The notes under the pieces were generated by a model. It was not told the DNA's origin. It made no database searches and was given only the letters and a program-made list of their open reading frames with translations. A stretch of 64,000 nt of DNA from an uncultured bacterium (GTDB lineage: Bacteria; Bacillota_I; Bacilli_A; RFN20; CAG-826): positions 124,001-188,000 of the forward strand of contig CASDRB010000012.1 of NCBI GenBank assembly GCA_949283025.1. Direction: 5' to 3'. The translations under genes and the position numbers were made by a program. Shown here piece after piece: positions 1-64,000 of the stretch (within the stretch, counting starts at the first letter, position 1; each line of letters starts with the position of its first letter).

Positions 1-18
1 TGTTTCAGTTTGAATCAT
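1..18 (-). CDS. rplN: 50S ribosomal protein L14, first 6 codons (partial)
   Basis: The reverse strand reads ATG followed by codons for MIQTET, the usual beginning of bacterial L14. It starts 3 nt after the rpsQ stop and is preceded by an AGGAGG ribosome-binding site about 10 nt upstream. The gene continues beyond the left edge of the window. rplN directly after rpsQ is the conserved S10/spc order. Only six residues are visible, so the call relies on position as much as on sequence. Confidence 0.85.
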
Positions 19-20
19 AC

Positions 21-359
21 TTATTCGCCCTCCTTAGCATCATTTGCAATTTCGCCAGACAAAATTTCTTCTTTTAATTCTGCCTCAGCTTCTTTAACAG
101 ACATTTCGGCCTTTTTATCAATGGAAACCAAGCGGAAACGTTTGGTAGCAGATAAAGGTCTAGTGCCCATAATGGTGACAGTATCACCAACTTTGGCAGT
201 ATTTAATTCATCGTGAACATAATATTTTTTACGATATTTGACACGTTTACCATATTTTTTATCTTTTTTGTGGGTTTCAACAAGGACGACAATGGTTTTA
301 TCGTTTTTGTTTGAGATGACGACGCCTTGAATGACGTTGCGGTGATTTCTTTCTAACAT
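21..359 (-). CDS. rpsQ: 30S ribosomal protein S17
   Basis: S17 is a primary 16S rRNA-binding protein of the small subunit. The 112-residue product carries the S17 OB-fold core ([18 protein letters not shown], then [22 protein letters not shown]) and ends its core at [13 protein letters not shown]. Bacterial S17 is normally about 85 residues. The extra ~25 residues are a C-terminal acidic/helical tail ([16 protein letters not shown] and onward). It lies between rpmC and rplN in the S10 operon and has a good ribosome-binding site. Confidence 0.97.
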
Positions 360-373
360 ATCATTGCTCCTCC

Positions 374-580
374 TTATTTTTTAACATTGATGTTTAATTC
401 GCGTTCTCTTAATACCATTAAGCAACGCGCGATGTCTTTTCTGACGCGAGTGACTTCTTCACCATGTTCTAAAGCACCCACAGCTTTTTTACGGCGAAGT
501 TCGAAGAGCTGTTCTTTAAGCTCATAAACTTTGGTGTTTAATTCGCCAGTCGACATCTCACGGATTTCGTTGAGTTTCAT
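374..580 (-). CDS. rpmC: 50S ribosomal protein L29
   Basis: L29 is a small two-helix protein near the peptide exit tunnel. The 68-residue product [18 protein letters not shown] matches the family start. The open frame extends upstream to position 613, but that part overlaps rplP. The ATG at 580 has an AGGAG ribosome-binding site (TAAAGGAGAGCAAATAACG) and begins 3 nt after the rplP stop, so it is chosen as the start. Length is normal for L29. Confidence 0.96.
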
Positions 581-582
581 CG

Positions 583-996
583 TTATTTGCTCTCCTTTAC
601 TACCACTTTGCATTTAATTGGAAGTTTATACGCGGCTAAGCGCAAAGCTTCACGAGCAGTTGCTTCTGGAACACCGCCAATTTCAAACATAACGCGACCA
701 GTTTTGACAACTGCAACCCATTTTTCTGGGCTACCTTTACCAGAACCCATACGAGTTCCAGCTGCTTTTACGGTTTTGCCAATATGTGGGAAAATGCGAA
801 TCCACACTTGACCAGAACGATTAGTATATCTTGATAAAACGATACGAGCTGCTTCAATTTGATTAGCAGTAATCCAAGCACCTTCTGCAGCTTGCAAACC
901 GAATTCACCAAAGTCGACTTTATTGCCAGCTTTAGATTTGCCTTCGTAATAGACACGATGAGGACGACGGTATTTTACTCTTTTTGGTTGTAACAT
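583..996 (-). CDS. rplP: 50S ribosomal protein L16
   Basis: L16 binds 23S rRNA close to the A-site tRNA elbow. The 137-residue product begins [14 protein letters not shown] and contains the conserved [15 protein letters not shown] and [14 protein letters not shown] stretches. Its length is typical. Its ATG overlaps the rpsC stop codon, which implies translational coupling inside the S10 operon. Confidence 0.98.
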
Positions 997-1673
997 TATT
1001 TGTCTCCTCCTTTATCTTGAGATTTGACGCTAGGACGAATTTCGCCACGGCAGATCCAAACTTTCACACCAATACGACCATAGGTCGTAGCAGCTTCAGC
1101 AACAGCATAGTCGATGTCGCTTCTTAATGTATGTAAAGGGATAATGCCTTCTTTATAGCCTTCGCTTCTAGCAATTTCAGCTCCACCTAAACGACCAGAG
1201 ACCAAGGTACGGCAACCTTTAGCACCAGCTTTGCGAACGCGTTGAATAGCTTTCTTTTGAGCAGTTCTGAAACTAGCGCGTTCTTCTAATTGTTTAGCGA
1301 TGCTTTGAGCAACTAATGTAGCATCTAAATCAGGTTGTTTGACTTCGACAACATCAACACGTAAGTTGCCATCTTTAACTAATTTTGATAATTCATTCTT
1401 AATTTTGTTGATGTTTGCACCTTCTTGTCCGATAACCACACCAGGACGAGCGACAAACACCATGACAACGACATTGTTACCTTTATCGGTTTTTTGTCTT
1501 TCGATTTCGACATGAGACAACATCGCATCTTTTAATTCTTTGATGAGATATTCGCGGATTTTAATATCTTCATTCAAGAAGACATGGAATTGTTGATCGT
1601 TAGCATACCAACGCGATGTCCAATTACGGTTGACGCCAACACGCATACCGACTGGATTAACTTTTTGACCCAT
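996..1673 (-). CDS. rpsC: 30S ribosomal protein S3
   Basis: S3 lies at the mRNA entry site of the 30S subunit. The 225-residue product starts [16 protein letters not shown], the family signature. The KH domain is in the N-terminal half ([17 protein letters not shown]), and the C-terminal half carries [20 protein letters not shown]. Length is normal. The gene is followed by rplP with a start/stop overlap. Confidence 0.98.
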
Positions 1674-1686
1674 TGTTTTTCCCTCC

Positions 1687-2199
1687 TTATCTCATCTTGA
1701 CCACTACTGTGACGTTAGCGGCTCTTTTAACCATGCCAGATGCGCTGCCTTTAGCACGTGGCAAATATCTTTTCATTCTAATGCCATCATTGGCATAAAT
1801 TTCAGCGATATATAATCTAGATTCATCCATGCCGAAGTTATTAGTTGCATTAGCGGCAGCGGATTTAATAACTTTGATAACATCACTTGTTGCAGCTTTA
1901 TTAACATTGTTTAAGATGCCTAATGCTTCTTTAACATCCTTATTTCTAACTAAGTCGATAACCAATCTAACTTTGCGAGGAGTAGTACGAATGTTTTTAG
2001 CGATTGCTCTAGCTTCGGTTGGAGTTGGTTTGGCTGGTTTAACTTTTTCGACTTTTTCGGCCTTTTTGGCCTTTGCTTCGGTTTTAGTTGCCGCTTTTTT
2101 TGTTGTCTTTTTAGCTTTTGGAGTAGTTTCTTTAACTTCTTCTTTTACTTCTTTGACATCTTCGTTAGCGACGACTTCAGCTTTTTTCTTTGTTGCCAT
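1687..2199 (-). CDS. rplV: 50S ribosomal protein L22 with long N-terminal extension
   Basis: The L22 core spans about residues 59-170 (PTEARAIAKNIRTTPRKVR to ANVTVVVKMR), including the beta-hairpin loop GIRMKRYLPRAKGSASGMV that lines the exit tunnel. L22 is usually 110-118 residues; this one is 170. Residues 1-58 form a Lys/Ala/Glu-rich, low-complexity tail (KKAEVVANEDVKEVKEEVKE and onward). The start is firm: AGGAGG precedes the ATG and the frame follows rpsS directly. The tail is probably disordered or helical at the ribosome surface. Confidence 0.96.
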   Translation of the reverse strand: MATKKKAEVVANEDVKEVKEEVKETTPKAKKTTKKAATKTEAKAKKAEKVEKVKPAKPTPTEARAIAKNIRTTPRKVRLVIDLVRNKDVKEALGILNNVNKAATSDVIKVIKSAAANATNNFGMDESRLYIAEIYANDGIRMKRYLPRAKGSASGMVKRAANVTVVVKMR

Positions 2200-2207
2200 A
2201 AGACCTC

Positions 2208-2495
2208 CTATTTGCTAGCGGCTTTATCAGCAGCATTATTGCCGTGGTGACCGCTATATTTTCTAGTTGGGGCAAATTCCCCTAATTTATGGCCGACCAT
2301 ATCTTCGGTGACATAAACTGAGATATGTTCTTTGCCGTTATAAACCGCAAAGGTATGACCGACAAATATTGGATAAATTGTACTTCTTCTTGACCAAGTT
2401 TTGATGATTTCTTTACGATTAGCAGCATCCAATGCTTCCACTTTTTTCATTAAGTGTTCATCGACAAATGGTCCTTTTTTCAAACTTCTTGCCAT
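2208..2495 (-). CDS. rpsS: 30S ribosomal protein S19
   Basis: S19 binds the 3' domain of 16S rRNA in the 30S head together with S13. The 95-residue product begins [19 protein letters not shown] and contains [18 protein letters not shown] and [15 protein letters not shown], which match the whole family. Length is normal. It lies between rplB and rplV in the S10 operon. Confidence 0.98.
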
Positions 2496-2515
2496 CTTAT
2501 TTTCCTCCTTTGCGA

Positions 2516-3352
2516 TTATTTAGTTCTGCTTCGACGTCTAATAATTAATTGAGTCGATGCTTTTTTATTTTTTCTTGTTTTAATACCCATTGCACGTTTA
2601 CCCCAAGGAGTTCTTGGTGCATCGCGACCAACTGGACATTTACCTTCACCACCACCATGAGGGTGATCGCATGGGTTCATGACCGAACCACGAACAGTTG
2701 GACGAGTACCCAACCATCTTGTTTTACCAGCTTTACCTTTATTAATTAAGGAATAATCTGAGTTGCCAACTTGTCCGATGGTAGCGCGGCAAGTATTTAA
2801 GACTTTGCGCATTTCACCGCTAGCTAAACGCAAGATAACATATTTGCCTTCAGCACCTAACAATTGGGCACTAGTTCCAGCGGCACGACATAGTTGAGCA
2901 CCTTTACCAGGAGTTAATTCAACATTGTGGATAAATGTACCTTCTGGAATGTTTTTCATTACCATGGCATTGCCGACTTTAATGTCAACAGTCTCGCCAG
3001 AAACGATTTTATCTCCGACTTTTAAACCAGATGGATAGATGATATAGCGCTTTTCACCATCGGCGTATGCCACTAATGAAATGTAAGCATTGCGGTTTGG
3101 ATCATATTCGACTGTTTTAACAGTAGCAGGAATATTATCCTTATTTCTTTTAAAATCAATGACACGATATTTTTGTTTGTGTCCACCGCCAATATGACGA
3201 GTGGTAATTACGCCTTGGTTGTTTCTTCCGCCTGTTTTGGTTTTCTTGATTAATAAACTTTTCTCAGGAGTGGATGTCGTAATTTCTTCAAATGTCGTGT
3301 TTGTCATGTTGCGACGGCTTGGTGTCGTCGGCTTGTAAGTTCTAATAGACAT
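2516..3352 (-). CDS. rplB: 50S ribosomal protein L2
   Basis: L2 is required for subunit association and for the peptidyl-transferase centre. The 278-residue product starts [17 protein letters not shown], carries [19 protein letters not shown], and has the conserved C-terminal loop [14 protein letters not shown] with the functionally essential histidine. Length is typical. It lies downstream of rplW with a normal ribosome-binding site. Confidence 0.98.
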
Positions 3353-3388
3353 TTTAATCCTCCTATATTTGAGTGATAGTCACGATGA

Positions 3389-3754
3389 CTATTCTTTGAA
3401 TAAGTCAATCGCTTCGCCTTCAGCGATGGTAACGATTGCTTTTTTATAACCGCCGACAATACCTTGATAACGGCTGCCGCGAGTTTTAGTTTTCGAAATA
3501 ACATTTGAGATTTTGACATCGACGACTTTTACTTGATAAAGTCTTTCAAATGCTAATTTGACTTCGGTCTTATTGGTGTTATTAGCAACCTTTAATGTTA
3601 CTTTGTTTTGCTCTTGCATCAATGACATTGATTTTTCAGTGATGACTGGAGCGAGAATGACTTCGAAGTCTTTAAAAGTCGGTTTTGCAAATCGCAATTC
3701 GACTTTTTCTTCTTTTTTAGTTGCCTTTTTGGCTGTTTTTTTAACTTCTGCCAT
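3389..3754 (-). CDS. rplW: 50S ribosomal protein L23 with N-terminal extension
   Basis: L23 sits at the exit-tunnel rim and is a docking site for trigger factor and SRP. The core begins near residue 29 (FEVILAPVITEKSMSLM) and runs to the end (GVVGGYKKAIVTI-like C terminus). The first ~28 residues are an additional Lys/Ala-rich tail (MAEVKKTAKKATKKEEKVEL). L23 normally starts within a few residues of the PVITEKS motif, so this is an extension. It begins just after the rplD stop codon. Confidence 0.96.
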   Translation of the reverse strand: MAEVKKTAKKATKKEEKVELRFAKPTFKDFEVILAPVITEKSMSLMQEQNKVTLKVANNTNKTEVKLAFERLYQVKVVDVKISNVISKTKTRGSRYQGIVGGYKKAIVTIAEGEAIDLFKE

Positions 3755-3755
3755 A

Positions 3756-4394
3756 CTAGTTCAAAGCCTCCTCTAATTGTTTGACGGCTGCCTTGGTGAT
3801 AAGTAAATTGTCGACATTTAATAAATCATAGACACTGACATTGCTTGGAACAACTACCTTAACCCAATTGAGATTGTTGGCGCTGCATACCAAGTTATCA
3901 TCCAAGGTTTCCGCGACAACTAATACTTTATCGCCAGTTTTTAAAGCTTTGAGCATCTCGCGGAAGTTTTTGGTTTTCTTTTCAGCAAATTTCATTTCAT
4001 CAACAACAACCAAACCGTTTTTAGTTAAAAGTGATAATGCTGATCTTAAAGCCAAGTTGTGTTCTTTTTTGTTTTGAGATAATTTCCAATTTTGTTCACC
4101 AGTAGGACCAAACACGGTTCCACCACCAACCCAAATTGGAGAACGGCTAGATCCGGCTCTCGCACGTCCGGTGCCTTTTTGACGCCATGGTTTTTTACCA
4201 CCACCACTGACTTCATGTCTCACTTTAGTTTTAGCAGTTCCTTGACGAGAATTAGCTTGATAAACTTGGACGGCATCAAACATAACTTGAGTGTTAGGTT
4301 CAATTCCGAAGACGCGAGCGGATAAACTCATTTTGGAAACTTCTTCACCAGCTTGATTATAAACTTTAACGCTGACTGTTTTCTTTTCTGCCAT
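3756..4394 (-). CDS. rplD: 50S ribosomal protein L4
   Basis: L4 is a 23S rRNA-binding protein whose loop reaches the exit tunnel; in enterobacteria it also represses its own S10 operon. The 212-residue product contains the tunnel loop TAKTKVRHEVSGGGKKPWRQ followed by KGTGRARAGSSRSPIWVGGG, and the C-terminal half KVLVVAETLDDNLV. Length is typical. The structured leader upstream of rpsJ makes autoregulation possible here, but a link to L4 is inference. Confidence 0.97.
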   Translation of the reverse strand: MAEKKTVSVKVYNQAGEEVSKMSLSARVFGIEPNTQVMFDAVQVYQANSRQGTAKTKVRHEVSGGGKKPWRQKGTGRARAGSSRSPIWVGGGTVFGPTGEQNWKLSQNKKEHNLALRSALSLLTKNGLVVVDEMKFAEKKTKNFREMLKALKTGDKVLVVAETLDDNLVCSANNLNWVKVVVPSNVSVYDLLNVDNLLITKAAVKQLEEALN

Positions 4395-4417
4395 AGTTTT
4401 TCTCCTTTCCGTCCAAA

Positions 4418-5122
4418 TTAATTATTTCCTTCAGCTGGTTCTTCAGCTTTTGGAGCACGATTGATTAGTTCTTTGACAACTGGGGTGCCTTTTTGAGTTT
4501 TGATTGGGCTTCTTACTGTCACCAAAGATTTTTTTGAACCTGGTAAGGCACCTTTAATTAATAAATAGCCTTTTTCTACGTTGCTATCGACCACAACAAG
4601 GTTTAATACAGTAACCGATTTATTCCCCATGTGACCAGACATCTTTTTACCAGGAATGACGCGGTTGTTGCAACGACCATTATTTGCAAATGATCCTTGA
4701 CCGCGATGATATCCGGAACCATGTCCTTTTGGACCGATGTGGTGATTCCATCTTTTGATAACGCCGGCATATCCGTGACCTTTGCTAGTTCCAATTACGT
4801 CGACGACATCACCAGCTTTGAATAAATCGCAAGTAATGACATCTCCTACTTTATAATTTTTCATTTCATCGCCCTTTAATTCAGCGTGATGATATTTGCA
4901 TGTGGTACCAGCTTTTAAATCAATGCCTCGGATACACTTGTTGGTACGGCTTTCTTTTTTATCTTCATAACCAACTTGCACAGCTTCATAGCCATCCTTT
5001 TCTAAGGTTTTGACTTGAGTGACGACATTTGGTAAGACTTCGACGACGGTAACAGCATACATTGTGCCATCATTAGCGAAGACTTGTGTCATGCCCATTT
5101 TACGTCCTAAAATAGCTTTCAT
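4418..5122 (-). CDS. rplC: 50S ribosomal protein L3
   Basis: L3 binds near the peptidyl-transferase centre. The product begins MKAILGRKMGMTQVF and contains the conserved GTSKGHGYAGVIKRWNHH and the glycine/histidine loop GPKGHGSGYHRGQGS. It has 234 residues compared with about 209 in many bacteria. The extra residues are a C-terminal acidic tail (RAPKAEEPAEGNN). It is the second gene of the S10 operon. Confidence 0.98.
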   Translation of the reverse strand: MKAILGRKMGMTQVFANDGTMYAVTVVEVLPNVVTQVKTLEKDGYEAVQVGYEDKKESRTNKCIRGIDLKAGTTCKYHHAELKGDEMKNYKVGDVITCDLFKAGDVVDVIGTSKGHGYAGVIKRWNHHIGPKGHGSGYHRGQGSFANNGRCNNRVIPGKKMSGHMGNKSVTVLNLVVVDSNVEKGYLLIKGALPGSKKSLVTVRSPIKTQKGTPVVKELINRAPKAEEPAEGNN

Positions 5123-5136
5123 CTGTCTTACCCTCC

Positions 5137-5448
5137 TTATAATTTAATGTCGATATCAACACCTGAAGGTAAATCTAGATTTCTCAATGCATCAATTGTT
5201 TCCTTTTTAGGATTGGTGATATCGATAATTCTTTTGTGCGTTCTAATTTCGAATTGTTCACGAGCGTCTTTATATTTGTGGACAGCTCTTAAGATAGTGA
5301 ACACTTGCTTTTCCGTTGGGAGCGGAACTGGACCGACGACTTTGGCACCAGTATTTTTCGCTGCTTCAACAATCTTAGCGGCGCTTGTATCAAGATTAGC
5401 ATGATCAAACGATTTTAAGCGAACCCTAATTTTGGTGGTTTTTGCCAT
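5137..5448 (-). CDS. rpsJ: 30S ribosomal protein S10
   Basis: S10 is a 30S head protein that, as NusE, also joins transcription antitermination complexes. The 103-residue product contains [20 protein letters not shown], the [17 protein letters not shown] loop and the C-terminal [12 protein letters not shown], all typical. It is the first gene of the operon, starts after an AGGAGG site, and follows a ~120-nt structured leader with its own promoter. Confidence 0.98.
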
Positions 5449-5492
5449 GATTTTTCCTCCTTAAATTTTTATCAGGCTAGACATTTTGCTCA

Positions 5493-5553
5493 GTGCGAAT
5501 TACCCGATTGCCCTTTCATGACAACGCCTGTGGGCGTATCGGCAACCTCGCAC
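5493..5553 (-). ncRNA. Structured S10-operon leader (nested hairpin)
   Basis: On the minus strand the leader can fold into one nested stem. The outer arms are GTGCGA (5553-5548) and TCGCAC (5498-5493). A second helix is GGTTGCC (5547-5541) with GGCAATC (5512-5506). An apical hairpin is ACGCC-CACA-GGCGT. All arms pair with at most one wobble. It lies between the promoter and the rpsJ ribosome-binding site. This is a typical arrangement for a ribosomal-protein autoregulatory leader; the ligand is not determined. Confidence 0.6.
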
Positions 5554-5576
5554 ATCAATGCGCAGTCAACGTTTAA

Positions 5577-5605
5577 AATATACCTATATGTAGGCATAAT
5601 GTCAA
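5577..5605 (-). promoter_or_regulatory. SigA-type promoter of the S10 operon
   Basis: A perfect -35 box TTGACA (5605-5600) and a -10 box TATATT (5582-5577) are separated by exactly 17 nt on the minus strand. The start point would fall near 5570. This leaves about 120 nt of leader before rpsJ. Confidence 0.85.
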
Positions 5606-5717
5606 TATTTTATTTAATAAATTAATATAAAAATTTACTTTACTACCAAATCCAATATGAAAAAATTGGAAAACTCAATCCGTTTTTTTGTCGCAAAAAA
5701 AGATAAAACAAACATTT

Positions 5718-6353
5718 TTAACCTTCATTTTTTAATTTTTCCAGTCTTTTTTTATAACTATATTTGCAGCCGCAATAATCTTGAAAATAAAGATTGTATT
5801 TTCGACAAATTTCCAGTTCTTTTTCATACCCGTTTTCTTTTTTGAAATCGCAAGGTAACCATTTTACATTTGGAAATAAAATTTCCAATTTATAGCCAAT
5901 TTCATTCAACTTTAAGGCATTTTTATATCTAGAAATACTCATGACAGAACAGACATAATCACAATGATTTTTACTAGCATATTCAAACGCTTCTTTCAAT
6001 CGTTTTTCATAGCATATAAAACAACGATTGCCACCTTCTTTTTCGTCTTTATATGGTTCTAAATCAATGTTATATTTTTGATTATCATATTGTGGCTCAA
6101 TAATATCGATATCTGCTTTAATATCACCCAAATATTTTTTCAATTCATCCAAGCGCCTTTTGTATTCTTCGTATGGATAAATGTTAGAATTGTTGTAAAT
6201 GATAGTTATGTCAAAATAATCTTTTAAATACGTGTAGGGAATGGCAAAACATGGTCCACAGCAAACATGAAGAAGCATTTTTGGTTTTCCGCTTACTTGT
6301 TTTAATGTGTCTTTCATCAACAAATGAAAATTTATGTTTTTTAATCTATCCAT
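5718..6353 (-). CDS. queH: Epoxyqueuosine reductase QueH
   Basis: QueH (formerly DUF208) reduces epoxyqueuosine-tRNA to queuosine-tRNA and replaces the unrelated QueG. The protein has LHVCCGPC near its N terminus and two further cysteine pairs, [10 protein letters not shown] and DYCGCKYS, which fit the iron-sulfur and metal ligands of the family. The ATG at 6353 overlaps the queA stop codon. An upstream TTG at 6374 is possible but lacks a Shine-Dalgarno sequence. It is the last gene of the queT-tgt-queA-queH operon. Confidence 0.93.
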
Positions 6354-7377
6354 GAATAAACATTGAGTCTCCAAAAGAAAAAAAGCGATATTTATTCAAA
6401 ACTGCATGCTTATAACATTTTAAAATAAACTCTCTACCGGCAAGAGCAGAAACAAGCATAATTAAAGTTGATTTAGGCAAATGAAAATTGGTTATCAAAC
6501 CATCAATGGCTTTAAATTGATATCCGGGTTGAATAAAAATATTAGTCGATTCAAAAGTGGGAGTAAATTTTCCATATTTATCCATATTTGCCTCTAATGT
6601 TCTTGTAGAAGTTGTACCAATGGCAATCAATCGACGATGTTGGCTTTTAGCCATATTCAATAAATCAGCAGCTTGTTTAGATATTTCATAATATTCAGCG
6701 TGCATTATATGATCGTTTGTATCTTTAACTTTCACTGGCCTGAATGTACCTAATCCGATATGAAGAGTAATGTCCACTACTTCAATGCCTTTCGCTTTAA
6801 TTTTTTCAAAAAGCTCGTCAGTAAAATGGAAACCCGCTGTTGGAGCAGCAGCGCTTCCTTCTACTTTTGCATAAACCGTTTGATATCGATCATTTTCGCA
6901 TAACTGCTTTTTTATATATGGAGGTAGCGGCATCTTTCCTAATTGATCCAATATTTCTAAAAAAATGCCATTATACATCATTTCCATGATGCGAATTCCC
7001 TCGTCTTTAACCTCGACGCATCTAGCAACTAATAAAGTTCCATCGCCAAAGTATATGATTGTTCCTTCCTTTATGACTTTAGCATTACCACAAAGGCATT
7101 CCCAAATATCTTTTTTTAATTGTCTTAATAGCAATACTTCTACATGCGCATTAGTATCTTTTTTATTTCCTAACAAACGTGCTGGTATCACTTTCGTATT
7201 ATTTCTAATTAACACATCTCCAGGATTAAGATAATCGATAATGTCAAAAAAATATTTATCTTGATAGGTCTGATTGGTTTTATCAATTACTAATAAACGA
7301 GAATGATCTCGCTTTTGTTCAGGATATTGCGCAATTAAATCTTCTGGCAAATCAAAGTCAAATAAATCAATATCCAT
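6346..7377 (-). CDS. queA: S-adenosylmethionine:tRNA ribosyltransferase-isomerase
   Basis: QueA transfers the ribosyl part of SAM to preQ1 in tRNA and makes epoxyqueuosine. The 343-residue product starts [20 protein letters not shown] and contains [30 protein letters not shown] and [11 protein letters not shown], all family hallmarks. Length is typical. It starts 1 nt downstream of the tgt stop codon and overlaps queH at its end. Confidence 0.98.
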
Positions 7378-7378
7378 G

Positions 7379-8524
<1,146 letters not shown>

Positions 8525-8527
8525 TTA

Positions 8528-9040
8528 TCAAAACTTAAAATCAATATTTTGGCTAGCGTTAATTATATCTTTAAAATCGTGGCGATTTTTCAAAATAAGC
8601 AAAATAAAATAAGATACAAGTAAAACGACCAATTCTCCTAAAGCGACCCATCCAGCTGAAATAAAAAATGTTTCAATTGGACCAAAATTATAAATAAACC
8701 AATAAAGTTCAAAGCCCACGATTAAAGCGTTGAATAAAACTGGATATATAATAGCGATGAGCAAATGTTTAGAAAACATGATGCAGGCGCATGCTAGCGC
8801 GCTTGCCAACGTGCCAAACAAAACATCCCAAAGCGATAATGTTGATCCTAAATTTGCGATGGCAGTTCCTAGACAAATACCATAAATATAATTCTTTTTA
8901 AAAAAGACTAAAAGAACAAAAAATTCAGCAATTCTAAACTGAACCATTCCATAAGATATAGGGATTGATATAAGCGTTAACGCCACATATGCAGCAGCGA
9001 TAATGGCATTGTAACAAATGTCTTTAGTTGTAAGTTTCAA
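8528..9040 (-). CDS. queT: QueT-family queuosine-precursor ECF transporter S component
   Basis: The 170-residue product is a five- to six-helix membrane protein of the QueT (COG4708) type. It begins MKLTTKDICYNAIIAAAYVA, typical of S components, and has FRIAEFFVLLVFF and GSTLSLWDVLFGTLAS. It would bind preQ1 and work with a shared ECF module that is not in this window. The start codon is TTG at 9040; GGAG lies 9 nt upstream, inside a preQ1 riboswitch. An in-frame ATG at 9049 stops after two codons. Confidence 0.92.
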   Translation of the reverse strand: MKLTTKDICYNAIIAAAYVALTLISIPISYGMVQFRIAEFFVLLVFFKKNYIYGICLGTAIANLGSTLSLWDVLFGTLASALACACIMFSKHLLIAIIYPVLFNALIVGFELYWFIYNFGPIETFFISAGWVALGELVVLLVSYFILLILKNRHDFKDIINASQNIDFKF

Positions 9041-9049
9041 TTAAATCAT

Positions 9050-9090
9050 CTCCTTGTTTTTTCAAAGTGGTTAGGCAAGGTCAACACTTT
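9050..9090 (-). promoter_or_regulatory. preQ1-I-type riboswitch controlling queT translation
   Basis: On the minus strand, P1 is AAAGTG (9090-9085) pairing with CACTTT (9069-9064). The loop holds CCTTG (9080-9076), which pairs with CAAGG (9056-9052) after an A-rich linker GAAAAAA. The result is an H-type pseudoknot. The loop segment CCTAAC and the A-rich L3 match the preQ1-I layout. CAAGG overlaps the AAGGAG ribosome-binding site of queT, so ligand binding should block translation of the transporter. The operon it leads consists of queuosine genes. Confidence 0.85.
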
Positions 9091-9104
9091 TATTTGCTCA
9101 AATA

Positions 9105-9132
9105 TTTTTAAACAGGCGCAAAAAATTGTCAA
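9105..9132 (-). promoter_or_regulatory. Promoter of the queT-tgt-queA-queH operon
   Basis: A consensus -35 TTGACA (9132-9127) is followed after 16 nt by TAAAAA (9110-9105) on the minus strand, 15 nt upstream of the riboswitch P1 stem. The -10 is imperfect and could shift by a base. Confidence 0.55.
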
Positions 9133-9144
9133 GATGCGAAACTA

Positions 9145-9732
9145 TTAAAAATAATATTGAACTACAGTTAAAACAATTTGTTTATTTGTTTCATATTCAT
9201 CTTTTAATCTAGATTTATCAACAATTGCTCCTTTTGATTTAGCGTATTCATAAAACTCTTTAGTAAAAAACCAAAACTTAATCATCGTTGTTTTAAAAGG
9301 CGCTTTATCATCAATTCCATCAGCATAATTAAAAGGCATATAATATAAAAGATTTTTATCAGACATTATCCAATTATGAGGATAAAAATCAAGTGTTATT
9401 TTTTCATGATCAGCATACCATGATGCTTCAAAAATTTGTTGGAAATATGGCTCCCCTAAGTCCTGAGTTAACAGTGTTTCAAAAACACTTTTCCCTTGAA
9501 CATACTCCATTAAAACTAGTTGATTTTTTTTGTCAATTTTTTTAATCTTTGGAATTCTCACACCAGAAATTTGCAAACGCTTTTGATACTTTAAAAAATT
9601 TTTAAATTCATCTGAATCAATATTAAAATCTCTAATTACAAATACTTTATTTTTATAACTCACTTTAAAATGATGATTGCCTAATTTTTCTAAAATTTTT
9701 ATCGGTTTGTTTTTAAAAATTATTTCTTCCAT
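9145..9732 (-). CDS. Protein kinase-like fold protein, possibly degenerate
   Basis: The 195-residue cytoplasmic protein shows a shrunken kinase/APH-like layout. Residues 20-34 form an N-lobe sheet ending in FVIRDF, with Arg34 where kinases have the ATP lysine. A hinge VLMEYVQGK lies near residue 76. LDFYPHN (residues 114-120) keeps the Asp-x4-Asn spacing of the catalytic loop. The DFG triplet is replaced by MPF. It may be a pseudokinase or a small-molecule kinase. Its ATG follows the metalloprotease stop codon directly, with AGGTGG upstream, so both are co-expressed. Confidence 0.5.
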   Translation of the reverse strand: MEEIIFKNKPIKILEKLGNHHFKVSYKNKVFVIRDFNIDSDEFKNFLKYQKRLQISGVRIPKIKKIDKKNQLVLMEYVQGKSVFETLLTQDLGEPYFQQIFEASWYADHEKITLDFYPHNWIMSDKNLLYYMPFNYADGIDDKAPFKTTMIKFWFFTKEFYEYAKSKGAIVDKSRLKDEYETNKQIVLTVVQYYF

Positions 9733-11286
9733 TTACATTACCACCTCTATTGTTGCTGATTTTGAAGACAATTCTAAAATATTAAAAGAAAAATTTAAAT
9801 ATTTGTTAGAGTTTAAACGACCAGCATTGACAAAAAACGATTTATACTCCTCCATTGAAAACGAGTCCCCTTGCAACCACAAATCCTTGCTTGAAAAAAA
9901 TGAACCATTTTTAAAAGTATTGACATTTTGTTGTTGCAGCAAATGCAATAATTTATATTCATTAAAAGATTTAATAACGCTTCCATATTCTGAATCAGTC
10001 GAATTGGACATTGCCATTAAATAATCATGATTTTTTTCAATCGTGTTAGTTAATAAATATGAAGAAGAATTGGGATTATAATCTTGTATAAGACGCGCAT
10101 CAACATGCCATACTCTTATACCATATTGAGTTGGACCTTTTGGATATCCTACATTATATAAATAAGAAGAATCCTGTTTGTTTAAATTTGTCGGACTATA
10201 AAAATCAACTGCTATATATTCGTCAAAAGGAGATATCATATCAGTGCCATTTTTAAAAATGAGAACTTGCCCTGTCGTAGAAAATGGTTCTATGGTCAAA
10301 GTTGTTGAACCACTAATAAAAGTAGGATTAACCCATCCTAACGCCATTTTTGAAAAAGGATCGTGGTCTCCAACATTATAATCTTGCATTATAAAACCAC
10401 CAGCAGCACCATAGCGGCTATTGGAATCATAATTATAATAATCATCCAACCCCATAACATGACCCATCTCATGAATATATGTATGGGCATCGATAGAAAT
10501 ACGCGCGCTTTCATCCATAAAAGATACACTGCTCCACATATATGTATTGGGTTTTGGCTCGTTAACATTTCCAACCGTCGTTTCTTGCAACCAATAAGTA
10601 TATGCCCATAAATTATCATTGTTTAAATAATTGCTTGGAGCATTATAGACTAAGCAGATACAATCGATGAATCCGTCTTTATCCGCATCAAATTCTTGTC
10701 CATCAGAATTGTATTTTTGTTTATACCATTCAAAAGCACTTTTTACTAATGAAGAAGTTGAATCAGAATTTTTTAAATCACTAGTTGCTTTATTTGGGGC
10801 ATACCAGTCTGAAACAACGCCAGATATCCTCAATGTTCCATAAGAACACTCATAAAAATAAGACGCAACGCTATGCCAACCAGTCGAATAATAATTTCCA
10901 AAATAAGCATTAAAAATCTTTGATCTAGTCGTTTCATCAGCGTTTTTAGAATAGTCTTTAAACTTAACAGGAATTACTAAAATATTGACATCTCCTGTCG
11001 AAGGCATTGAATCAATACCACTATAAAAACAATTAGATGTGTAATCGACATAATCATATTCCAATTTAGAAGTAATAGTATTTGGATAATCTTCAATTAA
11101 TCCTCCGCCTCTATTAGTCTTTAATTCATTGGAATTTTCATAAACTATCAACCCTTCATCATATTCGGAAATATTTTGTTCGCTTTTATTATTGAACCAA
11201 TCCCAAATTGTTCCAGAAAACCCGCATGATGACACAAACAAGGTGGGAAACAAAATCAACAAAGATAAACTTCTTTTAAATTTCAT
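9733..11286 (-). CDS. M6-type metalloprotease lipoprotein
   Basis: The protein has a lipoprotein signal (KFKRSLSLLILFPTLFVSSC) and a zinc-protease motif HEMGHVMGLDD, fitting the HExxHxxxxxD pattern of M6-like peptidases. GDVNILVIPVKFKD and DKDGFIDCICLVYNAPS match the N-terminal part of that domain, and an M6-type C-terminal beta region follows. It would act outside the cell, anchored by lipid. The ATG at 11286 is chosen because it gives a normal signal peptide. An upstream ATG at 11322 is possible and sits just behind a -10-like box. Confidence 0.85.
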   Translation of the reverse strand: MKFKRSLSLLILFPTLFVSSCGFSGTIWDWFNNKSEQNISEYDEGLIVYENSNELKTNRGGGLIEDYPNTITSKLEYDYVDYTSNCFYSGIDSMPSTGDVNILVIPVKFKDYSKNADETTRSKIFNAYFGNYYSTGWHSVASYFYECSYGTLRISGVVSDWYAPNKATSDLKNSDSTSSLVKSAFEWYKQKYNSDGQEFDADKDGFIDCICLVYNAPSNYLNNDNLWAYTYWLQETTVGNVNEPKPNTYMWSSVSFMDESARISIDAHTYIHEMGHVMGLDDYYNYDSNSRYGAAGGFIMQDYNVGDHDPFSKMALGWVNPTFISGSTTLTIEPFSTTGQVLIFKNGTDMISPFDEYIAVDFYSPTNLNKQDSSYLYNVGYPKGPTQYGIRVWHVDARLIQDYNPNSSSYLLTNTIEKNHDYLMAMSNSTDSEYGSVIKSFNEYKLLHLLQQQNVNTFKNGSFFSSKDLWLQGDSFSMEEYKSFFVNAGRLNSNKYLNFSFNILELSSKSATIEVVM

Positions 11287-11338
11287 ATTAATAAATATGT
11301 CATAAATATTTACAATTTTCATCTAAAATTATCGTTTG

Positions 11339-11366
11339 TTGCATTATTCTAAAAATATAAGATAAT
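11339..11366 (+). promoter_or_regulatory. Promoter of the GT2 gene, probably giving a leaderless mRNA
   Basis: TTGCAT (11339-11344) and GATAAT (11361-11366) are 16 nt apart. The ATG of the glycosyltransferase follows only 6 nt after the -10 box and no Shine-Dalgarno sequence is present, so transcription would start at or beside the start codon. Confidence 0.5.
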
Positions 11367-11372
11367 TAGAAT

Positions 11373-12326
11373 ATGGAAAAAGAAGCGCCATTAATATCGA
11401 TTATTATTATTTGCTATAATAATCAAGATTATATTGGAAAAGCAATCGAGTCTTGCCTAAATCAAGATTTTGACCACCCTTATGAAATTATTGTAGTTAA
11501 TGATAATTCAAGCGATGATAGCGCTAATATAATCAAAAGATATGTCGAGCGTTTTAATAATGTTTTTTTAATTAATGTCGATTGCCATCAATTGTTAAAT
11601 GTTCGTTTTGCAGGATTAGATAAAGCAAATGGAAAATATGCATGTTTTTTAGATGGCGATGATACCTATCACCCATCTATGTTAAAAACTATGTATAAGA
11701 CAATAACAAAATACGATGCTGACGTTGTGAATTGCTCATTATTTTTTGTAAAAAATGGCAAAAACCATGCAAATCTTTTTGAAAAATTTAAAATTTTAAA
11801 TAGTTATCAGGCAATCAAAGCGTTGTTTGGTGATTCATATATTCGCGGCTTCATGTATACGAAAATGTATAGAAGTGAGTTGATTAAAGATATAGCAAAA
11901 AAATTAGTCGCGCCAAATGAAAATTTTATGTATGAAGATTTTATGGCCAACTTCTTAATTTTCAAATTCGCTAACAAAGTTGTCTCTATTAAAGATAGAC
12001 TAATTTATTACAATAAATCTAATCCTACTTCTATTACTAAAAAAAACAAAAGAATTGGCGATAATATCAAAGTTAATGCTACTATAAGATATCTTATTGA
12101 TTTTTTTAATGACAAGAAACTTTTAAAAATATTCAAACGATTTGCATGGCGCCGTTTTTTATCTTTAATAGCCGATATTTATTTTGCTAAATTTGATACA
12201 TTATCGCAAAAAATAAAAATATCAAAAATAGCTTTAAAAGAATTAAAATTGTTGAATAAAAAACATTTAAGAACTAATGGGACTTCATTTGAAGAATTTA
12301 TCAAACAAACCAAATTTAAAGTTTAA
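11373..12326 (+). CDS. Family 2 glycosyltransferase
   Basis: The 317-residue protein has a GT-A fold start (PLISIIIICYNNQDYIGKAI), the nucleotide-sugar segment EIIVVNDNSSDDS and the metal-binding stretch CFLDGDDTYHP. No membrane segments are evident, so it is a cytoplasmic or membrane-peripheral sugar transferase, perhaps for teichoic acid or glycolipid. The acceptor cannot be told from sequence. It is a single gene that converges on and overlaps the downstream ABC gene by 11 nt. Confidence 0.88.
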   Translation: MEKEAPLISIIIICYNNQDYIGKAIESCLNQDFDHPYEIIVVNDNSSDDSANIIKRYVERFNNVFLINVDCHQLLNVRFAGLDKANGKYACFLDGDDTYHPSMLKTMYKTITKYDADVVNCSLFFVKNGKNHANLFEKFKILNSYQAIKALFGDSYIRGFMYTKMYRSELIKDIAKKLVAPNENFMYEDFMANFLIFKFANKVVSIKDRLIYYNKSNPTSITKKNKRIGDNIKVNATIRYLIDFFNDKKLLKIFKRFAWRRFLSLIADIYFAKFDTLSQKIKISKIALKELKLLNKKHLRTNGTSFEEFIKQTKFKV

Positions 12327-14232
12327 TATTTTTATTCTTAATTTGTGAATCGTATTGCTCAATTTGATCATCGATATTAAGTTCTTTAAATTGATTCATA
12401 TATAGATGGTGGTACCATCCTTTTTTATTAATTAAATCGATGTGCGAACCTTCTTCTACAATTACTCCATCGCTCATAACAATAATTCTATCAGCATCGA
12501 CAACAGTAGAAAGACGGTGAGCAATCATAATAGATGTGCGCCCTTTTAATACATTATTAATAGCTTTTTGAATTGTGGCTTCTGTTTCGGTATCAACACT
12601 GGATGTGGCTTCATCTAAAATCATTATTTTGGGGTTTCGAAGCACCGCTCTTGCAAAAGAAATTAATTGCTTTTGGCCTAAACTCAACTGATTTCCTCCA
12701 TCTTCTAAAACTGTTTCATATCCATTGGGTTGAGCCATAATAAAATCATGAATGTCAACTATTTTAGCTGCTGCAACAACTTCTTCATCACTAGCATTCA
12801 ATTTTCCATATTTTATATTGTCTTTAAATGTCCCGTTAAAAACAAATGGATTTTGTTGAACATATCCTATATTCGATCTAATCCAACCAACAGAACGTTT
12901 CTTGTAATCTACTCCATCAATTAATAATTGTCCTGATGTTGGCTCATAAAAACGGCACAATAAATTTACAGTTGTTGTCTTTCCAGAACCAGTTTCACCA
13001 ACAATTGCTACCGTCTCTCCTTTTCTAATATGCAAATTAAGGTGATGAATAACCTCGATATTATTATCATATGAAAAAGAGATGTCTTTGAAGACAATAT
13101 CGCCTTCCATCGGCTCAAAATTTTCTATTTTGTTATCGAATAAAGTACCATATTTAGCAATAACTTCTGGTGTGTCAACGATTTCTGGTTGAGTATTGAC
13201 TAACTGCAAAACCTTTTCCACGCTCGCTTGATTTGCCATAAAATCAGCAAATATTTCAGAAAAATTTTGAATTGGATTATATATAGCAGAAACAAATCCA
13301 ATAAATGCAACAAACATTTTTACATCGTTTTGCAATCCAAATATTGTCGATCCAAACACGACAATCAATCCACATGTAATAGCCGACATAATCGATATTA
13401 AAGGATAAATATATGCATTTTGAACCATCGCTTTAAAACGTTTGTTTTTGATATCTTCTGTCACTTCTACCGCTTCGTTTTCAACTTCGTCTTCAATAGC
13501 TAATGTTTTAATAGTTTTACTACCAGAAATTACTTCTGCCAACCATCTGACAAAATTTGAATAAGCATTTCTAGAAATACGATGCAATTTTAATAATCGT
13601 TTTTGAAATAAAGGCAGAGCAATGATTAAAATTGGAGTCGTCGCCAAAATGACTAATGATAGTTTCCAAGATAATGTAAACATTGAAACTAATGAAAACA
13701 GTAAATCAAACATTATCCAAAATAAATTGAACATGACCCAAGCAACCATTTCAGAAATGTCACTGCAATCGCTTTGCAAGCGAGCTATCAACCATCCTTT
13801 TGGAGTTTTATCAAAATAAGAAAAGGATAACTCTTGGACCCTTTTAAAAGCTTTTCGACGCAATGTAAAAGAAAGATGACATTCCAATAAATTAGTTACA
13901 AAGAAATTAATAAAAATGAATACGGAACGCAGCAATATACCTGCGACCATTATAATTGCAAACCAAAAGAAATTTACTTCAAAATGAATCCCAAATATCA
14001 AATCGCATTTAATTATCAATTCGGTTCCTGCTTGATGATATCTTAACGAATCAACCATCGAAGCGTTCATTAAGGGTGTAAAAGACGAATCATAGAAAGA
14101 TATGATAATTAACGATACCACTATGCCTAACATGTAATACCATTTGTCTAAGGCATATTTTAAAATTTTAAACCAAATTCCAAAATTTAGTTTTTTGGGT
14201 AAACTTTCTTCTTTAAAAACAAATGTAGACAT
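12316..14232 (-). CDS. ABC exporter half-transporter, catalytic subunit
   Basis: The 638-residue protein has an exporter membrane domain with about six helices (residues ~30-330) and a nucleotide-binding domain. Walker A is GETGSGKTT, the signature is the variant LSLGQKQ, Walker B is IMILDEATSSVDT with the catalytic Glu, and the H-loop is IMIAHRLST. It is the second gene of a pair. With the other subunit it should form a heterodimer like BmrCD, LmrCD or TM287/288. Substrate unknown; multidrug or lipid export is typical. Confidence 0.93.
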   Translation of the reverse strand: MSTFVFKEESLPKKLNFGIWFKILKYALDKWYYMLGIVVSLIIISFYDSSFTPLMNASMVDSLRYHQAGTELIIKCDLIFGIHFEVNFFWFAIIMVAGILLRSVFIFINFFVTNLLECHLSFTLRRKAFKRVQELSFSYFDKTPKGWLIARLQSDCSDISEMVAWVMFNLFWIMFDLLFSLVSMFTLSWKLSLVILATTPILIIALPLFQKRLLKLHRISRNAYSNFVRWLAEVISGSKTIKTLAIEDEVENEAVEVTEDIKNKRFKAMVQNAYIYPLISIMSAITCGLIVVFGSTIFGLQNDVKMFVAFIGFVSAIYNPIQNFSEIFADFMANQASVEKVLQLVNTQPEIVDTPEVIAKYGTLFDNKIENFEPMEGDIVFKDISFSYDNNIEVIHHLNLHIRKGETVAIVGETGSGKTTTVNLLCRFYEPTSGQLLIDGVDYKKRSVGWIRSNIGYVQQNPFVFNGTFKDNIKYGKLNASDEEVVAAAKIVDIHDFIMAQPNGYETVLEDGGNQLSLGQKQLISFARAVLRNPKIMILDEATSSVDTETEATIQKAINNVLKGRTSIMIAHRLSTVVDADRIIVMSDGVIVEEGSHIDLINKKGWYHHLYMNQFKELNIDDQIEQYDSQIKNKNIKL

Positions 14233-14249
14233 ATCTATTATTCACCTCC

Positions 14250-16037
14250 TTACACCATTCTTGTTTGAATATCAAAAAGATTTTTGTATAAACCTTCTTG
14301 TTTGATCAAGTCTTGATGCTTACCTAATTGAGAAATTTTTCCATTTTCCAAAACAACAATTTTATCAGCATCAATAGCAGTCGCAACACGATGTGTAATA
14401 ATGATTGTGGTTGATTGTTTAGAACGCTTTGCTAAAGCTTTTCTAATTTTAATATCCGTTTCAGTATCAACCGCGCTTAAAGAATCATCAAAAATCAAGA
14501 TTGGGGCATTATTAATCAAAGATCTAGCAATTGCAACTCTTTGTTTTTGACCACCACTTAATGTTATTCCATTTTCACCTACAGGAGTGTCATAACCATC
14601 TTTAAATTCACGTATGCTTTCATCAATTGCAGCAATTTTTGCTGCCTTATAAACTTCTTCATCGCTAACATTTTTATAAGCAATTTTAATATTGTTGATA
14701 ATAGTTTTAGAAAATAAAAATGGTTCTTGCAAAACACAAGAAATATTTTTCCGCAGCCATTCTTTTGAAATTGTATTTAATTCAACACCATCTAATTTAA
14801 TTGACCCACCTGTATAATCATATAATCGAGTCAATAAATGCGATAACGTTGATTTTCCAGAACCAGTTTTCCCCATTATTGCAATGGTTTCGCCTGGTTT
14901 TATATGTAAGGATATATCATTTAAAACAGCCTCGTCACCATCGTCGTAAATAAAACTTGTCCTATCAAAAACAATGTCACCATGGATAGGTGGTTTTGTT
15001 CCTGAATTAATATCTTCGATTGGTTCTTTTAAAATTAAATCCATTCGATCAAGCGCAACGACAGCACGCGCTGCGTCGCTTAAAATTCTTGCGCAGTCTC
15101 TTAGTGGCCAAACAATCATTGTTGAAAAAGAATTAGCTAAAATAAAAGTTCCAACCGATATTTCACCAATCGCAGTTAAATATCCGCCATATAACATCGT
15201 TAAAAGCATTTGACCAAATACCAAAATATCGCTAGAAGATGAAAAAAATGATGAGATTTTTTTCCAAGAAATAAATTTAGCTTTAAAATCATTTAAATAA
15301 TGGTCAAAGGCATTAATTTCATATTTTTCATTATTGTAAGCTTTAACAACGCGAACAGAATTTAAATTTTCTTCAATTTTAGCAGTCACTAAACCCTCGG
15401 AATCGTCTGTTGCACGATAAGCCTTTCTCACTTTCTTAGATAAAAAGAATGCATAAATAAACAATACTGGCATTAAAGCCATTGATACTAATGCTAATTT
15501 CCAATCGATTGAAAACAAAATCAAGCCAGCTAATATAACAATGTAGAAAGTCCAAACAACTTGTGAAGTTTGAAAAATAACAAATCGTCTTAAGACAGCC
15601 TCGTCACGAGTGCATGTTTGAATAATATCACCGCTTTTACACTTTTTTAAGTATGGATACGGCAGCCTTTCAATATGATAAAAAAGATTCATCATAATTT
15701 TTTTAGAGATAGCAGTTGTCATTTTTCCTCTTAAGACAATACGCCAAATAGAAAATCCTGCGCCCAAAATGGCAATCGCAATATAAATGATGGCAAAAAT
15801 CCATAGATTGTTAATCAAAAATTCAGCACCACCATATAATGTCACAACCCAACCGCCAACAACACCTAATCGATCAGAATTTAAAATGTCTTTTGTGATG
15901 GTATCGCTCAAGATCTTGGCGGTGTAAGTCGATAAAATCATGATAAAAACAGAACAAAATTGTAAAAAGAAATAAAAAATGTATGCGCCTCGATATCCTT
16001 TTAAAATATCCCAGACGCGTTTAAAATATTTTTTCAT
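14250..16037 (-). CDS. ABC exporter half-transporter, degenerate-site subunit
   Basis: This 595-residue exporter half-transporter has Walker A GKTGSGKST, a canonical signature LSGGQKQRVAIAR, and Walker B ILIFDDSLSAVDT, where Asp replaces the catalytic Glu. Its partner has the non-canonical LSLGQ signature. The Asp-type Walker B here and the altered signature there would meet in the same composite site. That is the known pattern of asymmetric heterodimeric exporters with one degenerate ATP site. The two genes are 17 nt apart. Confidence 0.93.
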   Translation of the reverse strand: MKKYFKRVWDILKGYRGAYIFYFFLQFCSVFIMILSTYTAKILSDTITKDILNSDRLGVVGGWVVTLYGGAEFLINNLWIFAIIYIAIAILGAGFSIWRIVLRGKMTTAISKKIMMNLFYHIERLPYPYLKKCKSGDIIQTCTRDEAVLRRFVIFQTSQVVWTFYIVILAGLILFSIDWKLALVSMALMPVLFIYAFFLSKKVRKAYRATDDSEGLVTAKIEENLNSVRVVKAYNNEKYEINAFDHYLNDFKAKFISWKKISSFFSSSSDILVFGQMLLTMLYGGYLTAIGEISVGTFILANSFSTMIVWPLRDCARILSDAARAVVALDRMDLILKEPIEDINSGTKPPIHGDIVFDRTSFIYDDGDEAVLNDISLHIKPGETIAIMGKTGSGKSTLSHLLTRLYDYTGGSIKLDGVELNTISKEWLRKNISCVLQEPFLFSKTIINNIKIAYKNVSDEEVYKAAKIAAIDESIREFKDGYDTPVGENGITLSGGQKQRVAIARSLINNAPILIFDDSLSAVDTETDIKIRKALAKRSKQSTTIIITHRVATAIDADKIVVLENGKISQLGKHQDLIKQEGLYKNLFDIQTRMV

Positions 16038-16079
16038 AAAATCACCTTATACGCGAAGATAGTACTTGTAAAGAAAATT

Positions 16080-17180
16080 TTATCCTTTTCGCATTTTTCC
16101 AACAACGGAATGAATGCGAATAGAACCACCTTGTGTCTTTACTAATGCTTTAGCAAAATTAATTGCTTCTAACTGTGTGTCAAAAAACTTAATTACTTTG
16201 TCAGATCCCGCTAATTTTACTTGCCACTTGCCGACAAGTTTTTGGCGGGAAATATGATATACTCGTTGATTGTATTTTTTTGTATATGTTACCTGCGGAA
16301 TATTTTGTTTTTGTTCCGCTTTTTCATCTGATTTCTTAGAAGATTCTTTTGCGTTTTTTCTTACGCTTTTTGCTTTAACGTCTTCAACATCAGATTGATT
16401 AATATTAGATTTTAATTCCTCTTGATTAGTGTCAACCTCTTCAGTTTCTTCCTCATCTAATCCTTCGGCTTTAACAAATGCTTCAATTTCTTTGACTGCT
16501 TCTTGAGTTTGTTGTTCACTAAGTTCGGTTGTGCCATCATCTTCACTTTCTTTATAATCATAACCGATGATAATCAAATTCATCATCTTATTCAATGCCC
16601 AAGCTCCTAATCCAATCAAATAAACACCACAAATGGCAATAACCGCCAAAAATAAATTCACATACCAAACATTTGTTGATACATCAATATATGAGTATGG
16701 AGCGTCGATAATTTTCCCTGCGACTAAAGAGGCAATAATTATTACATACACGCTAAAGGGAATCAACACGTAAAACGTATATTTCCACTTAACTTTTGGT
16801 TCTAATGCAAAAAATAAATACTCAATTAAAGCAAGAATAGGGACAATTAATCGTAATATCATAAATTGCGAATCAACCAAATCCTTAGGTCCTACAAAAA
16901 CTAAAGTGACAAAAATAGACACCAATCCGGTAGTTACAATTACTAATTTACAGATCATAAAAGCTAGATAATTTTTAGGATGTTTGCCTGCTAGAATCAA
17001 AATATTGTACACAATTCCAACTAAAGCGATGGCGACAATTAAAATGGCAGAAATCGTGGTAAAATAAACTAATCCTTGCGCTTTTGATATAACGAATAAA
17101 TTAATCAAAGAATAGATTCCTAATCCCACGATTGCAATATTTAATATTAACGCTAATAAATTTAAAACTTTATTTTTCAT
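16080..17180 (-). CDS. Membrane protein with C-terminal DUF2188-like domain
   Basis: The 366-residue protein has about seven hydrophobic segments in residues 1-205, an acidic/lysine-rich linker (~210-300), and a C-terminal 70-residue domain (VYHISRQKLVGKWQVKLAGS to RIHSVVGKMRKG). That domain resembles DUF2188, with its WQVK, AINFAKALVK and GSIRIHS segments. The ATG at 17180 is preferred over 17195 because GGAGG lies 8 nt before it. Function unknown; no operon partner is obvious. Confidence 0.7.
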   Translation of the reverse strand: MKNKVLNLLALILNIAIVGLGIYSLINLFVISKAQGLVYFTTISAILIVAIALVGIVYNILILAGKHPKNYLAFMICKLVIVTTGLVSIFVTLVFVGPKDLVDSQFMILRLIVPILALIEYLFFALEPKVKWKYTFYVLIPFSVYVIIIASLVAGKIIDAPYSYIDVSTNVWYVNLFLAVIAICGVYLIGLGAWALNKMMNLIIIGYDYKESEDDGTTELSEQQTQEAVKEIEAFVKAEGLDEEETEEVDTNQEELKSNINQSDVEDVKAKSVRKNAKESSKKSDEKAEQKQNIPQVTYTKKYNQRVYHISRQKLVGKWQVKLAGSDKVIKFFDTQLEAINFAKALVKTQGGSIRIHSVVGKMRKG

Positions 17181-17438
17181 ACCGCTTTCCTCCATTAAAA
17201 ATATCTGCTTAATGATATATTATCATAAATTTTGTATATAAATAAATATTTATCAAAGAAAATACTCACTGTCTAAAAAAACAAATTAATATTAAAAAAC
17301 ATTGTACCATACTATTTTTCTCATTTTAAGAGATACAAAATATTTTATCTATTTTTGTTATTTGCACCAATAGGGTGATTTTTTGCTTTAATATTTGTAA
17401 AATGCAAAAGATTAACTCATTAGATTATGGAGGAATTT

Positions 17439-18002
17439 ATGAAAACATTAAAACTGATTGCCATCTTCTCATCAATAACCGTTTGTGCAACAATACTTTC
17501 GACATTTATTTTGAATAAAAGCGACAATAAAATATTAAAGACAAATAATATAAATCTTACATTAAAAATAGATATGAACAATGCACCACAATTTGGAAGT
17601 GGAGAATTTTTAGTTCAAACTAATTATGGCAATAATATTTGGTTTGAATATAAAAATTTTGGAATAAGCGACTCGACTATTCAATTTAAAGAAGGTGGCT
17701 ATTTAAAAAACTTAACACCAATTCATGGCATCAAAAAATTTGAATACAATAAAAATGGTATTAACAGCATATCAAGTTATATGAGCAGTTCTACTGATGA
17801 CGTAGGTAGTTGGTATGATGGATGTAAAACATATTCAATGCAATATCAAATAGAAAACGAACATATTTCTGGAGACATAATAAATGGCAAAAAATGGGAA
17901 TCGAATAGTGATAAACCAATAAATTTTATTTTGTGGTCATCTGGTGCAATATCACTGTTTTTTTTAAAAACCACTTCTATCAGTATTACATATACATGCT
18001 AA
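17439..18002 (+). CDS. Exported hypothetical protein
   Basis: The 187-residue product has an N-terminal hydrophobic segment (KTLKLIAIFSSITVCATILS) that is a signal peptide or anchor without a lipobox. The remainder is rich in Asn, Ser and Tyr with alternating beta-type pattern (NIWFEYKNFGISDSTIQF). I do not recognise a family. The ATG at 17439 is preferred over 17427 because GGAGG lies just upstream. It is a single gene between a divergent membrane-protein gene and a convergent tRNA gene. Confidence 0.6.
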   Translation: MKTLKLIAIFSSITVCATILSTFILNKSDNKILKTNNINLTLKIDMNNAPQFGSGEFLVQTNYGNNIWFEYKNFGISDSTIQFKEGGYLKNLTPIHGIKKFEYNKNGINSISSYMSSSTDDVGSWYDGCKTYSMQYQIENEHISGDIINGKKWESNSDKPINFILWSSGAISLFFLKTTSISITYTC

Positions 18003-18073
18003 TAATATAGTTAAATTTAGTTGCTATAAATGTTGTTTTTTGTGCTATATTTTTAAAAATTATTTTGCAATTT

Positions 18074-18108
18074 AAATAAAAAAGTCTGCAACAACTAAAT
18101 GAGCAGAC
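18074..18108 (-). terminator. Rho-independent terminator of tRNA-Ala
   Basis: On the minus strand GTCTGC (18108-18103) pairs with GCAGAC (18089-18084) and is followed by TTTTTT. It lies 14 nt after the CCA end of the tRNA. Confidence 0.85.
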
Positions 18109-18121
18109 ACAATATTTTAAT

Positions 18122-18197
18122 TGGTGGATCTGAAGGGGATCGAACCCTCTACCTCGTCGTTGCGAACGACGCGCTCTCCCAGATGAGCTACAGACCC
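18122..18197 (-). tRNA. tRNA-Ala (anticodon CGC)
   Basis: A complete 76-nt cloverleaf on the minus strand. The acceptor stem GGGTCTG pairs with CAGATCC and includes the G3:U70 wobble that identifies alanine tRNAs. The D-stem is GCTC/GAGC. The anticodon stem CGTCG/CGACG closes the loop TTCGCAA, so the anticodon is CGC (codon GCG). The T arm is GAGGG-TTCGATC-CCCTT. The CCA end is encoded. A promoter (18207-18235) and terminator flank it, so it is a single-gene unit. Confidence 0.96.
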
Positions 18198-18206
18198 AGC
18201 GCATTT

Positions 18207-18235
18207 ATTCTAATTAAATTGTATATATAAAACAA
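18207..18235 (-). promoter_or_regulatory. Promoter of tRNA-Ala
   Basis: TTGTTT (18235-18230) and TAGAAT (18212-18207) are separated by 17 nt on the minus strand. The expected start point lies a few nucleotides before the mature tRNA 5' end. Confidence 0.65.
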
Positions 18236-18401
18236 GATTTTTTTAGACACTATATAAAAAAGAAATACGTTAAAAAATATTGATAATGTATAAAATAATG
18301 CGCAACTCCTCGCTTATTTAGGCGTTATATTTTTGATATTGTTTGATAGATAAATGTCAAGACTAAAAAAATCTTTTTTTATCAATATAATTATTTTTAC
18401 T

Positions 18402-19652
18402 ATGAACGATAAATCTATTATTGCTGTATTTGATATGAGGGCATTTTATTCTTATGTTGAATGTATTGATAAAAATCTTGATCCTTATACTGCCCCATTG
18501 GTTGTAGCGGACAATCAAAGAGGAACCAATACAATAGTTTTAAGTATCACTCCTTATTTAAAAAGCAAGGGAATACCATCTAGGTTACGAATAAAAGATC
18601 TACCGAAAAACATTGATTATATTTTCGCTACACCTCGGATGGAAAGATACTTACAAAAATCAAGCGAAGTATTTTCTATAATCTTAGATTTTGTTTGCGA
18701 AGATGATTTGCATATTTATTCCATCGACGAAGGTTTTATTAAAATAACCCCTTACTTAAAATTGTATAAAATGTCTGTGTACCAATTGGTAAAAAGAATT
18801 AAAGATGCTATCAAAGAAAAAACTGGTTTAGAATGCACTGTTGGGTTAGGTGATAATATGTTTTTAGCTAAAATTGCTCTAGATAATTATGCAAAAAATG
18901 AAAAAGATGGTATTGCTATTATTACAAAAGAAGATATTAAAGAAAAAATATGGCCAATATACCCATTAAGCAAAGTATGGGGAATAGGTCAAAACTTGCA
19001 AAAAAAGTTAAATTATTTAGGAATTTATACAATGGAAGATTTAGCTAAATCAAATCGCGAATTTATTCATAAATATTTTGGGATAATTGGTGAAGAATTA
19101 ATTGATCATGCAAATGGTATAGACGACAGTGACATCTCCTTAAAATACATTCCAAAAGAAACCTCGCTGACAAGTGGACAAACTCTTTGCAAAGATTATA
19201 ATCACGAAGATATAAAATTGATAATTAGAGAACTTTTAGATGATTTAATGATAAGGCTAAGATCAGAAAACAAATTATGTGGGTGTGTACATATTTATAT
19301 TGGCTATTCGAAAAGATATGGTGGATTTGCTGGGCAAATATCACTTCTAAGACATAGCGATGATAATGATATTATTTATGACGCATTGATGACTGTTTTT
19401 AATAAAAAATGCCAAAATTTTCCAATTAGGAAACTTTCAATAGCACTTTCTAAACTCAAATTTTATGACGGCAATGAGCAATTGGATTTATTTATTGATC
19501 CAAAAAAACAAGATAAGAAAAGAAAATTAAGATTCGCTATTGATGAAATACAATTAAAATATGGAAAAAATGCCGTCTTAAGAACATCTGCATTACTTGA
19601 AACATCTACTATTAAAGAAAGACACTCATATATTGGAGGTCATCACAAATGA
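18402..19652 (+). CDS. Y-family DNA polymerase, UmuC/UvrX-like
   Basis: Translesion polymerase. The catalytic acidic residues are visible: Asp in AVFDMRAFYSYVE near the start and Asp-Glu in HIYSIDEGFIK. ECTVGLGDNMFLAKIALDNYAK and the helix-hairpin-helix KVWGIGQNLQKKLNYLGI are typical of UvrX/YqjW. The little-finger domain and a C-terminal tail follow. The start at 18402 (416 residues) puts the catalytic Asp at the usual distance. An in-frame ATG at 18354 would add 16 unrelated residues. It overlaps the YolD-like gene by an ATGA. Confidence 0.9.
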   Translation: MNDKSIIAVFDMRAFYSYVECIDKNLDPYTAPLVVADNQRGTNTIVLSITPYLKSKGIPSRLRIKDLPKNIDYIFATPRMERYLQKSSEVFSIILDFVCEDDLHIYSIDEGFIKITPYLKLYKMSVYQLVKRIKDAIKEKTGLECTVGLGDNMFLAKIALDNYAKNEKDGIAIITKEDIKEKIWPIYPLSKVWGIGQNLQKKLNYLGIYTMEDLAKSNREFIHKYFGIIGEELIDHANGIDDSDISLKYIPKETSLTSGQTLCKDYNHEDIKLIIRELLDDLMIRLRSENKLCGCVHIYIGYSKRYGGFAGQISLLRHSDDNDIIYDALMTVFNKKCQNFPIRKLSIALSKLKFYDGNEQLDLFIDPKKQDKKRKLRFAIDEIQLKYGKNAVLRTSALLETSTIKERHSYIGGHHK

Positions 19653-19957
19653 ATCGCGGGATGAAAAAATGGACACCTTATAAATCTTTAATAGAGCAAG
19701 AAAAATATATTAAGCAATTGCACGATAATAAAAGCAAATTAGAAAGGCCGATGATTTCAAATGATGTAAAAGAAAAAATAAATAATATTTTAACTAATTA
19801 CTATAAACAACTAGTCAAACTAAAATATTATCACAATGGCCAAATATTTGTGATAATCTCTAAAATTAATTCAATTGATGTAATAAATAAAAAAATACTA
19901 TTTTCAAAAAATAAATGCATTAATTTTATTGATATTATAGATTTGGATATTATTTAA
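19649..19957 (+). CDS. YolD-like protein
   Basis: The 102-residue protein begins MNRGMKKWTPYKSLIEQEKY, the characteristic start of YolD-like proteins (RGxxKWxPxxSLxEQ). A region with alternating beta strands (KLKYYHNGQIFVIISKINSID) follows. In Bacillus and relatives yolD-like genes form operons with uvrX/umuC-type polymerases and are SOS induced. The ATGA overlap with the polymerase shows coupling. I found no CGAAC-N4-GTTCG-type LexA box upstream of the pair. Confidence 0.85.
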   Translation: MNRGMKKWTPYKSLIEQEKYIKQLHDNKSKLERPMISNDVKEKINNILTNYYKQLVKLKYYHNGQIFVIISKINSIDVINKKILFSKNKCINFIDIIDLDII

Positions 19958-20025
19958 AATTTTTGTGCTTTTTATTTTATAAATTGCATTATTTAAATAT
20001 ACTAAATATATGGAGGAAAATATTC

Positions 20026-20802
20026 ATGAAAACATTATTAGCAAGATTGACATGGGTAAAGATTGTTGAAGGCTCACTATTGATTGTTCTTGGCTTATTA
20101 GTTGGAATCATTGGTGGGATTAAACCATTGGAATTATCAAGCGCATTATTCATTTGCATTGCAATATTTTTATTTATTGATGGAATAGTCACTTTAATCG
20201 GTTTTATTTTAGATCCAAAAACTAATTTCTCATTAAGTGCTATAATTGGAGCATTATTCATTGCTATAGGAATTGTGTTGTGCGTTCCTAACGCTCAAGA
20301 TGCTATTAATCAAATAATCACTGTATTTGTTGGAGGAATGTTGCTAGCAACTGGTGCCGCATATTTGACCAAATCAATTATGCAATGCGTTTATAAAGCT
20401 CCTATTGGTTGGATTTTAATTAATTTTTTAATTACCGCTGGGTGCATCGCATTAGGTGTCGTTTCATTAGTTTTTTATTCTCAAGATCCAGAATCAAGCA
20501 AAACAACGATGATGGTCATTTACATTATTCTTGGTACTTCTATTACTGTTTTAGGCATTTTTGACTTAATTTTTGCTATACAGACTCACAAATTAAAACA
20601 ACAAGAATCTGCTGTTAAGGGAGAACAAAGCGAGACTAAAATTGTCGATGATGAAATGATTATTGTCGACGGAAAAGTGAAGGCAAAGAAAAAACGCGAG
20701 CGCAAAGCAAAACGATTAAATATGGAAAATAAAGAATTGCCACATCAAGATAATAATAACGAAAATCAAAATCCAGAAGACAATAATGATAGTCAAAATT
20801 AA
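20026..20802 (+). CDS. DUF308/HdeD-like membrane protein
   Basis: The 258-residue protein has six hydrophobic helices in three related pairs (SLLIVLGLLVGIIGG; SALFICIAIFLFIDGIVTLI; GALFIAIGIVLCVP; and later ones). This is the short-repeat pattern of DUF308/HdeD-like proteins. A charged C-terminal tail of ~55 residues (KAKKKRERKAKRLN, then Asn/Asp-rich) is cytoplasmic. The frame opens at 19963, but the ATG at 20026 follows TGGAGGAAAATATTC and is the real start. Confidence 0.65.
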   Translation: MKTLLARLTWVKIVEGSLLIVLGLLVGIIGGIKPLELSSALFICIAIFLFIDGIVTLIGFILDPKTNFSLSAIIGALFIAIGIVLCVPNAQDAINQIITVFVGGMLLATGAAYLTKSIMQCVYKAPIGWILINFLITAGCIALGVVSLVFYSQDPESSKTTMMVIYIILGTSITVLGIFDLIFAIQTHKLKQQESAVKGEQSETKIVDDEMIIVDGKVKAKKKRERKAKRLNMENKELPHQDNNNENQNPEDNNDSQN

Positions 20803-20828
20803 TAATATATTTCTAAATTAATTACAAA

Positions 20829-20858
20829 CAAAAAACAACCATATTTGGTTGTTTTTTT
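20829..20858. terminator. Bidirectional terminator between the DUF308-like gene and secG
   Basis: AACAACCA and TGGTTGTT form a stem flanked by A-tracts on one side and T-tracts on the other, so it can end transcription from both the plus-strand DUF308-like gene and the minus-strand secG gene. Confidence 0.85.
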
Positions 20859-20859
20859 A

Positions 20860-21126
20860 TTAAAGAGCTGATGTAGTTGAACTCGCAGCGCCAGCGCCAT
20901 CACCTAAAACTTGAATTAATACCGCAAAGATGAAGAATATAATAACAACAATATAGGTCAATATAGCGATAACTCGTTCAGATCCACGTTCCTTAGTTTT
21001 CACAAAAACGTTTAATCCTCCACCAGTAATCGCGCCAGATGCACCTTCCGTTTTGCCACCTTGAAGTAAACATAAAATAATCACGATAACCGACATAATC
21101 ATAAATATGTAGTCATACCAATTCAT
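20860..21126 (-). CDS. secG: Protein-export membrane protein SecG
   Basis: SecG is the small auxiliary subunit of the SecYEG translocon. The 88-residue product has two transmembrane helices (IFMIMSVIVIILCLLQGG and AILTYIVVIIFFIFAVLI) joined by the conserved glycine-rich loop KTEGASGAITGGG. Length fits the family. It is monocistronic and flanked by a bidirectional terminator. Confidence 0.92.
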   Translation of the reverse strand: MNWYDYIFMIMSVIVIILCLLQGGKTEGASGAITGGGLNVFVKTKERGSERVIAILTYIVVIIFFIFAVLIQVLGDGAGAASSTTSAL

Positions 21127-21200
21127 ATTTTGCTACCTCCTTAAAATATGGTCCGCTTTTTATATTATATAAAAGTTTGTCAAAAGGCAATTAAATATTT

Positions 21201-21779
21201 TTATTTCTTGGTTTTATTTGTAAGTGGCGTAAAAACAATATCGGCGTTTATAACATTTTTAAACATTCGGTATTTAGCATTATTTTCCAAACGTTGGATT
21301 ATAAATAAATCGACCGACTCCCAAATAAAAACCCAAGCCACAATATCGATTACTTCTTTCCATAATCCAAGATTAGATCCTGTCAAAAAGTCCAAAACAA
21401 ACATTAAAACAAGTGTTAAAATACCTAACAAAAATAAAATAGAAGACAAAATGTTTCTAAGTAAAGTAGAATTCTTTATATGCCTCATTTCGTTAATAAA
21501 ATAATTGCGAATAGCGCGTTCGTAAACTAAATGTTTGGCATCATCTATTACATCCGATATAATTTCAATTTTAATTCCCTTTTTCCAAGATAATCGTCCC
21601 TTGTATGATAATAAATAATCGCCGACTTCTTGTGAAATAATAGGGTCGTCAAAATAATATTTTGATAAAAAATCTGAATCGTCACTGATTTTCATCTTTA
21701 ATACGGCTTTTAAATTATCATCTAATTGAATATTGTATTTATTTGCTTTTTTAAGTAATTTTTCTTTGTTATCAACCAT
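21201..21779 (-). CDS. Membrane protein of unknown function
   Basis: The 192-residue protein has a soluble N-terminal half (1-110, with WKKGIKIEIISDVID) and two membrane segments (NILSSILFLLGILTLVLMFVLDF and VIDIVAWVFIWESVDLFI). The VAWVFIWExxDLF motif recurs, as I recall, in uncharacterised Firmicutes membrane proteins. Its start overlaps the uvrB stop by 8 nt, so it is translated after uvrB. No function can be assigned. Confidence 0.65.
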   Translation of the reverse strand: MVDNKEKLLKKANKYNIQLDDNLKAVLKMKISDDSDFLSKYYFDDPIISQEVGDYLLSYKGRLSWKKGIKIEIISDVIDDAKHLVYERAIRNYFINEMRHIKNSTLLRNILSSILFLLGILTLVLMFVLDFLTGSNLGLWKEVIDIVAWVFIWESVDLFIIQRLENNAKYRMFKNVINADIVFTPLTNKTKK

Positions 21780-23757
21780 TAATTGATGCCCTCATTTCTA
21801 AAATTATATCACGAATTTCAGCCGCTTTTTCAAAATCAAATTGTCTTGCAGCTTCTCTCATTTGCGATTCTAATTCTTTAATTTTAGCTTGTATTTGTTT
21901 TTTAGAACCTTTTTTTGTTATTTTAATCATATCAGAAATTTCATCGTCACTATTTTTAATAGGTGGTTGAATTTCTTTTATGATGGTTTTAGGAACAATG
22001 CCATTTTCAATATTATAATCATTTTGAATTTGACGACGGCGATTAGTTTCATCTATAGCAGATTTCATGGAATTTGTTATGCTATCAGCATACATAATGA
22101 CTTGGCCATGAGCATTTCTAGCAGCGCGACCTATAACTTGGATTAATGATCTTGTTGTTCTTAAAAATCCTTCTTTATCTGCATCTAAAATACAAATTAA
22201 TGACACTTCAGGAATGTCTAAGCCTTCTCTTAATAAATTCACACCAACTAATACGTCATATTTGCCTTTTCGCAGTTGATAAATTATTTCGCTTCTTTCT
22301 AAAGTTTTGGTTTCGTGATGAATATAAACAACGCTTATATTTCTTTCTTTTAAAAAATCAGTTAAATCTTCTGCCATTTTAACTGTTAATGTAACTATCA
22401 TTACTCTTTCGTTTAAGGCGATTCGTTTCTTAATTTCTGATAATATATCATCGATTTGTCCAAGAGTAGGCCTAACAATGACTTGCGGATCAATTAAACC
22501 AGTTGGACGAATAATTTGTTGTACAAATTGATTGCCAGTTTTTTCCAATTCGTAATCGCCAGGCGTGGCAGAAGTACAAATTACTTGATTAATTTCTCCT
22601 TCAAATTCTTCGAAATTTAAAGGTCTATTGTCTAAGGCAGAAGGTAAACGAAAACCGTATTCTACCAATGTTAATTTTCGCGATCTATCACCATTAAACA
22701 TACCTCTAATTTGGGGAAATGTAGCATGTGATTCATCAACAATTAATAAGAAATCTTTAGGAAAATAATCAATTAGGCAATATGGTTTCTCACCTGGTTT
22801 TCTTTTATCGATGTGGCGTGAATAATTTTCAATGCCGGGACACATCCCAAACTCCGCTAACGATTCTAAATCATGGTTAGTTCTCATTTCTAATCTTTCG
22901 GCTTCTAATAATTTTCCCTCGCTTTTAAAATATGCAAGTCTTTGTTTTAATTCATCTTTAATGGTTTGACATGCCTCTTTAATTCTTACCATAGTGGATG
23001 CATGATCATAAGCTGGGAAAATAGGATAAGAATGATAAGAATGTAAAACTGAGCCCGTTAATGCATCGCACAATAAAATTCTTTCTATTTCATCTCCAAA
23101 TGTATCAATTTTAATAATTGAATTAGATTCAAAACTAGCAGGAAAAATTTCGATAATATCGCCATTGACGCGAAAACACCCTGGTGTTAAATCTAATTGA
23201 TTCCGACGATACTGCGAGTTTATTAATTTAGCAAAAAAATCTTTACGATCTATAATATCCCCTACTCTAATTTCAAAAACCAAACGACGATATTCATCTG
23301 GATCGGTTAAACCAAAAATAGATGCGACTGAACCAACAATAATAGTATCGTTTCGTTCTAAAACCGAATTGATAGCCGCTGTGCGCATCATTTCAATTTC
23401 TTCGTTCATCACTGCATTTTTATCAATATATGTATCAGTTTTAGGGATATATGCTTCTGGTTGATAAAAATCAAAATTAGACACAAAATATTCTACTCTA
23501 TTTTTAGGGAACAATGTTTTAAATTCTGAATACAATTGTCCCGCTAATGTCTTATTATGGACTAAAACAAGAGTTGGTTTTTGAACTTGCTGAATGACAT
23601 TAGCCATAGTGAATGTTTTTCCAGTTCCAGTTGCGCCCAAAAGTACTTGAAATCGTTTATTTGCATTGATTCCTTTGACTAATTCATCAATGGCAGAAGG
23701 TTGATCTCCAGTAGGCTTAAATTCGGAAACTAACTCAAATTTATGGCTATAATCCAT
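21772..23757 (-). CDS. uvrB: Excinuclease ABC subunit B
   Basis: UvrB is the damage-verifying helicase of nucleotide excision repair. The 661-residue product has Walker A GATGTGKTF (about residue 41), the beta-hairpin region with YYQPEAYIPKTDTYI, the DEAD-like segment LIVDESHATFPQ, QVIGRAARN of motif VI, and a C-terminal UVR motif (REAARQFDFEKAAEIRD). Length is normal. uvrA and uvrC are not in this window. Confidence 0.98.
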   Translation of the reverse strand: MDYSHKFELVSEFKPTGDQPSAIDELVKGINANKRFQVLLGATGTGKTFTMANVIQQVQKPTLVLVHNKTLAGQLYSEFKTLFPKNRVEYFVSNFDFYQPEAYIPKTDTYIDKNAVMNEEIEMMRTAAINSVLERNDTIIVGSVASIFGLTDPDEYRRLVFEIRVGDIIDRKDFFAKLINSQYRRNQLDLTPGCFRVNGDIIEIFPASFESNSIIKIDTFGDEIERILLCDALTGSVLHSYHSYPIFPAYDHASTMVRIKEACQTIKDELKQRLAYFKSEGKLLEAERLEMRTNHDLESLAEFGMCPGIENYSRHIDKRKPGEKPYCLIDYFPKDFLLIVDESHATFPQIRGMFNGDRSRKLTLVEYGFRLPSALDNRPLNFEEFEGEINQVICTSATPGDYELEKTGNQFVQQIIRPTGLIDPQVIVRPTLGQIDDILSEIKKRIALNERVMIVTLTVKMAEDLTDFLKERNISVVYIHHETKTLERSEIIYQLRKGKYDVLVGVNLLREGLDIPEVSLICILDADKEGFLRTTRSLIQVIGRAARNAHGQVIMYADSITNSMKSAIDETNRRRQIQNDYNIENGIVPKTIIKEIQPPIKNSDDEISDMIKITKKGSKKQIQAKIKELESQMREAARQFDFEKAAEIRDIILEMRASING

Positions 23758-23774
23758 GCAAAACTCCTCTATTT

Positions 23775-24740
23775 TTATTTTTTTATCTTTTTTCTTACAA
23801 AATTTGAAACACCAAAATTTTCTTTAAAACCATTACCATATACAGCATTGGTGTCAGTGAAAGTTAAAAATGCGTTTGGATCAATTTTAGCTATATAATC
23901 TTTTATTTCTAAATATTCACTTTTAGACATAATACTTCTAATCATCGTTCGATTTATATTAGTGTACGCTCCCTTTATTTCAATTAAAGTAACGCCTCGT
24001 TCCATCTCATTCATAATATAATTAGCAATATCTTCATATCTTTCTGAAATAACTTCTAAAATAAATGCGTTTTGTTTTCTAGAATACATTAATTCAATAA
24101 TTAAAGAAGCGACGACAGCGGAAATAATTCCTACCAAACAATTTGGTATATAACTTGGCTCACTAATACCAAAAGCAATCAAAGCAGAAATAATGATTGT
24201 TCCATCAATCAACAAACCAGCAATAGAAACCTTAATGCCAAAATATTTATTTAAGATAAAAGAAATAACATCTACTCCTCCAGTTGATCCTTTTCCTAGA
24301 AAAGTTAAAGACACCCCCGCTCCAATTGTTATACCACCAAAAATAGAACACAATAATAAATCGCCAGTAGTACCTGAACCACTGACATAATCTACAAATT
24401 TTTCAAAACCAGGAACTCGATAACATAGCGTTAAAGACAGCGGAAAAATAATAGACGCTAATAATGTTCTCAACGCAAATTGTTTTCCAAGTATAAAAAA
24501 GCTAATAACCCACAATATTATAGTAGCTACCCAAACAACTATATCGATAATTTGCGTTCCACCTACAAAAAATTGTATGATAAACGCGATTCCAGATAAT
24601 CCACCTGCAACTATTAAATTCTTAGTTAAAAATATCGCGGTTCCAAAACCCAAAATAAATGATCCTAATATAATTAAAAAATTATGATAAATAAATTTAA
24701 TTACATCAACACTAGTTATATTTTTTAATTTATTTAACAT
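23775..24740 (-). CDS. YitT-family membrane protein (DUF161 + DUF2179)
   Basis: The 321-residue protein has five to six membrane helices in residues 15-210, including GFGTAIFLTKNLIVAGGLSG and GAGVSLTFLGKGSTGGVDVI, typical of YitT/DUF161. A C-terminal cytoplasmic DUF2179 domain follows (ERGVTLIEIKGAYTNINRTM and IDPNAFLTFTD). The family occurs in several paralogues in Bacilli and its transport role is unproven. It overlaps the prfB end by 11 nt. Confidence 0.9.
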   Translation of the reverse strand: MLNKLKNITSVDVIKFIYHNFLIILGSFILGFGTAIFLTKNLIVAGGLSGIAFIIQFFVGGTQIIDIVVWVATIILWVISFFILGKQFALRTLLASIIFPLSLTLCYRVPGFEKFVDYVSGSGTTGDLLLCSIFGGITIGAGVSLTFLGKGSTGGVDVISFILNKYFGIKVSIAGLLIDGTIIISALIAFGISEPSYIPNCLVGIISAVVASLIIELMYSRKQNAFILEVISERYEDIANYIMNEMERGVTLIEIKGAYTNINRTMIRSIMSKSEYLEIKDYIAKIDPNAFLTFTDTNAVYGNGFKENFGVSNFVRKKIKK

Positions 24741-25837
24741 TCTTGGCCGCCTCCTTTTTTAAATAAGCAAATATGAAATCGATTATATCGCCATCCATGA
24801 CTTTATTAATATCAGTTGCTTCATAGCCACTTCTATTATCTTTAACCAATGTATATGGGCAAAAAACATAAGATCGAATTTGAGATCCCCACTCAATATT
24901 TTTTTGTTCCCCTACAATATTTTTCAATTCATTATTTCTTTTTTCAAATTCAATCTGCATTAAACGTGATTTTAGCATATTCAATGCTGTTTCTTTATTG
25001 GACATTTGAGATCGTTCAACTTGGCAGGATACAACAATTCCAGTAGGAATATGAGTAATTCTTACCGCTGATTCGGTTTTATTGACATTTTGACCGCCAG
25101 CGCCTTGTGAATGATATGTATCAATTTTTAAATCAGTTTCATTTATTTTAACTTCTTCTACGTCTTTAAATTCAGGCACGACATTTACAGAAGCAAAAGA
25201 AGTATGTCTTCTTTTATTAGCATCAAATGGCGAGATTCTAACTAGACGATGAACTCCTTTTTCTGATTTTAATAGTCCATATGCGTGTTTGCCTTTAATT
25301 CTAATCGTCACTGATTTTAAACCAGCTTCTTCACCTGGTAGATAATCCATAACTTCATATTTTAGATGATTTATTTCGCAAAAACGCGCATACATCCTCA
25401 ATAACATTTCAGCCCAATCTTGCGCTTCTGTTCCGCCTGCACCAGGATGAATATCAACCAATGCATTCAAATTGTCGTTTTTATCAGTAAAAAGAATGTT
25501 AATTTGAAATTCATCAGCTTCTTTTTTTACAATAGTAAAATATTCTTCAATTGACTCATATAAAGACGAATCCTGCAAATCAATAAGTTCTTTTAAATCA
25601 CGGCAATCATTGATAATTTTACAATAACATTTATATATGTCTTTTTTTTCATTTAATCTATTAATAATTTCTAAAGCATTTTTTGAATCGTTCCAAAAAT
25701 CTGGCGAGCCGGAAATAACTTCTAATTCATCAATCTCGCTTTTAATACTAGCGATGTCAAAGTGAAGACCCGAGTTGCAGGGTTTGTTCTGCAACTGCAC
25801 ATAACTCTAGTTTAATTTGAGAGATGTCCTTAATCAT
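24730..25837 (-). CDS. prfB: Peptide chain release factor 2, with programmed +1 frameshift
   Basis: RF2 reads UAA and UGA. The gene is in two frames. Frame 0 starts at ATG 25837, which overlaps the secA stop as ATGA after ACGGAG, and encodes 26 codons ending ...LQLGSSL. CTT-TGA-C (TGA at 25759-25757) then shifts translation by +1 into DIASIKSEIDELEV. The body has the SPF anticodon-mimic in RISPFDANKRRHTS and the GGQ loop QGAGGQNVNKTESA. A GGG lies 6 nt before CTT as a weak internal Shine-Dalgarno stimulator. Active autoregulation implies that UGA is a stop codon here. Confidence 0.97.
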
Positions 25838-28230
25838 TTTTTTGACTCCGTTCCATTATTATCGACAGGTTTGCTATTGTCGTTATTATTATTTTCCTCA
25901 GGATCTTTTTTCTTTACAGTAATATTTACCAAATTCAATACTGCTTCTACAGAAGCCATATTTAACATTTCACGGAATAATGAATATCCTTCGTTAACAT
26001 AATCTTGCAATGGGTTGACATTAGCGTAGCTTCTTAAAAAGATACCTTCTCTTAACCTAGCCATAGTATCAATGTGTTTTGTCCAGTTATTATCAATCAT
26101 TTTTAAAACGATGTAACGAACAATTTTATCTACTTCTTCAGCTGGCCAAGATTTTTTTCTTTCCAAATAATAATCATAAATGACTAATCCTAAATCAGGT
26201 CCAGCCTCATCAGCTGGAGATTCGTCATACAAATTCTTCTTTAAAGAACCAGCAGGCAAAAATCTAGGCTCGACAGTTTTAATTAACAATTCACCATCAA
26301 TCAAATTATTTGAAGAGCCAATCGGTATTGATTTGTTAGCCAAAAAAGTACCTGTCGTTGTAAATATTTCGTCTAAAATATCAGATATATCTTCGCCCAT
26401 TAAAATCTTGTCGCGTTTTGAATAGATAATTTGTCTTTGTTTAGCCAATACATCATCATAATCTAATAAAGATTTTCTTGTATCAAAATTTTGGCCTTCG
26501 ATTCGTTTTTGTGCTCCGGTGATTACATTAGTAATCATTTTCATTTCTAAAGCTTCGTCACCACAGTTTTTTTCAATGAAATTTCTAATTCCATCAGCAG
26601 CGAATCGAACTAACAAAGTATCATCAAAAGAGACATAAAAACGAGAAAAGCCTGGATCACCTTGACGTCCAGAACGGCCTCGCAATTGATTATCTATACG
26701 TCTTGATTCATGTCTTTCGGTTCCAAAAACACACAACCCGCCCAAAGCTCTAACTTCATCATCAATTTTAATGTCAGTTCCACGACCAGCCATATTTGTC
26801 GCTAATGTAATAGCGCCTTTTTTGCCAGCTAATGCGATAATTTCTGCTTCACGAGCATGATTTTTTGCATTCAACATTTCGTGTGGTAGCCCGGCTTTTG
26901 TTAATAAATCAGATATTTCCTCACTTGATTCTACAGAAACGGTTCCAATTAAAACTGGTTGCCCTTTTTCGTGTCTTTCTTTGACTTCTTTAATTAAGGC
27001 AGCTAATTTTGGACCTTTATGCGCATACACATAATCAAGTGCGTCTTCTCTAATGACAGGGCGATTAGTAGGAACGCAAATAACTCTCATATTGTAAATT
27101 TTTCTAAATTCTTCTTCTTCGGTTTTGGCAGTTCCAGTCATACCAGATAATTTTTTAAATAAACGGAAGAAGTTTTGATATGTAATAGTTGCCATCGTAA
27201 TAGTTTCTTGCTTAATTTCAACATTTTCTTTGGCTTGTACAGCTTGATGCAAACCATCTGACCATTCACGACCTGCTAAAACACGTCCAGTAAATTGATC
27301 GATAATTTGAATTTGCCTTTCATTATCAATTAGATAATCGACATCCCTAAACATAATATAGTTGGCTCTTAACGCATTATGAATACGATGCACTAAATCT
27401 GCATATTCAGGAGCATATAAATTTTTAATGCCAAACATGCGTTCGGCTTTAGCATTTCCTTCGTCTGTCAAATTTACGGTTTTTTGTTTAACATCAATGA
27501 CGTAATCTTTTTCTTTTCTTAATGTTTTAACAAATCTATCCGCAACAGTATATTGGCTCGGTGAAGCTTTTGCACCTCCAGATATAATCAAAGGTGTTCT
27601 AGATTCATCAATTAAAATAGAATCAGCCTCATCAATGACGGCATAATTTAATCCTCTTAAAACTCTGCCGGACAACGATTGAGCCATATTGTCTCTTAAA
27701 TAATCAAAACCTAATTCTGAATTGGTTGTATATGTAATATCACAATCATGAGCTTGCTTTTTTTCGCTGGTGGTTTTGGCACGTAAATTAACGCCCACTG
27801 TCAAACCCAAAAAAGTGTAAATTTGACCCATCCAATTAGCATCACGTTCAGCCAAATACTCATTTACGGTAACAACATGAACGCCTTTCCCGGCTAGAGC
27901 ATTTAAATAAACAGTCATAGTAGCAGTCAATGTCTTTCCTTCACCAGTTTTCATTTCTGCAACATCGCCGTCATTTAAAATTAAAGCCCCAATTATTTGC
28001 ACTTTAAAAGGAAATTGATTTAATACACGTCTAGCGCCTTCGCGAGCAACCGCAAAAGCTTCTATTTTAATATCTTCTAATGTTTTACCTTGGGCCAACA
28101 AATCTTTAAATCGTTGTGTCTTAGCACGTAATTCATCGTCGCTAAGGGCTTTCATTTCATCTTCTAAGGCCATAACTTGTTTGGCTTGCTTTTCATATTT
28201 TTTTATTGCTCTTTTATCAAAAAAACCCAT
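25834..28230 (-). CDS. secA: Protein translocase ATPase SecA
   Basis: SecA drives export through SecYEG. The 798-residue product has MKTGEGKTLTAT (Walker A), VIDEADSILIDESRTPLIISG, the preprotein-binding region, NMAGRGTDIKI and QLRGRSGRQGDPG of the second nucleotide fold, and RSYANVNPLQDYVNEGYSLF in the scaffold/wing. It ends in a short charged tail rich in Asn/Asp/Lys and lacks the cysteine zinc finger found at the end of many SecA proteins. It is translationally coupled to prfB by ATGA. Confidence 0.98.
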   Translation of the reverse strand: MGFFDKRAIKKYEKQAKQVMALEDEMKALSDDELRAKTQRFKDLLAQGKTLEDIKIEAFAVAREGARRVLNQFPFKVQIIGALILNDGDVAEMKTGEGKTLTATMTVYLNALAGKGVHVVTVNEYLAERDANWMGQIYTFLGLTVGVNLRAKTTSEKKQAHDCDITYTTNSELGFDYLRDNMAQSLSGRVLRGLNYAVIDEADSILIDESRTPLIISGGAKASPSQYTVADRFVKTLRKEKDYVIDVKQKTVNLTDEGNAKAERMFGIKNLYAPEYADLVHRIHNALRANYIMFRDVDYLIDNERQIQIIDQFTGRVLAGREWSDGLHQAVQAKENVEIKQETITMATITYQNFFRLFKKLSGMTGTAKTEEEEFRKIYNMRVICVPTNRPVIREDALDYVYAHKGPKLAALIKEVKERHEKGQPVLIGTVSVESSEEISDLLTKAGLPHEMLNAKNHAREAEIIALAGKKGAITLATNMAGRGTDIKIDDEVRALGGLCVFGTERHESRRIDNQLRGRSGRQGDPGFSRFYVSFDDTLLVRFAADGIRNFIEKNCGDEALEMKMITNVITGAQKRIEGQNFDTRKSLLDYDDVLAKQRQIIYSKRDKILMGEDISDILDEIFTTTGTFLANKSIPIGSSNNLIDGELLIKTVEPRFLPAGSLKKNLYDESPADEAGPDLGLVIYDYYLERKKSWPAEEVDKIVRYIVLKMIDNNWTKHIDTMARLREGIFLRSYANVNPLQDYVNEGYSLFREMLNMASVEAVLNLVNITVKKKDPEENNNNDNSKPVDNNGTESKK

Positions 28231-28340
28231 AGAATAACCTCAACTTTCTTTAATAAGAAATTGAATGACATACATTCGCTTTTATATATTAACACTTAAC
28301 TTTTATATAGTCTATTTTTAAATGCGTGCGCATATAAAAA

Positions 28341-29012
28341 CTAATAAATTTTTGTTTTTACTTTACATATTACTAAGCATTTTATCGTTCTAGGATTAAG
28401 AGTTCTTATTAAATCAATGCAGGTTTTTAATGATGATCCACTTGTGCAAATATCGTCGACAATAAGTATTTTTTTACCACTTAAATCACCCATATTTTTC
28501 AACTTAATAATGTTACCTATCTTTTTTCTATTTTTATAATTTTGATCTGATTGTTTATAATTGCATGTTTTAATTAGTATATCAATAGACTTAAGTTTTA
28601 AAAACTTAAATATCTCTTTTACATGATTGAATCCACGATTTATATCATCATTAAAATAACTAGGGACATAAACGACATGATACCCTAAATAAAATAATTT
28701 TAAAAAATAGGTGTAATGACATAAAAATATTTCGGATAATTCTATGTCTTTACACGCTTTAAATTGATAAATTAAAGATTGCATTAATTCATCGTATTCA
28801 TATATGGCAAGACATTTGACACCGTCTATTCTAAAATGAATAAATTTGGGATTAAATTTTTTCCAGCAGCGATGGCAGACAATATTTTGATTGATAAAAA
28901 AATTTTGTAAAGAAAATAATTGGATGTCATCAAAGCATAGTTTGCAAACTTTGATTTGATTTTTTGATTGATTCAACACATTTCTTAATTTGTGTATTAA
29001 TTTGCTCAACAA
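28341..29012 (-). CDS. comFC: ComFC-like phosphoribosyltransferase-fold protein
   Basis: ComFC is needed for natural transformation and has a zinc-finger plus a PRTase fold. The 223-residue product has two Cys pairs (VCKLC at ~22 and VCHRC at ~45) and the PRPP loop KILIVDDICTSGSS near the C terminus. The start is TTG at 29012, unusual but supported by a strong GGAGAGGTGA just upstream. This makes the gene overlap the end of comFA by 83 nt. Functional competence cannot be inferred from these two genes alone. Confidence 0.88.
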   Translation of the reverse strand: MLSKLIHKLRNVLNQSKNQIKVCKLCFDDIQLFSLQNFFINQNIVCHRCWKKFNPKFIHFRIDGVKCLAIYEYDELMQSLIYQFKACKDIELSEIFLCHYTYFLKLFYLGYHVVYVPSYFNDDINRGFNHVKEIFKFLKLKSIDILIKTCNYKQSDQNYKNRKKIGNIIKLKNMGDLSGKKILIVDDICTSGSSLKTCIDLIRTLNPRTIKCLVICKVKTKIY

Positions 29013-30087
29013 TAAAAATCACCTCTCCAAATGGCGCATCAATTTTTCTGCCTACACGACCAGCAATTTGCGTCAATGTTGATTCATTATAAATATCATG
29101 ATGCGCATCATAGACAATGACATCTAAATTTTTAACTGTAACTCCTCGTTCCAAAACCGAAGTTGTTATCAAAAATTGATATTTTTTGTTTTTGAAATCA
29201 TCTATAATTTTTTGCCGATTTAAACGTTTTGAATGAACATATTCACCATGTTTAAAAAAAGGACATATCCATTTATACAATTGCTCACATTTTTCTATGG
29301 TTGGGGCAAAAATAAAAATTTGATGATTTAAATTAATTAATCTTTTTAAAATAAAAAATAAAGTGATGAGTTTAAAAGCAAACAAACGGACGATAATCTT
29401 AGGAATAGGTAATGGATATCCATGATATCTTTTTTCTAAATTTAAAATTTGGCAATTTCTCTTTTTAAATTGGTTTAAGACTTTCTGGCTTGGAGTGGCG
29501 CTCATAAAAATAAAGTTTCCTTTACAAGAGTTATGCGCAAAAGTTTCTAATGTTTTATTTTCATGAAAAGGAAAAGCATCAATTTCATCAATAATCAATA
29601 AATCAAAATATCGTTCATAGCGATATAATTGATGTGTCGTCAAACAAATTATGTCTCCGTACAATTCTTGACAATTATCACCATAAACCGCAACGACTTT
29701 ATTTTTTTTAAAGATATTTTTAAATCGGTTGAAAAGTTCTATAACAACATCTTTTCTAGGTGTGGCAAATCCTACGTATCCTCCTTTTTCAATTGTGTAT
29801 GACATTGTTTTGAGAACAATTTCGGTTTTTCCTGCACCACATACAGCTTTGAGCAAAACATTGTCTCCAGAAATATAGTGTGACAATATTTTTTTAGATA
29901 TTTTGTTTTGTTCATGACTTAAAGCATAATTCAAATTATAAGAAGCTTTTTTAGGAAATGGTTTTGTATATTTTGCCTTTTGCCCTTGAAATCCCAAACA
30001 AGCGCGGCAATATGGCAAACCATTTCGATATCCAATTTTCCGATAATCTTCATTACCGCATTTGGTGCACTTAAAATTATCGCCCAT
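28930..30087 (-). CDS. comFA: ComFA-like DNA helicase
   Basis: ComFA is the ATPase that helps pull single-stranded DNA into the cell. The 385-residue product has an N-terminal four-cysteine zinc module (CTKCGNEDYRK and YCRAC), Walker A LLKAVCGAGKTEI, LLIIDEIDAFPF (motif II), FIFMSATPS (motif III) and LTQIAGRVGRK (motif VI). It is slightly shorter than the Bacillus protein. A possible promoter (TTGACA, 17 nt, TTTTAT) precedes it and no Shine-Dalgarno sequence is seen. Confidence 0.92.
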   Translation of the reverse strand: MGDNFKCTKCGNEDYRKIGYRNGLPYCRACLGFQGQKAKYTKPFPKKASYNLNYALSHEQNKISKKILSHYISGDNVLLKAVCGAGKTEIVLKTMSYTIEKGGYVGFATPRKDVVIELFNRFKNIFKKNKVVAVYGDNCQELYGDIICLTTHQLYRYERYFDLLIIDEIDAFPFHENKTLETFAHNSCKGNFIFMSATPSQKVLNQFKKRNCQILNLEKRYHGYPLPIPKIIVRLFAFKLITLFFILKRLINLNHQIFIFAPTIEKCEQLYKWICPFFKHGEYVHSKRLNRQKIIDDFKNKKYQFLITTSVLERGVTVKNLDVIVYDAHHDIYNESTLTQIAGRVGRKIDAPFGEVIFIVEQINTQIKKCVESIKKSNQSLQTML

Positions 30088-30133
30088 ATTATTTATAGGC
30101 TATAAAAAGCAAAAGCGACTAAAATGTCAAAAT

Positions 30134-31165
30134 TTATTTGTCTAATTCTTTTATCATGTCAACGCGAGTTTGATGACGGCCACCCTCAAATGGAGTATGC
30201 AGAAATATATCAACGCGTCTTTCAACATCATTATAATCCATAAAAGCTTGTCCAAAGGCAATCATGTTAGCGTCATTATGTTGTCGCATCAACCTAGAAA
30301 CGTCGTCATTGTATCCTATACCACATCTAATACCATGTATTTTATTAGCACTAATACAAACTCCTTCGCCTGATGTGCAAATCAAAATTCCATATAAACA
30401 TTGGTGATTTGCAACTAATTGCGCTGCTTTTGTAGCAAATAATGGATAATGGCACGAATTGGAATCGTGCGTTCCACAATCAACGATGTCGTATCCAACT
30501 TGAGTCAAATGCTCAATTAATTTGGTTTTGTATAGCAATCCACCATGGTCGCTTGCAATTGAAATCTTCATACGTTTCTCCTTTAAAACTTTATTAATTT
30601 GTTCGCTATTGATTATACCTTGCCTAATAATTTTTATATCAGCATATGCATCGACTATTGTCGATGGTAAATCTCCATTTGAATTGCCATCTATATAAAA
30701 AGCGATTTCATCTTTAAATATTTTTTTGATTTGGTCCATGTCGCGCATAGGCGGCATACCCGATTTATTAGCAGATGGAACAAGCAGAGGCTTTTGAAAA
30801 TATCTGAGCATCTGTTGAAGTAACGGATGATCAGGAACTCTTACGCCAACTTTATCACTGCCATGTGTTACCCATAAAGGAATCCCTGGTTTAGCTTTAA
30901 CTAACAAAGTAATAGGACCGGGCATAAAGGCGTTAATTATTTTCAAAATATTATCATTTAATTCAATGTATTTATAAAGTTCACATACATCCGATAGCAT
31001 CATGGTGTATGGTTTATCTTCTGGTCGGCCTTTAATTTTATTGAGAAGATGATAAGCCTCCTCATCATCAAAATAAACACCAAAACCACATACGGTTTCA
31101 GTAGGAAATGCAATTACTTGATGATTTAATAAGGCTTCTTTAGCTTTCTTTAATTGTGTCTCCAT
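30134..31165 (-). CDS. TsaC/Sua5-type threonylcarbamoyl-AMP synthase fused to RpiB
   Basis: One 343-residue frame holds two enzymes. Residues 1-195 are a TsaC/YrdC/YwlC domain (VIAFPTETVCGFGVYFDDE, GRPEDKPYTMML, LLVPSANKSGMPP) that makes threonylcarbamoyl-AMP for tRNA t6A. Residues 199-343 are a complete ribose-5-phosphate isomerase B (MKISIASDHGG, GILICTSGEGVCISANKI, HNDANMIAFG). In Firmicutes these are normally separate neighbours (ywlC, ywlF). AAAGGAG lies 6 nt before Met199, so RpiB may also be made alone from 30571. The gene overlaps prmC by 26 nt. Confidence 0.93.
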   Translation of the reverse strand: METQLKKAKEALLNHQVIAFPTETVCGFGVYFDDEEAYHLLNKIKGRPEDKPYTMMLSDVCELYKYIELNDNILKIINAFMPGPITLLVKAKPGIPLWVTHGSDKVGVRVPDHPLLQQMLRYFQKPLLVPSANKSGMPPMRDMDQIKKIFKDEIAFYIDGNSNGDLPSTIVDAYADIKIIRQGIINSEQINKVLKEKRMKISIASDHGGLLYKTKLIEHLTQVGYDIVDCGTHDSNSCHYPLFATKAAQLVANHQCLYGILICTSGEGVCISANKIHGIRCGIGYNDDVSRLMRQHNDANMIAFGQAFMDYNDVERRVDIFLHTPFEGGRHQTRVDMIKELDK

Positions 31166-32003
31166 CTACTTTACCTGTAATAAATAAAAATCGTTTTTTA
31201 CCGTAAATATCTTTTTTAAAAACAAATGAAACATCATCAAAATTAATATTAATTAAATTTGTTAAATCATCTTCCATGTCTTCGCCTATTTCAAAAAACA
31301 TCATAAAATGTCTATTCATATATAACCTATGTGTTTGGAATATTCTCTCATAATATTTCCATTTTGGTTTGGCTAATAATGCTAAATGTGGTTCATGTTT
31401 ATAAACTTGCTCATCAATGGTTGTTTCGTCTTCAATATAAGGAGGATTACTGATTAGTATATCAATCTTATTTTTTTCGTTAAGTAAAGGCTCAATCAAA
31501 TCACCTTGTTTAAAATCAATATCTAAACAATAATTCATTGCGTTTTTTCTTGCTACATTTAAAGCATTATTGGATATATCTGTTGCCATTACTTTAAAAT
31601 TTGGATAACGACTTTTTATCGCAATAGCTAAACAGCCAGAACCGGTACAAACATCAGCAACATTTATATCTTTTTCATTTTTAAAATCATTAAGTATTTT
31701 TAACACATTTGCTGCTAATTCTTCTGTCTCCACACGTGGAATCAATACATTATTGTCAACTTCAATCGTCCAATCTAAAAATTGAGTTTTTCCAATTACA
31801 TATTGCAATGGCTCGCCTTTAATAATTCGATCCAAATATAGATTCAATTTATTTTCATCTTTAACTGGCAAATCAAACAATGGGATCAATTGAGTTAAAT
31901 TATCACAATCATTTGCCGCAAATAATAAACCTCTAATTACCGAATCATTAACATATTTATTTTTTATTGCTTTTAACTTTTTAAAAGCTTCACGATTAGT
32001 CAT
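31140..32003 (-). CDS. prmC: Release factor glutamine methyltransferase PrmC
   Basis: PrmC methylates the glutamine of the GGQ motif in RF1 and RF2. The 287-residue product has an N-terminal helical domain, LQYVIGKTQFLDWTIEVDNN, the SAM site VADVCTGSGCLAIAI and the catalytic ILISNPPYIEDE. Length is typical. It follows prfA by 1 nt, the standard arrangement, and overlaps the TsaC-RpiB start. Confidence 0.97.
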   Translation of the reverse strand: MTNREAFKKLKAIKNKYVNDSVIRGLLFAANDCDNLTQLIPLFDLPVKDENKLNLYLDRIIKGEPLQYVIGKTQFLDWTIEVDNNVLIPRVETEELAANVLKILNDFKNEKDINVADVCTGSGCLAIAIKSRYPNFKVMATDISNNALNVARKNAMNYCLDIDFKQGDLIEPLLNEKNKIDILISNPPYIEDETTIDEQVYKHEPHLALLAKPKWKYYERIFQTHRLYMNRHFMMFFEIGEDMEDDLTNLININFDDVSFVFKKDIYGKKRFLFITGKVDGDTIKES

Positions 32004-32004
32004 A

Positions 32005-33081
32005 TTATTTTTGTCCTGCTAATTTCATTTGTTGATCATAATTAACTAAAGCGTCAATAACTTCTTCTAGCTCGCCTTCCATAACGCGATCTAATTTTTG
32101 AATCGTAAAACCGATGCGATGGTCTGTAACTCGATTTTGAGGATAATTATAAGTACGTATTTTTTCACTTCTTTCGCCAGTACCGACTTTTAATTTTCTT
32201 TCGTTACCAATTTCTTCTTCTTGTTTTGCTAAAGCATCAGAATACAATTTTGTTCTTAACATCTGCATAGCAATTTCTTTATTTTGGATTTGAGATTTTT
32301 CAGTCTGACAAGCAACAACAGTGCCAGTAGGAATATGAGTAATTCTTACCGCTGATTCGGTTTTATTAACGTTTTGACCGCCAGCACCTTGGCTGCGGTA
32401 TGTATCTATTTGCAAATCAGCTGGATTGATTTCAATATCAATTTCATCTGCTTCTGGCATAACCAAAACGGTCGCTGTTGAAGTATGTATTCGTCCATTG
32501 GCTTCAGTTTTAGGAACTCTTTGAACACGGTGGGCGCCACTTTCAAATTTTAATTTTGAATAAACACCATCCCCTTTTATTTTAAAAGAAATTAATGCAT
32601 AGCCTCCAGCTTCGCAAGGTGAAGCATCTAAAATTTGCAATTTCCATCCTTGAACTTCGGCATATTTGGTGTACATTCTAAATAAATCACCAGCAAAAAT
32701 ATTAGCCTCGTCTCCTCCGACAGCACCACGAATTTCAACAATGATATTTTTGTCATCATTAGGATCTTTGGGTATTAACAAAATGTGCAATTCATCAACG
32801 ATTTGCTCTTCTTTTTGACTTAAATTTTTGAATTCCTCTTTGCCCATCTCGGCAATTTCTAAATCTTGATCCTTGCTCATTTCAAAAGCCTGTTTTTTGT
32901 TTTCGACAGTCATTAAATACTCATTAAATTTTTCAACTTGTGGTTCTAATGACGCTCTTTCTTTATTTAAGGAGCGAAAATAGTTCATATCATTAGTAAT
33001 GTCTTCTTTAATTAATTCATTGTCGATTTCTTCTAATCTAGCTTTTGCTACTTTTAATCTTTGATACATTGCTTCTTCCAT
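32005..33081 (-). CDS. prfA: Peptide chain release factor 1
   Basis: RF1 reads UAA and UAG. The 358-residue product carries the P-x-T anticodon-mimic in HRVQRVPKTEANGRIHTS and the GGQ loop RSQGAGGQNVNKTESAVR. Length is normal. The start at 33081 (AAAGG ten nt upstream) is used; an internal ATG at 33069 is possible. It is the first gene of prfA-prmC-tsaC/rpiB. Confidence 0.98.
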   Translation of the reverse strand: MEEAMYQRLKVAKARLEEIDNELIKEDITNDMNYFRSLNKERASLEPQVEKFNEYLMTVENKKQAFEMSKDQDLEIAEMGKEEFKNLSQKEEQIVDELHILLIPKDPNDDKNIIVEIRGAVGGDEANIFAGDLFRMYTKYAEVQGWKLQILDASPCEAGGYALISFKIKGDGVYSKLKFESGAHRVQRVPKTEANGRIHTSTATVLVMPEADEIDIEINPADLQIDTYRSQGAGGQNVNKTESAVRITHIPTGTVVACQTEKSQIQNKEIAMQMLRTKLYSDALAKQEEEIGNERKLKVGTGERSEKIRTYNYPQNRVTDHRIGFTIQKLDRVMEGELEEVIDALVNYDQQMKLAGQK

Positions 33082-33155
33082 AAAAATAAATCCTTTAAAA
33101 TACCATTGGTTATTTTATCATAATATTGTTTTGTTAAAAAGACCTATGTTGGTCT

Positions 33156-33183
33156 TTGATAAATAGGTAAAAAATGTTATAGT
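33156..33183 (+). promoter_or_regulatory. Promoter of the 33204 membrane-protein gene
   Basis: TTGATA (33156-33161) and TATAGT (33178-33183) are 16 nt apart. A GGGA ribosome-binding site and the ATG at 33204 follow. The -35 box overlaps one arm of a hairpin. Confidence 0.6.
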
Positions 33184-33203
33184 TTTAATTTGTAAGGGAA
33201 ATT

Positions 33204-33743
33204 ATGAATAAAGGCAAGATTAAATTTTATTTAAAGTGTGCAAGTATATTCTTAAGTGTCATTTTGGTTTTTTTATTAACCTGTTCTTTTATTGAATTTG
33301 ATAGTGTTGAAACATCTGGGACTTATCGTTACTTTTTAGATGGTTTTTCTTTGATTGTTGGCAACGCTAAAGCGATGAGATATTACGATTTTTTTGAAAT
33401 GACTTTTACAGACGATATTTATCCAAAATCTTTAATTGCATTACTTATAACTATATTTGTTTTTTTAATTTGTTTTATACAAGTGGTTTCTACTTGTTTA
33501 CAAAAAATTAAATATACTTATTTAATTGGTAATTCTATTAACATTTTATTGTCGTTATGTGTGTTTATTTTGGGGTTAACATTTAAAAACTCATATCCTC
33601 TTCAAGAGATAAATATTGGGATTGGCTATGGTTTAATATTACTAATAATTTGTTCCATATTGATAGCGCTTATCAATGGTTTTTTAACATATGAAGAAAT
33701 TATTGAAATTAAAAGAAAAAATACAGTCGATAAAGTACTTTAG
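33204..33743 (+). CDS. Four-helix membrane protein of unknown function
   Basis: The 179-residue protein has four hydrophobic segments (CASIFLSVILVFLLTCSFI; LIALLITIFVFLICFIQVVS; NSINILLSLCVFILGLTF; YGLILLIICSILIALINGF) and a charged C-terminal end. I recognise no family. It lies 50 nt upstream of dnaX on the same strand, so it may be co-transcribed with the DNA-metabolism operon. Confidence 0.6.
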   Translation: MNKGKIKFYLKCASIFLSVILVFLLTCSFIEFDSVETSGTYRYFLDGFSLIVGNAKAMRYYDFFEMTFTDDIYPKSLIALLITIFVFLICFIQVVSTCLQKIKYTYLIGNSINILLSLCVFILGLTFKNSYPLQEINIGIGYGLILLIICSILIALINGFLTYEEIIEIKRKNTVDKVL

Positions 33744-33793
33744 TTCTTTATGCACTATGGTTTTTTGTTATATAATATTGGGTGGTAATAAAT

Positions 33794-35560
33794 ATGAGTT
33801 ATAAAGCATTATATCGAAAGTATCGTCCAAACACTTTTGAAGAAGTTTCTGGACAAGAATACATTGTTAAAATATTGAAGAACGCTTTGATTAGCAACAA
33901 AATAGGTCATGCCTATTTATTTGCTGGTCCAAGAGGGACTGGCAAAACAACTATGGCTAAACTCTTTGCAAAAGCATTGAATTGTGAAGAAGGAATAGGA
34001 CATACTTGTGGACATTGTAAAAATTGTTTAGCAATATTAGAAGGCAATCACCCTGATGTCATTGAAATTGATGCCGCATCTAACAACGGCGTCGAAGAAG
34101 TTAGAGACTTAATTGATAAAGTTCGTTATTCTACTATTTTAGGTAGATATAAAGTTTACATTATTGACGAAGTCCACATGATGACTCCTGGCGCTTTTAA
34201 CGCACTATTAAAAACATTAGAGGAACCGCCAGCTCATGTAATTTTTATTTTAGCGACAACCGAACCACATAAAATCTTGCCAACAATTTTGTCAAGATGC
34301 CAAAGATTTGATTTTTCAAAACTAAGTGATAAGGAAATCAAACAAAGACTGGTTTATGTTTTAAATAATGAACACATTGAATATGAAGAACAAGCTATTG
34401 ATTTAATTATTTCTTTATGTGATGGAGGGATGAGGGATGCTCTGTCAATTTTAGACCAAGTGCTTGCTTATTCGCAAAACAAATTAAATTCGCAAGATAT
34501 ATTGAATATATTTTCACTTGAATCTGTCGATGAAAAGGTCGCATTGTTACAAGATGCTGCTAATCACGATACTTCAAATGTATTGAATCGCATTCAAAAA
34601 TATCAAGATAAAGGTTCAGATATAAAACGTTTGACAAACGACTTATTATTAATGTTAAAAGATGCATTAATTTATAAAAAAACTGGTTCGACCCAATATC
34701 TAGAATTATTAAATGGAGATCAAGTCAAAAAGCTGGCAAATATTTATTCTATAAATAATCTTATAAACTCCATTGATATCGTGTTAAATGCAATAAAGGA
34801 TTTTAAAAACGTCAGTTCAATAAGCCCTATTTTTTCTATTGCTCTTTTAAAAATTTGTTCTTTAGAAAATAACAATATCACAAAAGATGAAATCCAAATT
34901 GAAACCAAAGATCAACAAATGGACAAATCAAGGATAAGACCACCATTTATAAAATCTACACCAATTGATAAAACTATCGATTCTAAGCAACAATCAAATA
35001 ATGAAAATACGCAAGCAGAAACTATAAAAGAAAAAGAAAAAAACGAGACAAGAAAACCAAAGGAAATTCAGCCATCAATTTTTGATGAAAGTTTTTATCA
35101 AAATGTAAAAATCGATTCCAAATTAACAAGGCCAATCGATGCAAAAATTGAAGAGAATTTATATGTTTTGAGCAAAGATTTGATTTTAAATGTCATGATT
35201 AGTGCAACCAAAGATATGAAGACTAAACTAATAAAAGATTGGGATGACTTACAAAAATTGTCAATGCATCCACAATTGGGAGGGAAAGCCGCATTATTAT
35301 ATGATGCACATTTACTTGTCGCCACAAAAACAATCATGCTAATTGAATATGATTTGACGAGCAAGGTTGACAAAATCAATGTGCAAGATGCACAAATGGA
35401 CCTACAAAAAATTACACAGATGGTTTTTAAACGTAAAATGTTTGTTTATGCTTTGTCAAGAAATGAATCGGTTGAACTTCAACAAAAATTTATTAATTTA
35501 AAACAAATTGGCAAGTTGCCAAAGCCAGATACAATTGAAATTACTATGATTGGAGAATAA
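33794..35560 (+). CDS. dnaX: DNA polymerase III subunit gamma/tau
   Basis: DnaX is the clamp-loader ATPase. The 588-residue product has LFAGPRGTGKTTMAK (Walker A), a four-cysteine zinc module (CEEGIGHTCGHCKNC), IIDEVHMMTPGAFNALLKTL (Walker B), and SRCQRFDF with the arginine finger. A long linker rich in Gln/Lys/Glu precedes a C-terminal tau-like domain. The ATG at 33794 follows GGTGG and is preferred to 33782. It heads dnaX-ybaB-recR-tmk-holB-ricT-rsmI. Confidence 0.97.
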   Translation: MSYKALYRKYRPNTFEEVSGQEYIVKILKNALISNKIGHAYLFAGPRGTGKTTMAKLFAKALNCEEGIGHTCGHCKNCLAILEGNHPDVIEIDAASNNGVEEVRDLIDKVRYSTILGRYKVYIIDEVHMMTPGAFNALLKTLEEPPAHVIFILATTEPHKILPTILSRCQRFDFSKLSDKEIKQRLVYVLNNEHIEYEEQAIDLIISLCDGGMRDALSILDQVLAYSQNKLNSQDILNIFSLESVDEKVALLQDAANHDTSNVLNRIQKYQDKGSDIKRLTNDLLLMLKDALIYKKTGSTQYLELLNGDQVKKLANIYSINNLINSIDIVLNAIKDFKNVSSISPIFSIALLKICSLENNNITKDEIQIETKDQQMDKSRIRPPFIKSTPIDKTIDSKQQSNNENTQAETIKEKEKNETRKPKEIQPSIFDESFYQNVKIDSKLTRPIDAKIEENLYVLSKDLILNVMISATKDMKTKLIKDWDDLQKLSMHPQLGGKAALLYDAHLLVATKTIMLIEYDLTSKVDKINVQDAQMDLQKITQMVFKRKMFVYALSRNESVELQQKFINLKQIGKLPKPDTIEITMIGE

Positions 35561-35565
35561 AAACT

Positions 35566-35871
35566 ATGAATATGCAACAAATTATGATGCAAGCCCAAAA
35601 AATGCAAAGAGAATTAAAAAAAGCAAAAGAAAACTTAGCAAATCAAGAATTCAAATTGTCAAAAAATGGTATGGTTGAAATAGTCATGTATGGCGATAAA
35701 ACAATTAAAGCCATCAACATTGATCAAGACGCATTTGACATAGACAATAAAGAAATGATTGAAGAATCTATCGGGATGTGCATCAACGAACTTATTGAAC
35801 AAATTGATGAAACAGAAGAAAAAATAAATGAAAAAATTACCGGTTCAAAAAATGGGGGCGGTTTATTTTAA
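35566..35871 (+). CDS. ebfC: YbaB/EbfC nucleoid-associated protein
   Basis: A 101-residue small DNA-binding protein. It starts MNMQQIMMQAQKMQRELKKA and has LSKNGMVEIVMYGDKTIKAI and the Gly-rich end NGGGLF, as in YbaB/EbfC. It lies between dnaX and recR, its usual position, and its stop overlaps the recR start. Confidence 0.95.
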   Translation: MNMQQIMMQAQKMQRELKKAKENLANQEFKLSKNGMVEIVMYGDKTIKAINIDQDAFDIDNKEMIEESIGMCINELIEQIDETEEKINEKITGSKNGGGLF

Positions 35872-36473
35872 TGGAAGAATTAAAGGCTATTCAAACTTTA
35901 ATAGATTGTTTATCAAAGCTTCCTAGTATTGGCAAAAAATCTGCAGAAAGATTAGCGTATGCTATGATTGACATGGATGAAAACGAATTATTAGATTTTT
36001 CTAACGCTATCAAAAATTTAAAATCTTCAATTCACCGCTGCTCTAATTGCGGCATGTATTGCGAGGGCGAACTCTGTTCAATTTGTCAAGACGAAAACCG
36101 CGACAAAAATACATTGATGATTGTCTCGTATCCCAAAGATGTTGTCGCATTTGAAAAATCACAAAGTTTTAATGGTTTATATCATGTTTTAAATGGAGCA
36201 ATATCAACTTCAAAAGGGATAAGTTTTGACGATTTAAATGTTACTACTTTATTCAAAAGATTAGCTGATGAAAATATCAAGGAAGTAATTTTGGCCACCA
36301 ATCCAAATGTTGATGGTGAAACCACTGCGATTTATTTAGCAAAAAAACTTGAAAAATATAATGTTAAAGTTACTCGTTTAGCTTATGGATTACAAATGGG
36401 TGGAGCATTAGATTATACTGATGCATTAACTTTAAATAAGGCTTTGCAAGGCCGTCAAAAAATCGGAGATTAA
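35871..36473 (+). CDS. recR: Recombination protein RecR
   Basis: RecR works with RecF/RecO in loading RecA on gaps. The 200-residue product has a helix-hairpin-helix (LSKLPSIGKKSAERLAYAM), a zinc finger (CSNCGMYCEGELCSIC), a Toprim domain (LMIVSYPKDVVAFEKSQSF) and the C-terminal TRLAYGLQMGGALDYTD. Length is typical. Confidence 0.98.
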   Translation: MEELKAIQTLIDCLSKLPSIGKKSAERLAYAMIDMDENELLDFSNAIKNLKSSIHRCSNCGMYCEGELCSICQDENRDKNTLMIVSYPKDVVAFEKSQSFNGLYHVLNGAISTSKGISFDDLNVTTLFKRLADENIKEVILATNPNVDGETTAIYLAKKLEKYNVKVTRLAYGLQMGGALDYTDALTLNKALQGRQKIGD

Positions 36474-36477
36474 AAAT

Positions 36478-37104
36478 ATGTTTATAACATTAGAAGGTCC
36501 AGAAGGAAGCGGAAAAACTTCTGCAATGAAATTAGTTGTAGAAAGATTAAAAAAAGACGGGTATGAAATCGTGCAGACCCGCGAGCCAGGCGGTACGCCT
36601 ATTGCTGAACAAATTCGCAATGTCATTTTAGACATTAATAATACCGCTTTAGATCCTAGAGCTGAAGCTTTATTATATGCGGCGTCAAGGCGCCAACACC
36701 TCATAGAAAAAGTTTGGCCGGCTATAAACGAGGGTAAAATTGTCATTTGCGATCGTTTTATTGATTCTTCTTTAGCATACCAAGGTGGCGCAAGGCATTT
36801 AGGCATCGAACAAATTTTATCAATTAATATGTTTGCTACCGAAAATACATGGCCTGATTTAACATTACTATTTGATTTAAAACCTGAAATCGGATTGCAA
36901 AGAATTGCTTGTAATAATCAACGCGAAGTCAATCGATTGGATTTAGAAAAACTTGAATTTCATCATCAAGTAAGGAATACTTTTTTGGAATTAGCAAAAC
37001 GATATCCAAAACGCTTTGTCATTATTGATGCATCTTTATCTATTGATGATGTCGCAAATGCTGCATATAAAGCAATATGGGACAAATTACATGCGCAGCG
37101 ATGA
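36478..37104 (+). CDS. tmk: Thymidylate kinase
   Basis: Tmk phosphorylates dTMP. The 208-residue product has the P-loop MFITLEGPEGSGKTSAMK, the substrate segment TREPGGTPIAEQIR, DRFIDSSLAYQGGARHLG, and a lid segment RIACNNQREVNRLD. It follows recR and overlaps holB by 14 nt. The yaaQ and yaaR genes that separate tmk and holB in Bacillus are absent. Confidence 0.97.
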   Translation: MFITLEGPEGSGKTSAMKLVVERLKKDGYEIVQTREPGGTPIAEQIRNVILDINNTALDPRAEALLYAASRRQHLIEKVWPAINEGKIVICDRFIDSSLAYQGGARHLGIEQILSINMFATENTWPDLTLLFDLKPEIGLQRIACNNQREVNRLDLEKLEFHHQVRNTFLELAKRYPKRFVIIDASLSIDDVANAAYKAIWDKLHAQR

Positions 37105-38083
37105 ATATTTAAAAACATATCAACCTATCATTTATAAAACATTTGAAAATGCTCTTTCAAATCATTTGTTGTCGCATGCATATTTAATTGTCGGTGAACC
37201 AGGAACACCATTGCTAGATATTACTAAATATTTAGCTAAATCAATTTTATGTGATAATGGTCATCCTTTTGCCTGCAATCGCTGCATTACTTGCCAAAGA
37301 ATAGATGACAAAAATTATCCTGATTTTATCGTTTTCGATGGCTCCAAATCATCCATAAAAAAGAGTGAAATTGATCAATTAGAAACTGAGTTTGAAAAAA
37401 AGGCATTTGAAAAAAAAGGCATTAAAATTTATATATTGCATTTAGTTGAAAATATGACAATTCAAGCAATCAACGCCATATTAAAATTTTTAGAAGAACC
37501 AGGCCAACAAATTTATGCTTTCTTGACAACTAATAATGAGTCTTTAATATTGCCAACTATTATTTCAAGATGCCAAACAATGCACCTAAAATTAATTGAT
37601 AGACAAATCATTATCGACGATGCTATATCAAATCAAATTGAACCATTGGATGCACAACTTCTATCATTTATATATAACGATGTTGAGTTGATTGAAAATG
37701 CATTAAGAAAAGATGAAAACTATCGCATTGCAAAAGAAGCATTATTAGATTTATTAAATTACTTAGTTCAAGATAAAAATAAAGCTATATTTGAAATACA
37801 AAGGATATCAACCAATCATTTATCAAGTAAGGAAGCTACTCGTTTCTTTTTTGACTTGCTAATTGCTTGCTTGCAGGATATGCACAACATTAAATATCAA
37901 AAAACTCCGTATTTGCAGGATATTAAAGATATTTTGCAACAAATTAACGAAAAAATAGACGATGTTGATAATGTTTTGATAGATGTTTTAAAATTAAAAA
38001 ATATATTAAATTTAAATATAAATAATTCTTTATTATTAGATCATTTGAGTTTAATCTTAACAAAGGAGCAAAAACATGGATGA
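37091..38083 (+). CDS. holB: DNA polymerase III subunit delta prime
   Basis: The clamp-loader delta-prime subunit. The start ATG at 37091 lies inside the end of tmk; the longer frame from 37016 is a shadow of tmk. The 330-residue product has NHLLSHAYLIVGEPGTP (a degenerate P-loop), a cysteine cluster (CDNGHPFACNRCITC), AINAILKFLEEPGQQIYAF and TIISRCQTMHL, like DnaX but without catalytic residues. It is followed by ricT with an 8-nt overlap. Confidence 0.93.
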   Translation: MRSDEYLKTYQPIIYKTFENALSNHLLSHAYLIVGEPGTPLLDITKYLAKSILCDNGHPFACNRCITCQRIDDKNYPDFIVFDGSKSSIKKSEIDQLETEFEKKAFEKKGIKIYILHLVENMTIQAINAILKFLEEPGQQIYAFLTTNNESLILPTIISRCQTMHLKLIDRQIIIDDAISNQIEPLDAQLLSFIYNDVELIENALRKDENYRIAKEALLDLLNYLVQDKNKAIFEIQRISTNHLSSKEATRFFFDLLIACLQDMHNIKYQKTPYLQDIKDILQQINEKIDDVDNVLIDVLKLKNILNLNINNSLLLDHLSLILTKEQKHG

Positions 38084-38963
38084 AAATATAGTTGTAATTG
38101 AAAATAATGCAAAAGAAAAATACACCCATTTCACTGGTGTGAAATTTTTACATTCTTCGCGTTCTTATTATTTTTCTACTAATTTCTCTGATTTAAAAGT
38201 TAACGATCGAGTTGTAGTAGAAACTGTTCGCGGAAAAGAATTGGGTTGGATTAGCATTGAGCCAATAGAAATGGAAAAATATAGTTCGCCATTAGAACTT
38301 GCTCCTATTTTAAGAAAAGCGACAGAAAAAGATATTTCATGGTTTGAACAAAATATTAAAGACGCTGAACAAGCTTTTCAAATCTTTAATATCGAGTCAA
38401 AAAAAATGAATTTAGATATGCATTTGATTTATGCAGAATACACATTAGATAAAACCAAAATTACCTTTACTTATTCAGCAGATGAACGAGTTGATTTTCG
38501 TGAATTGTTAAAGGTTTTAGCGGCTCGTTTAAGAACACGAATTGATTTGCGACAAATCGGAGCAAGAGATAAAGCAAAAATGATTGGTGGCATCGGCGTT
38601 TGTGGCCTGCCAATTTGTTGTTCAACATTTTTAAATGAATTTGATGGTATATCAATTAATAGAGCAAAAAATCAGATGTTGGCGATTAACATTCCCAAGT
38701 TATCTGGCCATTGTGGGAAATTAATTTGTTGTTTAAAATTTGAAGATGACGCATATACAGATGCAAAAGCCAAATTTCCAGCAATTGGTGAATCTATAAC
38801 AATTGACGATACTGTTTTTTGTGTTGAATCTTATAATGTAATATCTCAACAAATCAAATTAAATAATGGTGATGATAGCATTTATCTGTCCTTGGATGAA
38901 TATAATAAATTGAAATTCCCACAAAAAAGAAATAAACAACAACGCTATGATAAAAAAAGATAA
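38076..38963 (+). CDS. ricT: PSP1-domain protein RicT (YaaT-like)
   Basis: RicT/YaaT belongs to the iron-sulfur RicA-RicF-RicT complex that stimulates RNase Y-dependent mRNA processing in Bacillus. The 295-residue product has the PSP1 domain with RTRIDLRQIGARDKAKMIGG and two Cys clusters (GVCGLPICCSTFL and SGHCGKLICCLKFE). It sits between holB and rsmI as in Bacillus, but yabA is missing. RicA and RicF are not in view. Confidence 0.93.
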   Translation: MDENIVVIENNAKEKYTHFTGVKFLHSSRSYYFSTNFSDLKVNDRVVVETVRGKELGWISIEPIEMEKYSSPLELAPILRKATEKDISWFEQNIKDAEQAFQIFNIESKKMNLDMHLIYAEYTLDKTKITFTYSADERVDFRELLKVLAARLRTRIDLRQIGARDKAKMIGGIGVCGLPICCSTFLNEFDGISINRAKNQMLAINIPKLSGHCGKLICCLKFEDDAYTDAKAKFPAIGESITIDDTVFCVESYNVISQQIKLNNGDDSIYLSLDEYNKLKFPQKRNKQQRYDKKR

Positions 38964-39816
38964 ATCATATATTGATGATAATTCTCCAATTTTATATTTT
39001 ATTGCTACTCCTATTGGCAATTTAAAAGATATCACTTTAAGAGCTTTAGAATTGTTGCAACAAGCCGATATAATTGCTTGCGAAGATACGCGGAACACAA
39101 AAAAGTTATTAAGTTTTTATCAAATCGATAAGCCTCTTTTTTCGCTTCATGAACATAATGAAATTAGCGCTGCTAATTGTTTGATTGAAAAGATTAAGCA
39201 AAACCAAAGAATTGTATATGTTAGCGATGCAGGTTATCCAATAATCAGCGACCCAGGACAAATCTTAGCCAAAATATGTCTTCAAAATAATATCAAGATT
39301 TCTATTATCCCTGGCGCAAGTGCTTTTTTAATGGGATTATTAGGTTCAAATATTGACGCTAAACATTTTTATTTTTATGGTTTTTTAAGTCCTAAGGCAA
39401 ATGAAAGAATTAAACAACTAAAATCATTGCAATCAATACCTGATACCTTAATATTTTATGAATCGCCTCACCGCATAAAACAAACTCTTGACGCTATCAA
39501 ACAAATTTTCCCTAATCGTCAAATTTGTATCGCTAGAGAATTATCAAAAATTCATGAAGAATATATTCGCTTAAATACCAATGAAATTAATCAAATTAAT
39601 TTTGATGAATTGATTGGCGAAATGGTTATTATTGTTCAAGGGCAAACTCAACAGCAAGAAATAGACAAAGCATTTTTGATTGATGAAATAAACAATTGTT
39701 TAAAACAAGATAATTTAAAAGATAAAGAAACCGCTAAGTTAATTGCTGGTAGATTTAATCTACCCAAAAATTATATTTACGATTTAATATTAGAAATTAA
39801 AAACAAGCAAAATTAA
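38947..39816 (+). CDS. rsmI: 16S rRNA (cytidine-1402-2'-O)-methyltransferase
   Basis: RsmI methylates C1402 in the decoding centre. The 289-residue product has YFIATPIGNLKDITLRALE, IIACEDTRNTKKLLSFY, VSDAGYPIISDPG, ISIIPGASAFLMGLLGS and YESPHRIKQTLD, all diagnostic. It overlaps the end of ricT by 17 nt and converges on the yfhO-like gene with a 4-nt overlap. Confidence 0.97.
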   Translation: MIKKDKSYIDDNSPILYFIATPIGNLKDITLRALELLQQADIIACEDTRNTKKLLSFYQIDKPLFSLHEHNEISAANCLIEKIKQNQRIVYVSDAGYPIISDPGQILAKICLQNNIKISIIPGASAFLMGLLGSNIDAKHFYFYGFLSPKANERIKQLKSLQSIPDTLIFYESPHRIKQTLDAIKQIFPNRQICIARELSKIHEEYIRLNTNEINQINFDELIGEMVIIVQGQTQQQEIDKAFLIDEINNCLKQDNLKDKETAKLIAGRFNLPKNYIYDLILEIKNKQN

Positions 39817-42800
39817 TTTTGACAATTCAATAATTTTTTCAGTGTCTTTTTTTGATTAAAATAATCATTTATGTATGCATAACCACAATATGATAAAGCG
39901 CTTATGACACTTGCAATAAAACACAGTTTTTCGCCTAAAACAAAATCTGGATTAATATAACTTAATATATAATTAACTTTCCCAATAGGAGCAATAAATC
40001 CAACAAATCCGCCTTGGCTTAAATATGTATTTAATTGTTGTTTTTGGCCATCTGGATAAACAGCTTGAACACTCCACCCTTTTTCATAAGCTATATTAGT
40101 GACAACAAAACGATTTTTATCATAATTAGTGGTAAATTTAAATGTATTATAATCAACATATTGAATGTTTTCTAAAGGATATTGTTTAGCTTGATTTAAA
40201 CGATTTTCCCAAGACGCCTTAGATTCAACAGCGATTCTTAACGATGGCCAATTATAGTAGCGCGGATATACTGCAATAGCGTATACTTCTTCATTAGAAT
40301 AAAAACCTCTAACATAACGAGAAGAAGTAGAAAAGCCCATATTGTCAGAGTGGCAATCATACGTAATGATATTGCCATCTTTATCTAACAAATAAATATC
40401 GGATTTAGTATTTAATTCGTAACTAGCATCAATATATATGGAAATACCTTCGTCAAAATAATCAAAAGCAGTCCCATCATCCTTACTAATGAATATAAAT
40501 ACATTACCGCTTTTGTTATTTTTTATATCTCTTATCTCTTGCGAAGTTAATTTTTGATATTTGTTTGGAATGCTGCCAATCTCGTTTACATCAAATTGAG
40601 AAGAATTGTCAATATGATAATATGATTTACGATATTGTGTATTTGAGTCGCTATACGAATAATAATCATCATTAACTTTAATATATTTAAAACTCATCTC
40701 ATCAATATTAGGAAGTGTATCGCTTATCACCATATCGCTTAATAAAGATGAATCAATAGTTTCTAAATCTTGTTTAGAAATAATAGCCTTTTGCAAATAT
40801 GTTTCTTCACTAGCTAAAACTTGGAAACGAGTCTCATCATAACTTCCAGTAAAATACAAAGCCGATGATGGTGAGTTTTCTTGATTATATGTAAAAATCT
40901 CATCATAAGAATAACCAATGGTATTGTATTGACTTTGTCTAAATACAGCATATTGTTCACTAGATAATTCTTCAACAAATTCAAAACCAAAGGGAACATT
41001 ATAGTTAATGTTGTTTAGTTGGTTTACTTTGGCGTATTCTTTATCTAAAACATAATATTTAATGCCTAAAAACTGATCTAAGCTTTGCCTTTTTTCAAAA
41101 TAACCCGCACTCCAACCCGAATATGAATCAGATAATCTTGACCACCACTTAAACAATCTCGTGTTATAGTTATATAAAGTATTAAACATTGAAACACCAT
41201 TATAGTTATTAATATTTTGGTTGTTGTCAGAAAACGATTTGATATTCAACGATGTGAACATTCGATAAAAATCATGATCTTGATTTTGTATTTTTTCACT
41301 GACTTGATACAAAGCGTTGTTTGCCTCAATACCGCCATTTCCGTTAAGTGGAGACGTGGAACCATGTCCATATGCCACAAATGTACCAACAGCAATAGCT
41401 TCAATGCAAGAAATAGAGATTAAAAATTTTGTAATTAAATGACGTTGATAAGCAAAGATAAAGGCAATATATAAAACAAAAATATAAGCTGCCAATAAAA
41501 ACAAAATCAAAGGGAACGGCAAATAATAATGTAATCCACCCGCAAAATTAACATATGCATGAGCTAAAATGCCAGAAATAAATATACCAGATAAGCTAAA
41601 TCCTAGACCTAAATTTAATTGATACATTTTTAGATTTTGATTTTTATCTAAAAATAAAATTACATACGCAATAATGCAAGGCGCAAAAACAATTTGCCAT
41701 CTAGCATAAGCTTTAGATCCGCCAAATAAAAGAAAATACGAAAATGGTGTAAATAATAGCAAACACCAAATACCAATCGCAATAATGATAGACCATTTTT
41801 TATGTCTCAACGAATTGACAATCGCAGGAAAGAAGAAAAATACCATTGGCATTCCTACCCATAAACTGCCGGCATTGTTATCAAAAGCGTTCCCGCTTTC
41901 AGCAAAAGCCAAACTGATGTGACGGCATGTAGTTGGCGGGATGAAAAATTCAATAATCGGATAGGTTTGATATTTCCAACCCCCACCTGGAACTTTGCTC
42001 CAATCAAACAATAATCCAAATAAAGTTTTATAATCTTGAGATTTAAACGATTCTAACAAACTAGTTAAATAAGATGTTCCTTCAATTTTTGGATCGCTCA
42101 TCCCTGTTAATAAGCCAGGAATTAAAGTTGTGCTGCCAATCATAATAGCTAAAATATATCCAAAAGCACCCATTCCTAAGATGAATAAATTAGATTTCCA
42201 ATTATTACGTCGAATGAGTTGAAAATATCTAAATAAAGAATAGATGAAAGTCAAAATAACAATACATGGAAAAAAGAAAAAATTATCAATTCCTAAAACC
42301 CCTAAAGAAATTGCTAAAACCCAAGGTTTTTTATCTTTTAAAATTTTTTCAATTCCATATAAAACTAATGGCAACAATACAACTATATCTAAAAAATTGT
42401 TGAACCATTGATGATATGCCATATATCCACAAAAAGCATAAACAACGCCGCCAATTCGAGCAAATTTTTCGCTAATCCCCAATTTTTTTAAATATATTCT
42501 AAAAAATAAACCAGCTAAAACTATGCGATAAATTGAAATTACCGCCATCATTTGTAAAATCCATGACCTTGGAAAAAATAACATCGGTATAAAAAAAGGC
42601 GAAAACAAAATGTAATAACCATTTGATGTAACGCCGTCCGCGCCTAAAAATATGTTGGGATCCCAATGAGGAAATGTTCCGGTTTTTAAAAAATTCCACC
42701 AATCATCATAATAATTATATGCAAATGGAATATATTGCATTACATAATCGCCTGAATATGGCGTGGTAAATAAATTATAAAAAAGCATGACAAAATAAAA

Positions 42801-42935
42801 ACCGATAGAAACGCCAATTAAAAGCAATACATAATAAAATAAAGAATCTCTATTTTTTAAAAATTCGAATTTCTTTAATATCCACTGTTTTATAGAATTT
42901 AATTTGCTTGGCGCTGGTTGGTTTAAATCTATCAT
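39813..42935 (-). CDS. YfhO-family membrane protein (GT-C-like)
   Basis: The 1040-residue protein has about 13 membrane helices in residues 30-500, with a GT-C-like first loop (YVMQYIPFAYNYYDDWWNF and GTFPHWDPNIFLGAD). A large extracellular beta-rich domain (about 540-990) and a final C-terminal helix follow. The layout fits YfhO-type proteins, which in Bacillus and Listeria are linked to lipoteichoic-acid glycosylation. No Shine-Dalgarno sequence is seen; a TATAAT box ends 7 nt before the ATG. It is monocistronic. Confidence 0.87.
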   Translation of the reverse strand: MIDLNQPAPSKLNSIKQWILKKFEFLKNRDSLFYYVLLLIGVSIGFYFVMLFYNLFTTPYSGDYVMQYIPFAYNYYDDWWNFLKTGTFPHWDPNIFLGADGVTSNGYYILFSPFFIPMLFFPRSWILQMMAVISIYRIVLAGLFFRIYLKKLGISEKFARIGGVVYAFCGYMAYHQWFNNFLDIVVLLPLVLYGIEKILKDKKPWVLAISLGVLGIDNFFFFPCIVILTFIYSLFRYFQLIRRNNWKSNLFILGMGAFGYILAIMIGSTTLIPGLLTGMSDPKIEGTSYLTSLLESFKSQDYKTLFGLLFDWSKVPGGGWKYQTYPIIEFFIPPTTCRHISLAFAESGNAFDNNAGSLWVGMPMVFFFFPAIVNSLRHKKWSIIIAIGIWCLLLFTPFSYFLLFGGSKAYARWQIVFAPCIIAYVILFLDKNQNLKMYQLNLGLGFSLSGIFISGILAHAYVNFAGGLHYYLPFPLILFLLAAYIFVLYIAFIFAYQRHLITKFLISISCIEAIAVGTFVAYGHGSTSPLNGNGGIEANNALYQVSEKIQNQDHDFYRMFTSLNIKSFSDNNQNINNYNGVSMFNTLYNYNTRLFKWWSRLSDSYSGWSAGYFEKRQSLDQFLGIKYYVLDKEYAKVNQLNNINYNVPFGFEFVEELSSEQYAVFRQSQYNTIGYSYDEIFTYNQENSPSSALYFTGSYDETRFQVLASEETYLQKAIISKQDLETIDSSLLSDMVISDTLPNIDEMSFKYIKVNDDYYSYSDSNTQYRKSYYHIDNSSQFDVNEIGSIPNKYQKLTSQEIRDIKNNKSGNVFIFISKDDGTAFDYFDEGISIYIDASYELNTKSDIYLLDKDGNIITYDCHSDNMGFSTSSRYVRGFYSNEEVYAIAVYPRYYNWPSLRIAVESKASWENRLNQAKQYPLENIQYVDYNTFKFTTNYDKNRFVVTNIAYEKGWSVQAVYPDGQKQQLNTYLSQGGFVGFIAPIGKVNYILSYINPDFVLGEKLCFIASVISALSYCGYAYINDYFNQKKTLKKLLNCQN

Positions 42936-42980
42936 GCTCTATATTATATATAAAAACAAACTAATTTATATATAAAAATA

Positions 42981-43009
42981 TTGAAATTTAATGATTTAAT
43001 AACTATTAT
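42981..43009 (+). promoter_or_regulatory. Promoter of typA, leaderless arrangement
   Basis: TTGAAA (42981-42986) and TATTAT (43004-43009) are separated by 17 nt. The typA ATG follows 5 nt after the -10 box, so the predicted start point coincides with the start codon. No Shine-Dalgarno sequence is present. Confidence 0.6.
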
Positions 43010-43014
43010 TTTAC

Positions 43015-44856
43015 ATGGTAAAAATTATGGAAATTAGAAATGTAGCAATTATAGCCCATGTCGATCATGGCAAAACAACATTAGTTGATCAATTATTAAA
43101 AAGTTCTGGGACATTTCGTTCAAATGAAGAGGTGAGCGATCGTGTCATGGATTCTAATGATATTGAAAAAGAAAGAGGAATCACGATTTTAGCTAAAACA
43201 ACTTCTATTGTATACAAAAATACCAAAATTAATATTGTAGATACTCCCGGGCATGCTGATTTTGGCGGAGAAGTCGAACGTATCATGAATATGGTGGATG
43301 GTTGCTTATTATTAGTTGATGCTTTTGAAGGTGCAATGCCTCAAACAAGATTTGTTTTAAAAAAAGCCCTTGAAGCCCATATTAAGCCTATTGTCGTCGT
43401 TAATAAAATCGATAGAAAAAACATCAATATTGGAAAAACATTGGATGAAATTTTAAATTTATTTATTGAATTAGGAGCTCCGGACGAATTCTTGGACTTT
43501 AAAGTTTGTTACACTTCTGCATTAAATGGTTTATCTGGACTTGCTCCAGATCCAGAACACCTCCAACACAATATGGATGCGGTTTTCGATACAATATTAA
43601 GTGAAATTCCTGCTCCAAATAGCGATGAAAACAAACCATTGAGATTTCAAATTTCATTATTAGATTACAACGATTATGTTGGCCGAGTTGGTATTGGAAA
43701 AATCAAAGATGGAAAAATAAGCGTTGGCGACACTGTTGCTGTTTCTAGATTAGATGGTAGTATCAAAACCTTTAAGGTAATGAAATTATTAGGAAGTCGT
43801 GGTCTTAAAAAAATCGAAGTTGAAAACGCTTATGCTGGCGATATTGTTTCTGTTGCTGGATTAGCTGATATTAATGTTGGTGAAACCATTTGTCAAGTTG
43901 GGCACATTGATCCTTTGCCGCTTCTTCACATTGACGAGCCTACTCTTCAAATGACTTTTGGAGTTAATTCTTCGCCGTTTGCGGGGCAAGATGGTAAAAA
44001 CCTAACTGCGCGAAAAATTGAAGAACGATTGTTTAAAGAATTGCAAAAAGATGTCTCGTTAAGAGTTAAAAGAGTGCCAAATAGCGAATCTTGGGTCGTT
44101 TCAGGACGGGGCGAGTTGCATTTATCTATTCTAATTGAAAACATGATTAGAGAAGATTTTGAATTGCAAGTTTCTAAACCAGAAATTATCATCAAAGAAA
44201 TTGATGGTGTTAAATGCGAACCATACGAAGATTTAATTATTGATGTTCCAAATGAATTTGTTGGAGATATAATGACAACTTTAGGAGAGAGAAGTGCTCA
44301 ATTAACCAATATGGATACCACAGATTTTACAACAAAACTAGAATATGTTATTCCATCTAGAGGGTTATTGGGATTTGTTTCTTCTTATATGACATTAACA
44401 AAAGGATTTGGAATCATATCACATACTTTTAAAGAATATCGCCCTATGTCCAACATAAAAATAGGAGAAAGAAAAATTGGCGTCTTAGTTGCTACAGAAC
44501 CAGGAGAAGCAACACCATACGCTATTGAACACGTCGAAGAAAGAGGAACGATGTTTATTTCTCCAGGGACAAAAGTATATTGTGGTATGATTGTGGGTGA
44601 AAATCGTTATGACAATGATTTAGCTGTCAATGTTGTTGCCAAAAAAAATCTTACTAATATGAGAAGTGCAAATAAAGATATGACTGTGGTTTTAAAAACA
44701 CCACGTCAAATGACATTAGAAGCTTGTTTAGATTATATCAATTCTGATGAATTAGTAGAAATTACTCCTAGTGGTCATCGCATGCGCAAAAAAATTCTTG
44801 ATACTGCACAAAGAAAAAAATATGAAGCGCATCAAAAATCTAATGAAGAAGAATAA
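43015..44856 (+). CDS. typA: Translational GTPase TypA/BipA
   Basis: TypA is a ribosome-associated GTPase involved in stress adaptation and 50S assembly. The 613-residue product has IIAHVDHGKTTLVDQLL (G1), ERGITILAKTTS (switch I), DTPGHADFGGEVERI (G3), VVNKIDRKN (G4), domains like EF-G III and V, and the TypA C-terminal domain. Start: ATG 43015 lies 5 nt after a -10 box; a second ATG at 43027 gives the more usual N terminus. Length is typical. Confidence 0.97.
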   Translation: MVKIMEIRNVAIIAHVDHGKTTLVDQLLKSSGTFRSNEEVSDRVMDSNDIEKERGITILAKTTSIVYKNTKINIVDTPGHADFGGEVERIMNMVDGCLLLVDAFEGAMPQTRFVLKKALEAHIKPIVVVNKIDRKNINIGKTLDEILNLFIELGAPDEFLDFKVCYTSALNGLSGLAPDPEHLQHNMDAVFDTILSEIPAPNSDENKPLRFQISLLDYNDYVGRVGIGKIKDGKISVGDTVAVSRLDGSIKTFKVMKLLGSRGLKKIEVENAYAGDIVSVAGLADINVGETICQVGHIDPLPLLHIDEPTLQMTFGVNSSPFAGQDGKNLTARKIEERLFKELQKDVSLRVKRVPNSESWVVSGRGELHLSILIENMIREDFELQVSKPEIIIKEIDGVKCEPYEDLIIDVPNEFVGDIMTTLGERSAQLTNMDTTDFTTKLEYVIPSRGLLGFVSSYMTLTKGFGIISHTFKEYRPMSNIKIGERKIGVLVATEPGEATPYAIEHVEERGTMFISPGTKVYCGMIVGENRYDNDLAVNVVAKKNLTNMRSANKDMTVVLKTPRQMTLEACLDYINSDELVEITPSGHRMRKKILDTAQRKKYEAHQKSNEEE

Positions 44857-44857
44857 A

Positions 44858-44882
44858 AGCCTAGATGCTCTAGGCTTTTTTA
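44858..44882 (+). terminator. Terminator after typA
   Basis: AGCCTAGA-TGC-TCTAGGCT is a perfect 8-bp stem followed by TTTTTT. On the minus strand a TTTT tract also follows, so it may end the PII operon as well. Confidence 0.9.
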
Positions 44883-44905
44883 TTGCTTTTATTAAAAAAT
44901 AGAAC

Positions 44906-45217
44906 TTAATCAAATTTAAGCCCGCATACATCGGCACAAGGTAAAGCAAAAGCAATGCCTCGACCTTTAGTATTTAAACCGGCAGCTTCATTCACTGCTT
45001 TTAAAATATCATCACATATTTTTTCATTTGCTAAAATTAAAACAATTTCCTTTTCCGAATTAATGATGATGCCAAACTTTTCTTCCATTTCTTTATTGCC
45101 TGTTCCACGGGCGTGCAAAACAGTTCCACCACGCGCCCCATGATCTCGAGCTGCATCCATTACTAAATCTGTAAATCCTGCATCAACAATTGCCACAATC
45201 AATAAAAATTTATCCAT
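44906..45217 (-). CDS. PII-like signalling protein (first of two)
   Basis: The 103-residue protein has the PII ferredoxin-like layout: FLLIVAIVDAGFTDLVMDAA, GGTVLHARGTGN at the base of the T-loop, a second half KEIVLILANEKICDDILKAV, and TKGRGIAFALPCADVCGLKF at the C terminus. The T-loop is shorter than in GlnB/GlnK and has no obvious uridylylation tyrosine. It is in an operon with a second PII-like gene and a DUF1538 membrane protein, so it probably gates or senses for that protein. Confidence 0.85.
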   Translation of the reverse strand: MDKFLLIVAIVDAGFTDLVMDAARDHGARGGTVLHARGTGNKEMEEKFGIIINSEKEIVLILANEKICDDILKAVNEAAGLNTKGRGIAFALPCADVCGLKFD

Positions 45218-45228
45218 GCTTCATTCTC

Positions 45229-45618
45229 CTAAAATTGGTTGGTCAAAAAACGATATCCATTAATTCCCACAATAGATGCTAATGGGATTCGCATTGCCAC
45301 TCCTTTATTTCTTTTGTTTATTTTAAAAAACATTTCTATTTCATTTTTAATATCAGTAGCAACTTCATCTTTAATTATAGAAAAAACAACATCCTTGCCA
45401 TTATCTTGCAAACCTAAAATATCATAAATAGATGCATCGGCAGTTCCTTCGCCTTTATGAATAAAAGAAACTGCGCATTCAAATTGCTCCATCAACTTAA
45501 TGACAGCGTTTCCTTGTCCAGAATTAACAATCGTGATAAATAAAGACAATCCTTTTAATTCGTGGGTTTGCTCAAATGGTTTAATATCCTTGCTTGTTTT
45601 TCTTTTTAAAATACCCAT
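45229..45618 (-). CDS. PII-like signalling protein (second of two)
   Basis: The 129-residue product shows the same fold as its neighbour: KGLSLFITIVNSGQGNAVIKLM, then SFIHKGEGTADASIYDIL in place of the T-loop, VVFSIIKDEVATDIKNEI, and NKGVAMRIPLASIVGI at the end. It has an N-terminal extension of ~25 residues. The ATG at 45618 follows AGGTGA and lies just after the DUF1538 stop codon, which shows tight coupling. The two PII-like proteins are clearly diverged and could form hetero-oligomers or respond to different ligands. Confidence 0.8.
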   Translation of the reverse strand: MGILKRKTSKDIKPFEQTHELKGLSLFITIVNSGQGNAVIKLMEQFECAVSFIHKGEGTADASIYDILGLQDNGKDVVFSIIKDEVATDIKNEIEMFFKINKRNKGVAMRIPLASIVGINGYRFLTNQF

Positions 45619-45619
45619 A

Positions 45620-47206
45620 TTAATCACCTACCCGAAAATGAATGACTTCATTATCATTAAAATGCATATATCTTTGCTTGTAAACAGAGAAACGATAAGC
45701 TTTTTTTACGCGTTCTCCAACGCCTAATATCTGAATTCCAATTAAAGGAGCCATAGCTACCATTGCAATTACACCAAAAGCGTTACCCATTACATTAGGG
45801 TCTTGCCCAGCAGGAGTTGTAACAACAGCAATGCCAGTAATCATAGGCAAAACAAAACTGACAGCCATCGGACCAGATGCTACACCGCCTGAATCAAAAG
45901 CTAATGCAGTATATAAAGGCGGGCAAACAAAAGTAAGACCTAAAGCGATAATATAGCCTGGTACAATATAATATAAAATATCAAACTTATATATTGCCCT
46001 AATACCACACAATCCAATTGAAAGTCCAACACCAATAGACAAAGTCATGATAACTGATGCTTTTGTAATACCGCCATCAGATACTTTTTCAATTTGCTTA
46101 GTTAAGACATGCGTCGCTGGCTCACAAACAATAGTAACTAAGCCAATTAAAAAACAAATTAAAACAATCAACCATGGTTGAGATAAGCCAAGATGCTCAC
46201 CAACAAATTTTCCAAATGGCATCATAGCAGCTTTAATAGCTGTCAAAAATAAAACTAAACCAACAAAAGCAAACAAAAAACCAAATAATATACGCTTAAT
46301 TTCTTGTTTTGGCAGTTTTATATAGATAGCTTGATAAATGAAAAATACAATCATAATTGGCGCTAAAGCCATAGCTACTTCAAGCATCGTCCCATAAGCG
46401 CCAATACTACCATCGCTATTAAAAGTCGGTAATAATTGGTCTTGAAATCTTTTCCAAATATTAGAATCATTACTCAATGCAACTATTGAATCACCAGTAT
46501 AATTGGTAGTTCCATTTTGAACAAATAAAATCAAGATTATCATCATAATTAATGGTCCAATAGACGCAATCGCAATTAAACCAAAACTTTCTTGTTGAGA
46601 TTTTTTACCGCCTCTAACCATTGCTACCCCGGCTCCTAGCGACAATAAAAACGGAACTGTAGCTGAACCAGTTGTCGCTCCACTAGTATCCCAAATTAAT
46701 GGCATGAATTGTTTATTATCAATCAATATAGCAAGGGCAAAGGTTAAACCATATAAACCTAACAACCATAAATTCAAAGATTGATGTTTAATAGTTCTAA
46801 TAACGCCAATAGCAACAAATAACCCCACACCAAGTGAAATAAATAGAATTAATGACCAACCAGGAAGTGGTGTTTGCGAACTTAAGATCATAATCGATGG
46901 TTCAGCACAAGTCACCAAAGCGCCTAGCAAAACTGCTACAACCACCACAATCCACAGTTTGTTTTGTTTTGATAACGAAGAGCCCATATGCTCCCCAACT
47001 TTCGATAGGCTACGACTTGATCCAATTGAAAAAACGCTTAATCCCAGCACCAAAACAACCGCTCCAATTATCAATAATGCATAATCGTATCCGCCAATGA
47101 TAGGCGCAAGTTTGCTAAAAGATAAAATTAAGATTATGACAATGATAGGAACGATTGATAAACATGATTCTAATAAAGTGCGAAAAAGTTTATTAATCGA
47201 AGTCAT
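45620..47206 (-). CDS. DUF1538-family membrane protein with two repeats
   Basis: The 528-residue protein has 12-14 membrane helices in two homologous halves. The first half holds KVGEHMG (~70) and TCAEPS (~99); the second holds FVGEHLG (~334) and VCEPAT (~361), with nearly equal spacing. This duplication, with an acidic-proline motif inside each half, is typical of secondary transporters. The family is DUF1538, whose substrate I do not know. Two PII-like genes follow directly. Confidence 0.85.
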   Translation of the reverse strand: MTSINKLFRTLLESCLSIVPIIVIILILSFSKLAPIIGGYDYALLIIGAVVLVLGLSVFSIGSSRSLSKVGEHMGSSLSKQNKLWIVVVVAVLLGALVTCAEPSIMILSSQTPLPGWSLILFISLGVGLFVAIGVIRTIKHQSLNLWLLGLYGLTFALAILIDNKQFMPLIWDTSGATTGSATVPFLLSLGAGVAMVRGGKKSQQESFGLIAIASIGPLIMMIILILFVQNGTTNYTGDSIVALSNDSNIWKRFQDQLLPTFNSDGSIGAYGTMLEVAMALAPIMIVFFIYQAIYIKLPKQEIKRILFGFLFAFVGLVLFLTAIKAAMMPFGKFVGEHLGLSQPWLIVLICFLIGLVTIVCEPATHVLTKQIEKVSDGGITKASVIMTLSIGVGLSIGLCGIRAIYKFDILYYIVPGYIIALGLTFVCPPLYTALAFDSGGVASGPMAVSFVLPMITGIAVVTTPAGQDPNVMGNAFGVIAMVAMAPLIGIQILGVGERVKKAYRFSVYKQRYMHFNDNEVIHFRVGD

Positions 47207-47250
47207 AACATAATTATATTCATTCTTTTTATTTATCCCAATTATTATTT

Positions 47251-48168
47251 TTATTTTTTAAATAAATTGTTAAATTCTTTTGGAATTTTTGTCTCAAAAG
47301 TCATAATTTTATTATTGATAGGGTGTTTAATAATTAATCGATAAGCATGCAATCCTAAACGTTTGAGTGGATTTTTAGGATTGCCGTATTTATCATCGCC
47401 GATAACATGATGATTTAAATCGCCCATATGGACACGAATTTGATTTTTTCTGCCTGAATCAATATGAACATCAACCCATGAGTATTCTTCGTTTTCTTTT
47501 TTAACCTCATAGTGAGTAATCGCTAATTTGCCGTGGATCTTATCATCAGAAGAATACATTAAATTCAAACTATTAGATTTTAAATATGATTTGATTGTAC
47601 CTTTTTTTATTTTCAATTGTCCTTCAACAATAGCCACATAACCGCGATCTAATACTAAATCATTCCATTTTTGTTGAAACAATTCTTGCAAATTTAAATT
47701 TTTAACCATCATCAAAACACCAGAAGTATCTTCATCTAAACGATGAACTACATATGGGCGAATCTTTTTGTTTTTGCTAGATAAATAATCGCTTACTTTA
47801 CGATAGGCAGTTTTGCCTTTTTCTTTATCTGAAGCGATAGTCAATAATCCCGATGGTTTATTGATGACAATGATTTCATCATCTTCATAAACTATTTCTA
47901 AATCAGATTTTTTATGGATATTAGCCAATGGCTTAGATGAAATTATCACTAAATCGTTTTTGACTAAAGGATAATCAAATTGGCTGACCATAGAACCGTT
48001 GACGCTTACAAGATGATGGGAAAGATAACCTTTAATAGTATTGCGGCTTTCACCTTTAACATTATCTAACAAAAATGTCAAAATAGTTGTTTCATTTTTG
48101 ACGATATATTGTTTTTTATTTAAATATTCTTTAGAAAAATTATTGAAGCGTTTCTTGTTTTTGTTCAT
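47251..48168 (-). CDS. RluA-family pseudouridine synthase
   Basis: The 305-residue enzyme has an N-terminal S4 RNA-binding domain (RNTIKGYLSHHLVSVNG), the catalytic PYVVHRLDEDTSGVLMMVKN with the active-site Asp, and the C-terminal GRKNQIRVHMGDLNHHVIGDDKYG. It modifies uridines in rRNA or tRNA; the exact target is not clear. It overlaps the preceding membrane-protein gene by 29 nt and has a GGAA ribosome-binding site. Confidence 0.95.
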   Translation of the reverse strand: MNKNKKRFNNFSKEYLNKKQYIVKNETTILTFLLDNVKGESRNTIKGYLSHHLVSVNGSMVSQFDYPLVKNDLVIISSKPLANIHKKSDLEIVYEDDEIIVINKPSGLLTIASDKEKGKTAYRKVSDYLSSKNKKIRPYVVHRLDEDTSGVLMMVKNLNLQELFQQKWNDLVLDRGYVAIVEGQLKIKKGTIKSYLKSNSLNLMYSSDDKIHGKLAITHYEVKKENEEYSWVDVHIDSGRKNQIRVHMGDLNHHVIGDDKYGNPKNPLKRLGLHAYRLIIKHPINNKIMTFETKIPKEFNNLFKK

Positions 48169-49117
48169 GGTTTTTTCCTTGAAAAATATGATATTTAAAA
48201 ATTAGTATCAACAATGAAGAAATGCATATTGTAAAATTAAGAACAAATGTGATTATGATACCAATAGGCATTTTTATTGCCAAACCAATTTCATATTCCC
48301 ATTGCAACGAATTAGCAACAATATATGGGTTAAAAATATATCCAATTATTAACCAAGAATGGATTGTTATTGTCAAAACAAAACATACTATCAAAGAAAT
48401 CAAATAAAATTTCATTTGGGACTTATTCTTATTTAAAAATTTAAAAATCATATATAAAAAACCAAACAAAGCAGGCAAGGCAAATGATAAATAATGAGGA
48501 ATAATCAATCCAATATTTTGGTCGATATAACCATCATTAATAAATGTTAAGCCATAAAGACATTCACCAAAAAAATATGTGGCAAACGGCAAATAAAAAC
48601 ACAGCAAAACAAACTCCGTTTTATTAAATGGCTTGACTAATGTTTCTTTTGTTAAAACGAATTTTCGATCGAGTTTTTGATATAATAAAAAAGCAATTGC
48701 TAGCAGCAAATATAAACTGTTAATTATGATGACATCTAAACTAAACATTGGTGTCATCATATCGATAATAATTTTGCCGTCAAAAACAAAAACAATTGAT
48801 AAACTAATAGCAACCAAATCAAAAATAGCTATAAAACATAAAATTAACCCCAATATTTTCATCGTTTTTAATCTTTTTTTGTTGTTGGCGCTAAAAACAA
48901 TTAAAAATGAACAATAAAAAATAATCAAAGGAGTTAAATAAGTCAATGTGGTTGGCAAAGCATAAAGAGAGGTTCTTCCATAATATGTAACCATAGGAAG
49001 AGCTAACCTTACTCCATAAAATGTAGTTAATGAAACTATGAAAAAACTAACTGACATAACTAATACGGCAGCAAGATATAACTTGTTTTTGCTAGAAATG
49101 GATTTTATCTTTCCCAT
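48140..49117 (-). CDS. Eight-helix membrane protein of unknown function
   Basis: The 325-residue protein has about eight hydrophobic segments spread over its length (YLAAVLVMSVSFFIVSLTTF to FVLNFTICISSLLILIF) with few soluble parts. I recognise no family. It lies between the metallophosphoesterase and pseudouridine synthase genes, overlapping each, so it is within an operon. GGAAGTGAG inside the end of the phosphoesterase gene is its likely ribosome-binding site. Confidence 0.6.
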   Translation of the reverse strand: MGKIKSISSKNKLYLAAVLVMSVSFFIVSLTTFYGVRLALPMVTYYGRTSLYALPTTLTYLTPLIIFYCSFLIVFSANNKKRLKTMKILGLILCFIAIFDLVAISLSIVFVFDGKIIIDMMTPMFSLDVIIINSLYLLLAIAFLLYQKLDRKFVLTKETLVKPFNKTEFVLLCFYLPFATYFFGECLYGLTFINDGYIDQNIGLIIPHYLSFALPALFGFLYMIFKFLNKNKSQMKFYLISLIVCFVLTITIHSWLIIGYIFNPYIVANSLQWEYEIGLAIKMPIGIIITFVLNFTICISSLLILIFKYHIFQGKNHEQKQETLQ

Positions 49118-50199
49118 TCTATGCTCACTTCCTTTTCTTCATCGTAAGGAACCAAAACTTTTGTCAATTTAAAATACGATTTCTTATTAGTTTTTTCATC
49201 AAGCGCATTTACTTTTTCGTTCAATGTATAAAAAGCCGCGCCCAACATATCATCATCATAGTAAATATTTCTTGTGGCTTTATTTCCATATATCAATCTA
49301 ATTGGATGATCGTATTGGCCATAATACCATAGGTCAGTCGAATTAACATGATCATGATTTACACCTATACCCACAGTCGAATTTAATTCAAACATTTTAT
49401 CAACTAAACCAGAATTTTTGTTTGGATAACTGATGCTTTCATTAATATAGCAGTAATTATATTCGTCTTTTTTTACTTCACCCATTTTTGCATCAAATTG
49501 ATTAATAGCAGTTTCAAATTCAATGGTGGGAATATGAAAAAACGCTAAAGACTTAGTAGGATTAGATGATAATCGTTGCGATTCAATAACCATTTTTTCA
49601 TACCAATCTATCTGATCTTGATGGAATGTATCATAACCAGCAAAAACAAAAGAGTTGCTATCTAAAAAATAAAGTTGAAACATCAGCTCATCCATATGGA
49701 ATAAATTGACTACATAATTGCAATTTCCATAAACGTTATCATCTTTTGGATTTTTTAATAAAGAGTTGGGCCGCTTAGATAATTCATCCAAAATAAATTC
49801 AGGATAATAAGATCCTTGCAAATCGTGATTTCCCCAAGTAAAAGCATATGGAATATCTAAGCTATCAATAAAATCTAAAGTTTTAATAACAACATTTTTA
49901 TCTGCGTTCATAAAAGTGTCACCATTAAAAATTAAAATATTAGGTTTAGCCATTTCATATGGAACGTTTTTTACGACGGAATACGATTTGATTGTTTTTT
50001 CAATGTAAGCAAAATCATCATCTAAAAAACTAGCTTTGGAAAGATGCAAATCCCCCAATTGGCAAATCAAAAATTGATCGACATATGTCAAATTAGAGAC
50101 ATAGTCTTCATATTGATAGACTTTGCTAGGGTTTTGACAAGAACTAAGCATCAGACCGACCAATAAGATAAAACTAGTATTTTTCCATTTAATATTCAT
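49105..50199 (-). CDS. Metallophosphoesterase lipoprotein
   Basis: A calcineurin-like phosphoesterase on the outer face of the membrane. A lipoprotein signal (FILLVGLMLSSC) is followed by the metal motifs: ICQLGDLHL, ILIFNGDTF, FTWGNHDLQGSYYP, FFHIP and GVNHDH. All metal ligands are present. The ATG at 50199 gives the normal signal peptide; no Shine-Dalgarno sequence is seen. It lies downstream of the ATP-grasp gene with a 22-nt gap. Substrate unknown. Confidence 0.9.
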   Translation of the reverse strand: MNIKWKNTSFILLVGLMLSSCQNPSKVYQYEDYVSNLTYVDQFLICQLGDLHLSKASFLDDDFAYIEKTIKSYSVVKNVPYEMAKPNILIFNGDTFMNADKNVVIKTLDFIDSLDIPYAFTWGNHDLQGSYYPEFILDELSKRPNSLLKNPKDDNVYGNCNYVVNLFHMDELMFQLYFLDSNSFVFAGYDTFHQDQIDWYEKMVIESQRLSSNPTKSLAFFHIPTIEFETAINQFDAKMGEVKKDEYNYCYINESISYPNKNSGLVDKMFELNSTVGIGVNHDHVNSTDLWYYGQYDHPIRLIYGNKATRNIYYDDDMLGAAFYTLNEKVNALDEKTNKKSYFKLTKVLVPYDEEKEVSIEWER

Positions 50200-50221
50200 A
50201 ATCAAATTAATAATAACATAA

Positions 50222-51121
50222 CTATTTATTGTTTGTTTTTAATTTTTCTAAAACCATTTCCACAAATAATTTAGCGACATTAATTTTTGTAACTTTTTCA
50301 AACTCTTGGAAAAATGAATTAGAATTAATTTCACATAAAATCGGTTCATCATTTTCACCAAATAATAAATCGACCCCTGCATAATCAATATTCATTTCTT
50401 CAATGATTTTTTGAACAAACGCAATGTATTTATCATTTAAATTAATTGGTTTTGAAGAGGCACCATCATGGAAATTAGAACGATAATCATGAGGATTAAA
50501 TCTTTCAAACGCCCCAACGAATCGATGATTGCAAACTAAACATCTAATGCTTCTACCATAACTTGAAGTAATATATTCTTGAAATAAGACTGGTTGATTT
50601 TTCATTTGACGATAAAAAGTTAAAAAATCATCTTTGTTATCAACATAACACATATTTAATCCTAAAGATCCATATACGCCTTTTATCAACAAAGGAAATT
50701 TTAATTCTTTTAAAACATTATCCACCACTTCTTGATCAGAACAATCTTTTAAACGAAACACCAAAGGACCAGGAATAGTTTTGGGCATTTTAAAACCAAG
50801 ATTAGCCAAGCGAATATGAGTTAGCATTTTATCATCACAAAGTTCAATAAAAGAAGCATTGTTAATTAACAAGATACCTGCTTTTTCTAATATTCTAGCC
50901 ATATATTTATCTTTATCAAGATAAATAATAAAATCATAATGAGGTATATTTAAAATAATATTGCCGTCTTTTATGATAGCTAAAGAACCATCATTAACTA
51001 AAATATCTACTTCGTAATCATATTTTAAAAATTCTTCTTTAAAACGATTTATTTTATATTGAATATTTTTGCTTGCATCACCGTATTGATGATTGATAAT
51101 AATTGCCCCTTTTTTAAACAT
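50222..51121 (-). CDS. RimK-like ATP-grasp ligase
   Basis: The 299-residue protein begins with a Rossmann-like preATP domain (GAIIINHQYGDASKN) followed by an ATP-grasp fold: DKMLTHIRLANLGFKMPKTI, FPLLIKGVYGSLGLNM, LFQEYITSSYGRSIRCLV and the metal site LCEINSNSFFQEFE. This matches RimK-type carboxylate-amine ligases; the substrate cannot be told. ATG 51121 follows AAGGAA and is used instead of 51139. First gene of the minus operon down to 44906. Confidence 0.85.
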   Translation of the reverse strand: MFKKGAIIINHQYGDASKNIQYKINRFKEEFLKYDYEVDILVNDGSLAIIKDGNIILNIPHYDFIIYLDKDKYMARILEKAGILLINNASFIELCDDKMLTHIRLANLGFKMPKTIPGPLVFRLKDCSDQEVVDNVLKELKFPLLIKGVYGSLGLNMCYVDNKDDFLTFYRQMKNQPVLFQEYITSSYGRSIRCLVCNHRFVGAFERFNPHDYRSNFHDGASSKPINLNDKYIAFVQKIIEEMNIDYAGVDLLFGENDEPILCEINSNSFFQEFEKVTKINVAKLFVEMVLEKLKTNNK

Positions 51122-51227
51122 ATTAAATTCCTTATACAAGTTTATATCATATCACAATTATTTTTTAACTTGTTAAAACTTTTATTTTTTATATCTTAAA
51201 GGTAATATATTATTTGAGGTATAAAAT

Positions 51228-52172
51228 ATGATATATATCGGAGTAGATATCGGTGGCACTTCCATCAAAACTGGTTTTGTAAATGAACAAGGCCAAATCA
51301 TTTCAAGATTCGTTATTAAAATTATTAAGGGCGAAGAACAAGTCGCTACAATTAAAAAGATCGGTGAAGCAATAAATCAACATATTAAAGAACACGATTA
51401 TCAAGACATAGTCGGCATTGGAATTGGCTGTCCTGGCGCTATTAATTCTACATCAGGATATTGCGATTATTCACCAAATCTTAAATGGGAGCACCTTGAT
51501 GTGTGTGGAATTTTGAGTGAGGTCTGCCATCTTAAAGTTAAAATTGCTAACGATGCTAATGCTGCTGTATTAGGAGAAGTTAAATTTGGCATTGCAAAAA
51601 ATTATCGACATGTTGTCATGTTGACATTAGGAACCGGCGTTGGTGGCGGTTTATATCTAGATGATAAATTATATGAAGGTAACGAAGGCAAAGGAGCCGA
51701 ATTAGGACATAGTTTATTAGAATATAATGGAAGATTGTGTGGCTGTGGAAAAAGAGGTTGTTTAGAAGCCTATGCTTCTGCGACCGCCTTAATTAATGAC
51801 ACCAAAAAAGCAATGATGGAAAATACGCAAACAGCAATGTGGGACTATGTCAATCATGATATCGATCAAGTCGATGGAAAAACCGCCTTTGAAACTGCTA
51901 AAAAAGGTGATGTCATCGCTAAAAAAGTAGTTGAACAATATATCAATTATTTAAGTGCTGGAATTTTGTCTTTTTGTAATATTTTTAGACCTGAAGCCGT
52001 TATTCTAGGTGGTGGCATCTGTGCACAAAAAGATTATTTAATTAAGCCCATCGAACAAATTTTAAAACAACAAAATTATGGAATTAAAAATACTCCTGAA
52101 GTTAAAATCTTAGTGGCTAAATTAGGCAATGATGCTGGCATATTAGGAGCTGCTGCTTTGTTATTTGAATAA
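51228..52172 (+). CDS. ROK-family glucokinase
   Basis: The 314-residue product has the phosphate loop IGVDIGGTSIKTGFV, the catalytic NDANAAVLGE, TLGTGVGGGLYLD, the sugar-binding GKGAELGHSLL and the zinc site CGCGKRGCLEAY. This fits a ROK-type glucokinase; another hexose or N-acetylhexosamine is possible. GAGG precedes the ATG. It is monocistronic with its own terminator. Confidence 0.92.
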   Translation: MIYIGVDIGGTSIKTGFVNEQGQIISRFVIKIIKGEEQVATIKKIGEAINQHIKEHDYQDIVGIGIGCPGAINSTSGYCDYSPNLKWEHLDVCGILSEVCHLKVKIANDANAAVLGEVKFGIAKNYRHVVMLTLGTGVGGGLYLDDKLYEGNEGKGAELGHSLLEYNGRLCGCGKRGCLEAYASATALINDTKKAMMENTQTAMWDYVNHDIDQVDGKTAFETAKKGDVIAKKVVEQYINYLSAGILSFCNIFRPEAVILGGGICAQKDYLIKPIEQILKQQNYGIKNTPEVKILVAKLGNDAGILGAAALLFE

Positions 52173-52205
52173 GTCTTTAGTTATAGTTATATCTTATAAT
52201 AAATT

Positions 52206-52237
52206 AAGAAGTTCTTTATATTTGAACTTCTTTTTTT
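52206..52237 (+). terminator. Terminator after the ROK kinase gene
   Basis: AAGAAGTTC (52206-52214) pairs with GAACTTCTT (52224-52232) and is followed by a T-tract. Confidence 0.9.
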
Positions 52238-52538
52238 AATCAGCAATCGAATGGAAAATGTCATTTATTAATATATGCAAATAAATGCGAATTCACATCA
52301 AGTAATTTCAGTGTAAATACAAATTTAAGGTATTTTAGTATTACTATTAATATTTATTTTAAAAGCCTAAATTGAATTTTCTTTCAATATTTTCTATATA
52401 TTTTTATGCAAAGATGCCCGCATTATTGAATAAATTCAGTGATTGTTTCTATAATTTTGTTCCAAATTACATTACTGAAACATTAGTTTATAAATGCATA
52501 GTTTCTAATTTAATTAAAATTCACATAATAAATCAATT
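52238..52538. other. Non-coding stretch without recognisable gene
   Basis: About 300 nt, AT-rich, between the ROK terminator and a gene remnant. All frames are closed by stops at short intervals and I see no RNA structure or repeat. It is probably the eroded flank of the accessory locus. Confidence 0.5.
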
Positions 52539-52800
52539 TCAATAGCGATAATCTAATAGGAATCCGTAACGGCCTATATCATCGTCATGAGTGAATTCTA
52601 TGATGTTGGCATTTTCCTTCAACTCTTTGGTCATAGTGAAGTTGTTTGTGTTCTCAATAATTATAAGTTAACCGCTTTTTGAATCTTCAATTAGATATTT
52701 GAAAAAGTTGTCCTTTATGTTGCCCTCGTTCAAATCTCCAATATCTAAATTTTTTTAAAGGGGAATCGATTACATAAATAGGCAGTTGATGTTTGAAAAA
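52539..52800 (-). pseudogene. Remnant of an SMC/AAA-like ATPase gene (C-terminal part)
   Basis: The minus strand encodes HQLPIYVIDSPLK (a Walker B-like IDSPL motif), then continues in another frame as LDIGDLNEGNIKDNFFKYLI, an in-frame TAA at 52670-52668, LIIIENTNNFTMTKELKEN and finally IGRYGFLLDYRY. The pattern DSPL...IIIEN...GRYGF is, as I recall it, that of large SbcC/SMC-like ATPases of mobile or defence loci. A7 replaces an expected A6 at the frame change, and a CAA to TAA change explains the stop. Nothing recognisable remains upstream of 52800. Confidence 0.65.
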
Positions 52801-53048
52801 GGCGCCCAAGAAATTCTAAACCTTACATTAAAAAATGCATCTGTATCGCTTATTTCAACATTAAAAGCCACTGCAATAGAGACTGTAATAATAGTATTCC
52901 ATTATCGTTTGCCTTATCAGGCTTTAGCGAATTTGTTAATTGGTTATTTTGTAGATTTTAATTATTAAACAAATTGGCATCATAGAACACAATGAAAAAA
53001 GTGCAATATGTTGCCTTTTTTAATATCATATTTGTATAGAGACATAAT

Positions 53049-53537
53049 ATGGTTTATTTTGCTTTAGAATTTTCTATTTTATTGATACAAATATTGCGTT
53101 ATACAGTGGATCCAGGGACAATGTGGTATTGTCAAGATTCAGCATTGCTATTTAAAAGGATGATGCTTAAGCCTAATTCATAGATGCATAATTTATTTTT
53201 AAAACCATGCAATGCTCATATTTCTCCATTGCATATTTGGCCATTAGCAATAGAATTAATTATCACTTATGTATCTTTTTTTATTAATATCGGATTGGGA
53301 ATAACTATTTGGATATTAGAATCGATGGAAATTGAACTTTTTTTCTTGATTGTTATTTACTGGGTAATTTTATCTATTTATTTAGCATGCGAACTTTTTT
53401 TAATGCTTTGGCTATATAAAACTAGCACTTCTATTTTCAATGAACAAAGGACATATACACAAAAAGAATATGAAGAATTGTTAAAAGAGATAGAAGAGAT
53501 ATATCCAGACTATTATAAGGAAATCGATATAAAATAA
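53049..53537 (+). pseudogene. Membrane protein gene interrupted by one TAG codon
   Basis: From ATG 53049 the frame runs 44 codons to TAG (53181-53183) and then continues in the same frame for 117 residues from ATG 53184. The second part has two membrane helices (IELIITYVSFFINIGLGITIWI and LFFLIVIYWVILSIYLACELFLMLWL) and a charged tail ending in IEEIYPDYYKEIDIK. The first part is also hydrophobic at its start. Either a 162-residue gene has a premature stop or only the 117-residue part is real; no good ribosome-binding site is seen for either start. Confidence 0.45.
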
Positions 53538-53616
53538 CTTTATTATTGTTAAGTCAAGAAAGGGTTAATTTATTAATTTAACGCATTTAAATTTTAATCT
53601 TAGCAATGAGAAATAG

Positions 53617-53718
53617 ATGAGTTTACTAAGAGATAGAATTAATAACTATTATGCATTATTTAACAAAAGTCAATTAGATAATCTTAGGTTTTATTCTTTG
53701 TCGCGAAGGCTTTATTAA
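53617..53718 (+). other. Short 33-codon ORF, possible gene fragment
   Basis: MSLLRDRINNYYALFNKSQL followed by DNLRFYSLSRRLY and TAA. The residue mix is like coding sequence, but there is no ribosome-binding site and no partner. Probably a leftover of the same eroded locus. Confidence 0.25.
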
Positions 53719-53722
53719 ACAA

Positions 53723-53744
53723 TTAAAAACGCTCTTAATGAGCG
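53723..53744 (-). terminator. Terminator overlapping the GrpB gene end
   Basis: On the minus strand CGCTC-ATTAA-GAGCG is followed by TTTTT. The stop codon TAA of the GrpB-like gene lies in the loop, so the upstream arm is part of its last codons. Confidence 0.75.
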
Positions 53745-54265
53745 CCTTTTTGAAATTTAGAATAAACTTCTTTTCTAATAAATCTATCTTTATATATCAT
53801 ATATTGTTTTTTATCGTTGTTTACGCCTTTTAATAAATCGCATTTTAGTTGTTCATAACGATCTCGCGCTTCTTTATTGCTAATCAAATAGTTGCGCATA
53901 TTAATAATTAAATTCCATGCATCAGAATTAAAAATTAATACCCTGACAGTAAAATAAACACGATGATCAATTATTCGATAAAAAGTGAAACAATCTAAAC
54001 TTGATTGTTCTTTATCATATATATAACCAGATAAATTTAAAATATCCCTAATTGCAATTTGATCATATATATTCCCTACTCCAATTGCAATATCCACTAT
54101 TGGTCTAGCTCTTAATCCTTTGACAGCGGTAGATCCAATATGTTCAATTACATAAGTAAAATTAGTCAATATTCTTCTTAGATATTTTTTTTCGATTTGA
54201 AAGGCTTTTGGCCAAACAGAATCGTATGGAGTTAAAAATAATGAAGATAACGGCTCGCCAATCAT
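53735..54265 (-). CDS. GrpB/UPF0157 family protein
   Basis: The 176-residue protein has FLTPYDSVWPKAFQIEKKYL and EHIGSTAVKGLRARPIVDIA, the signature of UPF0157/GrpB, which has a nucleotidyltransferase-like fold of unknown reaction. Length is typical. It is monocistronic, with a terminator at its end. Confidence 0.92.
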   Translation of the reverse strand: MIGEPLSSLFLTPYDSVWPKAFQIEKKYLRRILTNFTYVIEHIGSTAVKGLRARPIVDIAIGVGNIYDQIAIRDILNLSGYIYDKEQSSLDCFTFYRIIDHRVYFTVRVLIFNSDAWNLIINMRNYLISNKEARDRYEQLKCDLLKGVNNDKKQYMIYKDRFIRKEVYSKFQKGAH

Positions 54266-54309
54266 ATAAGTTTATTATACTAAAATTCATTGCATTATAA
54301 AACAAAAGA

Positions 54310-54339
54310 TAAAAAAGGACACCAGCTAATTGGTGCCCT
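54310..54339 (-). terminator. Terminator of the repeat-lipoprotein gene
   Basis: On the minus strand GGGCACC (54338-54332) pairs with GGTGTCC (54323-54317) and TTTTTT follows. It lies 20 nt after the stop codon. Confidence 0.85.
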
Positions 54340-54359
54340 ATTTTTGATTAATAAATTAA

Positions 54360-57026
54360 TTAGGCTGCTAAGGTAACTGTAATGGTCACATCTCCTGCAA
54401 CAACGATATCATCTAATGTATATCCAGACCATCCAACATAATAACTTGGAACTGTAACAGTATCAGTTGATGTTTCACCATTATTCGATACAGTGACGAC
54501 AACTTCAATATCTGAAGATGAATAATTATATAAATCAACATACAATACATCGCCAGTATTGATAACGCTTCCGTTACTTAAACTAGAATAAGTTGTGTTA
54601 TTCCAAACATTAACAGTGATTTCGGAAACACTATTAATTGTAAGTGTGGAAACGGCAACTTTAGTAATTTCAATTGTCAAATTATCGTATTCCAAAGTAA
54701 TTCCATAATAAGAACCTGATAATTCGGTTTTTTCACCATTAATAGTAGCATAATATGAAACTACATAAATATGTCCCTCTGGTTTTGCGGTGGTTACATT
54801 GTATGTGACGCTGTCATATAAATAAACATTGTCGATTGTTCCTTCAACACCATTGACCAACAATGAGCCTTCAACATTATCGCCAGTTTGATCATCGATG
54901 ATTACATTTACTTTATCTAAAGCGGCAACTCCTAGATTAATTTCAGTTAAATTTTCAGGTGCCGAGAATGAGAATGAGAAATTGCAATTGTTAGCAGAAT
55001 TAAATGTTTTTTCGGTTGTTTCTCCATTGGCAACATAAGATAATACTGGTTTATAACCATGTTTTGCTTGAACATTGACACTTACAGTATAATTAGCAAG
55101 AATTTTTAAGCCAGTTGCACTTTCAGTAGCGTTTGTCCAACGATCTTGAACTAAAGCAACAGAGAGTAAATCACCATTAGGATCAGTAATTGTAAAGTCA
55201 ACGGACATTGTTTCTTTTTCGCTCGTAGTAGTAACTAAAGTGATATTTTGTTCAGGCATAGCAAATGACACTTTTTTACCATCCCAACCAGTATCAAAAT
55301 CTGGTAATTCTTTAACGGTTACATTATCGATAGAATATAATGCACTAGCTGGGGTGAAATATATTTCAACTGTACTACCAGCAGCAAAATATTTTGGATA
55401 GCCATAAATATTATTGACGTTTTCGTTTGCCTCAATACTGACTTGATATGTCTTAGTTGTGGCAATAGAAAGCACTAAATTAGAACCATCGCTAGGCATG
55501 GTTAATTCATAAGAATTGGCAGGATAAGATCTTGGAGCAATAGTTTCTTCACCACCATCAGTTTTTGTCAATGTGGCATTACCTAAAGCATAACCGGCGT
55601 TTACAGTAACATAAATGTAAATTTTGGAACCAGATTCTGCTTTATCGATAGCATCGGATTCACTATAACTATATTGTTTTGTTGAAACATAATATGATTG
55701 CACACCATCATCGGTAGTTATATCAAATTCAGCATAAGTAATCTCGCTGACATTGAAAGTAATAGTGACATCATTATTTGGCATGGTGAAATTATATCCC
55801 CAATAGCCACTATAACTATTTTGGGAAGCAGTTGTTTCTACACCTTCAAAATCAATACTTGTAATGCGATATCCTTCGACACCTTGAATTTGAGATGTAA
55901 AAATATCATCACCTGGGATAGCTTGCGTTGCGGTAATATCATAAGTTCCAAAAACAATTTTGTCGGCATTAACATAATTAATGTTATATACGCCAACGTA
56001 AGTTCCGCTTATTTCAATTGTAATATTGCTACCTGCAAAAATATTAGGCATGACATTTAATGTAGCAGTGTCATTAGTGAAAGTTGGAACAGACATAGTT
56101 AACCAATCTTCGCTGCCTTCTCTTTGATATTTGATTGAATCGATTTTATAACCAGGTTTTCTAACTATTGTAAATATTGAAAAACCATCATATAAATGAC
56201 CTTCTCCCCAGCCATAAACTTTAAATCCTTCCGACAAATCAAAATCAATTGTATTACCAGAACCACTGACAGAAAGACCTGAATTATAAGTAATTACAAT
56301 GGTAGTATCCGCACTAGGCATTGCGACTTTAAACTCATAACTAGAAACGCTGCCATCTGATAAATCTTCGGTGATAGTATAAACATCATCATTTACATGT
56401 AAATAAATGCCGCTGTAATAATAATCAAAAGAGTATTCAGAAGAAACAGTGACAGAAATTTCACTGCCGCTACGAACATATTGTCCAGCAACAACTTCCT
56501 CTCCAGCAACACTAACTACGCTATCAAAATTTGTTTGATAATCGTAGACTCCAAGAATCATAAATTCTACTTGGTTTGCACTTGCAGTCAATGTGGCATC
56601 TTTATTTGGCATTACAAACGGATAGCCAGCATCAATATCGCTATAAGTTAAAGCGACATCATCAAGTTTTACTTCGCCAACTTCAAAATGGTCGGCAACA
56701 TTAACTCTTGCAACTAATTCAGTTCCTTCTTTAATTGATAATAAAGAAGCACTATCTAGTTGAACTTCACCATTAAAAACGGCGACTGTAGTCACGCCTT
56801 CTAAAGCATTGATAGTCAACGCAGATTCAATATCGGGCGTTTCGGTAGTAGTTGATGTAGTCGTGGTTTCTGTAGTCGTGCTCGTCTCAGTGGTTGTAGA
56901 CGACTCAGTAGTAGTTGACTCAGTGGTTGTAGACGACTCACTGCTAGTGCTACTGCTGGTTGTAGGACTACATGCAACTAATAGCATCGTTGCTGCAATA
57001 GCGGCAAAAATGTTTTTCGTTTTCAT
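54360..57026 (-). CDS. Large repeat-containing surface lipoprotein
   Basis: The 888-residue protein has a lipoprotein signal (FAAIAATMLLVACS) and then a Ser/Thr/Glu-rich spacer (residues ~20-65). About nine beta-rich modules of 80-95 residues follow, several ending in MPNxDxTxT-type strands (VMPNKDATLTAS, AMPSADTTIVITY, TMPNNDVTITF, AMPEQNITLV). This resembles divergent InlB B-repeat/bacterial Ig-like modules. The ATG at 57026 follows GGAGG. It is monocistronic, with its own promoter and terminator; a binding or spacer role at the surface is inferred. Confidence 0.8.
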   Translation of the reverse strand: MKTKNIFAAIAATMLLVACSPTTSSSTSSESSTTTESTTTESSTTTETSTTTETTTTSTTTETPDIESALTINALEGVTTVAVFNGEVQLDSASLLSIKEGTELVARVNVADHFEVGEVKLDDVALTYSDIDAGYPFVMPNKDATLTASANQVEFMILGVYDYQTNFDSVVSVAGEEVVAGQYVRSGSEISVTVSSEYSFDYYYSGIYLHVNDDVYTITEDLSDGSVSSYEFKVAMPSADTTIVITYNSGLSVSGSGNTIDFDLSEGFKVYGWGEGHLYDGFSIFTIVRKPGYKIDSIKYQREGSEDWLTMSVPTFTNDTATLNVMPNIFAGSNITIEISGTYVGVYNINYVNADKIVFGTYDITATQAIPGDDIFTSQIQGVEGYRITSIDFEGVETTASQNSYSGYWGYNFTMPNNDVTITFNVSEITYAEFDITTDDGVQSYYVSTKQYSYSESDAIDKAESGSKIYIYVTVNAGYALGNATLTKTDGGEETIAPRSYPANSYELTMPSDGSNLVLSIATTKTYQVSIEANENVNNIYGYPKYFAAGSTVEIYFTPASALYSIDNVTVKELPDFDTGWDGKKVSFAMPEQNITLVTTTSEKETMSVDFTITDPNGDLLSVALVQDRWTNATESATGLKILANYTVSVNVQAKHGYKPVLSYVANGETTEKTFNSANNCNFSFSFSAPENLTEINLGVAALDKVNVIIDDQTGDNVEGSLLVNGVEGTIDNVYLYDSVTYNVTTAKPEGHIYVVSYYATINGEKTELSGSYYGITLEYDNLTIEITKVAVSTLTINSVSEITVNVWNNTTYSSLSNGSVINTGDVLYVDLYNYSSSDIEVVVTVSNNGETSTDTVTVPSYYVGWSGYTLDDIVVAGDVTITVTLAA

Positions 57027-57088
57027 ATACAAATCCTCCTTCCATATTTTTCAATATGATAATTTCATAAATGAAAAAGAATAAATAT

Positions 57089-57117
57089 TTTATAAACTAT
57101 TTTTTTAATTGTTGCAA
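57089..57117 (-). promoter_or_regulatory. Promoter of the repeat-lipoprotein gene
   Basis: TTGCAA (57117-57112) and TATAAA (57094-57089) are 17 nt apart on the minus strand. The leader would be about 56 nt and contains GGAGG. Confidence 0.65.
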
Positions 57118-57172
57118 TTTATTTTATCTAAAAAATAAATATTTTTTTATAGAAAATATCAATTTTTCATTA

Positions 57173-57210
57173 AATAAAAAATAGCAGCCTAAGTTTTTTA
57201 GACTGCTATT
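57173..57210 (-). terminator. Terminator of the lipoprotein operon
   Basis: On the minus strand AATAGCAGTCTAA pairs with TTAGGCTGCTATT over 13 bp (one G-T) and is followed by TTTTT. It lies 5 nt after the stop codon of the 57215 gene. Confidence 0.9.
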
Positions 57211-57214
57211 TATT

Positions 57215-60022
57215 TTAGGCAAACAAGTCGTAATCTAACCTGAATGTATTAAAAGATGTTTTAATATTAACGGTCAATATACCTTCGTTTGGATTGAAAT
57301 CTTGATCTTGGTATTTAAATTCGGTGCCATTATCCGAACTCACATTTAAAAATGTAAATGATTTATACGTTCCATCATTATAAGAATAATCAAAATACAA
57401 TGTGTCAAAAATATCACCGCTTTGAATTGACTTAATAATTAATGTGCCTTTGCCATCTTTAAATGAAATAATAAAGCTGCAACGACCATATGTTCCGTTG
57501 AGAAATTCTTCGACAACATATGTTTGCCCATTAACGAATTCCATCATATCAGAAGTATCTTTTTGAAGTTTAAAAGAATACAATGAATAAAAATCTTGTC
57601 CTTCTGGATATTCGCTTGAATAAATTTCTAAAAACAATGAAACAGAACTAAAATCCGGTTCAAAAACAATGTCTCCGCCTTTAACTTTTGAAAAATAGAA
57701 TGGTTGGTTGAAGAATTGTTCATCACCATCAATTGTAATTTTTCCATCACTAATAGAATAATTAATATTTTGAATGGTTGGTTCATCACTATACATATCT
57801 TCAACAGCAAAAGTAATAAGCGTCTCGCTTGCAAAAGTCAATGTATAAGTCGAGGTGTCAGTTGAACGAATATAAGAATTTCCAACTATGTTTTCTTTAA
57901 TAAAATCAGAGGTGTAAATATCATTGACTGTCAAACTAAATATTTGAGTTTTAATATCGCTAGCTTCTAAAACATAAAATCTAAATTGATAGTTGCCGAC
58001 TTTGCTTGTTTTTAATCCGTATGTAAAACCTGGATATCCCATAATATTGTCATCACCAAATTGGAATAATTCTAATCCGTCGCTTGGCCCTGACACGATT
58101 TCAATGCCAAAATGATGATTGATTGTGTCATCAGGATCAGTATTTAAATAGAAATATCCTGTTTGTGAACCCACAAACACATCATGGAAAGTATTATCAT
58201 CAAGACATGCATTACCATCATTAAAAATAATGGCATTAATTTCTGCATCAATAAAAGAACATTTGAAAACATATGTTCCTCCACCTAATGTTGAAATTGT
58301 GAAAGTTTCAGTAATTTTCAAAGAATTACCAGTTGTATCTTTAGGAGCAGAGATGGCAAACGTTCCATCTGAATTAGCGCTGAAATTTCTAGTTCCGTTG
58401 CTTGATATTCCAACAATTGAAGCATTATCTAAAGTTAACGATGCAGTAGAAGGCGAAACATTGTATATTTGCAATGGCAAAGACATATGATAAGGAACAT
58501 AATATGTAATTATTCCATAATTTTCTTCTTTGCTAGAATAACCAAATTTAGTTGTATCGCTAAAATCCCATTTACCATCTGGATCTTTTAATCCGACGAT
58601 ATCTTTGACATCAAAATCACTTATATAGTAACGATTGATATCAATGTAGTCAGAATTGTTTGTCAAATTGTCAATGGACTTACCATTATATTCAATTTGC
58701 GCAGTTTCTTTAAAAGATGAAGTGATATTGTTTTCAATTTTAATAACTTCATAGACGTAATTTAACAATTTTCCTTGTTGATGATTAATGGTTAGATTAA
58801 ACTCATAATCAACATTAAAATCTTCATCATGATAATAAGAAGTAACTTTAATAGAGTTAGTTAATATTTCAAAACTTGCATATGCTAAAGCGCGATAATC
58901 TCCTAAACTTGGATATAATCGATAAGTAGAATCATTTAAAATAGCGTTTAAAATGGAATCAAAGCCAAACACTGCGACGCCTTGATTGACAAAGAAGTAA
59001 CCTAAATTTGCTTGTTCTACATAAGTTGATTCTTGTTCTAAATCATATTTTTGTGCATCATAAACCGTTTCAATAGCCTTGCTATCGTAATTATAATCAA
59101 ACAAATAATACATCTGTTTGTCTTGATCAATACGAGATAATGTATGCGTAATGTTATCTTGATTTATCAAAGACGAATAAACTGAATTTTGATAATAGTT
59201 AATATTCAAATTAGATGAACTAATTTCACCGTCTTGGTTATATTCATAAGTGACATTAGCCTTGCTAGCAGTTTTTAATTCGCTTTCTTTAAATCCAGGC
59301 AACAAATTATTTATTTGTGCTAAATTGTCAGCATTTTTTTCAAAAGAAGTAAAATATTTTGTGCTGACTAATGGCTGTTCAATTGAAGTTAAATAAGATG
59401 CGCTGACCTTAATAGCAATATTTTCAAAAGAATTCATAAAAATTAATGTTCCAGTTTTATCGCTATTGGTAGTTAAACTAATGTTGGAAGCTTCCTCGCT
59501 AGCATCCACAATTGAATATGAGGCCGAATCAGGAATAGCGACATTGTCACCGATGACTTCAAACCCTAATTCAATGGTTTGCCCGACAGGAACTTTGATA
59601 GTCCCATTATCTAAAATAGTAATATCTAATTTATCCTGATTTAAAATGACTAATTCAATTGCTTTAGCATAATCTTGAGTCACATTGATTTCGTATTCAG
59701 CTTGCAAATTATATTGGCTAGACTCGGCTTTTACTTTGCCCTTGCCAACCATTAAACCTGTGACAACGCCATTATCATTGATACTTAAAATTTCAGGAGT
59801 CAAAGAAGACCAAATAACTTCATCTTCATCATCGCCAATGATATCGGCAACTAAGGTGATTTGTTCCCCTACTTTACAAGATTTAGGTCCACCAATTACT
59901 AATTGAGTTGGCGAAGTTAAAGATGATGAAGAGGTTGATGATGTTTGTGGCGAACAACTCACGGCAATAAATCCAGTGATTAAAAGGCCACAAAACGCTA
60001 AAAGCATTTTTCCTTTTTTCAT
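57215..60022 (-). CDS. Large lipoprotein with Ig-like (BIG2) domain
   Basis: The 935-residue protein has a lipoprotein signal (GLLITGFIAVSC), a short Ser/Thr linker, and an Ig-like BIG2 domain at ~40-120 (PTQLVIGGPKSCKVGEQITL, VIWSSLTPEILSINDNGVVT, GKGKVKAESSQ). The remaining 800 residues are Asn/Tyr/Ser-rich beta structure without a family I recognise. It follows the 60024 gene by one base and ends at a strong terminator, so it is the last gene of a lipoprotein operon. Surface location is expected. Confidence 0.78.
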   Translation of the reverse strand: MKKGKMLLAFCGLLITGFIAVSCSPQTSSTSSSSLTSPTQLVIGGPKSCKVGEQITLVADIIGDDEDEVIWSSLTPEILSINDNGVVTGLMVGKGKVKAESSQYNLQAEYEINVTQDYAKAIELVILNQDKLDITILDNGTIKVPVGQTIELGFEVIGDNVAIPDSASYSIVDASEEASNISLTTNSDKTGTLIFMNSFENIAIKVSASYLTSIEQPLVSTKYFTSFEKNADNLAQINNLLPGFKESELKTASKANVTYEYNQDGEISSSNLNINYYQNSVYSSLINQDNITHTLSRIDQDKQMYYLFDYNYDSKAIETVYDAQKYDLEQESTYVEQANLGYFFVNQGVAVFGFDSILNAILNDSTYRLYPSLGDYRALAYASFEILTNSIKVTSYYHDEDFNVDYEFNLTINHQQGKLLNYVYEVIKIENNITSSFKETAQIEYNGKSIDNLTNNSDYIDINRYYISDFDVKDIVGLKDPDGKWDFSDTTKFGYSSKEENYGIITYYVPYHMSLPLQIYNVSPSTASLTLDNASIVGISSNGTRNFSANSDGTFAISAPKDTTGNSLKITETFTISTLGGGTYVFKCSFIDAEINAIIFNDGNACLDDNTFHDVFVGSQTGYFYLNTDPDDTINHHFGIEIVSGPSDGLELFQFGDDNIMGYPGFTYGLKTSKVGNYQFRFYVLEASDIKTQIFSLTVNDIYTSDFIKENIVGNSYIRSTDTSTYTLTFASETLITFAVEDMYSDEPTIQNINYSISDGKITIDGDEQFFNQPFYFSKVKGGDIVFEPDFSSVSLFLEIYSSEYPEGQDFYSLYSFKLQKDTSDMMEFVNGQTYVVEEFLNGTYGRCSFIISFKDGKGTLIIKSIQSGDIFDTLYFDYSYNDGTYKSFTFLNVSSDNGTEFKYQDQDFNPNEGILTVNIKTSFNTFRLDYDLFA

Positions 60023-60023
60023 A

Positions 60024-62027
60024 TTAATTTCCTCCTAATGAGTCTAAATATTGATCGATGATTTTTACAAAAGACCCACCGATATTATAAAATGGTATTT
60101 TTAAATAATTATATTCACCTGTCGTTTTAGAAATGACACTAATAATTAATGTCACTCTAACATCATAAGGATCATCACTATCACACACCATGAATCCAGA
60201 ACCATTAGGGAAATAGTTACTCGCATAACCAAAATAATCTAAAAATTTCTGACTTAATCCTGTAGTTGTGTTGCGCCAATATGTAAATCCTAATGAATCG
60301 TCTTTCACATATTTTTCATAATCATAAATTGCTTCATCAAAAGCGCTTATGTAAAATAAATCATCGCTGGCGTTAACATAAGATCCACAGCCTGGTAAAA
60401 CCAAAGCATTATCGCCCAAAGCGTAATTAATTGATTCATCTACATTGATGTTGGTTGGTTGGTTATTAGAATTGTAATTTATATTAAATTCATAAATGTA
60501 TCCTTCACTTGGTTTAATATACCCATAATTTGTATTTGGATTTCCTGGCACAACTACATATTTGTATTGACTAGAAAAATACGTTTGGGCAATACCTGTA
60601 TAAGTTACAAATGTATCCATCATATAATTGTGATTAGAAAATTTATTTAAAACTGATTTTAATAATTCTATATTTTGACTTGAAGCATCGTCTCCTGTTT
60701 TTAAATGTCTTTCAACTGCTGGAATACTGGTTTTATTTAAATCGCTAAAAATAGCAATATAATCGCCTTTATTTATTCCAGTTGTTGTATCAATAAAATT
60801 AAATGTCAATTTAAATTCATGATTTTCATAATCTAAAATTTCCATCTTCAAAGAATTAATGTAATTATAAGTAGTGTCACTTTCAACATAACATATATAT
60901 GAAAGAATGTATTTTAATTGTGAGTCTGTAAAATAAAAAACATTAGGATTATCTTCATCAATATAACCAATAAAATTAGAAAAACTCATTAAAGATAATG
61001 CGTATAATAAATAATCGCCGTATAACGCTTGATAAAAATTGCCATATGCATCAGCTTGAACTGACATCCCTAATTCAATTCGATCATCGTTTAAACTATC
61101 AAGAAAAAATTGAGTTATTACTCCCGATACGACTGCATAGCCTTGCAAACGCCCTGATGAAGTCAAATCTTCATATAAAATGGCGTCATCAGTAAAATAC
61201 TGGTTCATTTTAAAATTATAATAAGATTGGGTGCTTGTATCCCAAAGATGAGTCGCATCAAGAGAAACTTTATAAGAATTGCTCATTAAGTAAGGCGCAA
61301 TAAAACTATAAAAACGATTATTTAATGGTGTTTTAGCGGTTTTACCATCTTGTAAATATTGCTTAATTTCAGCATTTTCGGTTTGATTAATATTATAAAT
61401 AGTAGATTCACAAGAATCATAATGTGTTTCATCATATATCAATAGCACTGCTTCAATAGTGATAACATTTTTCACAATGCTGATATTAACTTTTTTAGGA
61501 AGCGAATTAGGATTATAACTCTTTCTAAAGAAAATACCCGCAAAAATCTTATCATTTTGTAAATTTTCACCAAATTTATAAGTATAATATCCATCTTCGT
61601 TTTTCGTATCATCTAAATAAGAAAAGTCAAAGTCTTGCATTCCTTCTCGATATTGATAAATTGAATCATAACGAATGCCAGTTGAATAATCATAAATTGG
61701 GGTTGAGGATACTACTTGACCATCAACTAAATTATAAGAAAAAACACATTCATCATTTTGGGCATATCCAAAAAAGCCATAATCTCCTTCACTCTGTAAT
61801 GAATATGATGTGTAATATGTTTTTTGGTGTCTTTGAATGCCACCATTATTAGCGTATGAATCATAATAATCGATGGAAAAATTATTATCTTTTAAAGCAT
61901 AAAATGCCTTTTGCAATTCGTTTTGTGGAATAAATTCTTCCTGGCTAGAGGAAGGATTTGATTGACACCCAACTAAAGCAACAATACTTAAACATAAACT
62001 AAAAAACGATATCAATATTTTTTTCAT
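60024..62027 (-). CDS. Lipoprotein of unknown function, two internal repeats
   Basis: The 667-residue protein has a lipoprotein signal (FFSLCLSIVALVGC) and is otherwise secreted beta-rich sequence with many Tyr/Asn/Ser. A repeated start motif occurs twice: LQKAFYALKDNNFSIDYY (~38-55) and LLKSVLNKFSNHNYMMD (~450-467), each followed by a Tyr-rich stretch with a YGF/YGY and a YxF strand. The neighbouring 62039 protein has the same motif, so they are likely paralogues. AGGAG precedes the ATG. Confidence 0.7.
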   Translation of the reverse strand: MKKILISFFSLCLSIVALVGCQSNPSSSQEEFIPQNELQKAFYALKDNNFSIDYYDSYANNGGIQRHQKTYYTSYSLQSEGDYGFFGYAQNDECVFSYNLVDGQVVSSTPIYDYSTGIRYDSIYQYREGMQDFDFSYLDDTKNEDGYYTYKFGENLQNDKIFAGIFFRKSYNPNSLPKKVNISIVKNVITIEAVLLIYDETHYDSCESTIYNINQTENAEIKQYLQDGKTAKTPLNNRFYSFIAPYLMSNSYKVSLDATHLWDTSTQSYYNFKMNQYFTDDAILYEDLTSSGRLQGYAVVSGVITQFFLDSLNDDRIELGMSVQADAYGNFYQALYGDYLLYALSLMSFSNFIGYIDEDNPNVFYFTDSQLKYILSYICYVESDTTYNYINSLKMEILDYENHEFKLTFNFIDTTTGINKGDYIAIFSDLNKTSIPAVERHLKTGDDASSQNIELLKSVLNKFSNHNYMMDTFVTYTGIAQTYFSSQYKYVVVPGNPNTNYGYIKPSEGYIYEFNINYNSNNQPTNINVDESINYALGDNALVLPGCGSYVNASDDLFYISAFDEAIYDYEKYVKDDSLGFTYWRNTTTGLSQKFLDYFGYASNYFPNGSGFMVCDSDDPYDVRVTLIISVISKTTGEYNYLKIPFYNIGGSFVKIIDQYLDSLGGN

Positions 62028-62038
62028 GTTTTTCTCCT

Positions 62039-63685
62039 TTATGATAATGAATTAATAAGATTTTCTACTACTGATGAATGACTTTGATTAAAATTATCAA
62101 TAGTGTAAAATACTTCCTCATTTTTATAAACTCCATTGATATAAGCTTGAACAGTTAAGCCAATATTATATGACGAAATTGAATCATCTTGATTTTTATT
62201 TATAGTCAAATTAGCTTCGGTAATATAATTCATCCAAGTGGTTGTACTTTGAAACCCCCACCCAAACAATCCGTTTGCTAAACTAGACTTAATATCAGAA
62301 TTGTTAGAATGATATTTTCCATCTTCTACTTCGTAATTATCTTTTTCAAATAGTTTTGGTGCTAAATCTAAAAACGCAGTTGATCCCAAATAAAAAGTTG
62401 CCATGGTCGTTCCAATATAAAAATCTCCAACACAATCATACCAATCAGAATATTTTGAATATTGAAAAACTCCATCTTTTTCAATCCATTCATACACAAC
62501 TTCTTTGCCATTTTCACTTACGATATATAAAACACCTTCTTCACCTACTGCGGGTAAAGACTCGACTTCTAAATAGTCAGTGTTTTCGTTTTCAATAGGA
62601 CCAATAAAACGATCAAAATAAATATTTCCTGCACGATCAATTTCAAAACTAAAACACGCATCATAATCAAGGGTATAATTTATTAATTGATCTGAATATG
62701 TTCCGTCTTCATTAACTGATTTGACTGGAACAGTTTTTCCTTTTTTGATGAAAGCATATCCAAAATCTAAAAAATCATTGCTTTTGTAATCGACCAAAAA
62801 ATAATCGTTAGTACAAATTATATCAAAAGAATAATTGTCAATTCCTCCTTCGGCACTATATGATTTTGGACCATGCAGGGTAAAATTATTAGATTTTAAA
62901 GTCTCTGACATTTGTGCAACTTCATCATAATAATCAACACCCACTAATTTTTTTTCGATAATTAAATCATTAACAAAATCAATTGGCGTTGTATTTAATG
63001 GAGTGTAGCGAGAAACGATATTTCCATAACCACCTAAATCTATTGTGATATCAAAGATGCAATTATCTTCTTCGATAATATCAACATAAACAGCGACAAT
63101 ATAATTAGCAATTGATGAGCCATATGTGGTCATATATTGAAACACCGACATAGTTTCGGTATCAGTTAATAAATAGCGATTAGGAGATTTTTTTTGATAA
63201 GATAATGTATCAAAAGTGTCTTCTAAAAATAATGGATGAGAAATGGTTAAAGGAGAATATAACCCTTGGATTTTTTCTAATGTATCATAACCTCCATATT
63301 CATAAATTGATGGGTAAACTTCGTCTTTGGTTTCATTTAAATAATATCTAAACATATAATAACCTTCATATGTCATACCATACCCAATCGAATTTTCGAC
63401 AATATCGCTATCGCTGTACCAAGCATACGGAGTATAATACTGAACAAAATGTTCATCGGTGCTGCCAACTTTAACAGTTGTGTCATAAGAAAAATAACCA
63501 TTTAAATAAATTTTTTTAAATAAATCGGTGACACGATTATCTTGAATAACATCAACCTCGTCTTGGCTAGCATCTCCTTGTAAACCTCCATCAACATTAG
63601 GAGAATCAATAATAGTTTTGCTTGGCGAACAACTAATTAAAAAAAGGAGTGATAAAATTAAACTGCCTTTAAAATATTTAATCAT
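62039..63685 (-). CDS. Lipoprotein of unknown function, paralogue of the neighbour
   Basis: The 548-residue protein has a lipoprotein signal (LILSLLFLISC) and carries the same repeat start twice: DLFKKIYLNGYFSYDTT (~54-70) and MSETLKSNNFTLHG (~257-270), followed by Tyr-rich beta sequence. The C-terminal third (FYIGTTMATFYLGSTAFLDL) has no match I know. It is 11 nt upstream of the 60024 gene and overlaps the preceding gene by 8 nt, so all are in one operon. Confidence 0.7.
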   Translation of the reverse strand: MIKYFKGSLILSLLFLISCSPSKTIIDSPNVDGGLQGDASQDEVDVIQDNRVTDLFKKIYLNGYFSYDTTVKVGSTDEHFVQYYTPYAWYSDSDIVENSIGYGMTYEGYYMFRYYLNETKDEVYPSIYEYGGYDTLEKIQGLYSPLTISHPLFLEDTFDTLSYQKKSPNRYLLTDTETMSVFQYMTTYGSSIANYIVAVYVDIIEEDNCIFDITIDLGGYGNIVSRYTPLNTTPIDFVNDLIIEKKLVGVDYYDEVAQMSETLKSNNFTLHGPKSYSAEGGIDNYSFDIICTNDYFLVDYKSNDFLDFGYAFIKKGKTVPVKSVNEDGTYSDQLINYTLDYDACFSFEIDRAGNIYFDRFIGPIENENTDYLEVESLPAVGEEGVLYIVSENGKEVVYEWIEKDGVFQYSKYSDWYDCVGDFYIGTTMATFYLGSTAFLDLAPKLFEKDNYEVEDGKYHSNNSDIKSSLANGLFGWGFQSTTTWMNYITEANLTINKNQDDSISSYNIGLTVQAYINGVYKNEEVFYTIDNFNQSHSSVVENLINSLS

Positions 63686-64000
63686 TTTTCATTTCTCCAA
63701 TCGTAATAGTTTTTGAAAAAGTGTCTCCATTATTCATGGTCCCATAAATAAAGAAGTCTTTAAAATCATCAAAATTAAAAATATCTCCTTGTTTAAAATA
63801 AGATGATATTTTTTGTCTACCACCACTTGAAAAAGTATCGACACCATTAGCTTCAATCATTCTAATTTCATCCAATAAATTAATTTCAATAGATAAATTA
63901 AAATAATAATTATAAACATCAGTAGCGCGAGAATTAGTGATTGGTAATTCTAAATACTGATAAGGTTGTAATTCTTGTCCTTGATATGGAATCATTTTAA
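63678..64000 (-). CDS. C-terminal part of a gene cut by the window edge
   Basis: At least 106 codons are open to the right edge. The visible part (IPYQGQELQPYQYLELPITN to TFSKTITIGEMKND) is polar and beta-rich, like the adjoining secreted proteins. The first in-frame ATG at 63995 is unlikely to be the real start, since the frame is open to the edge without a stop. It overlaps the 62039 gene by 8 nt, so it is co-translated with the lipoproteins. Confidence 0.5.
   Translation of the reverse strand, partial: KMIPYQGQELQPYQYLELPITNSRATDVYNYYFNLSIEINLLDEIRMIEANGVDTFSSGGRQKISSYFKQGDIFNFDDFKDFFIYGTMNNGDTFSKTITIGEMKND

Follow-up and report, generated by a model that had tools for sequence, protein, structure and literature searches.

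Tandem DUF1538 membrane proteins followed by two diverged PII-like proteins: a candidate PII-gated cation/proton antiporter

Known PII-transporter pairs and DUF1538 proteins

Few bacterial sensors have been studied as much as the PII proteins. Some are encoded in tandem, such as NifI1 and NifI2, paralogues that regulate nitrogenase. Among transporters under PII control, a review from 2023 names only AmtB/Amt1, NrtABCD, UrtABCDE and SbtA, which import ammonium, nitrate, urea and bicarbonate (PMC10710835). DUF1538 membrane proteins have been studied separately. The UmpA and UmpB proteins of Halomonas zhaodongensis, a DUF1538 pair encoded by separate genes, assemble as a heterodimer that exchanges Na+(Li+,K+) for H+ in a pH-dependent manner (PMC5484666). 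This pair is active in E. coli when its own PII is not supplied, and PII is absent from the paper's text (PMC5484666). The sequence-only reading that drew attention to the locus described here had supposed that no DUF1538 substrate was established, and the Halomonas work corrects it on this point.

In the window (the whole stretch of 64,000 nucleotides that was analysed), a tandem DUF1538 gene is followed by genes for two PII-like proteins, PII-1 and PII-2. Because PII follows DUF1538 in every relative checked, and because the membrane protein is akin to an antiporter, the locus probably encodes an ion exchanger that is switched by a PII sensor. We rate at slightly better than even the reading that it specifies an exchanger of monovalent cations for H+, gated by a hetero-oligomer of PII proteins whose signal is something other than nitrogen status. 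The broader proposal of a class of such PII-gated antiporters, with an unseen inverted-repeat fold, an obligate two-PII hetero-oligomer and a non-nitrogen signal, is put forward only tentatively.

Each of the described systems resembles this locus in part. Like UmpAB, it has two homologous seven-helix DUF1538 units with conserved acidic residues and a shared Pfam family. Unlike UmpAB, the units are fused in one chain, score far under the UmpA and UmpB cut-offs and precede two PII genes. As with SbtA-SbtB, a PII-like gene adjoins an inverted-repeat secondary transporter and the PII-like protein lacks a nitrogen role. However, SbtA and SbtB are both trimers and have one PII gene, whereas two different PII proteins accompany a duplicated transporter here, and the DUF1538 protein matches no solved transporter by sequence or fold. 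GlnK-AmtB is likewise an operon of a PII protein and a membrane transporter, but the genome examined here has no AmtB, the T-loop lacks the Y51 motif and the ATP/2-oxoglutarate contacts are lost. NifI1-NifI2 are also two adjacent, diverged PII genes that act as a pair, although their target is an enzyme rather than a transporter.

The earlier description of the locus as a candidate for an undescribed signalling-transport system holds in part. In the literature searched, no report was found that joins DUF1538 to 'P-II family nitrogen regulator' proteins, but PII-gated transporters are already a known kind and public annotation already shows the two sorts of gene side by side. The locus differs from known PII-transporter pairs in its transporter family, its two PII proteins and its lack of nitrogen context. 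If the pairing is functional, ion and pH homeostasis would come within the reach of PII control, and the stated pattern of trimeric transporters as PII partners would be broken. The pairing would also supply a function for proteins widely annotated as 'P-II family nitrogen regulator', which have no visible nitrogen link here. DUF1538 itself becomes testable, with a predicted fold that has no solved relative and an evident regulator gene alongside.

The gene cassette

All three open reading frames lie in the order DUF1538, PII-1, PII-2 on the minus strand (Table 1), at the coordinates that had been read from the sequence. The gaps were first given as 2-11 nt. PII-1 and PII-2 are indeed 11 nt apart, but the DUF1538 stop codon is separated by 1 nt from the ATG at 45618, which is most likely the PII-1 start, judging from an upstream AGGTGA that resembles a Shine-Dalgarno sequence. 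A GTG at 45627 is a possible alternative start that overlaps the DUF1538 gene by 8 nt. The PII-2 start is preceded by AGGAG.

Table 1. Features of the DUF1538/PII cassette (window coordinates)
Feature	Coordinates	Strand	Basis or remark
Tandem DUF1538 membrane protein, 528 aa	45620..47206	-	two PF07556 domains; UmpA-UmpB-like halves fused
DUF1538 protein C-terminal tail, D-N-E-V-I-H-F motif, residues about 500-528 + stop	45620..45709	-	predicted cytosolic
PII-1, diverged PII-like protein, 129 aa from ATG at 45618	45229..45618	-	profile comparison, fused-relative fold
PII-2, conserved PII-like protein, 103 aa, PF00543	44906..45217	-	Pfam P-II match
Terminator-like stem-loop, 11 pairs	44855..44879	between convergent typA (+) and PII-2 (-)	consensus scan, match to consensus only

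The cassette is the last part of a series of seven co-directional minus-strand genes with short gaps (44906-51139), which encode an ATP-grasp protein, a metallophosphatase, an unknown 325-aa membrane protein, a pseudouridine synthase, the DUF1538 protein, PII-1 and PII-2. This run may be a single transcript. Riboswitch control of the cassette was considered and dropped because an Rfam scan of the window and ten relatives gave no match near it. The source genome is a draft of 1.2 Mb whose closest named relatives are gut Bacilli.

Linkage of DUF1538 and PII genes across genomes

The DUF1538-PII arrangement is far beyond chance. When all non-identical tandem DUF1538 genes whose contigs continue downstream were gathered from Bacilli, Clostridia and Bacteroidales, a PII gene was found directly 3' of the DUF1538 gene at 137/137 loci (median gap 5 nt, quartiles -3 to 11), so that the conserved operon expected of PII-gated transporters is present throughout. 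Most of these DUF1538 proteins are only about 34-50% identical to that of the window. A scan of GTDB genomes recovered 80 tandem DUF1538 loci in Clostridia, Bacilli and Bacteroidales; PII comes next at 79, and the remaining locus runs into the end of its contig. Beyond the cassette, the upstream neighbours at 73 loci fall into 60 families and the downstream neighbours at 71 loci into 63. Since the outer neighbours vary at almost every locus, selection holds the cassette together.

The sequence-only reading had proposed genomic co-occurrence as a check and had stated that finding DUF1538 often without PII-like genes would count against it. No such tendency is seen at the 137 loci or in a phylum sample of 245 genomes, where 44 carry both, 1 only DUF1538, 8 only PII and 192 neither. 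The sole DUF1538-only case in this sample (G067) is a fragment, and 44/45 genomes with DUF1538 have PII. Within the taxonomic family, DUF1538 occurs in 73 and PII-2 in 79 of 116 genomes, and the DUF1538 genes that lack a PII-2 match are all fragments (G067, L042) or lie at contig ends (G087, G104). No intact DUF1538 gene without PII was seen in the loci and genomes surveyed.

The linkage persists when the genes are differently joined. Two loci (L135 and L169) have separate UmpA-UmpB genes followed by two PII genes. In Alphaproteobacteria, Methylocystis and Chelativorans plasmids carry two DUF1538 genes and then one P-II gene; the evidence from Pseudomonadota comes from plasmids only. In Clostridia, tandem DUF1538 is accompanied by a double PII fused in one chain. 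Fusion of PII-1 to PII-2 occurs at 34/135 loci, with at least 6 state changes on the DUF1538 tree, and is a classic sign of joint function.

The DUF1538 protein

The membrane protein belongs to the DUF1538 family, with a whole-protein E value of 1.8e-105 (351 bits, cut-off 22.6) against PF07556 and two separate domain matches (E 8.7e-60 and 2.2e-48). Its scores against the NCBIfam models for UmpA and UmpB (NF041627 and NF041628) are 123.4 and 107.9 bits, well below the equivalog cut-offs of 490 and 500. Because these cut-offs are so far from being reached, the assignment of Na+/K+/Li+ as substrate in the window organism is a transfer across distant relatives, and is made by analogy.

The first reading had noted matching motifs in the two halves. 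These are present, with VGEHMG at residues 70-75 and CAEP at 100-103 in the first half and VGEHLG at 335-340 and CEP at 361-363 in the second. Across 67 relatives, however, the Cys, the His and the first Glu of these motifs are not conserved. The invariant positions are the G..G and E-P of the motifs together with D173 and D438.

An AlphaFold2 model built with 67 sequences (pLDDT 93.0, pTM 0.92) gives each half seven membrane helices, two of which are broken. In this model and the alignment of 67 relatives, E102-P103, D173, E362-P363 and D438-S-G-G fall at or near the helix breaks. Family-averaged loop charges follow an alternating positive-inside pattern and fit 14 helices with both ends cytosolic and a negative outer linker. 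These features suggest 14 transmembrane helices arranged as two seven-helix halves with cytosolic N and C termini. The halves are taken to be inverted because each has seven helices, as in many ion exchangers. The invariant acidic residues E102, D173, E362 and D438 are likely, on the model, to form an ion/proton site.

No solved relative of DUF1538 was found by sequence, nor by fold, where the best match had an E value of 0.023 and TM scores were 0.2 or less. The lack of a matching transporter fold leaves some room for a PII-gated protein that moves another substrate, perhaps ammonium or some organic ion. The one DUF1538 pair that has been characterised is distant, and the substrates of PII-controlled transporters elsewhere are ammonium, nitrate, urea or bicarbonate (PMC10710835). 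We consider this quite unlikely, since the acidic and broken-helix residues are invariant across the 67 relatives and, in the same class of bacteria, Na+/H+ exchangers too are encoded beside PII-like genes.

A tail of the DxxII-x-F/L type ends 118/137 of the tandem relatives, and I521 and I522 are near-invariant in the DUF1538 alignment. The tail is associated with PII-1 divergence, strongly when this is measured by HMM score (p 2.6e-10) and weakly when it is measured by direct PII-1/PII-2 similarity (p 0.03). The association is gone in phylogenetically independent pairs, and it was dropped as evidence.

The two PII-like proteins

PII-2 is recognised by the Pfam P-II model (PF00543; E 7.4e-9, 36.3 bits, cut-off 25), as are 21/21 members of its family alignment. 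The family profile matches GlnK/PII structures, and a sequence match was also obtained to PDB entry 9p1x, which is named only 'P-II family'. PII-1 of the window has no Pfam P-II match, and 5/20 of its relatives match weakly. The two proteins differ in sequence, as first noted. BLASTP between them is insignificant, and homology is visible by profile comparison only (98.7% probability over 101 columns).

A naturally fused relative (L067:5502-6302) was modelled with a pLDDT of 83. Both of its domains have the beta-alpha-beta-beta-alpha-beta order of PII proteins, and Foldseek matches the fused protein to PII/GlnK structures with a probability of 1.00 and E values down to 2.8e-5. PII-1 is counted as a PII protein because of its profile match to PII-2 and the fold of the equivalent domain in this relative. 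The T-loops had been described as short and altered. The Y51-type motif is absent, but the T-loops of the fused relative contain a short helix, span about 15-17 residues and are only modestly shorter than canonical ones.

The two families differ in conservation. GARGGT, A-R-G, K-E and G-x-G-I-A-F-x-x-P are near-invariant in PII-2, whereas PII-1 is variable and conserved mainly at GTA, a K and the last loop. In a profile alignment with Arabidopsis PII, PII-2 has I in place of K90, G in place of R101 and K in place of R103, and the Q39 position is not conserved. It retains glycines at the T-loop base and in the B-loop, as well as the G-x-G base loop. PII-2 thus falls outside canonical GlnB/GlnK proteins, which are defined by the Q39, K90, R101 and R103 contacts and the Y51 motif. 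Because K90, R101 and the Y51 motif are missing, canonical ATP/2-oxoglutarate sensing by PII-2 is unlikely as judged from its residues.

The loss of canonical ligand residues, together with the lack of any intact DUF1538 gene without PII, would also be expected if PII-1 and PII-2 were obligatory assembly or stability subunits rather than sensors. This appears very improbable. UmpAB of Halomonas functions in E. coli with its own PII not supplied (PMC5484666), the base loop and R-G motif of PII-2 are highly conserved as expected of a binding site, and the PII pair survives where DUF1538 is missing (see below).

PII genes in other settings

Two genera, with six genomes between them, keep PII genes without DUF1538 (G027 and G050; G033, G057, G075 and G089; loci L032-L037). 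In G050, PII-2 only was detected. The retained genes occupy the same gene slot, close to a pseudouridine-synthase gene that also flanks the window cassette. Whole-genome searches of the PII-only genomes found no hidden DUF1538 even at E 10. A CPA antiporter was considered as a substitute partner and rejected, as no CPA gene was found in these genomes. In the second genus (L032-L035), dN/dS of the PII genes is about 0.01-0.16, which indicates purifying selection. Because the pair is kept without DUF1538, and under such constraint in the second genus, it must have another role there. It seems that the transporter cannot do without the PII pair, whereas the PII pair can do without the transporter, and these genera count against strict coupling and a single-target view.

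Such cases are what would be seen if the PII pair were a general sensor with its main target elsewhere, sharing an operon with DUF1538 through a common condition such as K+/Na+ or pH homeostasis and making no direct contact with it. Both genera that lack DUF1538 (g27 and g33, the latter with purifying selection) fit this explanation, as does an additional PII pair in G215 that lies apart from its DUF1538 cassette. We nevertheless judge it unlikely, since order and adjacency are kept at all 137 divergent loci while the surroundings change, intact DUF1538 is never seen alone, and the known transporter-linked PII proteins of GlnK-AmtB and SbtB-SbtA work by contact. The extra pair in G215 resembles PII-1/PII-2 (L166:2192-2876) and is followed by genes for an ABC ATPase and a YbbM-like permease.

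Lone PII-like genes were also encountered. At several loci (L163:950-2472, L164:2291-3998, L165:1018-2628 and L038-L040), a distant PII-like gene of about 112 aa adjoins a CPA2 Na+/H+ exchanger. These pairs, like the window cassette and in the same class of bacteria, place a PII-like protein beside a cation/proton antiporter, but the antiporter family is different and the PII-like protein is single and more distant. As a second, possible PII-antiporter pairing that is independent of the first, they support the substrate assignment and the gating idea. Other lone PII-like genes (L160-L162) have no antiporter neighbour and lie beside a MerR-like regulator or other unrelated genes.

A candidate mechanism and signal

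In the gated-antiporter reading, the DUF1538 protein would be an Ump-type (Na+/K+/Li+)/H+ antiporter in which UmpA and UmpB halves are joined as inverted repeats and E102, D173, E362 and D438 would serve as the ion/proton site. PII-1 and PII-2 would share a transcript and function jointly, probably in a hetero-oligomer. Of the two, PII-2 would be the ligand-sensing subunit and PII-1 the faster-evolving, target-specific one. The complex would lie beneath the antiporter on its cytosolic side, perhaps on the C-terminal tail, and would open or close it in response to a small-molecule signal other than the canonical ATP plus 2-oxoglutarate. Two points on the Halomonas pair weigh against this reading: UmpAB functions in E. 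coli with no supply of its own PII (PMC5484666), and the window protein scores far below the UmpA and UmpB cut-offs. The analysis establishes the identity of the genes, the PII fold in a fused relative, the conserved linkage, the PII-1/PII-2 fusions and the loss of canonical ligand contacts, and from there we infer the substrate in this organism, the topology and the PII hetero-oligomer.

Canonical nitrogen signalling was dropped as an explanation because the window genome has no AmtB and no further PII. No DarA was found in this genome either, and a diadenylate cyclase, which synthesises c-di-AMP, is present. On these grounds the signal can reasonably be guessed to be an adenine nucleotide or c-di-AMP, though this best guess is no more than a guess. 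The same genome has three Na_H_Exchanger matches, one of which (G000:C6:22379-23482) carries an in-frame TAG and may be a pseudogene or reflect a sequencing error.
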